This document shows positions 1 to 34,158 of a stretch of 34,158 nucleotides of DNA, piece by piece. Both the position numbers and the translations under genes were made by a program. The notes below the pieces were generated by a model. It ran no database searches, was not told where the DNA came from, and worked only from the letters and a program-made list of their open reading frames with translations. Location of the stretch: contig MFYJ01000007.1 of assembly GCA_001787755.1 (NCBI GenBank), positions 42,788 to 76,945 on the forward strand. Reading direction: 5' to 3'. Every line of letters begins with the position of its first letter. Within the stretch, counting starts at the first letter, position 1. The stretch is from Candidatus Peribacteria bacterium RIFOXYB1_FULL_54_35. Lineage in GTDB: Bacteria; Patescibacteriota; Gracilibacteria; Peribacterales; Peribacteraceae.

Positions 1-81
1 CTTCGGAGCTTCGGACGGGTTGCCGTCCAAGCCTTTCGCATGCGTCGTCTTCGGCAGGCTCAGACTCCTTGCTCAAGAGCT
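1..81. other. Intergenic start of window with hairpins
   Basis: No gene is visible. A hairpin with arms GGACGG and CCGTCC lies at about 13-28. A fragment resembling the dispersed CTTCGG/CTCAG palindrome family lies at about 50-65. On the minus strand this stretch is directly downstream of tRNA-Gly(TCC), so the hairpin could help end that transcript. Confidence 0.35.
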
Positions 82-155
82 TGGAGCGGGTAACGGGGAT
101 CGAACCCGTATCCTCAGCTTGGAAGGCTGATGCACTACCGTTGTGCTATACCCGC
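82..155 (-). tRNA. tRNA-Gly (anticodon TCC), CCA encoded
   Basis: The minus strand folds as a full cloverleaf. The acceptor stem GCGGGTA pairs with TACCCGC, followed by discriminator T and an encoded CCA at 82-84. The anticodon stem TCAGC/GCTGA encloses loop CTTCCAA, giving anticodon TCC (glycine). The T arm is ACGGG-TTCGATC-CCCGT. It is one of three glycine tRNAs in this window. A damaged partial copy lies on its 5' side. Confidence 0.96.
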
Positions 156-186
156 TGGTGAGAAAGGATGATGTGAATGGGAGGGG

Positions 187-305
187 GGAAGGCTGACTTG
201 CCCGGCCGTAGCCCGAGCTTCGCGAGGGCGAAGGCGGGTGCTCTAGCCGTTGCCTGCCCTGAGCGACCCCGCGAAGCGGGGGAGTCGAAGGGTGCTATAC
301 CCGCT
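187..305 (-). pseudogene. Broken duplicate of the 5' half of tRNA-Gly(TCC) with hairpin inserts
   Basis: Three blocks recur from the neighbouring tRNA in the same order. Bases 292-305 match 143-156 exactly (14 bases, acceptor and D stem). Bases around 240-250 resemble the D-loop side. Bases 187-196 match the anticodon-arm segment GGAAGGCTGA at 121-130. Between the blocks are two inserts rich in GC palindromes, about 251-291 and about 197-238. The first contains a member of the CCCTGAGC...TCGAAGGG repeat family. No T arm or 3' acceptor strand is visible, so it should not make a working tRNA. Confidence 0.6.
257..292. repeat. Dispersed palindromic repeat (CCCTGAGC...TCGAAGGG type)
   Basis: The ends are CCCTGAGCG and GTCGAAGGG, around a perfect inner hairpin ACCCCGC-GAA-GCGGGG-like core. 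Related copies with the same ends and different centres occur at 4646-4666, 4725-4746, 15384-15426 and 30618-30636. It sits inside the D-loop position of the broken tRNA-Gly copy. Confidence 0.6.
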
Positions 306-504
306 TTTGGGAGATGGAGGTGGAGCTTTGGGATCCGGAGAAAGAACAAGCGGGATAAGAATACAAAGAAAGACTGCTTCCGTGAAGAAGTTCCGGAGAA
401 ACCGAAGAAGATGTTCCCCGAAGAATGGTTTTGCCGCAAGAGCTCATCTGCGTACAATGCCGTAAAAGGAGCTTTTTTGCTTTCCCTCCGTGTCATTCTA
501 TCCG
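306..504. other. Intergenic region, no gene seen
   Basis: Short ORFs on both strands here show no recognisable domain. A possible extended -10 (TG-T-CATTCT) ends at 499, five bases before the ATG of the downstream glycosyltransferase. Confidence 0.4.
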
Positions 505-1395
505 ATGAAGAACACCCACATCACCGTTTCAGTCGTTGTGCCTGTTTTTCAGAATAGGGAAGGGGTGAAGGCGCTGCTCCGGGACCTGCGAGCCCAGACG
601 TTTCCCCGGGAACAGATGGAGGTGATCGTTGTCGACAATGGCGGAAATGGTGATCTTGCTGAGTTTGCAGATCCTGCGCACGGGGTTTTCGTTCTCCGTG
701 AGAGTGCGGCAGGTCCCTATGCCTGCAGGAACACCGGCATTCGTCATGCGCGCGGGGTAGTAATTGCGCTCACCGATTCCGATTGCCGTCTGGCTCCAAA
801 CTGGCTTGCTGCTGGTGTGCGCCAAGTTCTCTCCCTGCAGGGTGGTGTTGTTGCGGGGAGGATTGTCGTGACCACCTCTGCGAAACCCACTGCTGTGGAA
901 CTGTATGAGCAGGCAACGGTGTTTAGGCAGGAGGATATTGTTTCGAAGAGGCAGTATGCACTTACGGGGAATATGTTCGTGCCGAGGGCGTTTTTTGACA
1001 GAGTGGGTCTGTTCAATGCATCTCTGCTCTCCGGCGGTGATTATGAGTGGGGGGACCGTGCGTCCCGCAGGGGGGTTTCTTTTTCCTTCGGGCCTGATGC
1101 TGTGGTGTACCACAGGGCAAAGGCCTCATTTGTACCGTTCTTCCGCCGCATGTCACGTGTTGTGGACGGGCTTGTTTCGGTAGAGAAAAGACGACAGGGA
1201 ACGTTTTTTGCTCTGCTTCTTTCATTACTGAAAGACTATTCCTATAATTTCTCGAATCTCCGTGTCATTCTCATGAGTGGGCGCCTGGAAGGCATTTCGC
1301 AGAGAGTAAGAGCGCTGTGGGTCTGGTGCATTTTGCAGGGAGTCTGTGTCCTGCAGGTTCTTCGGTCATGCAGCACAGAGGAACGCTGCCGGTAG
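505..1395 (+). CDS. Family 2 glycosyltransferase
   Basis: A 296-residue GT-A type transferase that should move a sugar from a nucleotide-sugar donor onto an envelope acceptor. The N-terminus has the typical first strand and nucleotide site (VSVVVPVFQNREG, then EVIVVDNGG). An acidic DSDC motif stands in the DxD metal-binding position, and GGDYEWGDR resembles the acceptor/base motif of GT2 enzymes. The C-terminal third is hydrophobic and basic without a clear membrane span. An in-frame GTG at 490 would add five residues. The ATG at 505 is preferred because a -10-like TGTCATTCT lies just before it. It converges on the membrane glycosyltransferase at 1419 with a 23-base gap, suggesting an envelope-sugar locus. 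The acceptor cannot be told. Confidence 0.85.
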   Translation: MKNTHITVSVVVPVFQNREGVKALLRDLRAQTFPREQMEVIVVDNGGNGDLAEFADPAHGVFVLRESAAGPYACRNTGIRHARGVVIALTDSDCRLAPNWLAAGVRQVLSLQGGVVAGRIVVTTSAKPTAVELYEQATVFRQEDIVSKRQYALTGNMFVPRAFFDRVGLFNASLLSGGDYEWGDRASRRGVSFSFGPDAVVYHRAKASFVPFFRRMSRVVDGLVSVEKRRQGTFFALLLSLLKDYSYNFSNLRVILMSGRLEGISQRVRALWVWCILQGVCVLQVLRSCSTEERCR

Positions 1396-1418
1396 GAATG
1401 AGAGGTCTGTGCCCTCTG

Positions 1419-3080
1419 TCATTGGTACCGTGCAACCAGGCACATGTACTCACCCAAAGGGGTCTTTTCACCCCACACCAGAGACGCTTTTTTCGTTTCT
1501 ATATCTTCCAATGTTCTTTGGTCGTCAGGATAGTTGGAGATGGCAAAATAGGGGTTTCTCTCAGGCCGTTTGGATGTGGAACGGAATCGGGCAAGTTTTC
1601 TGTCCTGGAAGAAGGTGCCTTGCCTCAGTCGGATTAGTTGAATGTAAGTCGGAGGGTTGATGCTTCGGAGATACACTCGGGTATTCGACTGGGCATTCTC
1701 TTGCGACACAAGAATGGCATGCGGCATGCACACTTCCCAGTAATCTCCAGTGAAATGTTTCTTATTTGTCATCCCCAGGAGCGGGTTAATGTAGATGTAG
1801 GAGTACTTGCCCCACGAGGCGTACGAGAGGAGAGATACAATAACGATGAGGGTGGAGAGCCAGTATTTTGTTGTTTTCCTGAGCGATCCGAGGCCAAGTG
1901 CTGCGGCAGAAAACAGTATTGGGTAGAGGAAGAGTATATGTCTCTCCTCGTTGTAGAGATTCGGTGAAATCACGATCACAGCAAGGAAACTGAGCAGCGT
2001 GACGATCCACATCCATAGATGCAAAGAGATATGCCATGTGCCGGCAGAGGTGGGGATGGCGAGGAGACTTCCTTCTTTCCTGTGGTGGATGAAAGGAAGG
2101 ATGATGCCAAGCAGTGCCAGTGCTGTAACGGCGGGATGTGCTATGACAATGATCCATGCCAGTGCATACCAACGGGGGATCGCTTCAGGGGTGAACTGCA
2201 TGCCAAACACTCTCGTCGATAGTCCTCTTGGGTGGTGCGAGTAGAAGGAGAGAGTTTTCTCCATGGAGCCGAAGAATCCCTCTGACCAGACGGAGGGAAG
2301 GAGGAGGCTGATGGTGAGTATGCCGCTGATGATTGGAATGATGGCCAACAGCAGTCTCTTCCTCTTTCCCATGTCTCTCCGGAGCAGAGAAACAAGTATG
2401 CATGCAGCGGAAGTCATAACAAAATGCAGGAGGAGCGGTGTTCTCATGAGGTACGGCACAACCGATACCATGCCGAGCAGGACGAGTGAGGAAAGCCATC
2501 GCGTCGAGATTATTTCCTGGCGGTCGAAGCAGAACCGGAACAGTTGCCACTGTATCAGCGTGATGATGAGGTAGGCGCTCGCAGCCGGAAAATCCTTCAC
2601 ATTCACGAGGGCGTGTCCTCCGAAGCGGATAACCCCAAAGACACAGCAGGTCGCGAGGAGCGCGGTAGCCAGGGATATGCCATTTTTTCGGAGCAGAACG
2701 AAATGCAGGAAGAGGGTGGTGGGGAAGAGGGCAAACACGAGTGCGTGGCGCACCCAATAAGGATCCTGGAGAGGGTAGAAGATGTATTCGGTTGCAATCC
2801 CAAGGAAGAGTTCTGTGAGAGGGCCGTACAGCTTCAACGTTGCTATTTGTTCTTCTGGGTACAAATGGAAGAGCGATAGCACGTATTTGCTGTACATATG
2901 CTGCCATACGTCATCCCATCCGAAGGCTGCACTGTATGTCATCAGTGCACCCCCAATGGCGAAACCGCCGAGAAACACCAGTACGATGCTCAGCCAAAGG
3001 GGAAAATTCCGTGGTTTTCCCGCTCGAATTTCTGTCACTGTGGCCTCCGATGGTATGGTAGGTGAGGGTTGTGGCACCAC
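1419..3080 (-). CDS. Multi-span membrane glycosyltransferase, GT-C-like
   Basis: A 553-residue protein with roughly eleven hydrophobic segments. The first span covers residues 28-49. It is followed directly by FGWDDVWQH with an acidic pair at D56-D57, the place where GT-C enzymes (PMT/ArnT type) carry catalytic acids in the first external loop. Further loops are short and basic, and the last about 90 residues form a soluble domain. By analogy it would take lipid-linked sugars and glycosylate proteins or glycans outside the membrane. The start is uncertain: the first codon is GTG at 3080, followed by a second GTG, and no ATG comes before residue 47. It faces the GT2 gene tail to tail. A polymerase or flippase role cannot be excluded. 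Confidence 0.65.
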   Translation of the reverse strand: MVPQPSPTIPSEATVTEIRAGKPRNFPLWLSIVLVFLGGFAIGGALMTYSAAFGWDDVWQHMYSKYVLSLFHLYPEEQIATLKLYGPLTELFLGIATEYIFYPLQDPYWVRHALVFALFPTTLFLHFVLLRKNGISLATALLATCCVFGVIRFGGHALVNVKDFPAASAYLIITLIQWQLFRFCFDRQEIISTRWLSSLVLLGMVSVVPYLMRTPLLLHFVMTSAACILVSLLRRDMGKRKRLLLAIIPIISGILTISLLLPSVWSEGFFGSMEKTLSFYSHHPRGLSTRVFGMQFTPEAIPRWYALAWIIVIAHPAVTALALLGIILPFIHHRKEGSLLAIPTSAGTWHISLHLWMWIVTLLSFLAVIVISPNLYNEERHILFLYPILFSAAALGLGSLRKTTKYWLSTLIVIVSLLSYASWGKYSYIYINPLLGMTNKKHFTGDYWEVCMPHAILVSQENAQSNTRVYLRSINPPTYIQLIRLRQGTFFQDRKLARFRSTSKRPERNPYFAISNYPDDQRTLEDIETKKASLVWGEKTPLGEYMCLVARYQ

Positions 3081-3123
3081 CGGCGCATCCTAACATGTGT
3101 TCTCTTTGCTGTGCAGTGTTTGT

Positions 3124-3414
3124 TCACTGGGCGTTCCGTTTGAGAATCGCAAGGATGCGTTTCTCGCTGGGTGTAGTCCAGGGGTGGCAGGAGAGCAGGC
3201 GTTTGATGAGCAGTGGCATCCCTCCGATCATCCCTCTGTCAGCGATGACCTGTTTTCCATACTCTGAGCATGTTGGTTGGTGCCGGCAGAAACCGTAGGG
3301 ATACATGCTTTTGAGTTGCCCATGGTCGGGTGAGAGTGTGGCTTGGTACAGCCCGATGAGATACATAATGCTCTTGCGTGGGATCAGCCGGATGTGTCGA
3401 AGCACGTTGCGCAT
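3124..3414 (-). CDS. yidD: Membrane protein insertion efficiency factor YidD
   Basis: A 96-residue protein with the YidD signature: RHQPTCSEYGKQVI at residues 44-57, then KRLLSCHPW at 71-79. The conserved cysteines are C43, C49 and C76. YidD is a small membrane-associated protein that assists YidC and Sec in inserting membrane proteins. It is usually found in the rnpA-yidD-yidC cluster, but here it stands apart from those genes. A hydrophobic amphipathic stretch (residues 15-26) fits membrane binding. It is divergent from the small membrane gene at 3460, and the 45-base gap must hold both promoters. Confidence 0.9.
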   Translation of the reverse strand: MRNVLRHIRLIPRKSIMYLIGLYQATLSPDHGQLKSMYPYGFCRHQPTCSEYGKQVIADRGMIGGMPLLIKRLLSCHPWTTPSEKRILAILKRNAQ

Positions 3415-3459
3415 GACAGGGAGGAACTGTAGGCTCAGTGTACCCTTTCTGTTCTGCCC

Positions 3460-3750
3460 ATGCTCACTGCAAACGACATTCTCATCGGCTTAGAGATTGC
3501 CGTCGCAATCATGTTCATTGTCGTTCTCTACCATGCACTTTTCATTGCTGTAGATGTCCGCAAGATTGTCCGGCGTATCGAAAATATCACGGGGCAGCTG
3601 GAGGATGTGTTTATGAAGCCTATTTCCATCGCGGAACATCTCATGGAGTACGCGATAGATCTCTTTGAGGAGAAAACTACGGAATCCAAGAAGCAGAAAA
3701 AGAAGAAAGTGGCATCCAAGAAGGGTGCGAAGAAAACCGCTGAAACGTAA
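3460..3750 (+). CDS. Small single-span membrane protein with lysine-rich tail
   Basis: A 96-residue protein of unknown function. Residues 7-30 form one membrane span. Residues 33-65 look like an amphipathic helix with alternating charge. The last 30 residues are extremely lysine-rich and probably cytoplasmic, where they could touch nucleic acid or phospholipid. The next gene starts five bases after its stop, so the two are very likely cotranscribed and may work together at the membrane. Confidence 0.7.
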   Translation: MLTANDILIGLEIAVAIMFIVVLYHALFIAVDVRKIVRRIENITGQLEDVFMKPISIAEHLMEYAIDLFEEKTTESKKQKKKKVASKKGAKKTAET

Positions 3751-3755
3751 TCTCT

Positions 3756-4046
3756 ATGGCTTCAAAAAACTCCAGTACCGACAGGCAGCTCCAACGTTCC
3801 ATTGAACATCTGGAGCACACTATCCGGGAATTGCCAGAGCAGTATGCTGCCGTCTTTCATCCCGGGAAAAACCTCCTCTTACACTTTCTGCGGGGTATCG
3901 TGTACGGTCTTGGGATGATTACAGCCGTGGCGCTTGTCATTCCGCTTGCGATTCTGCTCGTTCAGCAGGTGCAATGGGTCCCTCTCTTCGGAAATTTCCT
4001 GAGCGAAGTTGTGTTCCGCATGGAGGAGGTGCGCTCGCTCAAATGA
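3756..4046 (+). CDS. Small membrane protein, DUF5665-like
   Basis: A 96-residue protein. The N-terminal 35 residues form a charged helix (RQLQRSIEHLEHTIRELPEQ). A loop follows, then one long hydrophobic hairpin (about 47-80), beginning FLRGIVYGLGMITAVAL and ending WVPLFGNFLSEVV. This layout resembles the DUF5665 family of short bacterial membrane proteins with no known role. The family name is from memory of the pattern. It is the second gene of a two-gene operon with the lysine-tailed protein, and its last eight bases overlap the 3' end of the convergent gene at 4039. Confidence 0.7.
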   Translation: MASKNSSTDRQLQRSIEHLEHTIRELPEQYAAVFHPGKNLLLHFLRGIVYGLGMITAVALVIPLAILLVQQVQWVPLFGNFLSEVVFRMEEVRSLK

Positions 4047-4584
4047 CCGTTTGCTTATCCACGAAGATCTTCACGTAGAGGCGCTTGAGCATTTCATGCG
4101 ATGCCTCCAGGAGTTCAGCAAGTAGCGCGTTGAGCCTGCGAATACGTGCGTAGAGGCGATTGATCTGGAAAGCCGTTCCCGGCTTGGTCGCGCGGCGTGC
4201 CGCATACCTCACCTGTTTCTGCAGTTTCTTCACTTCTTTCTCAATATGTGTCCTGAGGTGTTTCTGCATTACTGGAGTATCAGGCAGGTTTGCAATGGCC
4301 AGCTCGCGCAGGGAGATTTCCTGTTCATCGTCCCCCTGTTTTGCTCCTGCTGCCCCTGAACCGCCCATGTCGCCGGAACGGTCTTCACCAATAGTCTCGC
4401 TCACCCGGTCAAGCAGCACGAGTGTCTCGAGGAGGCCCTCGAGTTTTTTTGGCTGCGAAACAATCAGCGTTGGCGATACCTCGACTGATGTTTCGTTCTG
4501 TTTGCCTGCTTCTGGGGAAGCATGAGAAGGCATTCTGCGTATATTTTCTCTTTTTTTGGCCAAAAAGTCAATCTGAGTCGACAT
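4039..4584 (-). CDS. Hypothetical protein with coiled-coil C-terminus
   Basis: 181 residues, not recognised. The N-terminal 90 residues are polar and low in order, with a glycine/serine/aspartate-rich stretch. The C-terminal 90 residues are strongly helical and basic (KEVKKLQKQVRYAARR, then RLYARIRRLNALLAELLEA), suggesting a coiled coil or RNA/protein-binding helix pair. The reading frame is open upstream, but the ATG at 4584 is chosen because the box TAGCAT lies eight bases before it on the minus strand, matching the leaderless pattern seen across this window. That promoter overlaps the first promoter of the HIT tandem repeat. Confidence 0.6.
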   Translation of the reverse strand: MSTQIDFLAKKRENIRRMPSHASPEAGKQNETSVEVSPTLIVSQPKKLEGLLETLVLLDRVSETIGEDRSGDMGGSGAAGAKQGDDEQEISLRELAIANLPDTPVMQKHLRTHIEKEVKKLQKQVRYAARRATKPGTAFQINRLYARIRRLNALLAELLEASHEMLKRLYVKIFVDKQTVI

Positions 4585-4592
4585 TCTGAGAC

Positions 4593-4601
4593 ATGCTAGG
4601 C
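4593..4601 (+). promoter_or_regulatory. Extended -10 box upstream of first HIT-leader copy
   Basis: TGCTAGGCT reads as TG-C-TAGGCT and ends 22 bases before the ATG at 4624. The same spacing (21 bases) is repeated in front of the ATGs at 4703 and 4783. The same bases on the other strand contain TAGCAT for the divergent gene. Confidence 0.4.
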
Positions 4602-4623
4602 TAGGGAACATTCCCTCTCTTCT

Positions 4624-4710
4624 ATGAGCGAAAGAACCATCTTCCACCCTTCGATTTTCTCAGGGTGTTCTCTGCTATTATTCCATCCTCCACTACTCAG
4701 CTATGTCTGA
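4624..4710 (+). CDS. Possible 28-residue leader ORF, copy 1
   Basis: Starts MSERTIFHPSIF, almost the HIT N-terminus (MTERTIFH), then reads through the palindrome and leader. Its TGA at 4708 overlaps the start region of the second copy. It may be a translated leader or just a decayed duplicate. No evidence of selection can be judged here. Confidence 0.3.
   Translation: MSERTIFHPSIFSGCSLLLFHPPLLSYV
4646..4666. repeat. Palindromic repeat in HIT leader copy 1
   Basis: ACCCTTCGA at the left and TCAGGGT at the right form a hairpin. It belongs to the same family as 257-292, 4725-4746, 15384-15426 and 30618-30636. Confidence 0.6.
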
Positions 4711-4786
4711 AAGAACTGTCTTCCACCCTTCGATTTCACTCAGGGTGTCCTCTGCTATGATCGCATTCCCCATTGTTACTCTATGA
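4703..4786 (+). CDS. Possible 27-residue leader ORF, copy 2
   Basis: Starts MSERTVFHPSIS and stops at TGA 4784-4786, which overlaps the ATG of the HIT gene (ATGA at 4783). Such an overlap would allow translational coupling. Equally it may be a fossil of the tandem duplication. Confidence 0.3.
   Translation: MSERTVFHPSISLRVSSAMIAFPIVTL
4725..4746. repeat. Palindromic repeat in HIT leader copy 2
   Basis: ACCCTTCGA and CTCAGGGT flank a short centre. It has the same position within the 80-bp unit as the element at 4646-4666. Confidence 0.6.
4753..4761 (+). promoter_or_regulatory. Extended -10 box for the HIT gene
   Basis: TGCTATGAT, that is TG-C-TATGAT, ends 21 bases before the HIT ATG. Its sister in copy 1 is TGCTATTAT at 4673-4681. 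Confidence 0.6.
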
Positions 4787-5127
4787 CTGAAAGAACCATC
4801 TTCCACAGAATTCTGGATGGGGAGATCCCGGCAGAGAAAGTATACGAGGATGATGAAGTGCTCGTGTTCAAAGATATTCACCCAAAGGCGCCGACGCATC
4901 TTCTCTTCATCCCCAAGAAGGAATTTGTCCCCTCCATTGCAGACCTAACCGAGGAGACGCTCCATGTGCCTGCGATGCTCATCTACAAAGCCAAGCAGCT
5001 TGCGGATAGGCACGGGATAGACGGGTATCAGCTCAGGTTCCATGTCGGGCACAGCGGGGGACAGGAGGTGTTTTACCTGCACCTGCATTTTTTGAGCCAG
5101 CAGAGTCTGGAGGAGGAGGAGAGTTAG
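4783..5127 (+). CDS. HIT family protein (HINT-like) with altered triad
   Basis: A 114-residue histidine-triad nucleotide-binding protein. Family members cleave nucleoside phosphoramidates or adenylates. The N-terminus (TIFHRILDGEIPAEKVYEDDEVLVFKD) and PTHLLFIPKK are typical of the HINT branch. The triad segment reads EVFYLHLHFLS. The catalytic and third histidines (H100, H102) are present, but the first triad histidine is Tyr98 (codon TAC in place of CAC/CAT). The usual Asn-x-Gly just upstream reads FHVG. The usual C-terminal GGR...P end is replaced by an acidic EEEES tail. Its 3' end overlaps the convergent HAD gene by four bases. The start is repeated twice upstream in an 80-bp tandem array. 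Activity may be reduced or changed. Confidence 0.85.
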   Translation: MTERTIFHRILDGEIPAEKVYEDDEVLVFKDIHPKAPTHLLFIPKKEFVPSIADLTEETLHVPAMLIYKAKQLADRHGIDGYQLRFHVGHSGGQEVFYLHLHFLSQQSLEEEES

Positions 5128-5774
5128 ATCAGAGACTGCAGCCGTTCCACACTCAGTTCATTAAAGTTTGTTATGACAAAATCTGCCTGCGAGAGGTCCT
5201 GCGGTGTACCGTCGGGGAAATCGACGCCAATGCATTGCATGCCTGCAGTTTTCGCTGCGAGAATGCCGTTCGTTGCATCTTCAATGGCGATGCAAGTTTC
5301 CGGCCTCACTCCAAGTTTCTTGGCTGTGAGCAGGTAGATAGCAGGTTTCGGTTTCCCCTCATGCTCTCCAATGTCTTCTGCAGTGACGATGGCTCGAAAA
5401 TACCCAATGATACCCTGATTCTTCAGGATGTGCCTTACCCATTCCCCCGGTGCTGATGAAGCTACAGCAAGGGGTATGGTTGCCTTCTGCAGTTTTCCTA
5501 GAAGAACTGTCATTCCCTCGATCAGAGAGCACTGTTCGTACACGCGACGTGCAATGTCTCTGTACTTTTCCAAGTATTTCTCAAGAGAAATAGCTATCTT
5601 GTATTCTTTTTTGAAGAGTTCATAGGAGCCAGCCATCGTCATCCCGACGATCTTGTGATGATCGGCTTCGTTCCAGTGAGGGATCACAGAGTTGAAGAAC
5701 TTCTTTTCTTCTCTGCGCCAGTATTTTTCACTGTCGACAATGACTCCGTCGAAATCGAAGATAATGGCATCCAT
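5124..5774 (-). CDS. HAD superfamily hydrolase, beta-phosphoglucomutase-like
   Basis: 216 residues with all HAD motifs: motif I DFDGVIVDS (residues 7-15; nucleophile and acid aspartates), motif II AVASSAP, motif III lysine in EGKPKPAIY, and motif IV IAIEDATNG. The helical cap between motif I and II fits subfamily IA, which includes beta-phosphoglucomutase and sugar-phosphate phosphatases. The substrate cannot be told. It starts 11 bases after the S1 stop on the same strand, so it is probably the second gene of an S1-HAD operon. Confidence 0.85.
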   Translation of the reverse strand: MDAIIFDFDGVIVDSEKYWRREEKKFFNSVIPHWNEADHHKIVGMTMAGSYELFKKEYKIAISLEKYLEKYRDIARRVYEQCSLIEGMTVLLGKLQKATIPLAVASSAPGEWVRHILKNQGIIGYFRAIVTAEDIGEHEGKPKPAIYLLTAKKLGVRPETCIAIEDATNGILAAKTAGMQCIGVDFPDGTPQDLSQADFVITNFNELSVERLQSLI

Positions 5775-5785
5775 CGCAGGCTTGG

Positions 5786-7264
5786 TTAGGCCGAGAAGCC
5801 AGCTGCTTTCGCTGTTTTCTCGTCCTTGAAGTACAGGCGGTTCTCTTCCTTGATCTTCTTTCCCTGTGCGCTGTTCAATGGATAGTACTTCTTGCCCGAC
5901 TTGGAGGCGACGAACTCAGCATCTTTCACTGAGGGCACCTCTTCCTCACTGAAGAGCGTCTGTGGTTCACTTTTGCCCTCCGGTGCTTTTTCCTTTCCTT
6001 GCTTTGTGGCCTTCTTCTTCGTGCTCTTCTTTTCCTCCACCTCCTCTTCCTTCACTTTCTCTTTTTCAATTTTCTTTTCCTTTCCTTCCTTACCGGCTTC
6101 TTTCTCTGTTTTTCTCTTCGCTTCTTCCTCTGCCTGTTCCCTCTTGATGCGTTCGAGAGTCTCCTTATCAATCGGTTTGATAGCCTTAATGGAGAGGCCG
6201 ATGCGCCGTTCATCAATATCGATGTTAATCACCTGTGCATCGACTTTCTGGCCGATGGTCAGCACCTCGGAAGGATCGGTCACTTTGTGATGTGCGAGTT
6301 CCGTGAGATGGACCAGGCCGTTGATGTCTTTCTCCAGTTTCAGGAACGCTCCGTAGTCTGCGAAACGCACGACAGTGCCCTGTACCCTCTTGCCGACAGG
6401 GTAGCGTTCTGCGATTTCTTCCCATGGGTCGCGTGTGAGCTGCTTGATACTGAGAGAGAGCTTATCGCTGTCTATGCCGATAATCTTCACCTGTACCTTG
6501 TCGCCCACTTCAGCGTATTCGGACGGATTCTTCACATGTCCCCAGGCAATTTCGGAAATGTGCACCAGGCCTTCAAGCCCCTCGAATGCAACGAAGAGCC
6601 CAAACTTCACCACACCGGTGACAATGCCCTCCTTTATTTCGCCGACCTTGAGCGATTCGAGTGCTTTGGAGCGCTCCTCTGCGAGTGCTTCGCGCTCGGA
6701 AACCACGATCTTTCCTGCTTCTTCATCCATCGTGATGATTTTTACGGTGAACGTGTGGCCAATGTATTTCGCGAGCCGCTGCATGATTTCGCTGGTATCC
6801 GCGTTATTGACGCGGGGGTAGTGCATGGGTGCGAGCTGACTGACGGGCAGGAACGTGCGGATGCCATCAATGTTTGCAAGGAGTCCTCCTTTGTTAGCCT
6901 CCTGTGCAATGAATGACATTGTTTTGCTGTTTTCGATAATCTCATGGAAGCGTTCCCATGCTTTCTGCTGGCTGGCCATCCGCAGGCTCAGGACATACAT
7001 TCCTTCATTGTTCTCCTCTTCCAGTACCATGGCAGAAACAGTGTCGCCGATGTTGAGCTCCCGGAAAGTGTTGAATGAGTCCCGGAGCTCTCTTCCCGAA
7101 ATAATGCCGGTGACGGTGCCGCCAATGTCCAGGAGTAATTTGTTCTTTCCGCGGAACACCACAGTGCCTTCTATGAGCTGCCCCGGACGGACACGCACGA
7201 TAGGTGGTGCTTCCTTGAGCAGTTTTTCCATGACGGAGTTCTTTTTTGCGTTGGTTGTACTCAT
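5786..7264 (-). CDS. rpsA: Ribosomal protein S1-like, four S1 domains plus tail domain
   Basis: 492 residues. Four OB-fold S1 repeats follow one another. Domain 1 is at about 27-98. Domain 2 is at about 110-195 and is divergent. Domain 3 is at about 207-276 (GIVTGVVKFGLFVAFEGLEG). Domain 4 is at about 293-364 (GTVVRFADYGAFLKL). S1 binds mRNA on the 30S subunit. Next comes a Lys/Glu-rich linker of about 80 residues. The last 42 residues begin FVASKSGKKYYPLNSAQ and end with YFKDEKTAKAAGFSA. That end resembles Ada-type metal-binding modules but lacks cysteines. The ATG at 7264 is preferred over the in-frame start at 7282 because the domain begins soon after it. No Shine-Dalgarno is visible. Confidence 0.88.
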   Translation of the reverse strand: MSTTNAKKNSVMEKLLKEAPPIVRVRPGQLIEGTVVFRGKNKLLLDIGGTVTGIISGRELRDSFNTFRELNIGDTVSAMVLEEENNEGMYVLSLRMASQQKAWERFHEIIENSKTMSFIAQEANKGGLLANIDGIRTFLPVSQLAPMHYPRVNNADTSEIMQRLAKYIGHTFTVKIITMDEEAGKIVVSEREALAEERSKALESLKVGEIKEGIVTGVVKFGLFVAFEGLEGLVHISEIAWGHVKNPSEYAEVGDKVQVKIIGIDSDKLSLSIKQLTRDPWEEIAERYPVGKRVQGTVVRFADYGAFLKLEKDINGLVHLTELAHHKVTDPSEVLTIGQKVDAQVINIDIDERRIGLSIKAIKPIDKETLERIKREQAEEEAKRKTEKEAGKEGKEKKIEKEKVKEEEVEEKKSTKKKATKQGKEKAPEGKSEPQTLFSEEEVPSVKDAEFVASKSGKKYYPLNSAQGKKIKEENRLYFKDEKTAKAAGFSA

Positions 7265-7387
7265 ACAGAAAGAGTGGTGCAAGCGGGAGGAAATAAGCGA
7301 GGTGGGCCAAGCAGTCCTTGCACGAGCAACTTGCTCAGTCCTGCAGTACTTTCTCAGAGAGGGTGGTGATCTGTCAAGGAATCAAGA

Positions 7388-7493
7388 GAGAATAGATAAG
7401 AGGAAAGAGGAATGAGGGAAGCATCAAAATCCTAAGATTTTTAAGAACCCAAGGAAACAAACCCTCTTATTCTCTTTCCTCTTATCTATTCTC
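7388..7493. repeat. Inverted repeat element A at the 3' end of the TraC-like gene
   Basis: A perfect 22-base inverted repeat (7388-7409 and 7472-7493) of purine-rich sequence surrounds 62 bases. The right arm ends one base before the stop codon of the gene at 7495. No T-run follows the arms, so it is not a standard intrinsic terminator. The remaining bases of the 7265-7494 gap show no gene. Confidence 0.85.
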
Positions 7494-7494
7494 G

Positions 7495-8223
7495 CTACCA
7501 CACCAGCGGTGCTGTGTTGATGGATCCGCCAAGCTTCTGCTCCTGGCTTGTGTGCGGGTTGTAGTACTGGTAGTACAGCTCGATGAGTTCACTCGTTGTC
7601 AGGCGGCGCGTGATGAGTCCGACGTTGTTCAGTCCAGATTCTACGAGATTCATGCGATCTTTGAGTTTGTTGTGCTTCTCTACGAAGAGGCGATAGCGCT
7701 GCACAGCTTTTGCTTCTGTGTCATCCAGCCCCATCCACTCAAAAAACTTTGCGAGTGAAGATTTTGTTTCCTGTGAATCGTCCAGCGGGATCACAACGAA
7801 GAAGGATTTTGTCATGATGTCTGCGACCTCACAGATTTTCTCAATGAAGTTGGCGTATGCGATTGTCTGGTTGCGCAGCAGATCATTCTCCTGTTTGCGG
7901 GCTATTTCCCGTATCTGGATGATGTAGGGATCTATGTTCACTTTCCGTGATCGCACGCATACCTGCAGAGGGAAAGTCAGTGTATTGATGAATGCCTGAT
8001 ACCCGGCAATGATGCCCTGCTGTTCGGTTTCACTCTTCAGGTTAAAGTTCAGAGCTTCGACGGAGAGGATGGCACGCAGGCCTCCGTTTTTCAGGATGAC
8101 CGTATCATTGCGGATCTCAGCAATGGGGAGGAAGCGTTGTGCTGCGGCTTTGGGATTTCCCTTCCGCTGCCGTACGGTGTCTGGTGCTTCACTGCCTGTG
8201 GCGTCTTGCTTCTTCTTAGGCAT
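7495..8223 (-). CDS. TraC/VirB4 N-terminal-domain-like secretion protein
   Basis: 242 residues. After a basic tail, the segment FLPIAEIRNDTVILKNGGLRAILSVEALNF begins a fold typical of the N-terminal domain of conjugation ATPases of the VirB4/TraC type. In CPR genomes this piece often forms a separate gene between PrgI and VirB4. No Walker A or B motif is present, so it cannot be the motor itself. Its start overlaps the end of the PrgI gene by eight bases, indicating cotranslation. The next minus-strand gene is ribosomal S1 rather than the expected VirB4 ATPase. It would sit at the inner face of a type IV secretion or pilus complex. Confidence 0.75.
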   Translation of the reverse strand: MPKKKQDATGSEAPDTVRQRKGNPKAAAQRFLPIAEIRNDTVILKNGGLRAILSVEALNFNLKSETEQQGIIAGYQAFINTLTFPLQVCVRSRKVNIDPYIIQIREIARKQENDLLRNQTIAYANFIEKICEVADIMTKSFFVVIPLDDSQETKSSLAKFFEWMGLDDTEAKAVQRYRLFVEKHNKLKDRMNLVESGLNNVGLITRRLTTSELIELYYQYYNPHTSQEQKLGGSINTAPLVW

Positions 8224-8761
8224 TGTTCTTTGTGGGGGTAGATTGCTCTGTTACGTTTCCGACCGTTATGAATTCCTCCTCTTCTTCCTCTTCCTCTACG
8301 GGGGTCTGCTGCCTGGGAGTCGTCTTTCCTGCCACAGGGCCGATGTCGAGCACACTGCTCAGCTTATGGATTTCGTCATACTCCTCCTGTGTGTGTGAGA
8401 AACTGCTTTTCTCCTTCACATTCCTTGGTACATATTCTTTTGGTTTCATACTCAGGCCTTTGCGCGGTTGCCAGTAGCGCGCGGCTGGTTTCTCCGATTT
8501 TTCTGCCATGAGAAGCAGGAATCGGAAGAGGCTTATGCCGCCGATTCTCAGGAAGGCAAATGCCACCATGATGAGGAGTGGTACCCACGAAAGTATTCCT
8601 GTGATGAGCGATAGCTTTCCTGCCTGCTTCACGAGGGCGTAGATGACGTAACTTACACCCCCTCCGGCGAGCGTAAGGAAGATCTGACGTAGCGTGACCG
8701 GTCCGATAATGCGGTCCTCCACGTAGACGTTCTGCGGAATTTTGATGGGGTCGAGCGCCAT
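8216..8761 (-). CDS. PrgI family protein (VirB3-like) of type IV secretion
   Basis: 181 residues. The N-terminus IKIPQNVYVEDRIIGPVTLRQIF is the PrgI signature, followed by two adjacent membrane spans (about 27-45 and 50-73). The C-terminal 80 residues are soluble and end in a run of glutamates. PrgI/VirB3 proteins are inner-membrane partners of VirB4. The ATG at 8761 is chosen because the PrgI motif begins there and a strong promoter lies just upstream. It overlaps the TraC-like gene by eight bases. Confidence 0.85.
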   Translation of the reverse strand: MALDPIKIPQNVYVEDRIIGPVTLRQIFLTLAGGGVSYVIYALVKQAGKLSLITGILSWVPLLIMVAFAFLRIGGISLFRFLLLMAEKSEKPAARYWQPRKGLSMKPKEYVPRNVKEKSSFSHTQEEYDEIHKLSSVLDIGPVAGKTTPRQQTPVEEEEEEEEFITVGNVTEQSTPTKNNA

Positions 8762-8780
8762 GGGGTGCAGGAATCTAGTA

Positions 8781-8809
8781 ATTATACCACAAAAGAGCCC
8801 TTGTTCCAA
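8781..8809 (-). promoter_or_regulatory. Promoter of the PrgI/TraC-like operon
   Basis: On the minus strand TTGGAA and TATAAT are separated by exactly 17 bases, with TG one base before the -10 (TGGTATAAT). The -10 ends 19 bases before the ATG at 8761. This is the most complete sigma-70-type promoter in the window. Confidence 0.85.
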
Positions 8810-8879
8810 GTTTGCATCTGAGGGAGAGAGGAGCGAGGGTTGAGGGTCTTTTTACCCTTCTCTTTCTTCTATTTTTCCA

Positions 8880-11495
8880 TCATGAGGTTTTCTCAGAAGC
8901 AGCAGCCTGCTTACTTTCCAGCACAGTCTCTTCCTTTGGTGCGGGTTTGCCCGGGAGGAACTCCAGTTTGTCTTTTCCCTTCCTCACAATACGAATCGTA
9001 TCGCCGGGCTGGAAAATCTCTTTGAGGATGTGCTCAGCTACTTCATCTTCCACGCGTTCCTGTATCACGCGGCGGACGGGCCGGGCTCCGTACTCCGGAT
9101 CGAACCCCTCCTGTGCAAGGAAGAAGATAACATTCTGGTCTGTGTCCAGCGTGTAGCCCTGCTGTTTCAGACGTTCTTCGAAACGGGTGAGGTGCAGCTT
9201 CACGATCTTGCGGATGTGTTCCTGGTGGAGTGCGTTGAAGACAATGGTGTGGTCAATGCGGTTGAGGAACTCCGGTCGCAGATTGTCCTTGAGTTCCTGG
9301 ATGACTTCTGCGCATTTTTCCTCGTAGGCGTGATCGTCTTTCCCGGATTCGTTCTCGAGCTGGAATCCTATCTTCCCTGCCTGCTTTGTGAGTTTTGCTG
9401 CACCGATATTGCTCGTCATGACGATAATCGTATTCGTGAAGTCCACCTTCTTTCCCTGGCCATCTGTGAGTACGCCGTCTTCCAGAATTTGCAGGAGAAT
9501 GTTGAAGAATTCCGGATGCGCCTTCTCGACTTCGTCGAAGAGAACAACAGAGTAGGGTTTGCGACGCACCGCTTCCGTAAGTTGCCCGCCCTCCTCATAT
9601 CCCACGTATCCTGCCGTTGTTCCTATGAGGCGAGAGACGTTGTGGCGCTCCATGAACTCAGACATATCGATCTTGATGAGGGCATCTTCACGGTTGAATA
9701 CTTCCTCTGCGATTGTGCGCACGAGTTCAGTTTTTCCCACGCCGGTCGGGCCGAGGAAGAGGAAAGAGCCAATGGGCCTGCGCTGATCACCAATGCCAAC
9801 GCGTGAGCGGCGAATGGCGCGAGCCACCTTTCGTATTGCCTCGTCCTGTCCCACCACGCGCTTGCGGAGAACCATCTCGAGGTTCTGGAGCCGTTTCTTC
9901 TCAGTTTTTAGGAGTCTGGTTACGGGGATCCCGGTCATTCTCCCAACGGTGTGTGCAATGTCGTCTTCGGTGATCTGGAGGGGGGTACGCCGGTCACCGT
10001 CCTGCATGGAACGGAGATGGTCGAGCTCCTCCTGCAGGCTCTGCTGTTCCTGCTTGAGCTTGAGTGCCACGTGGTATTTCTGCTCCTTCACCGCATCCTG
10101 CTGTTTCTCTATGAGTTTCTCAAGCTTGTCTTCTGTCTTTTTGATCTCCGGTGACTGGTCAGGGTTGAGGAGGCTTTTCCCTGCGGCTGTTTCGTCGAGG
10201 ACATCGATGGCTTTGTCTGGCAGGTAGCGGTCTGTGAGGTATCTTTTGCTCAGATGCACGGCCGCTTCCAGTGCCCCCTCTGTGATGGAGATGTTATGGA
10301 ATTCCTCAAATCCTGACCGAATGCCACTCAGTATTTTTATGGAATCTCCGACACTCGGTTCTTCTATGAGGATGGATTGGAAGCGTCGTTCCAGTGCCCG
10401 GTCCTTCTCGATGGTTTTGTACTCGTCGGTTGTGGTTGCTCCAATGACTTGGAGAGATCCGCGGCTGAGTGCGGGCTTGAGAATATTTGCCGCATCGAGT
10501 GATCCTTCTGCAGAACCGGCTCCGACGACGGTGTGCATTTCATCGATGAAGAGGATGATTTCGTTCTCGCATAGCACTGCTTCTTTGATGATGTCATCGA
10601 ACCGCTGTTCGAACTCACCTCGGTACTTTGTTCCTGCGACGAGAGAGCCCATGTTCAGAATGAGTACCCGCTTGTTCCTGAGAGAGCTTGGGACTTTGCC
10701 CTGGGCAATACGCTGTGCCAGCCCCTCGACCATGGCAGTTTTTCCCACACCAGGCTCACCGATGAGTACCGGGTTGTTTTTTGTTTTGCGGTTCAGGATG
10801 TGAATGATGCGCTCAATCTCTTCGTCGCGCCCGATGATGGGGTCGGTTTTCCCTTCCTTCACTTTCTTGATGAGGTCATCTGTGAAGTAGTCGAGCACGG
10901 GTGTTTTACTCTTGCCGTCCGTCTTCCGGCGTTTCAGCTCTTCCGGTTCCATGCCCGGCATGGCGCCCTGCATGCCAACGATGGCACCCTGCAATCCCTG
11001 GAAGAAGGATTCGAGAGACTGCTCCATATTTTTACTCTGCTGCTTGAATTGGTTGATTTGGCCGAACATCTCCTCGACGTGCGATTTCAGGTCTTCCGGG
11101 TCCACCTGCATCTGCTCGAGCAGCATGGTTGCGGCATTCTTCTCAGTAGAGACGAGTGCATGGAGGAGATGTTCTGTTCCAACATTTGCATGACGGAATT
11201 TATGTGCTGTAATAACGCTCTGCTCGATGACATTGTGCAGGTAGGTGGAGAGTCCATGTTTGACATGTTTTCCCTCCACATCCTGGGATTTCATAGCTTT
11301 GAGCAGGATGCGCACGTTCTCGAGAGTAACCCCGGCACCCGTGAAAATGGAAAAACCCAGCGATTTTGGGATGCTGAGGAGCCCCAGGAGCAAGTGCTCT
11401 GATCCAATGTAACTACTCTTCATGTTCTTTGCTTCCTGTTCCGCAATCTGCAGAGCAAGTTTTGCATTGGGCGTGAAGCGATCAAAAGGGTGCAT
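8880..11495 (-). CDS. clpC: ATP-dependent Clp protease ATPase subunit ClpC
   Basis: 871 residues, full length. It has a double Clp-N repeat (about 1-145) and a first AAA+ domain with Walker [10 protein letters not shown] at about 245 and Walker [11 protein letters not shown] middle region has a UVR-like stretch ([16 protein letters not shown], about 470). The second AAA+ domain has GPTGVGKTE at about 580, and the D2 small domain follows. A GKIGF loop near residue 707 matches the hydrophobic tripeptide that docks ClpP. It unfolds proteins for ClpP degradation. A CIRCE operator and an extended -10 lie upstream, so HrcA heat-shock control is expected. The opposite-strand ORFs across it are shadows. 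Confidence 0.96.
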
Positions 11496-11510
11496 ACGGA
11501 GAGGGGAACA

Positions 11511-11537
11511 TTAGCACTCTACCATAGAGAGTGCTGA
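11511..11537. promoter_or_regulatory. CIRCE operator (HrcA binding site) of clpC
   Basis: TTAGCACTC, nine bases, then GAGTGCTGA. Against the CIRCE consensus TTAGCACTC-N9-GAGTGCTAA only one base differs. It lies 16 bases before the clpC ATG and just downstream of the -10, the classic place for repression by HrcA. Confidence 0.92.
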
Positions 11538-11549
11538 TTCGTCGATGAG

Positions 11550-11558
11550 ATCATACCA
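11550..11558 (-). promoter_or_regulatory. Extended -10 of clpC
   Basis: On the minus strand the box reads TGGTATGAT, followed by the CIRCE element and then the start codon. No good -35 is seen at the usual spacing. Confidence 0.65.
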
Positions 11559-11642
11559 ATTTATCACAACTCTCCTTTCCTGTGGAGTGACAGAAAGGAG
11601 AAAAACCGTGGAAGATACTATGTAAACTATAGATTACTTGTT

Positions 11643-11798
11643 GGGGTTAGGGTTAGGGCTAGGGTTAGGATGTTTGGTTTTGAGCGAAGAACTTTGAGCT
11701 TTCAGCAAATCACAAATTGCCAAAGTTACAAAGGCAAAACTCCAAGCATCTTTTCATTCCCTATCCCTAACCCTATCCCTAACCCTATCCCTAACCCA
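11643..11798. repeat. Inverted repeat element B with telomere-like TTAGGG arms
   Basis: The left arm (11643-11669) is built of GGGTTA-type hexamers. The right arm (11759-11798) is built of CCCTAA/CCCTAT units with a 12-base period. Inside, a second inverted pair GATGTTTGG/CCAAGCATC with TTTTG/CAAAA continues the stem. The right arm ends five bases before the stop codon of the AI-2E gene. No gene is seen in 11559-11803. Confidence 0.85.
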
Positions 11799-11803
11799 AA
11801 TCC

Positions 11804-13054
11804 TCATTTCTCCATTTCGCGCACCCGCCAGTCCTCGAGGAAAATGGAGATGATGGTCGTTGTAGGAATGGCGAGCATAATGCCCAGCACAGGGTGGATG
11901 GTATCCGGAAAGCTGATGCCTACCATCATTGCGAAGAGGATGGCAACGGGGGAGAGGCCGACAGCCCTCCGCATAATCAGAGGAACGAGGAGGTTGTTTT
12001 CACACCACTGAATAACGTAGTAGATGCCGACGAGAATGAGTCCCCAGATGAATCCCCCCTGTGTCAGTCCTATGAGCACTGCTGGTATGGCGGCTATGAA
12101 CGGACCCACTGCAGGGATGAATTCACAGAAGCCCGCGAGTACTGCGAGCGTGAGTGCATATGGCATGCGCAGAATAAGGAGGGCTGTGAGTGTGAGGAGG
12201 AAAATACTGAAGCAGAGCACGAGCTGGCCCCGGGCCCATTGGGCGATTTTTCTGTGCACCGCTTCCGATTTCCCCGTGGCGTACAAGCGGTATCGGTGCG
12301 GGAAGAAGCTCAGGAACCATCGGATGAGTTTTTCTTTCTCCAACTGCATGAAGAAGGCGAGGACAAGTACGATGATCAAGCTCACAAAGAAATTCACGAC
12401 TGAGCCTGCGAGCTGCACCACGAAGGTGACAGACTGATGCGCGGCAGAAGAGAGGTTCTGCCCAAGTTGCTGCAGCGCGTCAGTGAATTTCATGATGGAA
12501 AGGTCCTGCAATGTCGTTTGCACCAAGACTGTCAGTTCGTCGTTGACTGTTTCTGAGACGAGGGGCAGAGAGATTTCGGGGTGAGAGAGGAATGCGTTGA
12601 TTTTCACGCTCATGAGCAATGCGATTTCCTGTATCTGTGATGCGATGATAGGAATGAAGGAGACGACGAGGAAGAAGAGCATGAACAGGGCGGCAAAGTA
12701 TTGGAGGAGCACGGCAATCCCTCGCGGGATGCCGACTTTCTGCAGAGCCTCCACGCCGGGATCGATCACGGCTGCCACGAACATGGCCAGAAACAGGATG
12801 ATGAGCTTGTCGCGGATCTGGATGACAAGCCACGCACCTGCAAAAATTGCCAGGATGAGGAACGCAGCTTTGACAACGCTCTTGCCAGAGATATGCACCA
12901 CCAGTTCGTTGTGTGCTGCCTTTGGCAGCTTTGCGAGAGCAAGATGTGATCTCTCGCCAGATTTGCGTGCGCACTCGAGGATCTTCTGCGCTTTTTCGCC
13001 GATGATGCGCAGGGAGGTGAAATGAGCTTTTTCTTCCTTCTTCTTCGGTGGCAT
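11804..13054 (-). CDS. AI-2E family transporter (PerM/TqsA type)
   Basis: 416 residues. A basic N-terminal tail of about 60 residues is followed by a pair of spans. Then come a long amphipathic region (IREI/QEIALLMSVKINAFL..., about 140-200) and further spans in the C-terminal half. The ending, VGLSPVAILFAMMVGISFPDTIHPVLGIMLAIPTTTIISIF, is broken here by function: the VGLSPVAIL and GIMLAIP motifs are typical of the family. Such proteins export small molecules, with autoinducer-2 as the namesake. The substrate here is unknown. The ATG at 13054 is preferred to the TTG at 13060. No Shine-Dalgarno is visible. The sequence before the start is pyrimidine-rich. Confidence 0.88.
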   Translation of the reverse strand: MPPKKKEEKAHFTSLRIIGEKAQKILECARKSGERSHLALAKLPKAAHNELVVHISGKSVVKAAFLILAIFAGAWLVIQIRDKLIILFLAMFVAAVIDPGVEALQKVGIPRGIAVLLQYFAALFMLFFLVVSFIPIIASQIQEIALLMSVKINAFLSHPEISLPLVSETVNDELTVLVQTTLQDLSIMKFTDALQQLGQNLSSAAHQSVTFVVQLAGSVVNFFVSLIIVLVLAFFMQLEKEKLIRWFLSFFPHRYRLYATGKSEAVHRKIAQWARGQLVLCFSIFLLTLTALLILRMPYALTLAVLAGFCEFIPAVGPFIAAIPAVLIGLTQGGFIWGLILVGIYYVIQWCENNLLVPLIMRRAVGLSPVAILFAMMVGISFPDTIHPVLGIMLAIPTTTIISIFLEDWRVREMEK

Positions 13055-13075
13055 AGTCAAGGAGGGGGAGGAGAT

Positions 13076-13169
13076 CTAGACACGGCGTCGTTTGTCGGTG
13101 AACATCATTGCTGCGATAATGGCTGCGCAAAGCCAGTGAAAGTTTAATTGGAAACGGCGCCGTGTCTAG
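13076..13169. repeat. Inverted repeat element D overlapping a stop codon
   Basis: The 18-base arms 13076-13093 and 13152-13169 match at 17 of 18 positions and begin CTAGACACGGCG. They surround 58 bases. The right arm contains the TAG stop of the pilin gene at 13166. The left arm ends 21 bases before the start codon of the AI-2E gene, so the element fills the gap between two tandem minus-strand genes. Confidence 0.85.
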
Positions 13170-13534
13170 TAGCCAAATGCGAGGGATCTCACGATGAAGT
13201 CCACAATGAACCAGGAGCAGGCGCACAGGATGAAGCCGATGAGGGCGACCCTGAGCCGCGTGAATCCCTCACTTCTGTCGCGCCCCATTGCTTTTGCAAG
13301 AGCAATTTGGTACCCCGAGATGATGATCATGATGAGGGCGAATGCGCCGGTGAGTCCGAAGACGAATTTAATGATGTGTGCGAGGAATGCAGGAACACAG
13401 GCGGCAGTCACCTTTCCCGAAGCGAAGTCACATCCGGGGATATTGGTGATAATGGAAGTCTGGGCTGCTGCTACTGCGGGTAGCAGGAGCGCAGGAAGGG
13501 CAGCGGAAATCGTATAGAGTACTCTCAGTCGCAT
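13166..13534 (-). CDS. VirB2/TrbC-like pilin
   Basis: 122 residues. A signal peptide (residues 1-24, ending AVAAAQ) precedes a short loop with two cysteines. Two membrane spans follow at about 54-78 and 92-116, joined by a short basic loop, the layout of VirB2-type pilins. Such subunits build the pilus or channel of type IV secretion. It stands alone, 4.4 kb from the PrgI pair and about 18 kb from the three-gene pilin operon. A -10-like CACAAT lies eight bases before the ATG on the minus strand. Confidence 0.75.
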   Translation of the reverse strand: MRLRVLYTISAALPALLLPAVAAAQTSIITNIPGCDFASGKVTAACVPAFLAHIIKFVFGLTGAFALIMIIISGYQIALAKAMGRDRSEGFTRLRVALIGFILCACSWFIVDFIVRSLAFGY

Positions 13535-13643
13535 AGGGCTCTATTGTGCGGGAAAAGCGTCTTCTCTTGGATACGGTTGCGGTGCTTTTGGCTCGCGTTT
13601 TACCGAAAAGTATGTTCTTCTATGTGTTGTTTTCCTCTTTTCT

Positions 13644-14615
13644 ATGCGTTTTTCCTGGCAGGAGGTCCCCCGGCCCATTGTTGCGCTCGCGCCTATGGCG
13701 GGGGTGACGGATGCATCGTACCGCCAGCTCATCAAGCGCATGACGCCGGAAGCAGTCGTGTACACGGAGTTTCTGAGTACCGATGCCATTCATTACGGAG
13801 CAAAGAAAACCATGGGCATGCTGCATTTCGATCCGGTGCTTGAGAGGCCATTCATTGTCCAGATCTTCGGCAAAGAGCCCGCGCACTTCCTCTCTGCTGC
13901 CAAAGTCATTGAGGAACTTGGTGCTGATGGCATAGACATCAACATGGGGTGCCCTGCGGCAAGGGTGACATCTTCCTGCCATGGCTCAGCGCTCATGCGC
14001 AATCCGGAACTCGCCTGTGCACTCGTCGCTGCTACCAAAGATGCAGTCTCCATCCCCGTGAGCGTGAAGACACGTCTGGGGTGGGACACGCCGGACAATC
14101 TGATTTCCTTCTGCACGAAGCTTGTGGAAGCCGGAGCAGATGCACTTGCCGTCCATGGCCGGACGTACACGCAGAAGTTCAGCGGTGCCGCGGACTGGGA
14201 GCCGATCTACGAACTGAAGAAGTCCGTAGGAGTCCCGGTCATCGGCAATGGAGATATCTTCACGGCACGGGATGCCGTGGAGAAGATCGGGAATCTGGAT
14301 GGTGTGATGGTTGGGCGGGGAACATTTGGCAACCCCTGGCTCCTGCGGGATATTGTCGATGCATTTGCTACAGGGGAGATCCGCAGCACGCTGGATCGGA
14401 TGAGTTTTACGGAGAAGATCCCCTTCATCATCGAACATTGTGAGCTTGCTGCAGAAGTGAAGGGGGAGCGGCGCGGTATGCTTGAGATGCGCAAGCACCT
14501 GGCGAGCTACGTGAAAGGTATCGAAGGCGCCCGCGAACTGCGGTCACGTCTCGTACGTGTAGAGAGCATCGCAGAGGTGCAAACCTGCCTGAAACCGTAT
14601 CTGAGAAGTCAGTAG
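13644..14615 (+). CDS. dus: tRNA-dihydrouridine synthase
   Basis: 323 residues, an FMN-dependent TIM-barrel enzyme that reduces uridines in tRNA D-loops. Clear motifs are LAPMAGVTDASYRQL (residues 13-27), the catalytic-cysteine segment INMGCPAARV, SVKTRLGW, AVHGRTYTQKFSG and VIGNGDIF, with the phosphate-binding VMVGRGTFGNPW. The C-terminal helical domain binds tRNA. DusB-like is the best guess, but the subtype is not certain. The gene ends four bases from a hairpin shared with the convergent rplA gene. Confidence 0.92.
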   Translation: MRFSWQEVPRPIVALAPMAGVTDASYRQLIKRMTPEAVVYTEFLSTDAIHYGAKKTMGMLHFDPVLERPFIVQIFGKEPAHFLSAAKVIEELGADGIDINMGCPAARVTSSCHGSALMRNPELACALVAATKDAVSIPVSVKTRLGWDTPDNLISFCTKLVEAGADALAVHGRTYTQKFSGAADWEPIYELKKSVGVPVIGNGDIFTARDAVEKIGNLDGVMVGRGTFGNPWLLRDIVDAFATGEIRSTLDRMSFTEKIPFIIEHCELAAEVKGERRGMLEMRKHLASYVKGIEGARELRSRLVRVESIAEVQTCLKPYLRSQ

Positions 14616-14618
14616 GTA

Positions 14619-14657
14619 GAAGACAGAAGTCAGTACTGCTTTCTGATCTCTGTCTTC
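14619..14657. terminator. Hairpin between convergent dus and rplA (element E)
   Basis: The arms 14619-14633 and 14643-14657 match at 13 of 15 positions, with a nine-base loop. One side is three bases after the dus stop and the other directly abuts the rplA stop. It can serve both strands as a terminator, though T-runs are absent. The surrounding sequence repeats the word AGAAGTCAGTA/AGAAGACAG, like the arms of the other 3'-end inverted repeats. Confidence 0.65.
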
Positions 14658-15356
14658 TCAAAATGCCACTTTGATGCCCGGTCCCATGCTCGGTGCAATG
14701 GTGACAGAGAGAATATATACCCCCTTAATGCCGGGGGGTTGAGCTTCTTTGATGGCCTGGAGGATGGCAGTGAGGTTCTCTTCCAGCTTTTTGGGGCCGA
14801 AGGAAATTTTCCCGAAGACTGTGTGAATGATGCCCTGCTTATCCATTTTGCATTCAATGCGCCCCTTCTGGAGTTCTCCGATGGTCTTTGTGACATTCGT
14901 TGTCACCGTGCCCGCTTTCGGATTGGGCATGAGGCCTTTCTGCCCCAATGTTTTGGCGATCTTGCCAAGGCTCTTCATGAGAGTCGGGTCTGCCACAGCA
15001 ATATCGAATTCAATCTTTCCTCCTTCTATCTCCTTCACGAGGTCGGCATTTCCTGCGAGGACTGCTCCGGCTTTCTTGGCTTCCTCGATTTTTTCATCCG
15101 GAACGAATGCAGCAATACGCACTTTCTTTCCTGTGCCGTGGGGGAGAGAGACTGTCGTACGGACCAGCTGGTCTGCCTGGGTCATATCCGCACCAATGCG
15201 GATATGGACTTCGGCAGTTGCATCGAACTTTGCAGTGCTCACTTTCGTGAGCAGTTCGACTGCTTCTGAGACGGGGTAGCTCTTTTTCTCGACAAGCTGC
15301 GCTTTCTCAGCGTAGTTCTTGCCTCGCTTCCGCGAGAGTGCTGTTGGTTGTGTCAT
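14658..15356 (-). CDS. rplA: 50S ribosomal protein L1
   Basis: 232 residues. The typical L1 parts are GKNYAEKAQLVEKKSYPVSEAVELL at the N-terminus, VSLPHGTGK, and GLMPNPKAGTVTTNV. The C-terminus VKGVYILSVTIAPSMGPGIKV-like end (here GIKGVYILSVTIAPSMGPGIK) is also typical. L1 forms the mobile stalk of the 50S subunit that moves deacylated tRNA out, and often represses its own operon. The ATG at 15356 is chosen since the upstream in-frame codons show no family similarity. L1 is separated from L11 by a membrane protein gene, an unusual order. Confidence 0.96.
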   Translation of the reverse strand: MTQPTALSRKRGKNYAEKAQLVEKKSYPVSEAVELLTKVSTAKFDATAEVHIRIGADMTQADQLVRTTVSLPHGTGKKVRIAAFVPDEKIEEAKKAGAVLAGNADLVKEIEGGKIEFDIAVADPTLMKSLGKIAKTLGQKGLMPNPKAGTVTTNVTKTIGELQKGRIECKMDKQGIIHTVFGKISFGPKKLEENLTAILQAIKEAQPPGIKGVYILSVTIAPSMGPGIKVAF

Positions 15357-15383
15357 AAGAGTAAGGAGAACGTGGTGCAAGTG

Positions 15384-15426
15384 CCCTGAGCTTGCCTGCG
15401 CTGAGCGCAGCCGAAGCGTCGAAGGG
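15384..15426. repeat. Dispersed palindromic repeat upstream of rplA
   Basis: The ends CCCTGAGCTTG and GTCGAAGGG flank an inner palindrome (CTGCGCTGAGCGCAG). It belongs to the same family as 257-292. Beside it, 15438-15452 forms a second hairpin, GGTAG-CCTAG-CTACC. The gap 15357-15477 holds no gene. Confidence 0.6.
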
Positions 15427-15477
15427 CTCCCACGGCGGGTAGCCTAGCTACCGCTCCTTCTTTTGCAATGGTTTTTT

Positions 15478-16110
15478 CTACCTTTTTCTTCGCTTTGCAG
15501 CTATCGCATTTTTCTTCGCTGGTTGCAGGCTTGAAGAGTTCACTGTGATACTTTGGAACACACTCTGGTTCGAACCCGCGTCTGAGCGTGTACACCAAGC
15601 CAGCAGCAAGCCGTAGAGAATCATCACCAGCGGCATAATCCACCAGCCAGCATCTTCTGGTATGCCGTTCATGAGGGTGGTGATGAGCGAGAGGACCCAT
15701 AGCAGGACGATGGCGTACCCAATGATTTTGAACATGATTAGGAAAATTGCACCCGGGACTGCGCGGGAAGCTTCATCGATCGCATGGACAGCGTTATCGT
15801 GCCAGAGGAAGAGAATACCTCCAGCTGCGAAGATGACGAGTAACGTGAAGTACGTTGTCCCTGCGAGTTCCACACCAGCGAGAACACTCACCAGCGTTGG
15901 CAGAGCACCGGCTGTCATGAGCAGAATCCCGAGCGACTGCATGAGGTAACAGAAAATGGCTTCACCCACTTTGCGCGGCTGAGCGCCGTTTTTCATCATA
16001 CTTGGAATGAAGAGGAGTGTGAGTGATTGGAGGAGGAGCAACGGAACCAAAATTCCGTAGAATACACTCACAAATCCAAACATTGCAGTAAAGAGTGATG
16101 CGTCAGCCAT
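15478..16110 (-). CDS. Multi-span membrane protein of unknown function
   Basis: 210 residues with six hydrophobic segments: about 6-34, 45-70, 75-97, 100-117, 124-150 and 160-176. A serine-rich, lysine/arginine-ending tail (NAIAAKRRKR) is probably cytoplasmic. No family is recognised. The ATG at 16110 is used because the upstream in-frame part is charged and unlike a signal, and a weak box TACCTC lies eight bases before this start. It is inserted between the L11 and L1 genes. Confidence 0.6.
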   Translation of the reverse strand: MADASLFTAMFGFVSVFYGILVPLLLLQSLTLLFIPSMMKNGAQPRKVGEAIFCYLMQSLGILLMTAGALPTLVSVLAGVELAGTTYFTLLVIFAAGGILFLWHDNAVHAIDEASRAVPGAIFLIMFKIIGYAIVLLWVLSLITTLMNGIPEDAGWWIMPLVMILYGLLLAWCTRSDAGSNQSVFQSITVNSSSLQPAKKNAIAAKRRKR

Positions 16111-16245
16111 CGCAGTTTGAGGTACGAGGTAAGGGGTAAGGCATAGCGTACGGCTTCTTCCACTTTTTCGCACACGAAAACCATTGCGCACGCGAAAGAA
16201 ACATTCCCTATTCTTTTCTTCATTGGGACATGTTCAATGAACCAT

Positions 16246-16668
16246 TTACACAATGTCTACCCCCATACTCCGGGCGGTTCCTGCGATGGTCTTCATGGCT
16301 GCTTCCACACTTCCCGCGTTGAGGTCCGACATTTTTGTCTCGGCAATTTCCTTGAGCTGCGCTTTGGTGAGAGTGCCGATTTTGTTCTTATTCGGTTCCC
16401 CGCTCCCTTTCTGCACTTTTGCTCTCTCCATAATGAGGGAAGCTGCAGGTGCCTGCTTGAGGACAAATGTGAAGGACCGGTCTTCGAACACGGTAATTTC
16501 CGCCGGTACCACCTGGCCCATGCGGTCTTTCGTCTGGTCATTGAATTTCTTGCAGAAGTCACCGATGTTTATCCCGGCCTGACCGAGCACGGGACCGAGT
16601 GGTGGAGCAGGGTTCGCCTGTCCGCCACGGGCCTGCACCTTAATGACTTTCATGACTTTCTTCGCCAT
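16246..16668 (-). CDS. rplK: 50S ribosomal protein L11
   Basis: 140 residues, full length. The N-terminal domain has [20 protein letters not shown] and [13 protein letters not shown], the proline-rich helix region that contacts EF-G and the GTPase centre. The C-terminal rRNA-binding domain ends with [10 protein letters not shown]. It binds 23S rRNA helices 43-44. A TATACT box lies 19 bases upstream of the ATG on the minus strand, at 16688-16693. Confidence 0.97.
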
Positions 16669-16687
16669 TTATACTGAGTGAAATTGA

Positions 16688-16693
16688 AGTATA
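16688..16693 (-). promoter_or_regulatory. -10 box of rplK
   Basis: Minus-strand TATACT, 19 bases before the L11 start codon. Unlike many genes here, L11 would have a short 5' leader. Confidence 0.55.
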
Positions 16694-16747
16694 GCCGCGC
16701 TACTCTATAGAGAGGAAAGGGGAGAGGTCAATGATTTAGTAGCCTAT

Positions 16748-16875
16748 TAGCTTGTTAGCTTCATTAGCTGCATTAGCTTCATTAGGGGCTGGGATGTTTG
16801 GTTTAATTCCTTTGTATCTTTCTAACGAAGCTAATGAAGCTATAAACCTAACAAACTAATGAAGCTAACAAGCTA
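16748..16875. repeat. Inverted repeat element C with AGCTTCATT-type arms
   Basis: A perfect 20-base inverted repeat (16748-16767 and 16856-16875) surrounds 88 bases. The arms and inner flanks are tandem words of the type TTAGCTTCATTAGC. The right arm ends six bases before the stop codon at 16882. The middle contains GGATGTTTGGTTT at about 16791-16803, shared with element B at about 11668-11680. Confidence 0.88.
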
Positions 16876-16881
16876 ACGAAG

Positions 16882-17523
16882 CTAGTTCGTCAGTGTCTCA
16901 ATTAAATCAAACACCACTGCGTCTTTGCCTTCCGCCACATGGAATTCGTAGAGGCGCTCGCGGATACGGATGAAGACAACGCGTTCTTCGTTGATGGCTG
17001 GGTCCAGGAATGTCAGGAGGTTGCGCAGAGCTTTCCCCTCCCTCTCCTGCGCCTCGTCCACCAGGTCACGCATCTCAGGAGAGAATGTGGAGTGCAGAGC
17101 CTCTTTGAGAGCCAGCAAGTAGATTTTCACCTGCGGAGAGTCTGCCCATGCGATGAGACCGATGCGATCGCCATCCTTCACGAGCACCTTTGCCTGGACA
17201 GTTGCGACACCACTCGGAATGATTTGTTCCAGAAGGCTGCGCTCTCTCGCCGGGTCGGCGAAATTGAACTGCTCGACCGTGAGAATCTCCAGCACATTTG
17301 GTTCCTCAATTTTCCGAATGCCGCCTCCCACGGAGGATGCAGATGATTGCGCGGCGGAAGAGGAACCGCTGTTTGCCACGACAGCTACCTCCTGTGGGGG
17401 TTCCGGCTGCTGGAGTTGAATGAGTAGCTTCTTATTCTCAATGAGCAGGGCGTCAAATGTGCCGAGTGCCACAAGTACTGTGAGTAGGCCAACGGTGAGA
17501 GTTGTGGGATTCCGCATGCGCAT
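16882..17523 (-). CDS. Hypothetical membrane-anchored protein
   Basis: 213 residues, unrecognised. Residues 8-27 form one membrane span. A Pro/Gln/Ser-rich linker (about 38-72) leads to a soluble C-terminal domain of about 140 residues with regular alternation of strands and helices (VQAKVLVKDGDRIGLIAW, then RIRERLYEFHVAEGKDAVVFDLIE). The C-terminal domain is probably outside the cell. The minus-strand box TAGAAT lies exactly six bases before this ATG, supporting the start and a leaderless transcript. It is divergent from ruvB, and the two promoters sit within 50 bases. Confidence 0.65.
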   Translation of the reverse strand: MRMRNPTTLTVGLLTVLVALGTFDALLIENKKLLIQLQQPEPPQEVAVVANSGSSSAAQSSASSVGGGIRKIEEPNVLEILTVEQFNFADPARERSLLEQIIPSGVATVQAKVLVKDGDRIGLIAWADSPQVKIYLLALKEALHSTFSPEMRDLVDEAQEREGKALRNLLTFLDPAINEERVVFIRIRERLYEFHVAEGKDAVVFDLIETLTN

Positions 17524-17529
17524 AGGTGG

Positions 17530-17535
17530 ATTCTA
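17530..17535 (-). promoter_or_regulatory. -10 box of the gene ending at 16882
   Basis: Minus-strand TGTAGAAT, that is TAGAAT preceded by TG. It is six bases from the ATG at 17523, so a transcript would begin at or next to the start codon. Confidence 0.6.
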
Positions 17536-17571
17536 CACGAAATAATCGCGCTCTTAAAACAGCATCGGCTC

Positions 17572-17580
17572 TGCTAAGAT
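17572..17580 (+). promoter_or_regulatory. Extended -10 of ruvB
   Basis: TGCTAAGAT (TG-C-TAAGAT), six bases before the ruvB ATG. It predicts a leaderless mRNA. Confidence 0.65.
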
Positions 17581-17586
17581 GGTGTC

Positions 17587-18630
17587 ATGGCAATTTCGCG
17601 GACTCAGAAGGCAGAGGCGATTGTCCGTCCCACAAAAGCAGGGAAGGATGCCGATGTATTCGAGCAGTCGCTCCGGCCGAGGACGTTTGCGGAGTATGTG
17701 GGGCAGTCGAGGATCAAAGGGCATCTCCTTGTTCATATTGAGGCCGCGAGGAAGAGGAATGAACCGCTGGGTCATACACTCCTGCACGGGCCGCCGGGGC
17801 TCGGGAAAACAACACTCGCGCACATCATGGCGCGCGAGATGGGAACACAACTTCGCATTACCAGTGGGCCGGCCATCGAGAAACCGGGAGACTTGGCGTC
17901 GCTCCTCACGAACATAGAACAGGGGGATGTACTCTTCATCGATGAAATCCACCGCATGCGCCCCATTATTGAGGAGGTGCTCTACAGTGCTATGGAGGAA
18001 TTCGCGCTCGATCTTGTCATTGGCAAGGGGCCCACGGCGCGCTCCATGCGCCTGGACCTCAAGCCCTTCACGCTTGTGGGGGCGACGACGAAGGCCGGAT
18101 CCATGAGTGCCCCGCTCCGCGATCGTTTTGTCCACACGTTCAAACTCTCGTTCTATTCTCCGGTGGAAATGGAGCGGATCATCGAGCGTTCAGCAGGCAT
18201 TCTCAAGGTTGAGCTTGAAGAGGGTGTCGCCGACTATTTGTCCGGCTGCTGCCGTGCCACCCCGCGTGTTGCCAACAGGCTGGTGCGTGCAGTCCGGGAT
18301 TTTGCGCAGGTGCAGAATGAGAAACGCATTTCTCATGAGAGGGCTCTCTCTACGCTCGTTTCGCTCGGTATAGACGAACGAGGACTCGATGAAACAGACA
18401 GGGAAATCCTCCGGTCTCTCGTAGAGAAGTTCGGAGGCGGGCCAGTAGGTCTCTCCACCCTGGCGACAACGATTGCGGAAGAGGAAGATACGCTCGAAGA
18501 TGTGTATGAGCCGTATCTTATTCAGCAGGGGTATCTGCAGCGCACATCCAAGGGTCGTATGGTGACGCCGCTCACCTACGAAGCACTGAATCTGCGGTCC
18601 CCGGATCCACTTCAACCTCTCTTCTCATGA
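17587..18630 (+). CDS. ruvB: Holliday junction branch migration ATPase RuvB
   Basis: 347 residues. AAA+ ATPase with SLRPRTFAEYVGQ (residues 28-40), Walker A HGPPGLGKTT, Walker B LFIDEIHRM and sensor VGATTKAG. The arginine-finger region is APLRDRF. The C-terminal winged-helix DNA-binding domain has GGGPVGLSTLA and ends PYLIQQGYLQRTSKGRMVT. With RuvA it drives branch migration of recombination intermediates. Its last four bases (ATGA) overlap the start of the next gene, so the two are cotranslated. Confidence 0.97.
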   Translation: MAISRTQKAEAIVRPTKAGKDADVFEQSLRPRTFAEYVGQSRIKGHLLVHIEAARKRNEPLGHTLLHGPPGLGKTTLAHIMAREMGTQLRITSGPAIEKPGDLASLLTNIEQGDVLFIDEIHRMRPIIEEVLYSAMEEFALDLVIGKGPTARSMRLDLKPFTLVGATTKAGSMSAPLRDRFVHTFKLSFYSPVEMERIIERSAGILKVELEEGVADYLSGCCRATPRVANRLVRAVRDFAQVQNEKRISHERALSTLVSLGIDERGLDETDREILRSLVEKFGGGPVGLSTLATTIAEEEDTLEDVYEPYLIQQGYLQRTSKGRMVTPLTYEALNLRSPDPLQPLFS

Positions 18631-19067
18631 GTGCACAGACTCTTGGCATTCTCATCGGCGGTCTTATTCCTGCCATTGCCTACACGTTTTGCAACATATT
18701 CGCAAAAACCAGCATGCAGGCAGGTATCGGCATCGGGCCGTATCTGATGTTCGTCGGAGTCGGCATTCTCGTCGTAGGATTCATCTTCACTCTGCTCCTG
18801 CCGTATGGGTCGGTGACGCTCCGTTCGGGAACACATAGCCTACTCATGGGACTGACCTGGGGGGTGGGCAGTGGTCTTGTTGCTCTGGGGCTCGCACGGT
18901 ACCATGCTTCACTCTCGCAGCTTGTGCCGCTCTTCAATATGAACACGCTTTTCACGGTGCTGCTCGCACTCTGGATATTTGCAGAGTGGAAGGAGGTGCG
19001 CGTTCCGCAGCTCCTCCTCGGGTCCATCCTCATTGTGATCGGAGGCACACTGGTGGCTAGGGCTTGA
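18627..19067 (+). CDS. EamA-like small multidrug/metabolite transporter half
   Basis: 146 residues with five hydrophobic segments (about 5-28, 36-60, 69-88, 95-115 and 122-144). The pattern and the end, LLLGSILIVIGGTLVARA, resemble one half of EamA-type (DMT superfamily) transporters, which would act as dimers. The substrate is unknown. It is translationally coupled to ruvB through an ATGA overlap. Confidence 0.65.
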   Translation: MSAQTLGILIGGLIPAIAYTFCNIFAKTSMQAGIGIGPYLMFVGVGILVVGFIFTLLLPYGSVTLRSGTHSLLMGLTWGVGSGLVALGLARYHASLSQLVPLFNMNTLFTVLLALWIFAEWKEVRVPQLLLGSILIVIGGTLVARA

Positions 19068-19227
19068 TCATGAGGCAAACCTTCGGTTTTCCTTCCATGA
19101 ACCATCCTTTCCCTTAGGGGTTGCGCTCCAGGCAAGCGGAGCTTGCCTTCGCGCAGTTCTTTGATTGTAACAGCATGCGAGGCATAATTCTCGATTGTCG
19201 CTCGTGAGAGGTCTCTGCATTTTGCTC
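19068..19227. other. Intergenic region between convergent genes, with a hairpin
   Basis: No gene is seen. A hairpin GGCAAGC-GGA-GCTTGCC lies near 19132-19148 and could end transcripts from either side. No T-run follows it. Confidence 0.45.
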
Positions 19228-20352
19228 CTAGTTTCCTTGCCCAAGGACTTCCTCAATTTCCCGTCTAATTACCTCCTCAAACCGCTTGCGGGAGAATTGC
19301 TGTGCGAAGGAGCGGCATCGCTCCGGGTCCACTTTCATTGTGCGTGTCTGGTGAATCGTTGCTTCCAGTGATTCTGCGGTTGGCTCATTGAAGAAGAACC
19401 CTGTCTCGCCTTCGTGTACAGTTTCAAGTGCACCTCCTTTCTTAAATGCGATCACCGGTGCTCCGCAGGCCATTGCTTCCACCGGAACGAGACCAAAATC
19501 GTCCTGCCCCGGGAAGAGCACTGCCTTCGCTCTTTTATAGAGGGTACGCACGTCTTCGTTCGACTGGTAGCCAAGCAATTCCGTGGTGGAGCCTGCGAGT
19601 TTCCTGAGCCTGCGGATGTCCGGTCCTTCCCCGGCAATTTTCAGCGGTACTTGCAGTCTGTTGCAGGCTTCTATGGCGCGATCGATGCTCTTGTACGGCG
19701 TGAGTGTGGAGACGATGAGGTAGAAGTCATCCTTTTCTTTCCGCACGTCGCCCTCCAACCAGAAGTCTTCTATGGGGGGGTACACCACCGTGCTCTCTCT
19801 GCGCCAGTAGAGCTCTATGCGTCGTTGCACTTCTCTGGAGTTTGCAAGGAGCGCATCCGGTCGTGCTGCGACCTCTGCATCCCACATGCGCAATGTATGG
19901 AATGTTCGCTCCAGCCACTGCTGCTTCAGGAGTCCAAGCGGTCCTTTCCCCGCACGCTCCAGGACTTCCTGTGTGGCATCCCAGAGGTAGCGGGCAGGGG
20001 AGTGAACGTAGCACAGATGCTTGGGGGCAGAGTTGGTGATGATGCCGTGGACGAAGGCAGAAGAGCTGCTGAGGACGAGGTCGAATTCCCGGAAATCCCA
20101 GGCTTCTGCAGCTGCAGGAAATTGAGAGAGATAGAGATGGTGGTTGAAACGGTACGCGGAAGGCAGAAGGCGGAAGGCAGAAGGCATCTTGGCCGGGCGG
20201 ACACGTTCTGGCGGGAACCATTCGCCGAGTCTCTGCTCGTTGTAGAGCAGTGTGTACACCGGTGCCTCCGGGAACATCTCTGCGAAGATGCGAGCGACGC
20301 GTTCCGCGCCGCCGCGCCGTGTGAGGAGTTCATGAACGATGGCAACTTTCAT
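19228..20352 (-). CDS. Family 4 glycosyltransferase (mannosyltransferase-like)
   Basis: 374 residues, GT-B fold. The N-terminus MKVAIVHELLTRRGGAERV is the glycine-rich acceptor-side start. HSPARYLWD, YLIVSTLTPYKSIDRAIEA and the donor-binding LFPGQDDFGLVPVEAMACGAPVIAF (EX7E motif) are typical of WbaZ/RfaB-like GT4 enzymes of O-antigen or capsule assembly. It uses a nucleotide-sugar at the cytoplasmic side of the membrane. A perfect 14-base tandem duplication (20158-20185) lies inside the coding region. A TACAAT box seven bases before the ATG supports the start. Confidence 0.9.
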   Translation of the reverse strand: MKVAIVHELLTRRGGAERVARIFAEMFPEAPVYTLLYNEQRLGEWFPPERVRPAKMPSAFRLLPSAYRFNHHLYLSQFPAAAEAWDFREFDLVLSSSSAFVHGIITNSAPKHLCYVHSPARYLWDATQEVLERAGKGPLGLLKQQWLERTFHTLRMWDAEVAARPDALLANSREVQRRIELYWRRESTVVYPPIEDFWLEGDVRKEKDDFYLIVSTLTPYKSIDRAIEACNRLQVPLKIAGEGPDIRRLRKLAGSTTELLGYQSNEDVRTLYKRAKAVLFPGQDDFGLVPVEAMACGAPVIAFKKGGALETVHEGETGFFFNEPTAESLEATIHQTRTMKVDPERCRSFAQQFSRKRFEEVIRREIEEVLGQGN

Positions 20353-20359
20353 CTTGCAT

Positions 20360-20365
20360 ATTGTA
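20360..20365 (-). promoter_or_regulatory. -10 box of the GT4 gene
   Basis: Minus-strand TACAAT, seven bases before the ATG at 20352, consistent with a leaderless transcript. Confidence 0.6.
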
Positions 20366-20416
20366 GCGTCTTTCTGTTTTCCGGCTGCCTTACTTTCCGT
20401 ACAATGCCGATGTTCT

Positions 20417-20491
20417 GGGTCAGTAGCTCAGGGGTAGAGCAGTAGGCTTTTAACCTATTGGCCGTGGGTTCGATTCCCACCTGACCCACCA
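20417..20491 (+). tRNA. tRNA-Lys (anticodon TTT), CCA encoded
   Basis: Acceptor GGGTCAG pairs with CTGACCC, followed by A and CCA. The anticodon loop CTTTTAA gives TTT. The T arm is GTGGG-TTCGATT-CCCAC. A TACAAT box at 20400-20405 lies 11 bases upstream. The GIY-YIG ORF starts six bases after the 3' end. Confidence 0.97.
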
Positions 20492-20497
20492 AGCGTT

Positions 20498-20776
20498 ATG
20501 AAGAAGATTGGAGTCTACATTCTCAGGGGAAAACGGTACTACGTTGGTAGCACTGGTGATCTTGAGCGTCGTCTTTGCCAACACAGGGATGGCCATACTC
20601 ACACCACAAGAAGAATTGGGGACTGGGAATTGGTAAGATTCATCCCCTGCAATTCCCTCGAAGAGGCGAGGCAGCTGGAGATGAAGATAAAAAAATCGAA
20701 GAATACTGTTCGTTGGGTGGTAGAGCAGCCCCGCACGCGCTTGCGCGCTGCGGGGTTGGCCGTGGGCTCGTTCTGA
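20498..20776 (+). CDS. GIY-YIG domain nuclease-like protein beside tRNA-Lys
   Basis: 92 residues. GVYILRGKRYYVGSTGDLERRL carries the GIY (VYI) and YIG (YVG) elements and the catalytic arginine region. E59 or nearby in ARQLEMKIKK fits the metal-binding glutamate. It belongs with the short stand-alone UvrC-N-terminal-like GIY-YIG proteins (YhbQ/URI type), whose roles are mostly unknown. The domain proper ends near residue 75. The rest (EQPRTRLRAAGLAVGSF) is read through a broken tRNA-Lys copy. The ORF is therefore bracketed by an intact tRNA and a tRNA fragment, as if inserted with a target duplication. Confidence 0.8.
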   Translation: MKKIGVYILRGKRYYVGSTGDLERRLCQHRDGHTHTTRRIGDWELVRFIPCNSLEEARQLEMKIKKSKNTVRWVVEQPRTRLRAAGLAVGSF

Positions 20777-20812
20777 ACGCAGTGAAGGATTCGATTCCCA
20801 CCTGACCCACCA
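20715..20812 (+). pseudogene. Broken tRNA-Lys copy with hairpin in place of the anticodon arm
   Basis: GGTAGAGCAG (D arm) is followed by a GC hairpin at 20729-20755 (CCCCGC...GCGGGG) where the anticodon arm should be. Next comes TTGGCCGTGGGCTCG, then a 19-base insert in the T loop (20771-20789). The final 23 bases, 20790-20812, are identical to the tRNA-Lys 3' end, CCA included. It cannot decode. It overlaps the 3' end of the GIY-YIG ORF. Confidence 0.75.
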
Positions 20813-20885
20813 TTTGTCGCCTCTCGGGCTCCTCATGGCAGGCCATCTTTGCTTTGCAAGCCTCAAATAAAGGCAGTTGTCGTGC

Positions 20886-20915
20886 TTGACGAATACAATA
20901 AATATTTGATACATT
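20886..20915 (+). promoter_or_regulatory. Promoter of the gene at 20924
   Basis: TTGACG and TACATT lie 18 bases apart, with TG one base before the -10 (TGATACATT). The -10 ends eight bases before the ATG at 20924, which decides that start over the in-frame codon at 20849. Confidence 0.75.
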
Positions 20916-20923
20916 CACATCCT

Positions 20924-21379
20924 ATGCAAGAAGAACCTGTCCTCAGTGGTTCACCAAGAACACCTCATATCTCGGAATGTGTGTTGCAACTTGAACATGG
21001 CCACCGGGCCATGGAGGAACACATGCAGCTGCTCAGTGATGCCGATGGGTTGGCCATCGGGCAGCGGTACGCACCGGGTGGCGAGTGTCTCTCATCCGAT
21101 CCTGCGTTCCCGTTTGAGATCACTCTCCAGCCTAATGATGTAATTGTGAACACCTCTTTTCCGTTTCTCGTGAGGCGTCCTGTGACGGTCAGGGTGACGG
21201 GGATCAGACCTACGTTCTGTTCCATTGCCGTGGACGGGCAAACGTACACTCTTGCCAATGGGGTGCTTGCGCGCGAGTTCCCGAAGATGTTTTTTCCGAG
21301 AGGAGCGGCAGTGGATGCGGTGCAGGGACCGGCGCAGCAGGGGGCGCTTGGCATTGTGGATGCGGCTGAAGGGAAGTGA
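20924..21379 (+). CDS. Hypothetical protein
   Basis: 151 residues, not recognised and without a signal peptide or membrane span. The middle (FEITLQPNDVIVNTSFPFLVRRPVTVRVTGIRPTFCSIAVDGQTYTL) is broken into alternating strands suggestive of a beta-rich domain. For example, VTVRVTGIRPTF and CSIAVDGQTYTL read as strand pairs. The C-terminal 40 residues are Ala/Gly-rich. It precedes tatD, which has its own promoter. Confidence 0.55.
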   Translation: MQEEPVLSGSPRTPHISECVLQLEHGHRAMEEHMQLLSDADGLAIGQRYAPGGECLSSDPAFPFEITLQPNDVIVNTSFPFLVRRPVTVRVTGIRPTFCSIAVDGQTYTLANGVLAREFPKMFFPRGAAVDAVQGPAQQGALGIVDAAEGK

Positions 21380-21444
21380 AATTTTCCAGGAGTGGGAGAT
21401 TGGTATGCGACACAATCGGTTCGCCACCGCTGGCGCCGCCTTTT

Positions 21445-21453
21445 TGCTATGCT
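21445..21453 (+). promoter_or_regulatory. Extended -10 of tatD
   Basis: TGCTATGCT (TG-C-TATGCT), exactly six bases before GTG at 21460. This fixes the tatD start at a GTG codon on a leaderless mRNA. Confidence 0.65.
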
Positions 21454-21459
21454 CCTCCT

Positions 21460-22224
21460 GTGATCGACTCCCACTGTCACCTGGCGGACAAGCAGTTTTC
21501 CAAGGATCTCCCGGCAGTGCTCCGCCGTGCTCAGGAGGCCGGAGTGGGGCGGTGCATCGTCATTGCAGACGATCTAGATGAGTCTGAGAAGTGCCTTTTC
21601 CTGGCCGAGAAATATGAACAACTATTTTGTACAATTGGGGTGCATCCCCATGCGGCGAAGCGCTGGAAAGTAGAGGATCTGGAACGTCTCCGCACCCTGC
21701 TTGCTTCATCGGGAAAAGTGAGAGCCATCGGTGAGATCGGCTTGGATTACTTCTACGATCATTCTCCCAGAGATGTGCAGCGCGATGTGTTCCGCGTGCA
21801 GCTGCAACTTGCAAAAGAGCTCTCGCTCCCGGCTGTCGTGCACTGCCGCGATGCCATGGACGACCTGAAGACGATCATCCGCGAAGTCGATCCTTCCTCT
21901 CTCGTTCTGCACTGTTGTGCAGAGAAGTGGGAGGATGTTCTGCCTCTCGTCGAGAGGGGGTACTTCCTCTCCTTCACGGGCATAGCGACCTATACCAATG
22001 CCCACGGGATCCGGCGCACCATGCGGCTGTGTCCTCTGGAGCAACTGATGATAGAAACTGATGCACCGTACCTTGCGCCGGTGCCGCACCGCGGAAAACG
22101 CAACGAGCCTGCGAACACCGTGGAGGTAGCGAAGCTCCTCGCAGATCTGAAGAAGAAGCCGCTTGCGGAGATTGATGCCATAACCACTGCGAATACGGTG
22201 GCATTCTTCCGGTTGCCTGCCTAA
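21460..22224 (+). CDS. tatD: TatD family metal-dependent DNase/hydrolase
   Basis: 254 residues, TIM-barrel amidohydrolase fold. The start IDSHCHLADKQF contains the HxH metal ligands. AIGEIGLDYFYDHSPRDVQRDVFRVQL carries the metal-binding Glu. The other ligands are the His in VVHCRDA, the His in LHCC and the Asp in IETDAPYLAP. TatD proteins are 3'-5' DNases with roles in DNA repair and RNA/DNA quality control. The GTG start at 21460 matches the first residue of the family and the promoter spacing. Upstream in-frame ATG 21376 would add non-homologous residues. Confidence 0.93.
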   Translation: MIDSHCHLADKQFSKDLPAVLRRAQEAGVGRCIVIADDLDESEKCLFLAEKYEQLFCTIGVHPHAAKRWKVEDLERLRTLLASSGKVRAIGEIGLDYFYDHSPRDVQRDVFRVQLQLAKELSLPAVVHCRDAMDDLKTIIREVDPSSLVLHCCAEKWEDVLPLVERGYFLSFTGIATYTNAHGIRRTMRLCPLEQLMIETDAPYLAPVPHRGKRNEPANTVEVAKLLADLKKKPLAEIDAITTANTVAFFRLPA

Positions 22225-22348
22225 GATTGTGCTGTAGCCCCCGCCAGCCTTCGTCCCTCGGCTCCGCTCGGGATGACACTCGGGACTACGGCCGGCGAGT
22301 CACTCTACTACTTGTTCATTCTGATGGTGTGTTTCTAGGTTCACCTGT
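22225..22348. repeat. Hairpin-rich gap between tatD and tRNA-Arg
   Basis: An imperfect inverted repeat (about 22241-22257 and 22282-22297) encloses CCCTCGGCTCCGCTCGGGATGAC, which is part of a common bacterial palindromic repeat type broken here into CCCTCGG and GCTCGGGATGAC. It lies 30 bases after the tatD stop and may be its terminator. No clear tRNA promoter is visible. Confidence 0.45.
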
Positions 22349-22423
22349 GCCCTCGTAGGTTAACGGATAGACCGCTGGCCTCCGAAGCCGGAAATACAGG
22401 TTCAATTCCTGTCGGGGGCACCA
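22349..22423 (+). tRNA. tRNA-Arg (anticodon CCG), CCA encoded
   Basis: Acceptor GCCCTCG pairs with CGGGGGC (one G-T pair), then A and CCA. The anticodon stem CTGGC/GCCGG encloses loop CTCCGAA, giving CCG (arginine). The T arm is ACAGG-TTCAATT-CCTGT. Confidence 0.95.
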
Positions 22424-22496
22424 TTCGACTCGTCGCCGTTGCTTGTGCAACGGCTCCTCGCTCATGGTAAACCACTTTTTCCAAACGAGTCGAATG
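22422..22496. repeat. Inverted repeat starting in the CCA end of tRNA-Arg
   Basis: Perfect 12-base arms CATTCGACTCGT (22422-22433) and ACGAGTCGAATG (22485-22496). Inside are a hairpin CCGTTGC-TTGT-GCAACGG and the motif CTCATGGTAAACCAC followed by T5. A further 9-base hairpin lies at 22508-22526 (GATTTTGCA/TGCAAAATC). The motif recurs as CTCATGGCAAGCCAT near 22542 and CTCATGGCAGGCCAT near 20832. The gap 22424-22608 holds no gene. Confidence 0.7.
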
Positions 22497-22608
22497 ACTC
22501 TGAGTGAGATTTTGCAGTGCAAAATCGAATCGAAGAGCCCCGCTCATGGCAAGCCATCGCTTATTTCGTTGTGCTTCCGCTGTGCGTCTGCGAAGATACG
22601 CAGCGCGT

Positions 22609-24237
22609 ATGAAGATTCTGGGACTCACACACCCTTATAGCTGGAACACTGCCGCCGCCCTGCTCGTCGACGGCGAGCTCAAGGCGTTTGCCGAGGAGGA
22701 ACGGTTCACGCGACTCAAGCACGCGCCCCGCGCGTTCCCGCGCCTTGCGATGGAGTACTGTCTCAGGGAAGGGGGCATGACGTTCGAGGAAGTGGATCAC
22801 ATTGCCATCGGCATGGACAGCAAGTGGTCGGTGATTCTCCCCAATCTCTGGCCATTACAGCCGCTGCGTTTTGCGTACGGCAAGATCCAGCGGACGATGA
22901 AGGAGATCAACCGCGGGAACGACTATCTGCCGTGTTCCCCGAAAGATCCGCGCGTGAAATTCATCAACCACCATGTGTCGCACATCGCGAGTTCCTTCTA
23001 TCTCTCCGGATTTAAGAAAGCGAATTTTATTTCGCTCGATGGTGCCGGAGGCGGGGAGAGCGGCATGCTCGGGTGGGGAGAGGGAACTGATCTTCATATT
23101 CTCCACCGAGTCACGAATGCAGGGAGCTGGGGCGCACTCTATGAACGTGTGACGAAGATCCTCGGATTCAAGCCACACAGCCACGAGGGGAAAACGATGG
23201 GTCTTGCTGCATATGGCACTCCGCATCCGGAGCTCTTCGATTTCATCGACTGGGACCAACCTGTCCCGGAGATCGATCACCATAAACGCAACAGATTCCT
23301 CGCCGGGCTCACCCCGCGCGAACACGGTGCGGAGATCACACAGGAGCACAAAGATCTGGCGGCGACGGTGCAGGATGCATTGGAGAGGGCGCTGCTCCGG
23401 ATGGCGAAGTATCTCTCGGAGAAATCAGGTTCGCGCTCCCTCTGCATGTCCGGCGGCGTGGCGCTCAATTGCTCTGCCAACGGCAAGTTGCTCGCGAGCG
23501 AATACGTGGATGATATCTTCATCCAGCCGGCCTCCTCCGATGCGGGTGCGGCGCTTGGGGCAGCGGTCATGCGGCATGTGGAACTCACCGGGGAGCGTCC
23601 GCATTTCGTTTTCGATCATGCGTACTACGGTCCGGTGTTCTCCGATCGGGAGATAGAAGCAATCCTGAAAGAGTCGAAGCTCCGGTACGAGCGGTGTGAA
23701 AACATTGCCAGGCGCACGGCGGAACTCATGGCCAAAGGCAAAGTAGTCGGGTGGTTCCAGGGGCGCATGGAAGCAGGTCCGCGCGCACTCGGCGGGCGGA
23801 GCATCGTGGCGGATCCCTCCATCAAAGGCATCAAAGACAGGGTGAATGCAGAAGTGAAGCACCGTGAGATGTGGAGGCCATTCGCTCCTTCCATGCATGC
23901 AGAGGACATCGGCATGTATGTCGAGAATCCCAACAAGAGTCCCTTCATGATCCTCGCTTTCCAGGCGAGGAAGGACAAGGTGGAAGAATTCAGGGCCGCG
24001 GTGCACGTAGATGAAACTGCGCGCGTGCAGGGGGTTACCAAGGAAGCAAATGCTCCGTATTTTAACCTCATCCAGGAATTCAAAAACCTCACGGGGAGGG
24101 GGGTGATCCTCAATACCAGTTTCAATATCGCAGGAGAGCCGCTCGTGTGTGCGCCCGTAGATGCACTGCGCACCTATGCCTGCTGCGGGATGGATGCGCT
24201 CGCTATCGGCAGTTTCCTCCTGCAGAAGGAACCATAG
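22609..24237 (+). CDS. Carbamoyltransferase (NodU/CmcH family)
   Basis: 542 residues. The N-terminal ASKHA domain starts MKILGLTHPYSWNTAAALLVDG and has EEERFTRLKHAP, the metal/adenylate-binding HHVSHIASSFY, FISLDGAGGGESG and HEGKTMGLAAYG. The C-terminal YrdC-like domain has GWFQGRMEAGPRALGGRSI, broken here as GRMEAGPRALG, and VILNTSFNIAGEPLV. The family transfers carbamoyl from carbamoyl phosphate via carbamoyl-AMP to hydroxyls of sugars or natural products. Here it probably decorates an envelope glycan. The frame is open 105 bases upstream, but ATG 22609 matches the family start. Confidence 0.92.
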   Translation: MKILGLTHPYSWNTAAALLVDGELKAFAEEERFTRLKHAPRAFPRLAMEYCLREGGMTFEEVDHIAIGMDSKWSVILPNLWPLQPLRFAYGKIQRTMKEINRGNDYLPCSPKDPRVKFINHHVSHIASSFYLSGFKKANFISLDGAGGGESGMLGWGEGTDLHILHRVTNAGSWGALYERVTKILGFKPHSHEGKTMGLAAYGTPHPELFDFIDWDQPVPEIDHHKRNRFLAGLTPREHGAEITQEHKDLAATVQDALERALLRMAKYLSEKSGSRSLCMSGGVALNCSANGKLLASEYVDDIFIQPASSDAGAALGAAVMRHVELTGERPHFVFDHAYYGPVFSDREIEAILKESKLRYERCENIARRTAELMAKGKVVGWFQGRMEAGPRALGGRSIVADPSIKGIKDRVNAEVKHREMWRPFAPSMHAEDIGMYVENPNKSPFMILAFQARKDKVEEFRAAVHVDETARVQGVTKEANAPYFNLIQEFKNLTGRGVILNTSFNIAGEPLVCAPVDALRTYACCGMDALAIGSFLLQKEP

Positions 24238-24243
24238 ATTCCT

Positions 24244-24594
24244 CTAGCGATCACCTTCGCTCTGGAGCGTCGCCGGCTCAATCATGAGGACGTATGTGTC
24301 TTTCTCGCATTTCGGACAGTGTTCCGTGCCCTTAGGAACTACTCCCATCTCGCCGGCATGCAGCACAATGTTTTCCCGATCCCGCAGCTGGATGGTGAGC
24401 TTGCCGTTATGGACGAGGAATGCTTCGTCTTCCCGCTCATGTATGTGCCAGTGATACTCTCCCCGGAAGAGTGCCAGCCGGATCACCTGGTCGTTGAACC
24501 AGCCGATTTCGACGGGAGACCAGGGCTCTTTTAATACTGCAACCGCTTCCTCGATGCGGAGTTTCATTGCCTTGTTTGTGAGCACGGGGAACAT
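24244..24594 (-). CDS. Single-domain cupin protein
   Basis: 116 residues. Cupin motif 1 is GEYHWHIHEREDEAFLVHNG (three histidines and a glutamate) and motif 2 is GEMGVVPKGTEHCPK. These give a complete metal-binding set. It resembles small stand-alone cupins that act as mannose-6-phosphate-isomerase-like or dioxygenase-like proteins. The function is unknown. Start at 24594 or at the internal ATG 24567, which would also fit the family. It ends six bases from the carbamoyltransferase stop (convergent) and is divergent from the hemolysin III gene. Confidence 0.82.
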   Translation of the reverse strand: MFPVLTNKAMKLRIEEAVAVLKEPWSPVEIGWFNDQVIRLALFRGEYHWHIHEREDEAFLVHNGKLTIQLRDRENIVLHAGEMGVVPKGTEHCPKCEKDTYVLMIEPATLQSEGDR

Positions 24595-24631
24595 GGGAGT
24601 GAACGTTGTGGTATGCAGGTGTAGGACGGGC

Positions 24632-24637
24632 TACACT
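24632..24637 (+). promoter_or_regulatory. -10 box of the hemolysin III family gene
   Basis: TACACT ends six bases before the ATG at 24644, again the leaderless spacing. It decides the start against the longer in-frame ORF. Confidence 0.6.
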
Positions 24638-24643
24638 GCAGTT

Positions 24644-25282
24644 ATGGTTCAGAAGAAACATTCTACTCGCTCTGTTGAGGAAGTCGCAAACAGCACTACG
24701 CATGCGGTGGGGTTTGTGCTTGGCGTTGCAGTCCTGGTCATTTTGGTCGTGCATGCCAGTCATGCGGGGGATGTGTGGAAGGTGGTGAGTGCAAGCATCT
24801 ACGGGGCGACGCTCGTGTGTCTCTACCTCGCTTCCACACTCGCGCATGCGTTCTCCTTCACGCGGGCACGGCACTCTCTCAGGAGAATCGACCGCACCGC
24901 CATCTACTTTCTGATCGCGGGAACGTACACGCCGTTCACCCTCGTCGCGTTCCGGGGAGGGTGGGGGTGGAGCATCTTCGGAACCATCTGGGGGCTCGCA
25001 TGTGTGGGGGTGATTCTTGAGGTGTTCTCTTCCAGAATGAGTGTCCAATCGCCCTGGATCCTCTACCTTCTCATGGGGTGGCTTGTGGTGGTGGCCATTG
25101 TTCCGATCGTGCAGCATCTCCCCCTTGCGGGTGTCCTGCTCCTTGCGGCGGGAGGCCTCGCCTACTCGCTTGGCATCCTCTTCTACATCAATACGAAACC
25201 TTTCCGCCACATGCTGTGGCATCTCTCCGTTCTCATGGGCAGCGCATTACATTTTCTCGTGGTGTTCCAGATTCTTGCGTGA
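24644..25282 (+). CDS. Hemolysin III / PAQR family membrane protein (TrhA-like)
   Basis: 212 residues with seven membrane spans. Family marks are EEVANSTTHAVGFVLG at the N-terminus, STLAHAF after span 2, RIDRTAIYFLIAGTYTP, and the C-terminal HMLWHLSVLMGSALHF. The conserved His/Asp residues form the metal site of PAQR proteins. Bacterial members influence membrane fluidity and were first named for hemolysis. Toxicity should not be inferred. The upstream open frame overlaps the cupin gene and is not used. Confidence 0.92.
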   Translation: MVQKKHSTRSVEEVANSTTHAVGFVLGVAVLVILVVHASHAGDVWKVVSASIYGATLVCLYLASTLAHAFSFTRARHSLRRIDRTAIYFLIAGTYTPFTLVAFRGGWGWSIFGTIWGLACVGVILEVFSSRMSVQSPWILYLLMGWLVVVAIVPIVQHLPLAGVLLLAAGGLAYSLGILFYINTKPFRHMLWHLSVLMGSALHFLVVFQILA

Positions 25283-25384
25283 GTTATTTCTCCGGAACTT
25301 TCTTTTGCAGAACAGTGAGACGTGTGGGAATATACATATAGCATGCAGCAGGTAGATGAGGGTTGAGAACGGGGGGATAGTGTC

Positions 25385-25390
25385 TATACT
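25385..25390 (+). promoter_or_regulatory. -10 box of the ATP-grasp gene
   Basis: TATACT, 12 bases before ATG 25403. A start there would leave a leader of only a few bases. Confidence 0.5.
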
Positions 25391-25402
25391 AGGGTCGGCT
25401 CC

Positions 25403-26722
25403 ATGCCATCGGTTCTTCAATGTTTTCCTTTTATGCCAAAGAAATTCCTCTTCGTCTCTCTCTCAGCGCTTATCAGTGACATTGCCTGGCAAATCAGGAA
25501 GGAAGGCAATGAGGTGAAGTATTTCATTGCAGATCCGGGGGAGAAAGAAGTCGGGAGCGGGTTTGTGGAAAAGGTGGATAAATGGGAAGACTTTGTCGAT
25601 TGGGCCGATGTCGTTATTTTTGACGACACCCTCGGCCTGGGCGAGAAAGCACAGAAGCTGCGTCAGCAGGGGAAAGCGGTCATTGGTGGTACTCCCTACA
25701 CGGATAAGCTGGAAGATGACCGGTCGTTCGGGCAGGAAGAAATGAAGAAAAATGGGATCAACATTCTTCCCTATCAGCAGTTTTCCTCTTTCCAGGAAGG
25801 GATCGCGTTCGTGAAAGCGAATCCAGGCAAATACGTTTTGAAACCCTGCGGGGAGGCTGCCAAGCAGCTGCTTTTCGTGGGGAATGAGGAAGACGGCAGC
25901 GATGTCATTCGCGTGCTCTCTGCCTACCAGCATACGTGGCATAAAGAAGTGAAGGTGTTCCAGCTGCAGAAGAGGGTTGTTGGGGGCGTGGAGATCGCGG
26001 TGGGAGCTTTCTTCAATGGGAACGAATTCATCACTCCTATTAATGTGAACTTTGAACATAAAAAATTATTCCCCGGAGAGCTGGGTGTTTCCACGGGGGA
26101 AATGGGGACACTGATGTTCTGGAGCGAGCCGAACCGCCTATTCAATCAGACGCTGAAGAAAATGGAGGAATCCTTACGCAATGAGAAGTATGTCGGGTAC
26201 ATCGACATCAACTGCATCGTCAATGGCAACGGCATCTATCCGCTGGAATTCACGAGCCGGTTCGGATACCCCACGATCAGTATCCAGTATGACGGCGTTA
26301 TTGGGGGTATGGGCGAGTTTTTCTATGCCATTGCCACAGGGCAGCCGGTGAAGCTCAAAACGAAGAAGGGGTTCCAGGTGGGTGCGAGAATTGTTGTGCC
26401 GCCATTTCCGTTTTACGATGCGAAGAAAACATTTGAATCGTTCTCCAAAGACGCGGCGATTGTGTTTAAGAAACCCATGCCGGAAGGAGTGCACATCGAA
26501 GATGTAAAATTGGAAAATGAAGAGTGGATTATCACAGGGAGTGCCGGTGTGGCGCTCATCGTCACTGGATGCGGCATGACCATGAAGGAGGCTCAGAAGC
26601 AGATGTACAGCCGTATCGGAAATATTCTCATCCCGAACATGTACTACCGTACTGATATCGGGAACCGGTGGTTCGAGGATAGCGACAAATTGCACACCTG
26701 GGGGTATCTGCGTGAAATGTAA
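25403..26722 (+). CDS. PurD-like ATP-grasp ligase
   Basis: 439 residues, or 429 from ATG 25433, where the first strand (MPKKFLFVSLSALISDIAW) begins. The N-terminal pre-grasp domain is followed by the ATP-grasp core: GKYVLKPCGEAAKQLLFV as glycine-rich/lysine strand, YIDINCIVNGNGIYPLEFTSRFGYP as the metal-binding Glu/Asn region. The order and the end resemble glycinamide ribonucleotide synthetase. With no other purine genes nearby, it may join another amine to a carboxylate instead. Subtype unsure. It is upstream of the 55-aa gene by 33 bases on the same strand. Confidence 0.78.
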   Translation: MPSVLQCFPFMPKKFLFVSLSALISDIAWQIRKEGNEVKYFIADPGEKEVGSGFVEKVDKWEDFVDWADVVIFDDTLGLGEKAQKLRQQGKAVIGGTPYTDKLEDDRSFGQEEMKKNGINILPYQQFSSFQEGIAFVKANPGKYVLKPCGEAAKQLLFVGNEEDGSDVIRVLSAYQHTWHKEVKVFQLQKRVVGGVEIAVGAFFNGNEFITPINVNFEHKKLFPGELGVSTGEMGTLMFWSEPNRLFNQTLKKMEESLRNEKYVGYIDINCIVNGNGIYPLEFTSRFGYPTISIQYDGVIGGMGEFFYAIATGQPVKLKTKKGFQVGARIVVPPFPFYDAKKTFESFSKDAAIVFKKPMPEGVHIEDVKLENEEWIITGSAGVALIVTGCGMTMKEAQKQMYSRIGNILIPNMYYRTDIGNRWFEDSDKLHTWGYLREM

Positions 26723-26755
26723 TCACCTCAACGGGATTACTTTCCCACCATTCCT

Positions 26756-26923
26756 ATGGCAAATATCAAATTGTCGGAAGCGCAGCGCAAGCGGCTGGAA
26801 CAGGAGGCGAAGAAGCGCGGCTACGCCCCCGGGCAGTTCCTCGATCTTGTGGCGAAGGGAGTGCGCATCGTCGCCGATCCCATCCCGCCGGTTCGGTGGC
26901 TTTTCAAAAAGAAGAAGAAGTAA
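26756..26923 (+). CDS. Small basic protein of 55 residues
   Basis: Begins MANIKLSEAQRKRLEQEAKK, continues with GYAPGQFLDLVAKGVRIVADPIPPVRW, and ends LFKKKKK. The first half is a charged helix resembling ribbon-helix-helix or anchor peptides. The centre is hydrophobic and the end strongly basic. Function unknown. It is 33 bases after the ATP-grasp stop and probably cotranscribed. The 3' 125 bp from 26804 recur at 29939 as a 5'-truncated copy, so the gene end seems to be the target of the AT-rich island. Confidence 0.65.
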   Translation: MANIKLSEAQRKRLEQEAKKRGYAPGQFLDLVAKGVRIVADPIPPVRWLFKKKKK

Positions 26924-26928
26924 GGAGG
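26804..26928 (+). repeat. Left 125-bp direct repeat bounding the AT-rich island
   Basis: Matches 29939-30063 at 121 of 125 positions, starting GAGGCGAAGAAGCGCGG and ending TAAGGAGG just after the stop codon. The spacing is 3135 bases. Confidence 0.92.
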
Positions 26929-26974
26929 GAGGATACGTTGCTGGAGCAAAGCCAGATGGAGCTCCTTATGGGAA

Positions 26975-26989
26975 CTTATTACAGAATGA
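26975..26989 (+). repeat. Island boundary motif, copy 1 (CTTATTACAGAATGA)
   Basis: Lies 28 bases before the HNH gene. The wider context, CTCCTTATGGGAA then CTTATTACAGAATGA, matches the copy at about 28812-28838. A third copy is at 27541-27555. Confidence 0.6.
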
Positions 26990-27005
26990 AGGAGGAACTA
27001 TAGTG

Positions 27006-27011
27006 TAAAAT
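27006..27011 (+). promoter_or_regulatory. -10 box of the HNH gene
   Basis: TAAAAT, preceded directly by TG, ends six bases before the ATG at 27018. Confidence 0.55.
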
Positions 27012-27017
27012 CCCAGC

Positions 27018-27530
27018 ATGCCTCAAAACGGTGCACCGGTATCCAATTGGGTGGAATCCCTTCTCCGGCAGGAAATTAAGGGTGTATGCCCAAAATGTGG
27101 TAAGTATGAGAGTGACCAATCGGGTTCTTTTACAAATCATCATATCAATGGAGTTCCTTCAATTTCCGAATATTGGAATCTCATTCGTCTTTGTAGAGGT
27201 TGTCATGATAAATGCGAGAATCACAGGGGAGAAGCGCGCTATGAGCGAGATATAAAAAGAATGAAGGCAAATCTCTTCCGTGATTTTCTCGGTCATACCA
27301 CATACGATCTATTGTTGCGTGCTTATGAGAAGGAAAGCGTTCTTACATTTCCATATATTGCACGCACATTGTTACAATTAGGGCTTGGCACTCTTACGCA
27401 GGAAAATCCTGGTACGTTTGGAGCAGCACAAGATAAGCCGACTTTTTCGGTTTATTCCCTTACTGAACAAGGGAAAAAATGGGCAGGTGAATTAAATTTA
27501 AGCTGGGGTGAGACTGAACAATCAACGTAA
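27018..27530 (+). CDS. HNH endonuclease-like protein with C-terminal winged-helix-like part
   Basis: 170 residues. An HNH/zinc-finger core spans residues 24-66: CPKC (C24, C27), HH at 41-42, Asn54 in YWNLIRLC and CxxCH (C59, C62, H63). This is the typical betabeta-alpha-metal nuclease pattern. Residues 95-165 look like a winged helix (FPYIARTLLQLGLGTL, then VYSLTEQGKKWA). HNH proteins nick or cut DNA. In an island they often serve defence or mobility. Base composition is AT-rich like the rest of the island. No methylase or integrase partner is seen. Confidence 0.75.
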   Translation: MPQNGAPVSNWVESLLRQEIKGVCPKCGKYESDQSGSFTNHHINGVPSISEYWNLIRLCRGCHDKCENHRGEARYERDIKRMKANLFRDFLGHTTYDLLLRAYEKESVLTFPYIARTLLQLGLGTLTQENPGTFGAAQDKPTFSVYSLTEQGKKWAGELNLSWGETEQST

Positions 27531-27540
27531 ATATTTGGAG

Positions 27541-27600
27541 CTTATTACAGAATGAGATGCTGGAGTGGGTGGCTGGATGTTATTACACCCAGAGCAATTT
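27541..27600 (+). repeat. Island boundary motif, copy 2, with possible nuclease remnant
   Basis: CTTATTACAGAATGA at 27541-27555 follows the HNH stop by ten bases. Reading on in one frame gives LEWVAGCYY, similar to LEELVAGAY in the Mrr-like domain at 29451, before a stop near 27617. TTATTACA recurs at 27580-27587. This may be a decayed fragment. Confidence 0.4.
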
Positions 27601-27604
27601 GCCT

Positions 27605-28258
27605 CTAGGGGTTTGAACTACTTGTACATTCGATTTGGACAATATTTTGAAGTTTATCTTCAATGCTTAAGCCACAGTCAAATTTTTCCCGTACCACATT
27701 ATTACCAGTAGGACTTGTACATTTGCTTATAAAGAAGCCCGTAGCACAAGAAGCCCACATCAAATCTTCTGGAGTATTAAATGATGTGAACACCAAAGTA
27801 GATGCATCTAACTTTGTGGAATCGCTGGATATAGGTGCGTTCCAAGCATTCTTAGTAATCGACTGGGAGCCAACTCCACCAACCTGAATTACTTCCCCCA
27901 CGTAAACCATTCTTGCATCGTCGGGGACAGTGCCAGTTTTTTCTTCCTTAATAGGCAATTTGTTTGCTTCACACAGGTATATATCATCACCATTCCGGTA
28001 AAGGCCAGACTTAGTGTATTTTACCTTTCTGATTTCTCCAACGGTAAGTTTTGTTGAAGGTGGGAAAATACAAACACGTTCATCGATATGCCCTGATGGT
28101 AAAGTAAACCTAGTTGATACAAATTGGTTCCCACGATATTCATTTGTGTAGTAATAAGCATCCTCATCAGCAATCCAAGTGATCTCAGACTCCTTTGTAT
28201 CGGGTATTGAACAGCCGATTAATAGTAAACACAGTGCTGTTGCGAGCGATCTTTTCAT
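27605..28258 (-). CDS. Predicted lipoprotein of unknown function
   Basis: 217 residues. MKRSLATALCLLLIGCS is a lipoprotein signal with lipobox LIGC, so the mature protein should be lipid-anchored outside the cell. The rest is beta-rich and polar, with several cysteines near the end (CATGFFISKC, then FDCGLS and IECTSS) that could form disulphides. No family is recognised. The ATG at 28258 is used because the signal begins there. A TATGTT box lies nine bases upstream. It is the only minus-strand gene in the island. Confidence 0.65.
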   Translation of the reverse strand: MKRSLATALCLLLIGCSIPDTKESEITWIADEDAYYYTNEYRGNQFVSTRFTLPSGHIDERVCIFPPSTKLTVGEIRKVKYTKSGLYRNGDDIYLCEANKLPIKEEKTGTVPDDARMVYVGEVIQVGGVGSQSITKNAWNAPISSDSTKLDASTLVFTSFNTPEDLMWASCATGFFISKCTSPTGNNVVREKFDCGLSIEDKLQNIVQIECTSSSNP

Positions 28259-28394
28259 GCCAAATACAACATACCTCAGTGTAAGTGTAGTGATCAACTC
28301 CTTTGTGGTGCGTCAGCAGCGCTTAGCACTCGGAGGCTTATTCATAGCGAATAAGAACTTGTTCTGAAACTATTACATGATAGAATTTCTTTAC

Positions 28395-28664
28395 ATGGCT
28401 ACTGATAATCAGAAAATCTCGAGCACGTATAGTATCCCTATAGTCTGGGCATCGTTATTGTTTGTGAGATGGTCGTTTATCGGATTCGAGACCCATGAGG
28501 GGTTCTGGGAAAATGACTCAATGGAGCTAGTTGCAACAATAGTTGTATCGTCTCTGATTGTATATTTTCTGTTTCGGAAAAAGGAGAAAGAGGTAAGGAT
28601 AAAGAAAGTGATTTACTGGATCTTAATTTGTCTTACAATTGGTATTCTTTCAATCGAAAGCTAG
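28395..28664 (+). CDS. Small membrane protein in the island
   Basis: 89 residues from ATG 28395, or 95 from 28377. It has three hydrophobic stretches: about 13-26, 44-59 and 71-86. A basic loop (FRKKEKEVRIKKV) lies between the last two. No family is recognised. It precedes the receiver-Mrr gene on the same strand by about 190 bases. A link between them is only positional. Confidence 0.5.
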   Translation: MATDNQKISSTYSIPIVWASLLFVRWSFIGFETHEGFWENDSMELVATIVVSSLIVYFLFRKKEKEVRIKKVIYWILICLTIGILSIES

Positions 28665-28840
28665 AGCCGTTGTAAGATTTAATAATAATCAGGTATATCT
28701 CATGTTAGGAGATATGGCTTTAATGGAATATTCATCAGAACATCGAATACTGAGCATCGTAATTTGTAACGTCAATAATGCACATTTGTTCGGGCTTCTT
28801 CAGTTTAGAGTTCCTCATGGGAGATTATTACAAAATGAGA
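28665..28840. other. AT-rich gap before the receiver-Mrr gene
   Basis: No convincing gene. Copy 3 of the island motif (ATTATTACAAAATGA, ending at 28838) and its TTCCTCATGGGAG lead-in lie at the 3' end. Confidence 0.4.
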
Positions 28841-28849
28841 TGATATGAT
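28841..28849 (+). promoter_or_regulatory. Extended -10 of the receiver-Mrr gene
   Basis: TGATATGAT (TG-A-TATGAT), seven bases before ATG 28857. It supports that start over the ATG at 28845, which lies inside the box. Confidence 0.6.
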
Positions 28850-28856
28850 ATGTATT

Positions 28857-29825
28857 ATGGATGAGTTAAGTAGAGCGGATGGTATTGAAGATGTAGATAA
28901 CGTAAGGATTCTTCATATTTCCTCTAATCCTATTGTTTTGAAAGAAGTTGGCAGTTTATTGTTGAGTAGTGGATTTCTTTCTTATGCGGTTCAACGTGAT
29001 GATGTTCCTATGGAGCAAATTATTTTGCTTAAGCCCGATCTTATTCTTTTTGATATAGACTATCCATCATCTCTTTCAATAGTTGAAGAAATATTAAGTA
29101 GAGAGCCAAACATTCCTTTGATAATCATTTCAAGTTTACAGAAGGGAAATGAATTGTTGACGGTGAAAGCACTTAAGATGGGTGTTTCCATATATGTGCA
29201 ACCAAAAGCGATTCAAGATACGCTTATAAGAGCGGTAAAAAGCATGTTGTCATTACAGGGGTGGGAAAATGATGCCCCCAGTATTAGTGTTCTTACAGAA
29301 GAATCGGAACCCTTGCTAATAGGTGATGAGACAGACGAAGGATTATTGGTTAAAAATGTTAGTATACCTTGGTTTGCTCTTTCAAAAGAGTTAAGGAGAA
29401 ACCCCGAATTTCTTTTTAAGATACCATGGAGAAGGCTTGAGGAGTTGGTGGCTGGTGCATATGTGGGAGATGGTTGGGCTAGAGTTGTGTTGACCCCTCG
29501 ATCTGGGGATAAAGGTAGAGATGTAATAGTATCGGGGAGTCCAGGAGGTGATACTATTCAGATAGTTGATCAGGTAAAAGCTTATGCTAAAGGCAATAAT
29601 GTATCAGCAGATGAAGTGAGAGCTCTCATTGGAGTCCTTCATCCTGATAATAATTCGTCGAAAGGTTTTGTAACTACTACATCTTCTTTTGCTCCGGGTG
29701 TTTATAGCGACAAAATCATTCAATCTTTTGTACCAAATAGACTAGAGCTTATAGATGGAGAGAAACTTAGAGCATGCTTATCTAAAATAAATAGAAAGAA
29801 GAAAGGCAATGAAGGAAGAAGCTAA
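28857..29825 (+). CDS. Degenerate receiver domain fused to Mrr-type restriction endonuclease domain
   Basis: 322 residues. Residues 15-131 follow the response-regulator receiver fold: VRILHISSNP, then PDLILFDIDYP with Asp66 at the phospho-acceptor position, LIIISS and VSIYVQP. The acidic metal pair after strand 1 is Ser22-Ser23, and the conserved lysine is Gln115, so phosphorylation is doubtful. After a linker, residues 186-310 match the Mrr catalytic domain: WRRLEELVAGAYVGDGW, SGDKGRDVIV with Asp222, DQVKAY with Gln239 and Lys241 (D...QxK), GFVTTTSSFAPG and LELIDGEKL. Mrr-like nucleases cut modified or foreign DNA. A receiver-like input is unusual. The gene is AT-rich and was probably acquired. 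Confidence 0.8.
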   Translation: MDELSRADGIEDVDNVRILHISSNPIVLKEVGSLLLSSGFLSYAVQRDDVPMEQIILLKPDLILFDIDYPSSLSIVEEILSREPNIPLIIISSLQKGNELLTVKALKMGVSIYVQPKAIQDTLIRAVKSMLSLQGWENDAPSISVLTEESEPLLIGDETDEGLLVKNVSIPWFALSKELRRNPEFLFKIPWRRLEELVAGAYVGDGWARVVLTPRSGDKGRDVIVSGSPGGDTIQIVDQVKAYAKGNNVSADEVRALIGVLHPDNNSSKGFVTTTSSFAPGVYSDKIIQSFVPNRLELIDGEKLRACLSKINRKKKGNEGRS

Positions 29826-29833
29826 GATAGGTG

Positions 29834-29879
29834 AGCTAAAGAGAAGGTCGTCTTTGGTGTAGCTTCCCCTATTATTTTT
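29834..29879 (+). terminator. Possible terminator of the receiver-Mrr gene
   Basis: Imperfect arms AGCTAAAGA and TCTTTGGTGTAGCT are followed after about 8 bases by ATTATTTTTTT ending at 29879. It lies ten bases after the stop codon. Confidence 0.5.
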
Positions 29880-29938
29880 TTGGACATGCCCAAACCATAC
29901 CCACAGGGCAGTCAAGGTGGAGATGAGTCCCGCATAAC

Positions 29939-30063
29939 GAGGCGAAGAAGCGCGGCTACCCTCCCGGGCAGTTCCTCGATCTTGTGGCGAAGGGTGTGCG
30001 CATCGTTGCCGATCCCATCCCGCCGGTTCGGTGGCTTTTCAAAAAGAAGAAGAAGTAAGGAGG
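29939..30063 (+). pseudogene. 5'-truncated copy of the 55-aa gene; right direct repeat of the island
   Basis: Carries the last 39 codons and stop of the gene at 26756, with four base differences in 125. The frame runs up to a TGA at 29924 without a start codon, so it is not expected to be made. It marks the right edge of the AT-rich island. Confidence 0.85.
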
Positions 30064-30070
30064 AGATCTG

Positions 30071-30328
30071 TCAGCCTAATTTACATGCTTCTTCTAGGTG
30101 CTTCTTTACGAATGCTCTGCCTGAATGGGATTTAAGATATTCCTCAAATTCTTTTGCTTTTGTGTAACTGACAAATGATACGGCCATTCGCAGTTTCCAC
30201 GGTTTGTGCTTGTTTGTATGAATACTTTTTCCGCCGTTGTGTTCGGTGAGTCTACGTCGGATATCATTTGTCATTCCGATGTACCAGTGTTTCTCGTTCT
30301 CTGATTCAAGATAGTACACATAGGGCAT
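30071..30328 (-). CDS. GIY-YIG domain nuclease-like protein
   Basis: 85 residues. YVYYLESENEKHWYIGMTNDIRRRL has the GIY (VYY) and YIG elements and the arginine region. The glutamate in AKEFEEYLKSHSGRAF completes the active site. It is of the short stand-alone YhbQ/UvrC-N type; a role is not established. It is the second such gene in the window and again lies near tRNA genes. A minus-strand TAAAAT box lies exactly six bases before the ATG. It starts just outside the right repeat of the island. Confidence 0.88.
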   Translation of the reverse strand: MPYVYYLESENEKHWYIGMTNDIRRRLTEHNGGKSIHTNKHKPWKLRMAVSFVSYTKAKEFEEYLKSHSGRAFVKKHLEEACKLG

Positions 30329-30334
30329 AATTCT

Positions 30335-30340
30335 ATTTTA
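30335..30340 (-). promoter_or_regulatory. -10 box of the GIY-YIG gene
   Basis: Minus-strand TAAAAT, six bases before the ATG at 30328; leaderless spacing. Confidence 0.6.
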
Positions 30341-30379
30341 TTTGCCCGGCTCCGTTCTTGTCATGCTCGAACTGCGCCG

Positions 30380-30456
30380 AGGCATCCGGCTTCGTGTTTT
30401 TTGGCTTCGCTACAATCTCGGCGTAGTTCTATGCTTGCATAGAACGAAGCCGGATG
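30380..30456. repeat. Inverted repeat at the 3' end of tRNA-Gly(CCC)
   Basis: Arms CATCCGGCTTCGT (about 30380-30392) and ACGAAGCCGGATG (about 30444-30456) touch the encoded CCA of the tRNA. An inner hairpin GTTCTATG-CTTG-CATAGAAC lies at about 30425-30444. The layout resembles the inverted repeat at the 3' end of tRNA-Arg. Confidence 0.7.
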
Positions 30457-30528
30457 GAGCGGGATACGAGAATCGAACTCGCGTCTCAAGCTTGGGAAGC
30501 TTGCATACTACCACTGTACTAATCCCGC
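30455..30528 (-). tRNA. tRNA-Gly (anticodon CCC), CCA encoded
   Basis: Acceptor GCGGGAT pairs with ATCCCGC, then T and CCA. The anticodon stem CAAGC/GCTTG encloses loop TTCCCAA, giving CCC (glycine). The T arm is ACGAG-TTCGATT-CTCGT. Confidence 0.94.
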
Positions 30529-30617
30529 AATTTCGTGGAAGACAAATGAGTGTGCGGTATTTATACCATATTGTTGTGTGCACAGATAAAAAAATGAGCT
30601 GAAGGCAGGCGAGTTTA

Positions 30618-30636
30618 TCCTGAGCTTGTCGAAGGG
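30618..30636. repeat. Dispersed palindromic repeat between tRNA-Gly genes
   Basis: TCCTGAGCTTGTCGAAGGG, with flanking AGGCAGGC and GCCTGCCT extending the stem. It is the most compact member of the family seen at 257-292 and 15384-15426. No gene is seen in 30529-30742. Confidence 0.6.
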
Positions 30637-30742
30637 CCTGCCTGGAAGCTCCACCATGCAAGGGGAAAGAGAGTACATGAGAGAAAAACCGGCTTGTCGG
30701 CCATAGCCTTGGCGACGGCCGAAGGTTTGCCCCTCGCGAGAG

Positions 30743-30819
30743 TGGAGCGGATGACGGGGTTCGAACCCGCGACCTTCGCCTTGGCAAGGCGACGCTCTAG
30801 CCAACTGAGCTACATCCGC
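30743..30819 (-). tRNA. tRNA-Gly (anticodon GCC), CCA encoded
   Basis: Acceptor GCGGATG pairs with CATCCGC, then T and CCA. The D arm is AGCTCAGTTGGCTAGAGC. The anticodon stem TCGCC/GGCGA encloses loop TTGCCAA, giving GCC. With TCC and CCC, all glycine codons are covered within this window. Confidence 0.96.
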
Positions 30820-30840
30820 ATTGTGAGAGAACGAACGGCT

Positions 30841-30954
30841 GCTAGCCAACCCGACTTCGCGCTGTGCGCTACGAGGGGGCGGGCCCGACTTCGCTCGGCT
30901 TCGCTGCGCTACGCCGTAGCTACGCCGGGCAGGCTGAGCACCATCCGCAGTGAG
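30841..30954 (-). pseudogene. Broken copy of the tRNA-Gly(GCC) 5' part with an 80-base D-loop insert
   Basis: On the minus strand the 5' acceptor/D-stem part of tRNA-Gly(GCC) (near GCGGATG and CTCAG) recurs at 30934-30954, and GTTGGCTAG recurs at 30841-30850. About 83 bases of GC-rich palindromic sequence separate them, exactly at the D loop. No anticodon or 3' parts follow. It lies on the 5' side of the intact tRNA, as at the window start. Confidence 0.65.
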
Positions 30955-31035
30955 GTGCATGCTACGAATGTTGCCGAGGGGATGCAAGGGCTAGATTCAC
31001 TATCTTGCGGGAGTCTGGCGGAGAACGGCGTTTTC

Positions 31036-31044
31036 TGCTACAAT
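31036..31044 (+). promoter_or_regulatory. Extended -10 of the pilin operon
   Basis: TGCTACAAT (TG-C-TACAAT). It ends six bases before the second of two adjacent ATGs (31051). Confidence 0.65.
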
Positions 31045-31050
31045 ACTATG

Positions 31051-31446
31051 ATGCGTTTGCATAGTGCATGCTGTTCGCTGGCGGTGGCAGGCGCCGCACT
31101 GCTCAGTGCGGGTGCTGCACATGCGCAGACTCCGCCTGCGCAGCTTGAGAACTCCGTTCCGTTGCTGCAGCCTCTGGGAGGTGCGACGTCCATTACGATT
31201 GGCCCGGGATACTATACGTTCCTCAATTACTTCAACGATGCTGTAGGCTGGATATTCCAGGTGGCGGTAGGGTTCACGGTTGTGTGGGTACTCATTGGAG
31301 GATTCCTGTACATGACGTCGGGCAATAACCAGAGCCAGCGCGGTGCGGCAATTTCCCGCATGACATGGGCGATTGGCGGTCTTCTTTTGCTGTTGTTCGC
31401 AGGATTCATTCTGCGCACTCTCAATAATCTCTTCTACGTCATATGA
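31051..31446 (+). CDS. VirB2/TrbC-like pilin, first gene of a pilin operon
   Basis: 131 residues. A signal peptide (residues 1-25, ending GAAHAQ) precedes a short Pro/Leu-rich region and two membrane spans, at about 65-88 and 105-127. The loop between them is TSGNNQSQRGAAISRM, like the short cytoplasmic loop of VirB2 pilins. It would form the pilus or channel of a type IV secretion-like machine. A longer in-frame ORF upstream crosses the tRNA region and is rejected. The start at 31051 follows the six-base promoter rule; ATG 31048 is equally possible. Its stop overlaps the next start (ATGA). Confidence 0.78.
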   Translation: MRLHSACCSLAVAGAALLSAGAAHAQTPPAQLENSVPLLQPLGGATSITIGPGYYTFLNYFNDAVGWIFQVAVGFTVVWVLIGGFLYMTSGNNQSQRGAAISRMTWAIGGLLLLLFAGFILRTLNNLFYVI

Positions 31447-32048
31447 GTCGTTTCATTTTTGTCTTTGGCCTTCTCTTCGCGCCGGTTGCTGCAATCGCGG
31501 CACCTCCGGGCATAGATCCCTGCTGGACTCTGGGTGCAGGTTTCTGCGACTCAGCAGCAGGCCAGTCTGTCATCGACGACGGTATTGTACGGACAGGGCT
31601 GCTCTTCGCCGGGCTTGCCGGCGCTGCAGCTGTGCTTTTCGCAGTCATTGGAGGTGCCCAGCTCCTGCTGAGTTTCGGCGATGAGAGCAAGATCACCAAA
31701 GGGAGGAATTCCATGATCTTCGCACTGGGCGGTTTTGCTCTTGTGCTTGCTTCGCAGGCGATTGTCTCCTTTGTGGTTGCATCGGCGGGTGCAGGCGGTT
31801 TGCACACCGCGAGCAATCCGTTCATCGGTGTCATGCAGCTTATTACAAATACGATCGTGGTTGCCCTGAACATTCTCTTTGTGCTTGTGATGGTGGTGTC
31901 TGGCATTCGCATGGTCATTGGCCATGGGAAATCTGATGAATTCACCAAAGCCCGGCAGGCGCTCATCTATGCGGTGGCCGGTGCATTCTTTGTCAATGTT
32001 GCCCATGCCCTCGTGAGGGGGATACTCGCTACCGGATTCGGCGGATGA
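31443..32048 (+). CDS. Double VirB2-like pilin protein
   Basis: 201 residues. A signal peptide (1-19, ending AAIAAP) precedes two similar halves, each a pair of membrane spans around a basic loop. Half one is about 48-113, with loop SFGDESKITKGRNSM. Half two is about 127-196, with loop GHGKSDEFTKARQAL. This looks like an internal duplication of a VirB2-type pilin unit, which would put two subunits in one chain. ATGA overlaps at both ends tie it to its neighbours in one operon. Confidence 0.72.
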   Translation: MSRFIFVFGLLFAPVAAIAAPPGIDPCWTLGAGFCDSAAGQSVIDDGIVRTGLLFAGLAGAAAVLFAVIGGAQLLLSFGDESKITKGRNSMIFALGGFALVLASQAIVSFVVASAGAGGLHTASNPFIGVMQLITNTIVVALNILFVLVMVVSGIRMVIGHGKSDEFTKARQALIYAVAGAFFVNVAHALVRGILATGFGG

Positions 32049-32386
32049 TGCACCTCTTCCAAATCTTCATGGCATTCTTTGTTCCCACTGCGTTTGCGGA
32101 CGTATGGCAGCAGTACTATGCACCTTTCGGTGGTGCGGGCACGGGAGTGGACTTTGTGAATACTCTTGCCATCCGTGCAGGGAATTTCGCACTAAAGCTC
32201 ATCACGGGTGCTGCTGTTCTCGCCATTATGTGGGGGGGGCTGAAGATGATTTCTTCTGCGGGGAATGAGGAGGGGAAGGAATCTGCGAAGAAGATTCTCT
32301 TCTATGCCATTGCCGGCTTGATTCTGGCGATCATCTCACAGGCTGCCATCAGCTTCACGCACCAGTTCGTCAGCAGCTTCACATAA
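32045..32386 (+). CDS. VirB2/TrbC-like pilin, third gene of the operon
   Basis: 113 residues. A signal peptide (1-18, ending TAFAD) precedes an extended region. Two membrane spans follow, at about 50-68 and 84-106, with the loop SSAGNEEGKESAKKIL between them. It has the same design as the other pilins here. The start overlaps the stop of the double pilin (ATGA), indicating coupled translation. metG follows after 58 bases with its own likely promoter. Confidence 0.75.
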   Translation: MMHLFQIFMAFFVPTAFADVWQQYYAPFGGAGTGVDFVNTLAIRAGNFALKLITGAAVLAIMWGGLKMISSAGNEEGKESAKKILFYAIAGLILAIISQAAISFTHQFVSSFT

Positions 32387-32444
32387 GCTTTTGCTCTCTT
32401 TGCTTCTTCTGCTAGCGGAAGACATGCGCTAGTCTGTTTGCGCT

Positions 32445-33995
32445 ATGTCACGCCGCTACATCACTACCGCCATCGACTATCCCAATGCCGCACCCCACAT
32501 GGGGCATGTGCTGGAGAAGGTGCTGGCAGACGTGGTGGTGCGCTGGTTCCGTCTCTGCGGTGATGCTGTGCGGTTCCAAATCGGGACAGATGAACATGGA
32601 ACGAAGATCCAGCGTACGGCGGAGAAAGAGGGGATTTCACCTAAGCAGCTGGTGGACCGCAATGTTCCGCTCTTTGAAGATCTCTACCAGCGGCTCAGCA
32701 TTTCCTACGACAAGTTCATCCGCACATCCGACGAGAGAGGGCACTATCCCACAGTCCAGGAACTGTGGAGGAGGCTTGCGAAGGCAGGGGTGCTGGAGAA
32801 ACGTACGTACACGGGGCTCTACTGCAGCGGCTGTGAGCGCTTTATGACCAAGCGTGATCTCCTCGGAGGCAAGTGTCCGAATCATCAGGTAGAGCCCGAG
32901 AAGGTCACGGAGGAGAACTGGTTCCTGAAGATGAGCGAGTACGGCGAGGAGCTGAAAAATCTCCTCACGAAAGACTGGGACGGAGAGAAGTACCGCATCG
33001 TCCCCCAGTTCCGGGAGAATGAAACACTCTCGCTCATAGACCAGGGGCTGGAAGATGTCTCCTTCTCACGGCCGAAGTCGAGCCTGGAGTGGGGGATTCC
33101 CGTTCCGGGAGACGATGAGCAGATCATGTACGTGTGGTGCGACGCTCTCACCAATTACATCTCTGGTCTCGGGTACTTCACCGGCCGCGAAGAGCGTGAG
33201 TGGTGGGATAAACCGGCAGTTGTTACTCATGTCATAGGCAAGGATATTGCGCGGTTTCATGCACTCATCTGGCCGCTCATGCTGCAGAAGGCCGGCGTGC
33301 GCCTCCCCGATGAGCTCCTCATCCATGGGTTCCTCACGAGCGAAGGGGAGAAGATGAGCAAGTCCCTCGGCAATGTCGTCGTGCCGGATGATGTACTGGA
33401 AAAATTCAAAGGCAATCCAGATCCGTTGCGGTTCTACCTGAGTCACGAGGTGCCGGTGGGACGCGACGGAGACTTCTCCTGGGATCGGTTCAAGAAGCTC
33501 TATGATGCTGCTCTCCGCAACAAATTGGGCAATTTGCTCAATAGGGTCCTTGTCTTGCTTCATAAGGAGGGAGGTCGGCTTGCGATACCAACAGGTGATC
33601 CTCAGCGAAAAGAGATCGTGCGTCATTGGGATGCATTTGCTGAACAAATGGATGTCTATGAGGTTTCGAATGCAATTTCTGCCCATCCAATGGCTATAGT
33701 TGAGGGAGGGAACCTTCGGATGGATGAGAAGAAGCCATGGACTCTCTCTGGCAAAGAGAAAGTGGAGGTGCTCAGTGCCATTGCAGAGATGCTCCGCCAC
33801 ATCGGATTGATGCTGCTTCCCTTCATTCCTGATACTGCGTACCGCATTTCCAAACAGCTCAATATTCCGTATGCCGAAGAAATGCTGAAGAAGGACTTCA
33901 TAATCACGAAGGCCATGAAGCAATGGGGAGGAGTGCAGGATTGGGGTTCTGTCGGTCAGCCTGAAATTCTCTTCGCTCCGCTTGAGGATGAGTGA
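32445..33995 (+). CDS. metG: Methionyl-tRNA synthetase
   Basis: 516 residues, class I synthetase. The start RRYITTAIDYPNAAPHMGHVLEKV contains the HIGH-type motif HMGH. IGTDEHGTKI, the zinc-knuckle region YCSGCERF with KCPNH, VWCDALTNYISGLGY and VIGKDIARFHALIWP follow. The signature GEKMSKSLGNVV is the KMSKS loop. The C-terminal helical anticodon-binding domain is present, but no extra tRNA-binding (Arc1p-like) domain follows, so it is the short form. It charges tRNA-Met. A weak -10 (TAGTCT) lies nine bases before the ATG. Confidence 0.97.
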   Translation: MSRRYITTAIDYPNAAPHMGHVLEKVLADVVVRWFRLCGDAVRFQIGTDEHGTKIQRTAEKEGISPKQLVDRNVPLFEDLYQRLSISYDKFIRTSDERGHYPTVQELWRRLAKAGVLEKRTYTGLYCSGCERFMTKRDLLGGKCPNHQVEPEKVTEENWFLKMSEYGEELKNLLTKDWDGEKYRIVPQFRENETLSLIDQGLEDVSFSRPKSSLEWGIPVPGDDEQIMYVWCDALTNYISGLGYFTGREEREWWDKPAVVTHVIGKDIARFHALIWPLMLQKAGVRLPDELLIHGFLTSEGEKMSKSLGNVVVPDDVLEKFKGNPDPLRFYLSHEVPVGRDGDFSWDRFKKLYDAALRNKLGNLLNRVLVLLHKEGGRLAIPTGDPQRKEIVRHWDAFAEQMDVYEVSNAISAHPMAIVEGGNLRMDEKKPWTLSGKEKVEVLSAIAEMLRHIGLMLLPFIPDTAYRISKQLNIPYAEEMLKKDFIITKAMKQWGGVQDWGSVGQPEILFAPLEDE

Positions 33996-34105
33996 GTCTC
34001 TCTGTAGAGTATTCCTTGCTCTCAAAGCTGAATGACCGGAGACCATTGAGGAACGGGAAAGAGGCGGGGGGAGCAGCAATTCTTTACTCATTACCCTACT
34101 TCAAC

Positions 34106-34158
34106 ATGTTTGATCCTATGTCCGAGCTGGGTGGCAGCACGTCGCAGTCCGATGACGA
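34106..34158 (+). CDS. Start of a gene cut by the window end
   Basis: An ATG at 34106 opens a frame, MFDPMSELGGSTSQSDD, to the window edge. A box TACCCT lies eight bases upstream, the usual spacing here. Too short to identify. The gap 33996-34105 shows nothing else. Confidence 0.35.
   Translation, partial: MFDPMSELGGSTSQSDD

Follow-up and report, generated by a model that had tools for sequence, protein, structure and literature searches.

Inward-facing arrays of short tandem words form dispersed intergenic hairpins, usually beside stop codons, in a Peribacteria genome

The window analyzed here is a stretch of 34,158 nucleotides from Candidatus Peribacteria bacterium RIFOXYB1_FULL_54_35. Between the stop codon of a transporter gene and clpC it carries two arrays of short tandem words that face each other. 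An initial annotation of this DNA had described G-rich and C-rich arms facing inward at this intergenic site, next to what it called an exporter gene. Both the arrangement and the location were borne out, the coordinates given were correct to within 3 bases, and the exporter proved to be an AI-2E family transporter. The window holds two further elements of the same class. The features are:

11640-11669, plus strand: left (5') arm of GGGNTA units, GTTGGGGTTAGGGTTAGGGCTAGGGTTAGG
11670-11757, no strand: core of 88 bases between the arms, homologous to the cores of other GGGTTA elements
11758-11797, minus strand: right (3') arm of CCCTAW units, in inverted orientation to the left arm
11804-13060, minus strand: AI-2E family transporter gene (PF01594), whose TGA stop (11804-11806) adjoins the right arm
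11580-11593, minus strand: promoter-side block CTGTGGAGTGACAG / CTGTCACTCCACAG, conserved in relatives, between the element and clpC
11511-11537, minus strand: CIRCE-like operator of clpC, TTAGCACTC-N9-GAGTGCTGA, also present in relatives
8880-11495, minus strand: clpC
7388-7493, no strand: second member of the class, arms GAGAATAGATAAGAGGAAAGAG / CTCTTTCCTCTTATCTATTCTC, missing in the congener G001
16746-16884, no strand: third member of the class, with arms built from TTAGCTTCA / TGAAGCTAA; it has the ribosomal protein L11 gene (16246-16668) on one side and the stop codon of the following gene on the other

The right arm of the element beside clpC is a perfect 12-mer tandem, CCCTATCCCTAA, repeated 3.2 times, and 27 of 30 positions of the two arms pair in the best register. 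The best inverted-repeat (IR) score in this gap is 21, compared with a mean of 8.1 and a maximum of 13 in 300 dinucleotide shuffles. The RNA fold reaches a z-score of -8.3 on the plus strand and -4.0 on the minus strand, the latter being the direction in which both flanking genes are transcribed. As score and fold both lie beyond the shuffles, the facing arrays stand as a real feature. A search against Rfam returned tRNAs only, and a scan for promoters and terminators at the element found nothing. The window also contains an intergenic repeat of another type at 4621-4806, in which an 80-bp unit that includes TTCGATTTACTCAGGGTG occurs 2.3 times with 78% matches.

The initial annotation had further proposed that the element may influence clpC. 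We find no support for this, because the element lies no more than 8 nt from the stop codon of the upstream transporter gene, because the conserved block and the CIRCE-like operator stand between it and clpC, and because the same gap in relatives holds no element or one made of another word. The words found there in other Peribacteria are AGTCRCN-like (L025, L033), GGAATACG (L035) or GGGTTT-rich (L063).

The window feature belongs to a class of intergenic hairpins dispersed in many copies through the small genome of this bacterium. The genome is a MAG of 1.56 Mb in 16 contigs, 97.9% complete, and the class statistics come from one contig (C7; 400 kb, 26% of the genome), on which genes were called with a simple home-made codon-score caller and the best inverted repeat was taken for each intergenic gap. 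Forty gaps in these 400 kb have an IR score of at least 14, compared with none after dinucleotide shuffling, and the arms show clear short-period tandem structure in 32 of the 40. A pattern scan of the whole genome located matching arms at many loci, always with the G-rich arm first and the C-rich arm second. An assembly artefact at a single site, a possibility raised by the initial annotation, is thus excluded, since the arms are present at many separate sites spread over several contigs.

Each element consists of a core of about 25-170 bases, a left arm made of a string of one partly degenerate word, and a right arm that is its reverse complement. At least eight different words of 6-9 nt are used in this one genome: GGGTTA (6 nt); GTAGNTT, GTATGTC, GAAGGCA and TAGCGGT (7 nt); GAGAATAA, ACTAGAGT and CTCGTTNG (8 nt); and TTAGCTTCA and GAAACAGAG (9 nt). 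Pairing is the rule, as 52 of 70 intergenic arrays with a period of 5-12 are accompanied by an inverted partner no more than 350 nt away, compared with 6 of 70 in a complement-only control; among coding arrays the figure is 4 of 43. The GGGTTA family keeps to one polarity: five genomes together hold 23 distinct inward pairs, and no outward pair was seen in nine genomes. The sole exception to fixed polarity is an almost loop-free GTAGNTT palindrome at C7:247022-247086, in which the CTACAAG arm comes first. The core of the GGGTTA element at C7:303449-303614 contains a further palindrome, GTCATAGTGAGCCTG ... CAGGCTCACTATGAC, that is also present near C7:143232-143294.

Short words of this kind were seen in coding sequence as well. 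A long, Gly-rich, repetitive and coding-looking region at C5:6259-6554 carries GGGTTAGGG-type words and is the only such place noticed in the genome. In the relative G013, GGGCTA-type units lie within a tatD-like coding sequence (L115, ~1490-1530), and in G010, AGCTCAA heptamers lie within a pheT-like coding sequence (L178, ~1500-1540).

The elements sit tightly against the ends of genes. Where the flanking genes are co-directional, the median distance from the element edge to the stop codon upstream is 4 nt (8 nt with unextended arms), against 48 nt for random placement (P < 0.0002); the following start is 87 nt away. Elements in convergent gaps lie close against a stop at either edge, and in divergent gaps the element is found mid-gap, about 60 nt from the starts; the genes flanking these last elements, such as TyrS/RluD-like and GlmS/S20-like ones, are presumably real, judging by their protein sequences. 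Among gaps of at least 100 nt, an element is present in 10 of 35 convergent and 7 of 59 divergent ones (P = 0.054). The stop codon next to an element is TAG in 21 of 32 cases, compared with about one third elsewhere (P = 4e-4), and some arrays start with the stop codon itself.

Elements of one word family share more than their arms. The window core is homologous to GGGTTA cores at C7:131763, C7:173971 and C8:6169 once direction is adjusted, and 7 of 10 pairwise comparisons of GGGTTA cores, with orientation allowed for, score above all 300 shuffles. A BLAST search with the window core had returned a single copy and one weak match, to a heptamer array within a coding sequence of G010; the absence of core homology that this first suggested was dropped in view of the direction-adjusted alignment. 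An HMM built from five GGGTTA cores matches its own building members on C7 with E-values of 1e-12 to 1e-19 and has no match in the reversed contig. The loops of the TTAGCTTCA elements are 77-95% identical between loci, and homology between GGGTTA and GTAGNTT cores is suggestive only (E 0.008-0.09). The presence of a homologous core in several GGGTTA elements identifies them as dispersed copies.

The elements also turn over rapidly between genomes. We compared the genome with a congener, G001 (mean identity of 60% between reciprocal best proteins; 536 kb read, 38% of that genome), and found no tandem-arm inverted repeats in these 536 kb. At five of five orthologous sites the G001 gap is shorter, by 32-146 nt, so the sites look empty. 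The gap orthologous to 7388-7493 is 105 bases shorter; its promoter half aligns and the element alone is missing. As G001 does without them, the elements can have no essential role. GGGTTA matches vary likewise between other congeners (33 in G014 and 0 in G045; 20 in G026 and 0 in G050), and other Peribacteria build the same architecture from other words. The initial annotation had held that a lack of conservation in relatives would refute it; what is conserved there is the architecture and not the sequence.

The arms themselves carry little trace of one another. Within an element they are no more alike than between elements (P = 0.30 for GGGTTA and 0.94 for GTAGNTT), and on these values we rejected the idea that they are copies of each other. 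In GTAGNTT arrays the N position is near random, against 74-93% conservation elsewhere in the word, and neighboring units are uncorrelated at the variable positions. The independence of the arms, the near-random position and the uncorrelated neighbors together argue against recent slippage and arm-to-arm copying. One element at C7:128104-128332 (L101) is nested: inverted outer arms of the 8-nt word CTCGTTNG enclose inverted inner arms built from a 7-nt, GTCACTT-like word, which gives the impression that an older word family was surrounded by another. We tentatively entertain the view that the class is defined by architecture rather than sequence, with words being replaced, as such layers suggest, shape, polarity and placement at stops being kept, and the two arms being written independently of each other.

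The common property of the class is a long hairpin that can form in either direction of transcription, usually beside a stop codon. Across 40 genomes of Peribacteria and sister families within their class, no match to Rho passed the family cut-off, and termination must therefore rest on other signals. Two weak rho matches in the window's own genome turned out to be the F1-ATPase subunits atpD and atpA. Canonical U-tailed hairpins are modestly enriched at gene ends (16-20% compared with 6%) and neither clearly enriched nor depleted at the elements; at the window element the hairpin lacks a trailing U-tract. Given the long hairpins at stops, the lack of detectable Rho and the modest enrichment of U-tailed hairpins, the role that we prefer on sequence grounds is that of a 3'-end hairpin, which may act in termination, in protection or in insulating the next promoter. 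This proposal is weakened by the elements between divergent genes, by the lack of a U-tract and by the fact that G001 does without such elements.

Taken as a whole, the reading we favor, with a probability of about one half, is that these are REPIN/MITE-like dispersed hairpins that are kept at stops and act as 3'-end RNA hairpins or insulators. Such elements would spread through the genome and be retained where they adjoin stop codons. Arms transcribed from either side would fold into a long 3'-terminal hairpin, which would end or protect the upstream transcript and insulate the next gene. The stability of the RNA folds (z -4.0 to -8.3) speaks for this model. Against it, our search of the 97.9% complete genome, which for transposases covered the families PF01797 and PF01609, found neither Y1_Tnp/RAYT (PF01797; the control was positive) nor DDE_Tnp_1 (PF01609), nor a reverse transcriptase domain (RVT_1, PF00078). 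Target-site duplications were likewise not found, flanking words being shared no more than by chance. In addition, 7 of 32 elements are flanked by divergent genes, a setting in which a terminator would have no evident use.

The main competing explanation is that the elements are neutral or selfish only: they multiply, and they survive beside stops because they would not be tolerated in promoters or genes, with no benefit to the host. Their rate in divergent gaps, about 60 nt from starts, is not far below background, the congener G001 lacks them altogether, and words and copy number vary among congeners, as in the pair with 33 and 0 matches, all of which fits this account. The edges are nevertheless closer to stops than avoidance of promoters alone would need, and the excess of TAG stops at elements also counts against it; we regard it as a serious but somewhat doubtful alternative. 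A different origin would do without mobility altogether, with slippage growing the arms and template switching in the hairpin copying them across. Quasi-palindrome correction of this kind is familiar from bacteria, and the tandem arms, including the clean 12-mer triplication in the right arm of the window element, are of the kind it would leave. It is already weakened by arms that are no more alike within elements than between them, by uncorrelated neighboring units and by homologous cores at unlinked loci, and we consider it unlikely.

Two further proposals start from the likeness to telomeres and G-quadruplexes (G4). The arms might have been added independently to DNA ends, in the manner of telomere addition with one loosely copied position, and the ends then joined head to head. 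The polarity is that of fused telomeres, the two arms are independent of each other, and one GTAGNTT position is nearly random while the rest are conserved; yet cores common to several loci, a genome devoid of PF00078 and the many templates that so many words would require make this scenario very improbable. The GGGTTA arms might instead function as G4 or in a telomere-like way. They have at least four G-tracts and absolute G4Hunter scores of 1.1-1.7, and GGGAATC repeats from Xanthomonas form G4 in vitro (PMC4692102). In the same genome, however, words devoid of G-runs show identical architecture and placement, and we hold a G4 or telomere-like function to be improbable. The initial annotation had suggested both likenesses. 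The G-rich arm of the window element is indeed formally capable of forming a G4 (four G-tracts, G4Hunter 1.57), but G4 is not the common property, because it is open to the GGGTTA family only, all other unit families scoring below 0.9. The telomere likeness found no support: sister elements share the shape and use other short words, so the resemblance is a coincidence. Shape, not word, seems to matter in these elements.

These observations bear on how such repeats are understood. Short G-rich intergenic repeats of bacteria have so far been discussed mainly as G4. The co-occurrence of G-rich and non-G-rich paired words in one genome argues that pairing, and not G4, is the common property, and this can be tested. 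In this group of bacteria, which has no detectable Rho, fast-changing hairpins may mark the ends of genes.

Our literature search found no description of such elements in Peribacteria, but relatives in form are known elsewhere. REPIN/REP elements are also dispersed intergenic hairpins of two inverted arms, built from one conserved REP sequence (PMC3116915). Here the arms are strings of 6-9 nt words instead of a conserved palindromic REP pair, no common REP sequence runs across the word families, and the genome has no RAYT. A likeness to MITEs lies in the terminal inverted repeats around a multi-copy, shared, non-coding core, seen in five GGGTTA elements and in the TTAGCTTCA loops. The BrickBuilt MITE of Porphyromonas gingivalis is likewise dispersed and intergenic, with tandem units and inverted ends (PMC4596501); there 23-nt tandem units are central and flanked by small inverted ends, whereas here the inverted arms themselves consist of the tandem units. 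REPIN and BrickBuilt are thus relatives in form, and not all their defining features are present here. Other known classes are further removed. The window element lacks the U-tract that, with a GC-rich hairpin, marks an intrinsic terminator, and the arrays are internal, between genes, unlike telomeric arrays at chromosome ends with a telomerase. G-tracts of at least three per unit, as in G4 repeats, occur in the GGGTTA family, including the window element, and not in the class overall. The TAACTGA repeats of Beggiatoaceae and cyanobacteria are also intergenic heptamer arrays, but they are direct repeats, located for the most part immediately before start codons, in which inverted pairing is not the rule (PMC4679880).

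Closest of all are the GGGANTN heptamers of Xanthomonas, of which there are 70-75 convergent plus/minus pairs per genome; most of the repeats lie close to a neighboring gene, and divergent gaps hold few of them (Rehm et al., 2015; PMC4692102). As here, these GGGAATC/GGGANTN repeats are degenerate tandem words, intergenic, near or overlapping stops, arranged in inverted pairs and under-represented in divergent gaps. In Xanthomonas there is one G-rich word, which was studied as G4, and some of its repeats were noted to pair (PMC4692102); here there are at least eight words in one genome, most of them not G-rich, three quarters of the arrays are paired, cores are shared and words change wholesale between congeners. 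The GGGANTN pairs of Xanthomonas are nonetheless the closest published case, and the same kind of thing.

Follow-up and report, generated by a model that had tools for sequence, protein, structure and literature searches.

Small GIY-YIG nuclease genes and hairpin-armed dead tRNA copies at bacterial tRNA genes: a probable selfish element specialised on tRNA genes

SegB of phages T4 and T6 is described as a free-standing GIY-YIG homing endonuclease that lies beside tRNA genes, cuts tRNA genes and drives recombination-dependent amplification of segments carrying tRNAs together with the nuclease, with RAWTSGAAC given as its motif (PMC13096335). Fungal mitochondria offer a second precedent, mobile ORFs accompanied by duplicated gene 3′ ends, which are described for Allomyces atp6 and for Glomus atp6, atp9, cox2 and nad3 (PMC3630166). 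A third comes from CPR bacteria, whose rRNA genes carry insertion sequences with LAGLIDADG endonucleases, an instance of homing endonucleases spreading in essential RNA genes (PMC11270868).

Here we analysed a 34,158-nucleotide stretch of DNA (hereafter the window) from the 1.56-Mb genome of Candidatus Peribacteria bacterium RIFOXYB1_FULL_54_35 (G000), in which a tRNA-Lys gene, a small GIY-YIG ORF and a broken copy of the same tRNA follow one another. The locus consists of the following features:

20417..20491, + strand: intact tRNA-Lys(TTT) with encoded CCA (ARAGORN and Rfam, 76.5 bits)
20442..20458, + strand: 17-nt anticodon stem-loop of the intact tRNA, for which the dead copy has a hairpin (sequence and positional comparison)
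20498..20776, + strand: GIY-YIG nuclease ORF, 92 aa (Pfam PF01541, E 7e-11; alignment; codon analysis)
20719..20728, + strand: dead copy, 3′ part of the D arm, GGTAGAGCAG, within the end of the ORF (sequence)
20729..20755, + strand: GC hairpin, CCCCGCACGCGCTTGCGCGCTGCGGGG, where the anticodon stem-loop would be (positional comparison, folding)
20756..20770, + strand: dead copy, variable region and 5′ strand of the T stem, TTGGCCGTGGGCTCG, identity 14/15
20771..20786, + strand: bases inserted in the T loop of the dead copy (net insertion 23 nt)
20787..20812, + strand: dead copy, T loop to CCA, GGATTCGATTCCCACCTGACCCACCA, identity 25/26, the final 23 nt identical to the intact tRNA

This order of elements had been proposed in a first-pass annotation made from the sequence alone, and it was confirmed with ARAGORN, Rfam, Pfam and sequence comparison: the intact tRNA is followed by six bases (AGCGTT), the ORF from its ATG at 20498, and the broken tRNA-Lys copy. 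Alignment likewise bore out the identity of the last 23 bases of the two tRNA sequences, and the ORF does run into the tRNA fragment, ending at 20776 with the dead copy beginning at 20719. The anticodon arm is replaced by a GC hairpin, as described, but the hairpin is not perfect: it contains one bulge among 12 pairs, occupies 27 nt plus one retained closing pair in place of the 17-nt stem-loop, and has a folding energy of -23.1 kcal/mol that none of 500 shuffled sequences equalled. The T-loop insert, first given as 19 bases, amounts to a net 23 nt, since the spacing between the copies changes from 298 to 321. With up to two mismatches allowed, this insert occurs once in the genome and was therefore rejected as a member of a genomic repeat family. 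A group I intron was also rejected, the intact tRNA being uninterrupted and the Rfam scan containing no intron family. In the tRNA scan of the genome, 20417..20491 was the sole copy found of the lysine tRNA decoding TTT, and the second tRNA-Lys is CTT.

Two further observations concern the surroundings of the locus. Relative to the neighbouring glycosyltransferase gene, the tRNA-Lys unit is inverted in comparison with the same-genus genome G002 and other relatives (loci L019, L025, L030 and L027 compared), and the window orientation is also present in G039 (L027). The ORFs at window positions 26712-27008 and 29880-30167 have a near-identical stretch in common (PGSSSILWRR..RRFGGFSKRRRSKE), a repeated DNA segment.

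The conserved domain of the window protein spans approximately residues 1-74, and the tail beyond residue ~74 is encoded by tRNA-derived DNA. Residues Y7, Y15, R25, H29 and E61 are invariant in the protein alignment, which places the protein in the GIY-YIG superfamily. Between seven relatives, pN was 0.13-0.27 and pS 0.68-0.96; the ORF is under strong purifying selection, and the copy in G042 has a stop. UPF0213/YhbQ proteins are small GIY-YIG proteins, and neither they nor SLX1 are known to be mobile or tRNA-linked. The nearest solved sequences to the window ORF were UPF0213 BH0048, SLX1 and UvrC, all weak matches, and the relation to UPF0213 and SLX1 is weak. The AlphaFold model was of moderate confidence (pLDDT 73.8), and a Foldseek search with it returned only weak GIY-YIG matches. 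Relatives of the protein were absent from 50,697 phage records (E 1e-5), 72,556 plasmid records and viral contigs, and carriage by phages or plasmids was rejected on that basis.

A survey of the same genome revealed that the window locus has counterparts at other tRNA genes. Among 14 GIY-YIG matches, one is UvrC-sized (an 803-aa open frame); 8 of the 13 others have a tRNA on the same strand within 260 nt 5′ of the gene (binomial P ~6e-17). The first-pass annotation had proposed to look for GIY-YIG ORFs behind other tRNAs, and they are present, the tRNAs in question being Lys, Arg, Gln, His, Tyr, Pro, Gly and Ala. At the Lys, Gln, His, Tyr and Pro loci the tRNA 3′ end is repeated downstream over 14-26 nt, and at the His and Pro loci a copy of the tRNA 5′ end lies upstream as well, so that there the intact tRNA and the ORF stand between two pieces of a broken tRNA. 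The Gly locus falls within the window:

30455..30528, - strand: tRNA-Gly(CCC), immediately 5′ of another GIY-YIG ORF (tRNA scan)
30071..30328, - strand: second GIY-YIG ORF, 85 aa, 126 nt past tRNA-Gly(CCC) (Pfam, E 2.6e-15)

A dead copy was searched for at this locus (30071-30528), and none was found within the stretch searched.

In a DNA search of 191 related genomes, units of tRNA and ORF were recovered for three tRNAs, namely tRNA-Lys(TTT), Lys(CTT) and Arg(TCT). Every complete unit among them continues with GAGCAG, a hairpin and TTGG, and then with the 3′ half of its own tRNA. The pattern GAGCAG-NCCCGC..GCGGGN-TTGG occurs at 19 places in 13 of the 191 genomes, the reversed control at none; this recurrence and the reversed-pattern control led us to reject chance or a simple repeat. 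A scan with the protein alignment, which used protein similarity alone and not tRNA context, yielded 47 loci, 43 of them with enough flanking sequence. A tRNA lies on the same strand within 260 nt at 39 of these 43 testable loci (upstream of the ORF at 33, downstream at 6) and on the opposite strand at none. The hosts comprise Peregrinibacteria, Gracilibacteria, several CPR lineages, Bacteroidota (including Pedobacter, Belliella, Parapedobacter and Botryobacter), Acidobacteriota, Planctomycetota and Alphaproteobacteria.

Twenty of 33 loci have dead tRNA copies, and these match the neighbouring tRNA whatever its type (Lys, Arg, Gly, Val, Ala or Asn). The alphaproteobacterial loci mostly show the ORF beside a tRNA without a dead copy. 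The first-pass annotation had named two findings that would speak against its reading, the ORF without a tRNA fragment and the fragment without the ORF, and both occur: the former at several alphaproteobacterial Pro, Thr and Ser loci, the latter at L053, L045, L160 and L163. ORFs alone and dead modules alone show that its "minimal mobile unit" is not obligate or fixed in content. Rather than speaking against the association, such lone ORFs and modules are better read as copies that have decayed, that vary in form or that are served in trans.

Sites lacking the insertion, which the first-pass annotation had proposed to look for among relatives, were found in Belliella, Pedobacter and Peregrinibacteria as presence and absence at the same site in related genomes. 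Belliella G258 and B. calami align without gaps over 2192 nt, up to 12 nt into the working tRNA-Ala of G258; the start of that tRNA coincides exactly with the start of the outermost dead module of B. calami, whose intact tRNA begins 176 nt further on. This comparison covers the left junction, the native right-hand side being a contig break or rearrangement. Pedobacter G214 retains both flanks (85-86% identity) and the tRNA without ORF or dead copy, and the site is occupied in P. planticolens. In the latter, the native terminator follows the intact tRNA, and the one following the dead copy is similar to the G235 element; the place of the native terminator indicates that the insertion entered behind the tRNA and did not split it. 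In Peregrinibacteria, L025, L030, L054 and L039 share the gene order TatD - tRNA-Lys - glycosyltransferase, the last two carrying the insertion there and the first two lacking it.

Comparison of the dead modules revealed a stable hairpin in place of the anticodon arm in nearly all of those examined, across phyla, with a sequence that depends on the lineage: GGCCGACCTGGTCGGCC in Acidobacteriota, TCCCGAC..GTCGGGA or TTCCG..CGGAA in Bacteroidota, and CCCCGC..GCGGGG in Peregrinibacteria. The hairpins are often 17-18 nt long, replacing 17 nt. Thirty of them were compared with 500 shuffled sequences each, and in every case fewer than 8 of these equalled the hairpin in stability. To speak of a "rebuilt fragment", as the first-pass annotation did, therefore understates a recurrent and lineage-varying feature. 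Palindromes or inserts were also seen in the D and T loops of dead copies (D-loop positions in L163 and L069, the T loop in the window), which suggests that all three loops of dead tRNAs gain inserts.

Upstream (left) modules in G013, G033, G042, G040 and G124 consist of the tRNA 5′ part, the hairpin, the 5′ strand of the T stem and a linker, after which the intact tRNA follows. The left modules measured cease to match the tRNA in or immediately beside the T loop (positions 51-61), apart from one distant match and one match to a second intact tRNA. In G124 the outer 5′ end, which is broken, reads GGGTCAG and the intact tRNA GGGTGTT, so that the intact tRNA there is no simple copy of the broken one. 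Amplification of modules is most extensive in the Belliella calami array L145 (G193:C8:73000-80500), with 21 hairpin-armed tRNA modules, five GIY-YIG ORFs and two tRNA-Val genes; five left modules measure 90 nt and the right modules 100 nt. Approximately ten left modules are present in the Belliella sister species G260. ARAGORN labels some L145 modules as tRNAs of unknown type, and its tRNA-Leu(TAG) at L036 1487-1559 (reverse-complement coordinates) is a dead hairpin module of a tRNA-Arg, showing that hairpin modules can be mis-annotated as tRNAs.

We consider it probable that these loci carry a selfish, homing-type element specialised on tRNA genes, which breaks them and keeps or supplies a working copy. 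The anatomy, its recurrence across phyla and tRNA types with ORF and tRNA on the same strand, the empty sites, the amplified modules and the purifying selection on the ORF all point to this reading. The ORFs at other tRNAs, the empty sites and the same anatomy across phyla accordingly lend good support to the earlier proposal of a homing nuclease acting on a tRNA target. The arrangement is found in very different bacteria and at many tRNA genes, which suggests a so far undescribed family of selfish elements that occupy tRNA genes and spare one functional copy.

From these features we infer that a small GIY-YIG nuclease of ~75-95 aa, free-standing and consisting of the catalytic domain alone, would cut within the tRNA body, and that the break would be repaired by recombination with element-bearing copies, the flanking tRNA halves acting as homology arms and the ORF and dead modules being added in the process. 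The outcome would be one intact tRNA, with the ORF and dead modules next to it or surrounding it; this intact copy would keep the cell alive and make loss of the element risky. A complete element would begin with a promoter and a series of left modules (tRNA 5′ part, hairpin, 5′ strand of the T stem, linker), continue with the intact tRNA and the ORF, and end with a right module made of the 3′ part of the D arm, the hairpin and the 3′ half of the tRNA; the window locus has the right-hand part only. The hairpin probably renders dead modules useless as tRNAs and unrecognised as targets, and they would escape cutting because the anticodon arm is gone. Arrays such as those of Belliella are what repeated break repair from neighbouring modules would leave.

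Other routes could yield parts of this anatomy. Islands insert in tRNA genes by integrase-type integration, and the junctions at two-sided loci are exactly those predicted if a small circle carrying a D-loop to T-loop core with the hairpin recombined with tRNA genes in an integrase-like manner, leaving A-hairpin-b′ as the left and a-hairpin-B as the right junction. We regard this route as unlikely, given that the unit of ~300 nt contains no integrase or other recombinase ORF and that the GIY-YIG ORF alone is common to the units. There is a similarly small chance that mobility is guided by structure, with the nuclease recognising hairpins or cruciforms and the hairpin arm serving as an active recombination site rather than a protective scar. 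The nuclease has no separate DNA-binding domain, its nearest solved relatives UPF0213 BH0048 and SLX1 are structure-specific nucleases, and the shape of the hairpin is kept while its sequence varies; these solved-structure matches are weak, however, and the sequence evidence fits the hairpin as target or immune site alike. Passive decay, in which a tRNA is duplicated in tandem and genomic palindromes then enter the dead copies at random, the ORF being a bystander, is already disfavoured and in our view quite improbable: palindromes in the D and T loops do imply that insertion is not limited to the anticodon position, but among the dead modules examined, from several phyla, the hairpin nearly always sits at one and the same position of the tRNA, and the ORF adjoins tRNAs far more often than chance would allow. 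An RNA function, in which the dead modules would be co-transcribed with the tRNA and serve as decoys resembling tRNAs or as processing signals, is very improbable. Arm-sized hairpins are kept in tandem noncoding modules, and the first dead module lies at the native tRNA start position behind the native upstream region, but the acceptor 3′ strand is missing from left modules and the 5′ strand from right modules, which makes a complete cloverleaf impossible.

Against the selfish-element reading, the intact tRNA-Lys is not visibly recoded although it is a predicted target, the tRNA-Lys of same-genus G002, a genome without an ORF match, being 100% identical to that of the window. A recoded intact tRNA as a resistance mechanism is consequently unsupported for Lys; acceptor stems do differ in P. 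planticolens and G124. The lone ORFs and lone modules, and the P. planticolens insertion behind an unsplit tRNA, also weigh against the reading. More tentatively, the selfish elements may form a new class of bacterial mobile element, present in several phyla, in which a GIY-YIG nuclease with hairpin-armed modules recognises tRNA genes by DNA structure and destroys the native tRNA at some sites, leaving the host dependent on the element's copy in a natural cut-and-rescue drive.

The open-access literature searched yielded no description of this arrangement of tRNA, nuclease and hairpin-armed dead module, and hairpin-armed dead tRNA modules appear to be undescribed. If the selfish-element reading is right, the tRNA genes of many bacteria would host a widespread, unnamed selfish element, retained because the tRNA is indispensable to the host. 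Such an element would be a counterpart in nature to synthetic cleave-and-rescue drives, and would account for the arrays of tRNA-like debris that appear as odd tRNAs in the output of annotation tools. Cultured carriers exist in Belliella, Pedobacter and Parapedobacter.

Among described systems, SegB has in common with the window-type elements that it is a GIY-YIG, free-standing and tRNA-adjacent nuclease, a likeness drawn from its description; it differs in being a phage gene, and hairpin-armed dead tRNA modules are not reported for it in the part of the source used here (PMC13096335). On the other strand, its motif (GTTCSAWTY) fits many tRNA T loops in our own comparison. The matches in the window are the T loops of the two GIY-linked tRNAs only, two matches being the chance level, and, judged by eye, only 5 of the genome's 8 GIY-linked tRNAs have the motif; it was dropped as evidence for a target rule on both counts. 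The CPR rRNA insertions are intron-like and lie inside rRNA genes (PMC11270868), whereas the intact tRNA of the window locus is uninterrupted and no intron was found.

The fungal mobile ORFs resemble the window locus in joining an endonuclease ORF to a duplicated 3′ part of the target, with the native 3′ end downstream and a functional gene end kept (PMC3630166). Their targets are protein-coding mitochondrial genes, however, the atp6 example is a LAGLIDADG ORF, and neither hairpin substitution nor upstream dead modules are reported in the excerpted source (PMC3630166). In the fungal pattern, the dead 3′ copy is native and the functional 3′ end imported, and the terminators of P. planticolens indicate the opposite. 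By analogy, the tRNA-nuclease element would work in the manner of SegB and the fungal mobile ORFs.

Follow-up and report, generated by a model that had tools for sequence, protein, structure and literature searches.

An AT-rich block between 125-bp direct repeats beside tRNA-Gly genes in a Candidatus Peribacteria genome is consistent with stepwise growth of a variable locus and carries a putative nested HNH nuclease gene

Genomic islands of the tyrosine-recombinase type, which lie at tRNA genes and at the 3' ends of protein genes, are the described systems that come closest to the locus presented here. The locus has in common with them a foreign composition, a variable position on the side of tRNA genes and the duplication of a gene's 3' end, but it differs in that its AT-rich block has no integrase (the genome has only a XerD-like protein), the target gene is an orphan and AT-rich DNA is found past one of the repeats. 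Integron cassette arrays are also comparable, in having same-strand repeats between gene modules; here, however, the repeats have a 19-bp core that by our reading is devoid of GTTRRRY-type arms. Free-standing HNH homing endonuclease genes have been reviewed for T4-like phages (PMC2988022). In likeness to such genes, our locus has a putatively inserted unit that is nearly all one HNH gene and a relative has the uninterrupted site, although the unit is bordered by 19-bp direct repeats, which are not required by plain break-repair homing. Lastly, the protein encoded at 28845-29825 resembles the products of type IV (Mrr-like) restriction genes in its C-terminal domain (Mrr_cat, PF04471) and differs from them in a weak receiver-like N-terminal domain, with no close relative found. 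The arrangement of the block as a whole is not described in the titles and abstracts that we consulted on integrase islands and HNH homing. We lean slightly towards the reading that the block was built by multi-step accretion in a hot spot, with a nested HNH insertion, and did not arrive whole as one element.

The window, by which we mean the whole stretch of DNA analysed, comprises 34,158 nucleotides of Candidatus Peribacteria bacterium RIFOXYB1_FULL_54_35. The features in and beside the block are the following:

21376-22224: tatD, the left border of the hot spot.
26756-26923, forward strand: intact copy of a 55-aa orphan ORF, its 3' part being the left direct repeat.
26804-26928, forward strand: left copy of the 125-bp direct repeat, made of codons 17-55 and the stop of the 55-aa ORF and 5 further bases.
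27018-27530, forward strand: HNH endonuclease-like protein of 170 aa, from family matches.
27605-28297, reverse strand: orphan of 230 aa with a lipobox-like N terminus (LLIGCS), an ORF with no family match.
28377-28664, forward strand: orphan of 95 aa, a probable membrane protein, from the ORF and a family search.
28845-29825, forward strand: 326-aa protein with a receiver-like domain (PF00072, E 1.7e-4) fused to an Mrr-type restriction endonuclease domain (PF04471, E 1.9e-17; both Pfam).
29939-30063, forward strand: right copy of the 125-bp direct repeat, a truncated 55-aa gene without a start, from the repeat comparison.
30071-30328, reverse strand: GIY-YIG endonuclease gene outside the right repeat, of a family abundant in these genomes.
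30455-30528, reverse strand: tRNA-Gly (ccc), the right edge of the variable locus.

The first-pass annotation had reported that the last 125 bp of the 55-aa gene recur some 3 kb downstream, and this is confirmed: 26804-26928 and 29939-30063 are identical at 121 of 125 positions, with a start-to-start spacing of 3135 bp. The 1.56-Mb genome has no further copy, and the pair is the sole direct repeat on the 400-kb contig with a length of at least 100 bp, an identity of at least 95% and copies less than 10 kb apart. As in an island made by an integrase, the end of the target gene is repeated and the left ORF is intact, while the right copy has no start codon although its 55-aa reading frame is still open. 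The sequence immediately after 30063 is AGATCTGTCAGCC. When the frame was placed by reading, two of the four mismatches between the copies fell in one codon (A24P, GCC/CCT) and the other two at synonymous third positions. Because the differences amount to one changed codon and two synonymous changes, they suggest, as far as four sites can, that both versions of the frame evolved as coding sequence.

Shared frame and mostly synonymous change would also be expected if the 55-aa gene had been duplicated locally in tandem and an AT-rich insertion between the copies had then removed the 5' end of the second, and local repeats are not rare on this contig. We consider such a history improbable, as neither the 5' part of a second copy nor its upstream spacer can be traced beside 29939 and the doublet is seen in no other genome. 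An assembly artefact, in which two strain variants were joined via the 125-bp repeat, has in its favour that the genome is a draft of 16 contigs and that such joins fall at repeats of about read length. Yet there are four differences between the copies, the block is internal to a contig of 399,782 bp and has genes conserved in relatives on its borders, and an artefact leaves unexplained the match of the nested insertion to a relative (G022) that is described below, so that this explanation is very unlikely.

No homologue of the 55-aa gene was found in the other genomes searched (59 relatives and 380 genomes of the phylum), nor was there a worthwhile relative in the genome_contigs, plasmid or IMG/VR collections. 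One genome_contigs match (L069) was rejected, as it consists of 25 residues within an unrelated longer frame. The protein has a weak N-terminal match to phage family phrog_5333. Since the gene is absent from all other genomes searched, the data contain no empty site for it, and it belongs to the variable portion of the locus.

The base counts given earlier for two stretches, 14 G/C in 60 at 29041-29100 and 37 in 60 at 14041-14100, are exact, and the 3.0 kb between the repeats (26929-29938) have 39.6% G+C, whereas the contig averages 54.9% (s.d. 3.1% in 3-kb windows). The block is therefore AT-rich, as the first-pass annotation proposed, but the repeat does not frame all of the AT-rich DNA. Host-like DNA lies outside the left repeat, whereas outside the right one is the GIY-YIG gene, with 40.7% G+C, and then tRNA genes; the DNA of foreign composition spans 26929-30328. 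One other block of the contig, at 257.5-260.3 kb, is equally AT-rich. This second block (C7:257490-260304, L106-L107) lies directly after the xerD-like gene and consists of orphan genes at about 35-42% G+C, among them genes for a putative lipoprotein and membrane proteins. The genome also has a perfect 118-bp inverted repeat (C7:145712-145829 and 150431-150548, 4.8 kb apart) and, nearby, a perfect 79-bp inverted pair (C7:150543-150621 and 152020-152098).

For comparison with relatives we used metG as the anchor in 57 genomes of the family and compared the upstream DNA for 16; a conserved upstream ATP-grasp neighbour was rejected as an anchor because it sits in other contexts in relatives. Core gene order was conserved at about 5-22 kb of the window and from 31 kb to metG. 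In this genome tatD is 8.2 kb from the nearest tRNA-Gly. Across 15 relatives the distance spans 45 bp to 13.8 kb, and several of them have a nearly empty locus; examples are 45-46 bp in G079, G070 and G019, 134-269 bp in G032 and G072, 4.1 kb in G001, 6.3 kb in G022 and 13.8 kb in G006. The interval of the genus mate G001 contains genes for an AlkD-like protein, a cold-shock protein, a lipoprotein-like protein and a carbamoyltransferase (names by reading). Given an interval of 45 bp to 13.8 kb with variable contents and core genes kept on both sides, the stretch from tatD to tRNA-Gly is a recombination hot spot.

The right edge of the hot spot has some further features. Beyond the GIY-YIG gene there are two tRNA-Gly genes, and a long imperfect palindrome (30369-30456) abuts tRNA-Gly. 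Such palindromes end in GAAGCCGGATGGAGC or a variant, and by our reading one of them in G022 (L050:4680-4800) precedes 20 bp that repeat the 3' end of tRNA-Gly. At 30600-30640, in the spacer of the two tRNA-Gly genes, is a TCCTGAGCTTGTCGAAGGG-type interspersed repeat, of a sort familiar from many bacterial genomes. The metG product (32445-33995) is 79% identical in amino acids to that of G022, a genome of 36.7% G+C, versus 74-75% to those of the genus mates G001 and G002; this closeness to G022 makes a past exchange next to the hot spot possible.

Inside the block we found a 19-bp repeat, GGARCTTATTACARAATGA and close variants, with three copies genome-wide, all of them within the block. The form TTATTACARAATGA likewise has three copies in 1.56 Mb at no more than one mismatch, all in the block and on the same strand, and the 14-base core of the repeat occurs nowhere else in the genome with one mismatch allowed. 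The core sequence of the site is GGARCTTATWACAGAATGA, and the copies are placed as follows:

26944-26989, forward strand: left half of the repeat-family site of copy A, identical at 41 of 46 positions to the C20:63233 region of G022.
26971-26989, forward strand: 19-bp core of copy A, the left border of the HNH unit.
27537-27555, forward strand: 19-bp core of copy B, the right border of the HNH unit, with a right flank, GATGCTGGAG, that matches the G022 sites.
28820-28838, forward strand: 19-bp core of copy C, in a site (28808-28842) that has some of each flank.

The G022 site at C20:63233 is at the same locus, near tRNA-Gly, and a second G022 copy (C20:91017) is 28 kb away beside a cold-shock gene. 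When 353 genomes of the class were searched with a 23-nt form of the repeat, two matches each were found only in its own genome (G000) and in G022, with one each, at three mismatches, in 3 others. Among these 353 genomes, G022 is the only one with convincing relatives of the 19-bp repeat, one of them at the same locus. Three matches in IMG/VR are about what is expected by chance. No Rfam family matched at the positions of the repeat, and two coding readings of it were rejected on inspection: in the frame MELLMG most differences between copy A and G022 are non-synonymous, and in the frame WSSLWELITE the conservation extends beyond the stop. The DNA shared with the G022 locus starts 15 nt inside the left 125-bp repeat. 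Because a repeat just inside the left copy is common to the same locus in G022, these results point to stepwise growth with DNA that is associated with the locus.

These comparisons bear on another explanation of the duplicated gene end, which is that a single non-autonomous or decayed integrative element inserted site-specifically into the 55-aa gene's 3' end, leaving the repeats as attL and attR, and that its recombinase acted in trans or was lost. The earlier observation that no integrase is visible agrees with our family searches, in which no ORF of the island matched a site-specific recombinase. The genome's only PF00589 protein (contig C7, 256.8 kb) shares 80-83% identity with the versions in genus mates and 70% with the one in G022, and by its sequence it is a XerD-like housekeeping gene; this genome-wide result covers tyrosine recombinases (PF00589), as distinct from serine recombinases, transposases and plasmid functions. 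An integrative element would account well for an intact left gene with a 5'-truncated right copy, for a repeat that ends 5 bases past the stop, for copies that are 97% identical with differences fitting selection on the reading frame, and for the sharp change of composition inside. It would account less well for a block with no recombinase in a genome with that sole XerD-like protein, or for a target that is not a conserved host gene. AT-rich DNA also extends beyond the right repeat and the DNA from 15 nt inside the left repeat is common to the same G022 locus, so that one integrase-made element is disfavoured and in our view rather unlikely. Of the site-specific integration suggested by the first-pass annotation we thus retain the foreign composition, the mostly orphan genes, the missing integrase and the variable locus, but integration at the 55-aa gene is unsupported, with an orphan as target and AT-rich DNA past the right repeat.

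Among the genes of the block, the HNH protein has an HNH-domain match in PHROGs (E 2e-5) and matches the HNH part of PADLOC ZorE (2e-6), while its Pfam HNH match (E 0.049) is below the cut-off. By reading, its motif is CPKC...NHH...N...CRGCH. The only matches in 379 other genomes of the phylum were two distant ones to HNH domains, and no relatives were found in IMG/VR, plasmids or phages; a single-sequence AlphaFold model was uninformative (mean pLDDT 40.9). For the 230-aa putative lipoprotein and the 95-aa putative membrane protein, orphan status rests on searches of family libraries. The receiver-Mrr protein has no relative in 56 other genomes of the family, and a search of IMG/VR, plasmids and phages gave only generic Mrr-domain matches, in plasmids.

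Copies A and B of the 19-bp repeat frame a unit of 566 bp, 513 bp of which are the HNH ORF. Copy A agrees with the G022 site from its left flank to the end of the core, and copy B agrees with it rightwards from where the core begins. When the HNH unit was taken out and the left side of A joined to the right side of B, the result matched G022 C20:63233 over 58 nt with a score of 79, versus 67 for A and 45 for B. With random right flanks drawn from the region, 3 of 3000 equalled the score of 79 and none exceeded it, and these draws may include the true position. Removal of the segment between B and C gave no better match to the G022 sites (score 39-40 versus 79). Since removing the unit rebuilds the 58-nt match, we take the G022 site to be its empty counterpart and conclude that the HNH unit, encoding a putative nuclease, entered a site of this kind and has a 19-bp duplication at its borders. 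It is possible that the repeat reached the hot spot independently in the two genomes, the G022 match being short (58 nt) and a second G022 copy being present at C20:91017.

The repeats, which border the modules in three copies on one strand and occur at no other locus of this genome, could alternatively be the recombination sites of an integron-like array, each ending a cassette (HNH; lipoprotein and membrane protein; Mrr). This we regard as highly improbable: an integron integrase is absent, the one PF00589 gene being XerD-like, the second module has genes on both strands, the G022 sites occur singly, and only the removal of A-B, not that of B-C, rebuilds a G022 site.

A locus of G218 (L068:1410-2037) offers a parallel to the nested HNH unit that is suggestive only. 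A 161-aa HNH open frame is flanked there by perfect direct repeats of 20 bp that are spaced 549 bp apart and correspond to the 5' part of a tRNA-Leu gene; the intact tRNA-Leu is at L068 1410-1493 on the reverse strand. The G218 protein is one of the two distant phylum matches to the HNH protein of the block. A duplication of about 20 bp as a rule around HNH genes was rejected, because among the G218 protein's viral relatives only 1 of the 19 tested (L140, 16 nt) was clearly above shuffled flanks; these viral genes are often among tRNA genes and are mostly without such repeats. That a minimal mobile HNH-gene unit of about 550 bp, which duplicates a short target as a direct repeat of about 20 bp, recurs across lineages of the phylum, with G218 as the second case, is a tentative idea that we think doubtful.

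Under the stepwise accretion that we prefer, the AT-rich DNA would have entered by recombination at the hot spot, with a relative of low G+C, for instance the G022 lineage (36.7% G+C), as the probable source. The HNH unit would have inserted alone into a 19-bp core, in the manner of a mobile nuclease gene, and the 125-bp repeat would be the scar of an event that joined the 3' end of the 55-aa gene to AT-rich DNA twice. Most simply, the resident gene may have undergone one crossover with an incoming (circular) DNA that had this 3' end too, an exchange that needs no integrase. We assign no relative order to these events. A G022-like donor is probable from base composition and the short repeat only; no relative of the HNH or Mrr protein was found in G022, and tetranucleotide similarity to G022 (r 0.86 versus -0.11) reflects mostly base composition and was not used as proof of a donor. 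It also counts against accretion that the 55-aa gene is in no relative, so that the step making the 125-bp repeat is seen nowhere.

Read as stepwise accretion, the block shows an accessory locus of a small-genome bacterium growing without an integrase of its own. For the insertion of the HNH gene, it would provide a pair of empty and occupied sites at base resolution. If such units leave a target duplication, they would represent a way for nuclease genes to move that differs from plain homing.

What the first reader, a model, noticed from the sequence alone, without database searches (positions are those of the whole stretch)
28857..29825. Receiver-like domain fused to an Mrr-type nuclease
The protein joins a response-regulator-like receiver that has lost the acidic pair (Ser22-Ser23) and the lysine (Gln115), but keeps Asp66, to a complete Mrr D...QxK nuclease domain. 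Such a chain could place DNA cleavage under a protein-protein or ligand signal rather than phosphorylation. It lies in an AT-rich, repeat-bounded island next to an HNH protein, so a defence role is plausible but unproven.
Basis: partly seen in the sequence, partly recalled or inferred. Interest (0 to 1): 0.85.

Follow-up and report, generated by a model that had tools for sequence, protein, structure and literature searches.

The report
Signal-receiver domain fused to DNA-cutting enzyme
A single bacterial protein joins a worn-out version of the standard bacterial signal-receiving domain to an intact DNA-cutting domain of the Mrr restriction family; it probably cuts DNA on a protein or ligand cue, perhaps against phages, and the pairing looks rare but has arisen more than once.

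Summary
Window 28857-29825 (+) encodes 322 aa. Residues 17-133 form a complete (beta-alpha)5 receiver fold (pLDDT 85; best structural match Z 18.5) that has lost the acidic pair (Ser22-Ser23) and the lysine (Gln115/Pro116) but keeps Asp66: a pseudo-receiver. Residues about 150-312 form an Mrr_cat PD-QxK nuclease (E 1.9e-17) with Glu195, Asp222, Gln239 and Lys241 intact. The nuclease belongs to a well-supported subfamily (marked here by 'DQVKAY', 100/99 support) found in seven phyla, whose other members carry different N-termini or none. Two more receiver-Mrr fusions were found (Methylococcales, clear; Kordia, weaker) in other Mrr branches; a single origin is rejected (AU p 1.6e-51). Mrr_cat was also found joined to STAS, TIR, tubulin/FtsZ, NusG-KOW and cold-shock domains. 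The likeliest reading is a swappable sensor-nuclease module in which a phosphorylation-independent pseudo-receiver gates DNA cleavage, probably for defence. It sits in a 3-kb AT-rich island between 125-nt direct repeats; no kinase gene was found on its contig. No paper found describes this pairing. Trigger, target and defence role are untested. New variant of a known kind.

The parts
28857..29825 (+). Pseudo-receiver-Mrr nuclease gene (322 aa); an alternative in-frame ATG lies at 28845
28905..29255 (+). Pseudo-receiver domain, residues 17-133, complete (beta-alpha)5 fold
28920..28925 (+). Ser22-Ser23 in place of the Mg-binding acidic pair
29052..29054 (+). Asp66, position of the phospho-acceptor aspartate (kept)
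29199..29204 (+). Gln115-Pro116 where the conserved lysine would be
29307..29396 (+). Start of the nuclease module: beta hairpin plus helix, residues about 151-180, shared by the DQVKAY subfamily and not a free linker
29418..29774 (+). Mrr_cat PD-QxK nuclease core, residues 188-306
29520..29522 (+). Catalytic Asp222
29571..29579 (+). Catalytic Gln239-Val-Lys241 (QxK)
26756..26923 (+). Intact 55-aa gene at the left edge of the island; its 3' end is duplicated at the right edge
26804..26928 (+). Left 125-nt direct repeat
29939..30063 (+). Right 125-nt direct repeat, 97% identical to the left one
27018..27530 (+). HNH-type protein (170 aa), same island
27605..28297 (-). Probable lipoprotein without known domain, same island
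28377..28664 (+). Small hydrophobic, probably membrane-spanning protein without accepted domain, same island

Best explanation
A single-gene sensor-effector protein, probably for defence. The N-terminal pseudo-receiver is not switched by phosphate. It senses a partner protein or ligand, or sets the oligomeric state, and so controls the C-terminal Mrr-type PD-QxK nuclease, which then cuts DNA: invading DNA, or the cell's own in an abortive response. Shown by computation: the two folds, the intact nuclease site, the broken phosphotransfer site, the accessory, repeat-bounded setting, and the swapping of N-terminal domains on related nucleases. Inferred: that the receiver gates the nuclease, that the gate is an oligomeric or conformational switch, that the substrate is foreign or modified DNA, and that the role is defence.
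For: Folds and residues. Foldseek on the whole chain ranks AspBHI and MspJI (Mrr-cat modification-dependent enzymes) highest, with Cdn1 and Can2 (CARF-type ligand-gated nucleases) also in the top seven (low TM over the full chain). Modular swapping: DQVKAY subfamily members carry a cold-shock domain (L075), a cysteine-rich segment (L062) or only short extensions (L065-L069). L086 and L123 nucleases are 66% identical but their N-termini do not match beyond the last 30 residues. Other Mrr_cat partners: STAS, tubulin/FtsZ, TIR, NusG-KOW. Independent receiver fusions: three label changes, AU p 1.6e-51. Defence hints: PADLOC PDC-S02 1.1e-9, mREase_IV 2.6e-6; L061 neighbours. Orphan state: six receivers pass the Pfam cut-off in this genome and this one does not; seven histidine-kinase-type ATPase hits, none on contig C7. 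Precedent for oligomeric control of Mrr: PMC12707154.
Against: No full-length relative with this receiver was found, so the pairing cannot be shown to be under selection. Asp66 is kept, so residual phosphorylation or another Asp chemistry is not excluded. The relative placing of the two domains is not well predicted (pTM 0.57). The receiver could be an inert dimerisation handle. Most other subfamily loci show no clear defence neighbours.
Confidence: 0.55

Rival explanations
1. A stand-alone type IV (modification-dependent) restriction enzyme in which the receiver fold serves only as a dimerisation or DNA-positioning handle and senses nothing.
For: Closest solved nuclease folds are AspBHI and MspJI; PADLOC mREase_IV match; several subfamily members have only a short N-terminal extension.
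Against: No modified-base reader (SRA, winged helix, Mrr_N) was detected. The repeated pairing of Mrr_cat with signalling domains (receiver, STAS, TIR, tubulin) suggests sensing.
Confidence: 0.22
2. A true, if degenerate, response regulator: a distant kinase or small phosphodonor still phosphorylates Asp66 and turns the nuclease on.
For: Asp66, Pro70 (D+4), Ser92 at the Thr/Ser position and Tyr113 are kept; the genome has seven kinase-type ATPase hits.
Against: Both acidic metal ligands and the lysine are gone, which is what defines a pseudo-receiver (PMC12632262). No kinase-type ATPase on the contig.
Confidence: 0.08
3. A decaying or accidental fusion in a mobile island with no present function.
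For: Single known example; AT-rich island between direct repeats; no orthologue with the same N-terminus.
Against: Open frame with every catalytic residue and a complete receiver core kept; 54% identity to the nearest nuclease with all motifs intact.
Confidence: 0.12

Closest known systems
MspJI/AspBHI family and EcoKMrr (type IV, Mrr-cat PD-QxK)
   Same: Same nuclease domain family and D...QxK site; N-terminal sensor plus C-terminal nuclease (PMC12707154, PMC3874153)
   Different: Their sensors (SRA, winged helix) read modified DNA; here the sensor is a receiver fold with no known DNA reading
Can2/Card1-type CARF nucleases
   Same: Rossmann-like sensor fused to a PD-(D/E)xK nuclease; whole-chain Foldseek hits
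   Different: CARF binds cyclic oligoadenylate made in type III CRISPR defence (own knowledge); no CARF domain was found here
Detocs (defensive two-component system)
   Same: A receiver domain fused to an immune effector (my recollection of Rousset et al. 2023; the held papers confirm only a three-gene two-component defence system with a PNP effector)
   Different: Detocs is a three-gene kinase relay; here no kinase-type ATPase or second receiver lies on the contig and the receiver lacks its phosphotransfer residues
Bacterial pseudo-receivers (PsR)
   Same: Receiver fold, acidic pair and lysine lost, Asp kept as in about 65% of PsRs (PMC12632262)
   Different: Output domain is a DNA nuclease; the word nuclease does not occur in that review
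cRec domains of jumbo phages and conflict systems
   Same: Divergent receiver outside two-component signalling (PMC7824862)
   Different: cRec keeps the catalytic aspartates and is linked to NAD and RNA-repair enzymes, not to Mrr

Membership tests
Mrr_cat nuclease family (PF04471) | Profile match over the curated cut-off | tested here: met
   63.9 bits against 21, residues 188-306
Mrr_cat nuclease family (PF04471) | PD-QxK active site | tested here: met
   Asp222, Gln239, Lys241 aligned with conserved columns
EcoKMrr-type type IV restriction enzyme | N-terminal winged-helix Mrr_N domain | tested here: not met
   N-terminus is a receiver fold; no Mrr_N match
EcoKMrr-type type IV restriction enzyme | Cleaves modified DNA | not testable with these tools
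   Needs a biochemical assay
MspJI family | N-terminal SRA-like modified-cytosine reader | tested here: not met
   N-terminus is a receiver fold
Receiver fold (PF00072) | (beta-alpha)5 fold and profile similarity | tested here: met
   Z 18.5 over 122 residues; hhalign 96.6%; Pfam 22.1 bits, below the cut-off of 30.2
Functional phospho-receiver | Acidic pair, phospho-acceptor Asp, Thr/Ser and Lys | tested here: not met
   Ser22-Ser23 and Gln115/Pro116; only Asp66 and Ser92 kept
Bacterial pseudo-receiver (PsR) | Recognised as a receiver but lacking key phosphotransfer residues | tested here: met
Detocs | Histidine kinase and second receiver in the same operon | tested here: not met
   No HATPase_c and no other Response_reg hit on contig C7
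Can2/Card1 | CARF domain binding cyclic oligoadenylate | tested here: inconclusive
   No CARF Pfam hit; weak whole-chain fold hits only

The most novel reading that the evidence does not exclude
Pseudo-receivers act as phosphorylation-independent triggers for DNA-cutting immune effectors: a one-gene defence type in which a phage protein or nucleotide signal binds the dead receiver and releases an Mrr nuclease, invented several times by domain swapping.
Probability: 0.2. Interest if true: 0.75.

Novelty: new variant of a known kind. Interest (0 to 1): 0.45.

Why it matters
How bacterial pseudo-receivers are switched is called a mystery in a 2025 review (PMC12632262). A pseudo-receiver with an enzymatic, easily assayed output on the same chain would make that question directly testable. 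It would also extend the list of sensor domains that may gate Mrr nucleases beyond DNA-modification readers and NTPases.

Tried and rejected
A search for viral relatives of the full protein found none, and of the nuclease domain alone none. Plasmid and phage searches matched only the nuclease half. The apparent receiver-region matches of L063 (71-312) and L073 (81-313) were checked and are unrelated stretches upstream of short nucleases. An all-in-one alignment of receivers and nucleases misaligned (A8) and was dropped; the receiver was then predicted alone. In the first full-length model residues 94-148 were unreliable because L123 and L133 were badly aligned there. L086, sister of L123, has no detectable receiver. 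L123's receiver is only weakly supported (Pfam 8.1e-5 but hhalign 2.2%); L133's is clear (96.1%). Orthologues of the Kordia fusion in its family: none full-length in 299 genomes. The 23-nt motif was absent from viral contigs. Promoter and terminator scans gave no more than chance.

Full report
What is there. The open frame 28857-29825 on the + strand encodes 322 residues. Pfam finds Mrr_cat at 188-306 (E 1.9e-17) and Response_reg at 21-127 (E 1.8e-4, below the curated cut-off). A phmmer search of solved structures lists CheY and other response regulators first.

Receiver half. hhalign against a profile of 16 receivers that does not include this protein gives 96.6% probability, E 5.2e-10 over 112 columns. 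AlphaFold2 of residues 1-138 with 19 receiver sequences gives pLDDT 84.6, pTM 0.79 and the full beta-alpha order; structural matches reach Z 18.5 over 122 residues, rmsd 1.9. Because that alignment was made of receivers, the model leans towards the fold. At the phosphotransfer site the acidic pair is Ser22-Ser23 and the lysine is replaced (Gln115 or Pro116, depending on the gap), while Asp66, Pro70, Ser92 and Tyr113 remain. This fits the published definition of a pseudo-receiver; in such domains DD2 is non-acidic in about 80% and Asp is kept in about 65% (PMC12632262).

Nuclease half. The Mrr core is predicted with pLDDT mostly 80-96. Glu195, Asp222, Gln239 and Lys241 fall on conserved columns. 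Foldseek ranks AspBHI and MspJI highest, with the CARF-type nucleases Cdn1 and Can2 also near the top. MspJI and EcoKMrr are described as PD-QxK Mrr-cat enzymes (PMC12707154).

Relatives. A scan of about 85,000 species genomes with a small alignment found 80 loci. Fifteen of them (L061-L075) share 37-55% identity over the nuclease and, with one exception (L068, SVK), a Q[VIC]K motif. They come from Kaiserbacteria, a deltaproteobacterium (placed in Myxococcota), Gemmatimonadota, Chloroflexota, Acidobacteriota, Planctomycetota and Pseudomonadota. In a tree of 42 nuclease domains 13 of these and the window protein form one clade (100/99), the window protein next to L061 (92/80). None of them has a detected receiver: L075 has a cold-shock domain (E 1.1e-12), L062 a cysteine-rich segment, and most others only short extensions. 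Elsewhere among the Mrr loci are STAS (L095), tubulin/FtsZ (L098), TIR (L116) and NusG-KOW (L079) partners, and receiver-like partners in L133 (Methylococcales; hhalign 96.1%) and L123 (Kordia; Pfam E 8.1e-5 but hhalign only 2.2%). The three receiver fusions lie in different supported groups; holding them together costs 145 log-likelihood units (AU p 1.6e-51). The label needs three changes on the tree, so independent joining is the simplest reading. L086 and L123 are 66% identical in the nuclease yet their N-termini match only over the last 30 residues. In this set the nuclease therefore behaves as a stable effector with exchangeable N-termini.

Distribution nearby. No other full-length protein was found in 74 genomes of the host's family or 380 of the phylum. 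Mrr_cat itself occurs in 54 of those 380 genomes, so the domain is common there but this combination is not.

Setting. The gene lies in a 3-kb segment of 37-42% GC within a 48-58% background, between two 125-nt direct repeats. The left repeat is the 3' end of an intact 55-aa gene; the right is a second copy of that end. A same-genus genome keeps the flanking genes (carbamoyltransferase on one side, two glycine tRNAs on the other) but has other genes between them and not the island, so the region is accessory. The rest of the island holds an HNH protein, a probable lipoprotein and a small hydrophobic protein. No recombinase was recognised. The host genome has six receivers over the Pfam cut-off and seven histidine-kinase-type ATPase hits, none on this contig; the protein is an orphan.

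How it most likely works. The receiver cannot bind Mg or be phosphorylated in the usual way (inference from the missing residues). It most likely acts as a protein- or ligand-sensing, or oligomer-setting, module that keeps the nuclease off until a cue arrives. EcoKMrr is controlled by its oligomeric state (PMC12707154), which makes a switch through a dimerising receiver plausible. A defence role is suggested by PADLOC matches of the nuclease half and by L061, whose neighbours include a caspase-DEAD-helicase protein and a PDC-S06 protein. Most other loci give no such hint.

Known kinds. Ten literature searches found no description of a receiver-Mrr fusion; the library lacks most subscription papers, and InterPro architectures could not be queried, so a prior listing is possible. 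The protein is a member of Mrr_cat and of the pseudo-receivers, fails the defining sensor domain of both EcoKMrr and MspJI, and fails the operon criterion for Detocs. I rate it a new variant of a known kind.

Noticed in passing
26971-26993, 27537-27559, 28820-28842: A 23-nt motif (GGAGMTTATTACARAATGAGATG-like) occurs three times, close before or after genes of the island, and its 19-nt core nowhere else in the genome at up to 3 mismatches. It looks cassette-like; no match in viral contigs.
   Followed up: partly
26756-26923 and 29939-30063: The 3' end of a 55-aa gene is duplicated at the far end of the island, as at an element inserted into a gene end, but no recombinase was recognised in between. 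The gene has one weak relative in 74 family genomes.
   Followed up: partly
L098 5254-6390: Tubulin/FtsZ GTPase domain fused to Mrr_cat in Pedobacter yonginense.
   Followed up: no
L095 5610-6470; L079 1214-2329; L075 5731-6564; L116 5539-6402: Mrr_cat fused to STAS, NusG-KOW, cold-shock and TIR domains respectively.
   Followed up: no
L061 685-10370: A subfamily nuclease flanked by a caspase-DEAD-helicase fusion and an AAA_13/PDC-S06 protein: a likely defence island on a Kaiserbacteria MAG contig of 58% GC, possibly a mis-binned contig.
   Followed up: partly
L063 17-2104: An HNH motif followed by a RecQ-like helicase in one frame, upstream of a subfamily nuclease; read by eye, not scanned.
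   Followed up: no
28702-28848: A short ORF overlaps the start of the fusion gene by ATGA (if it starts at 28845), which would allow translational coupling.
   Followed up: no
30586-30731: About 145 nt beside the glycine tRNAs is repeated at 83% identity on contig C12 of the same genome.
   Followed up: no
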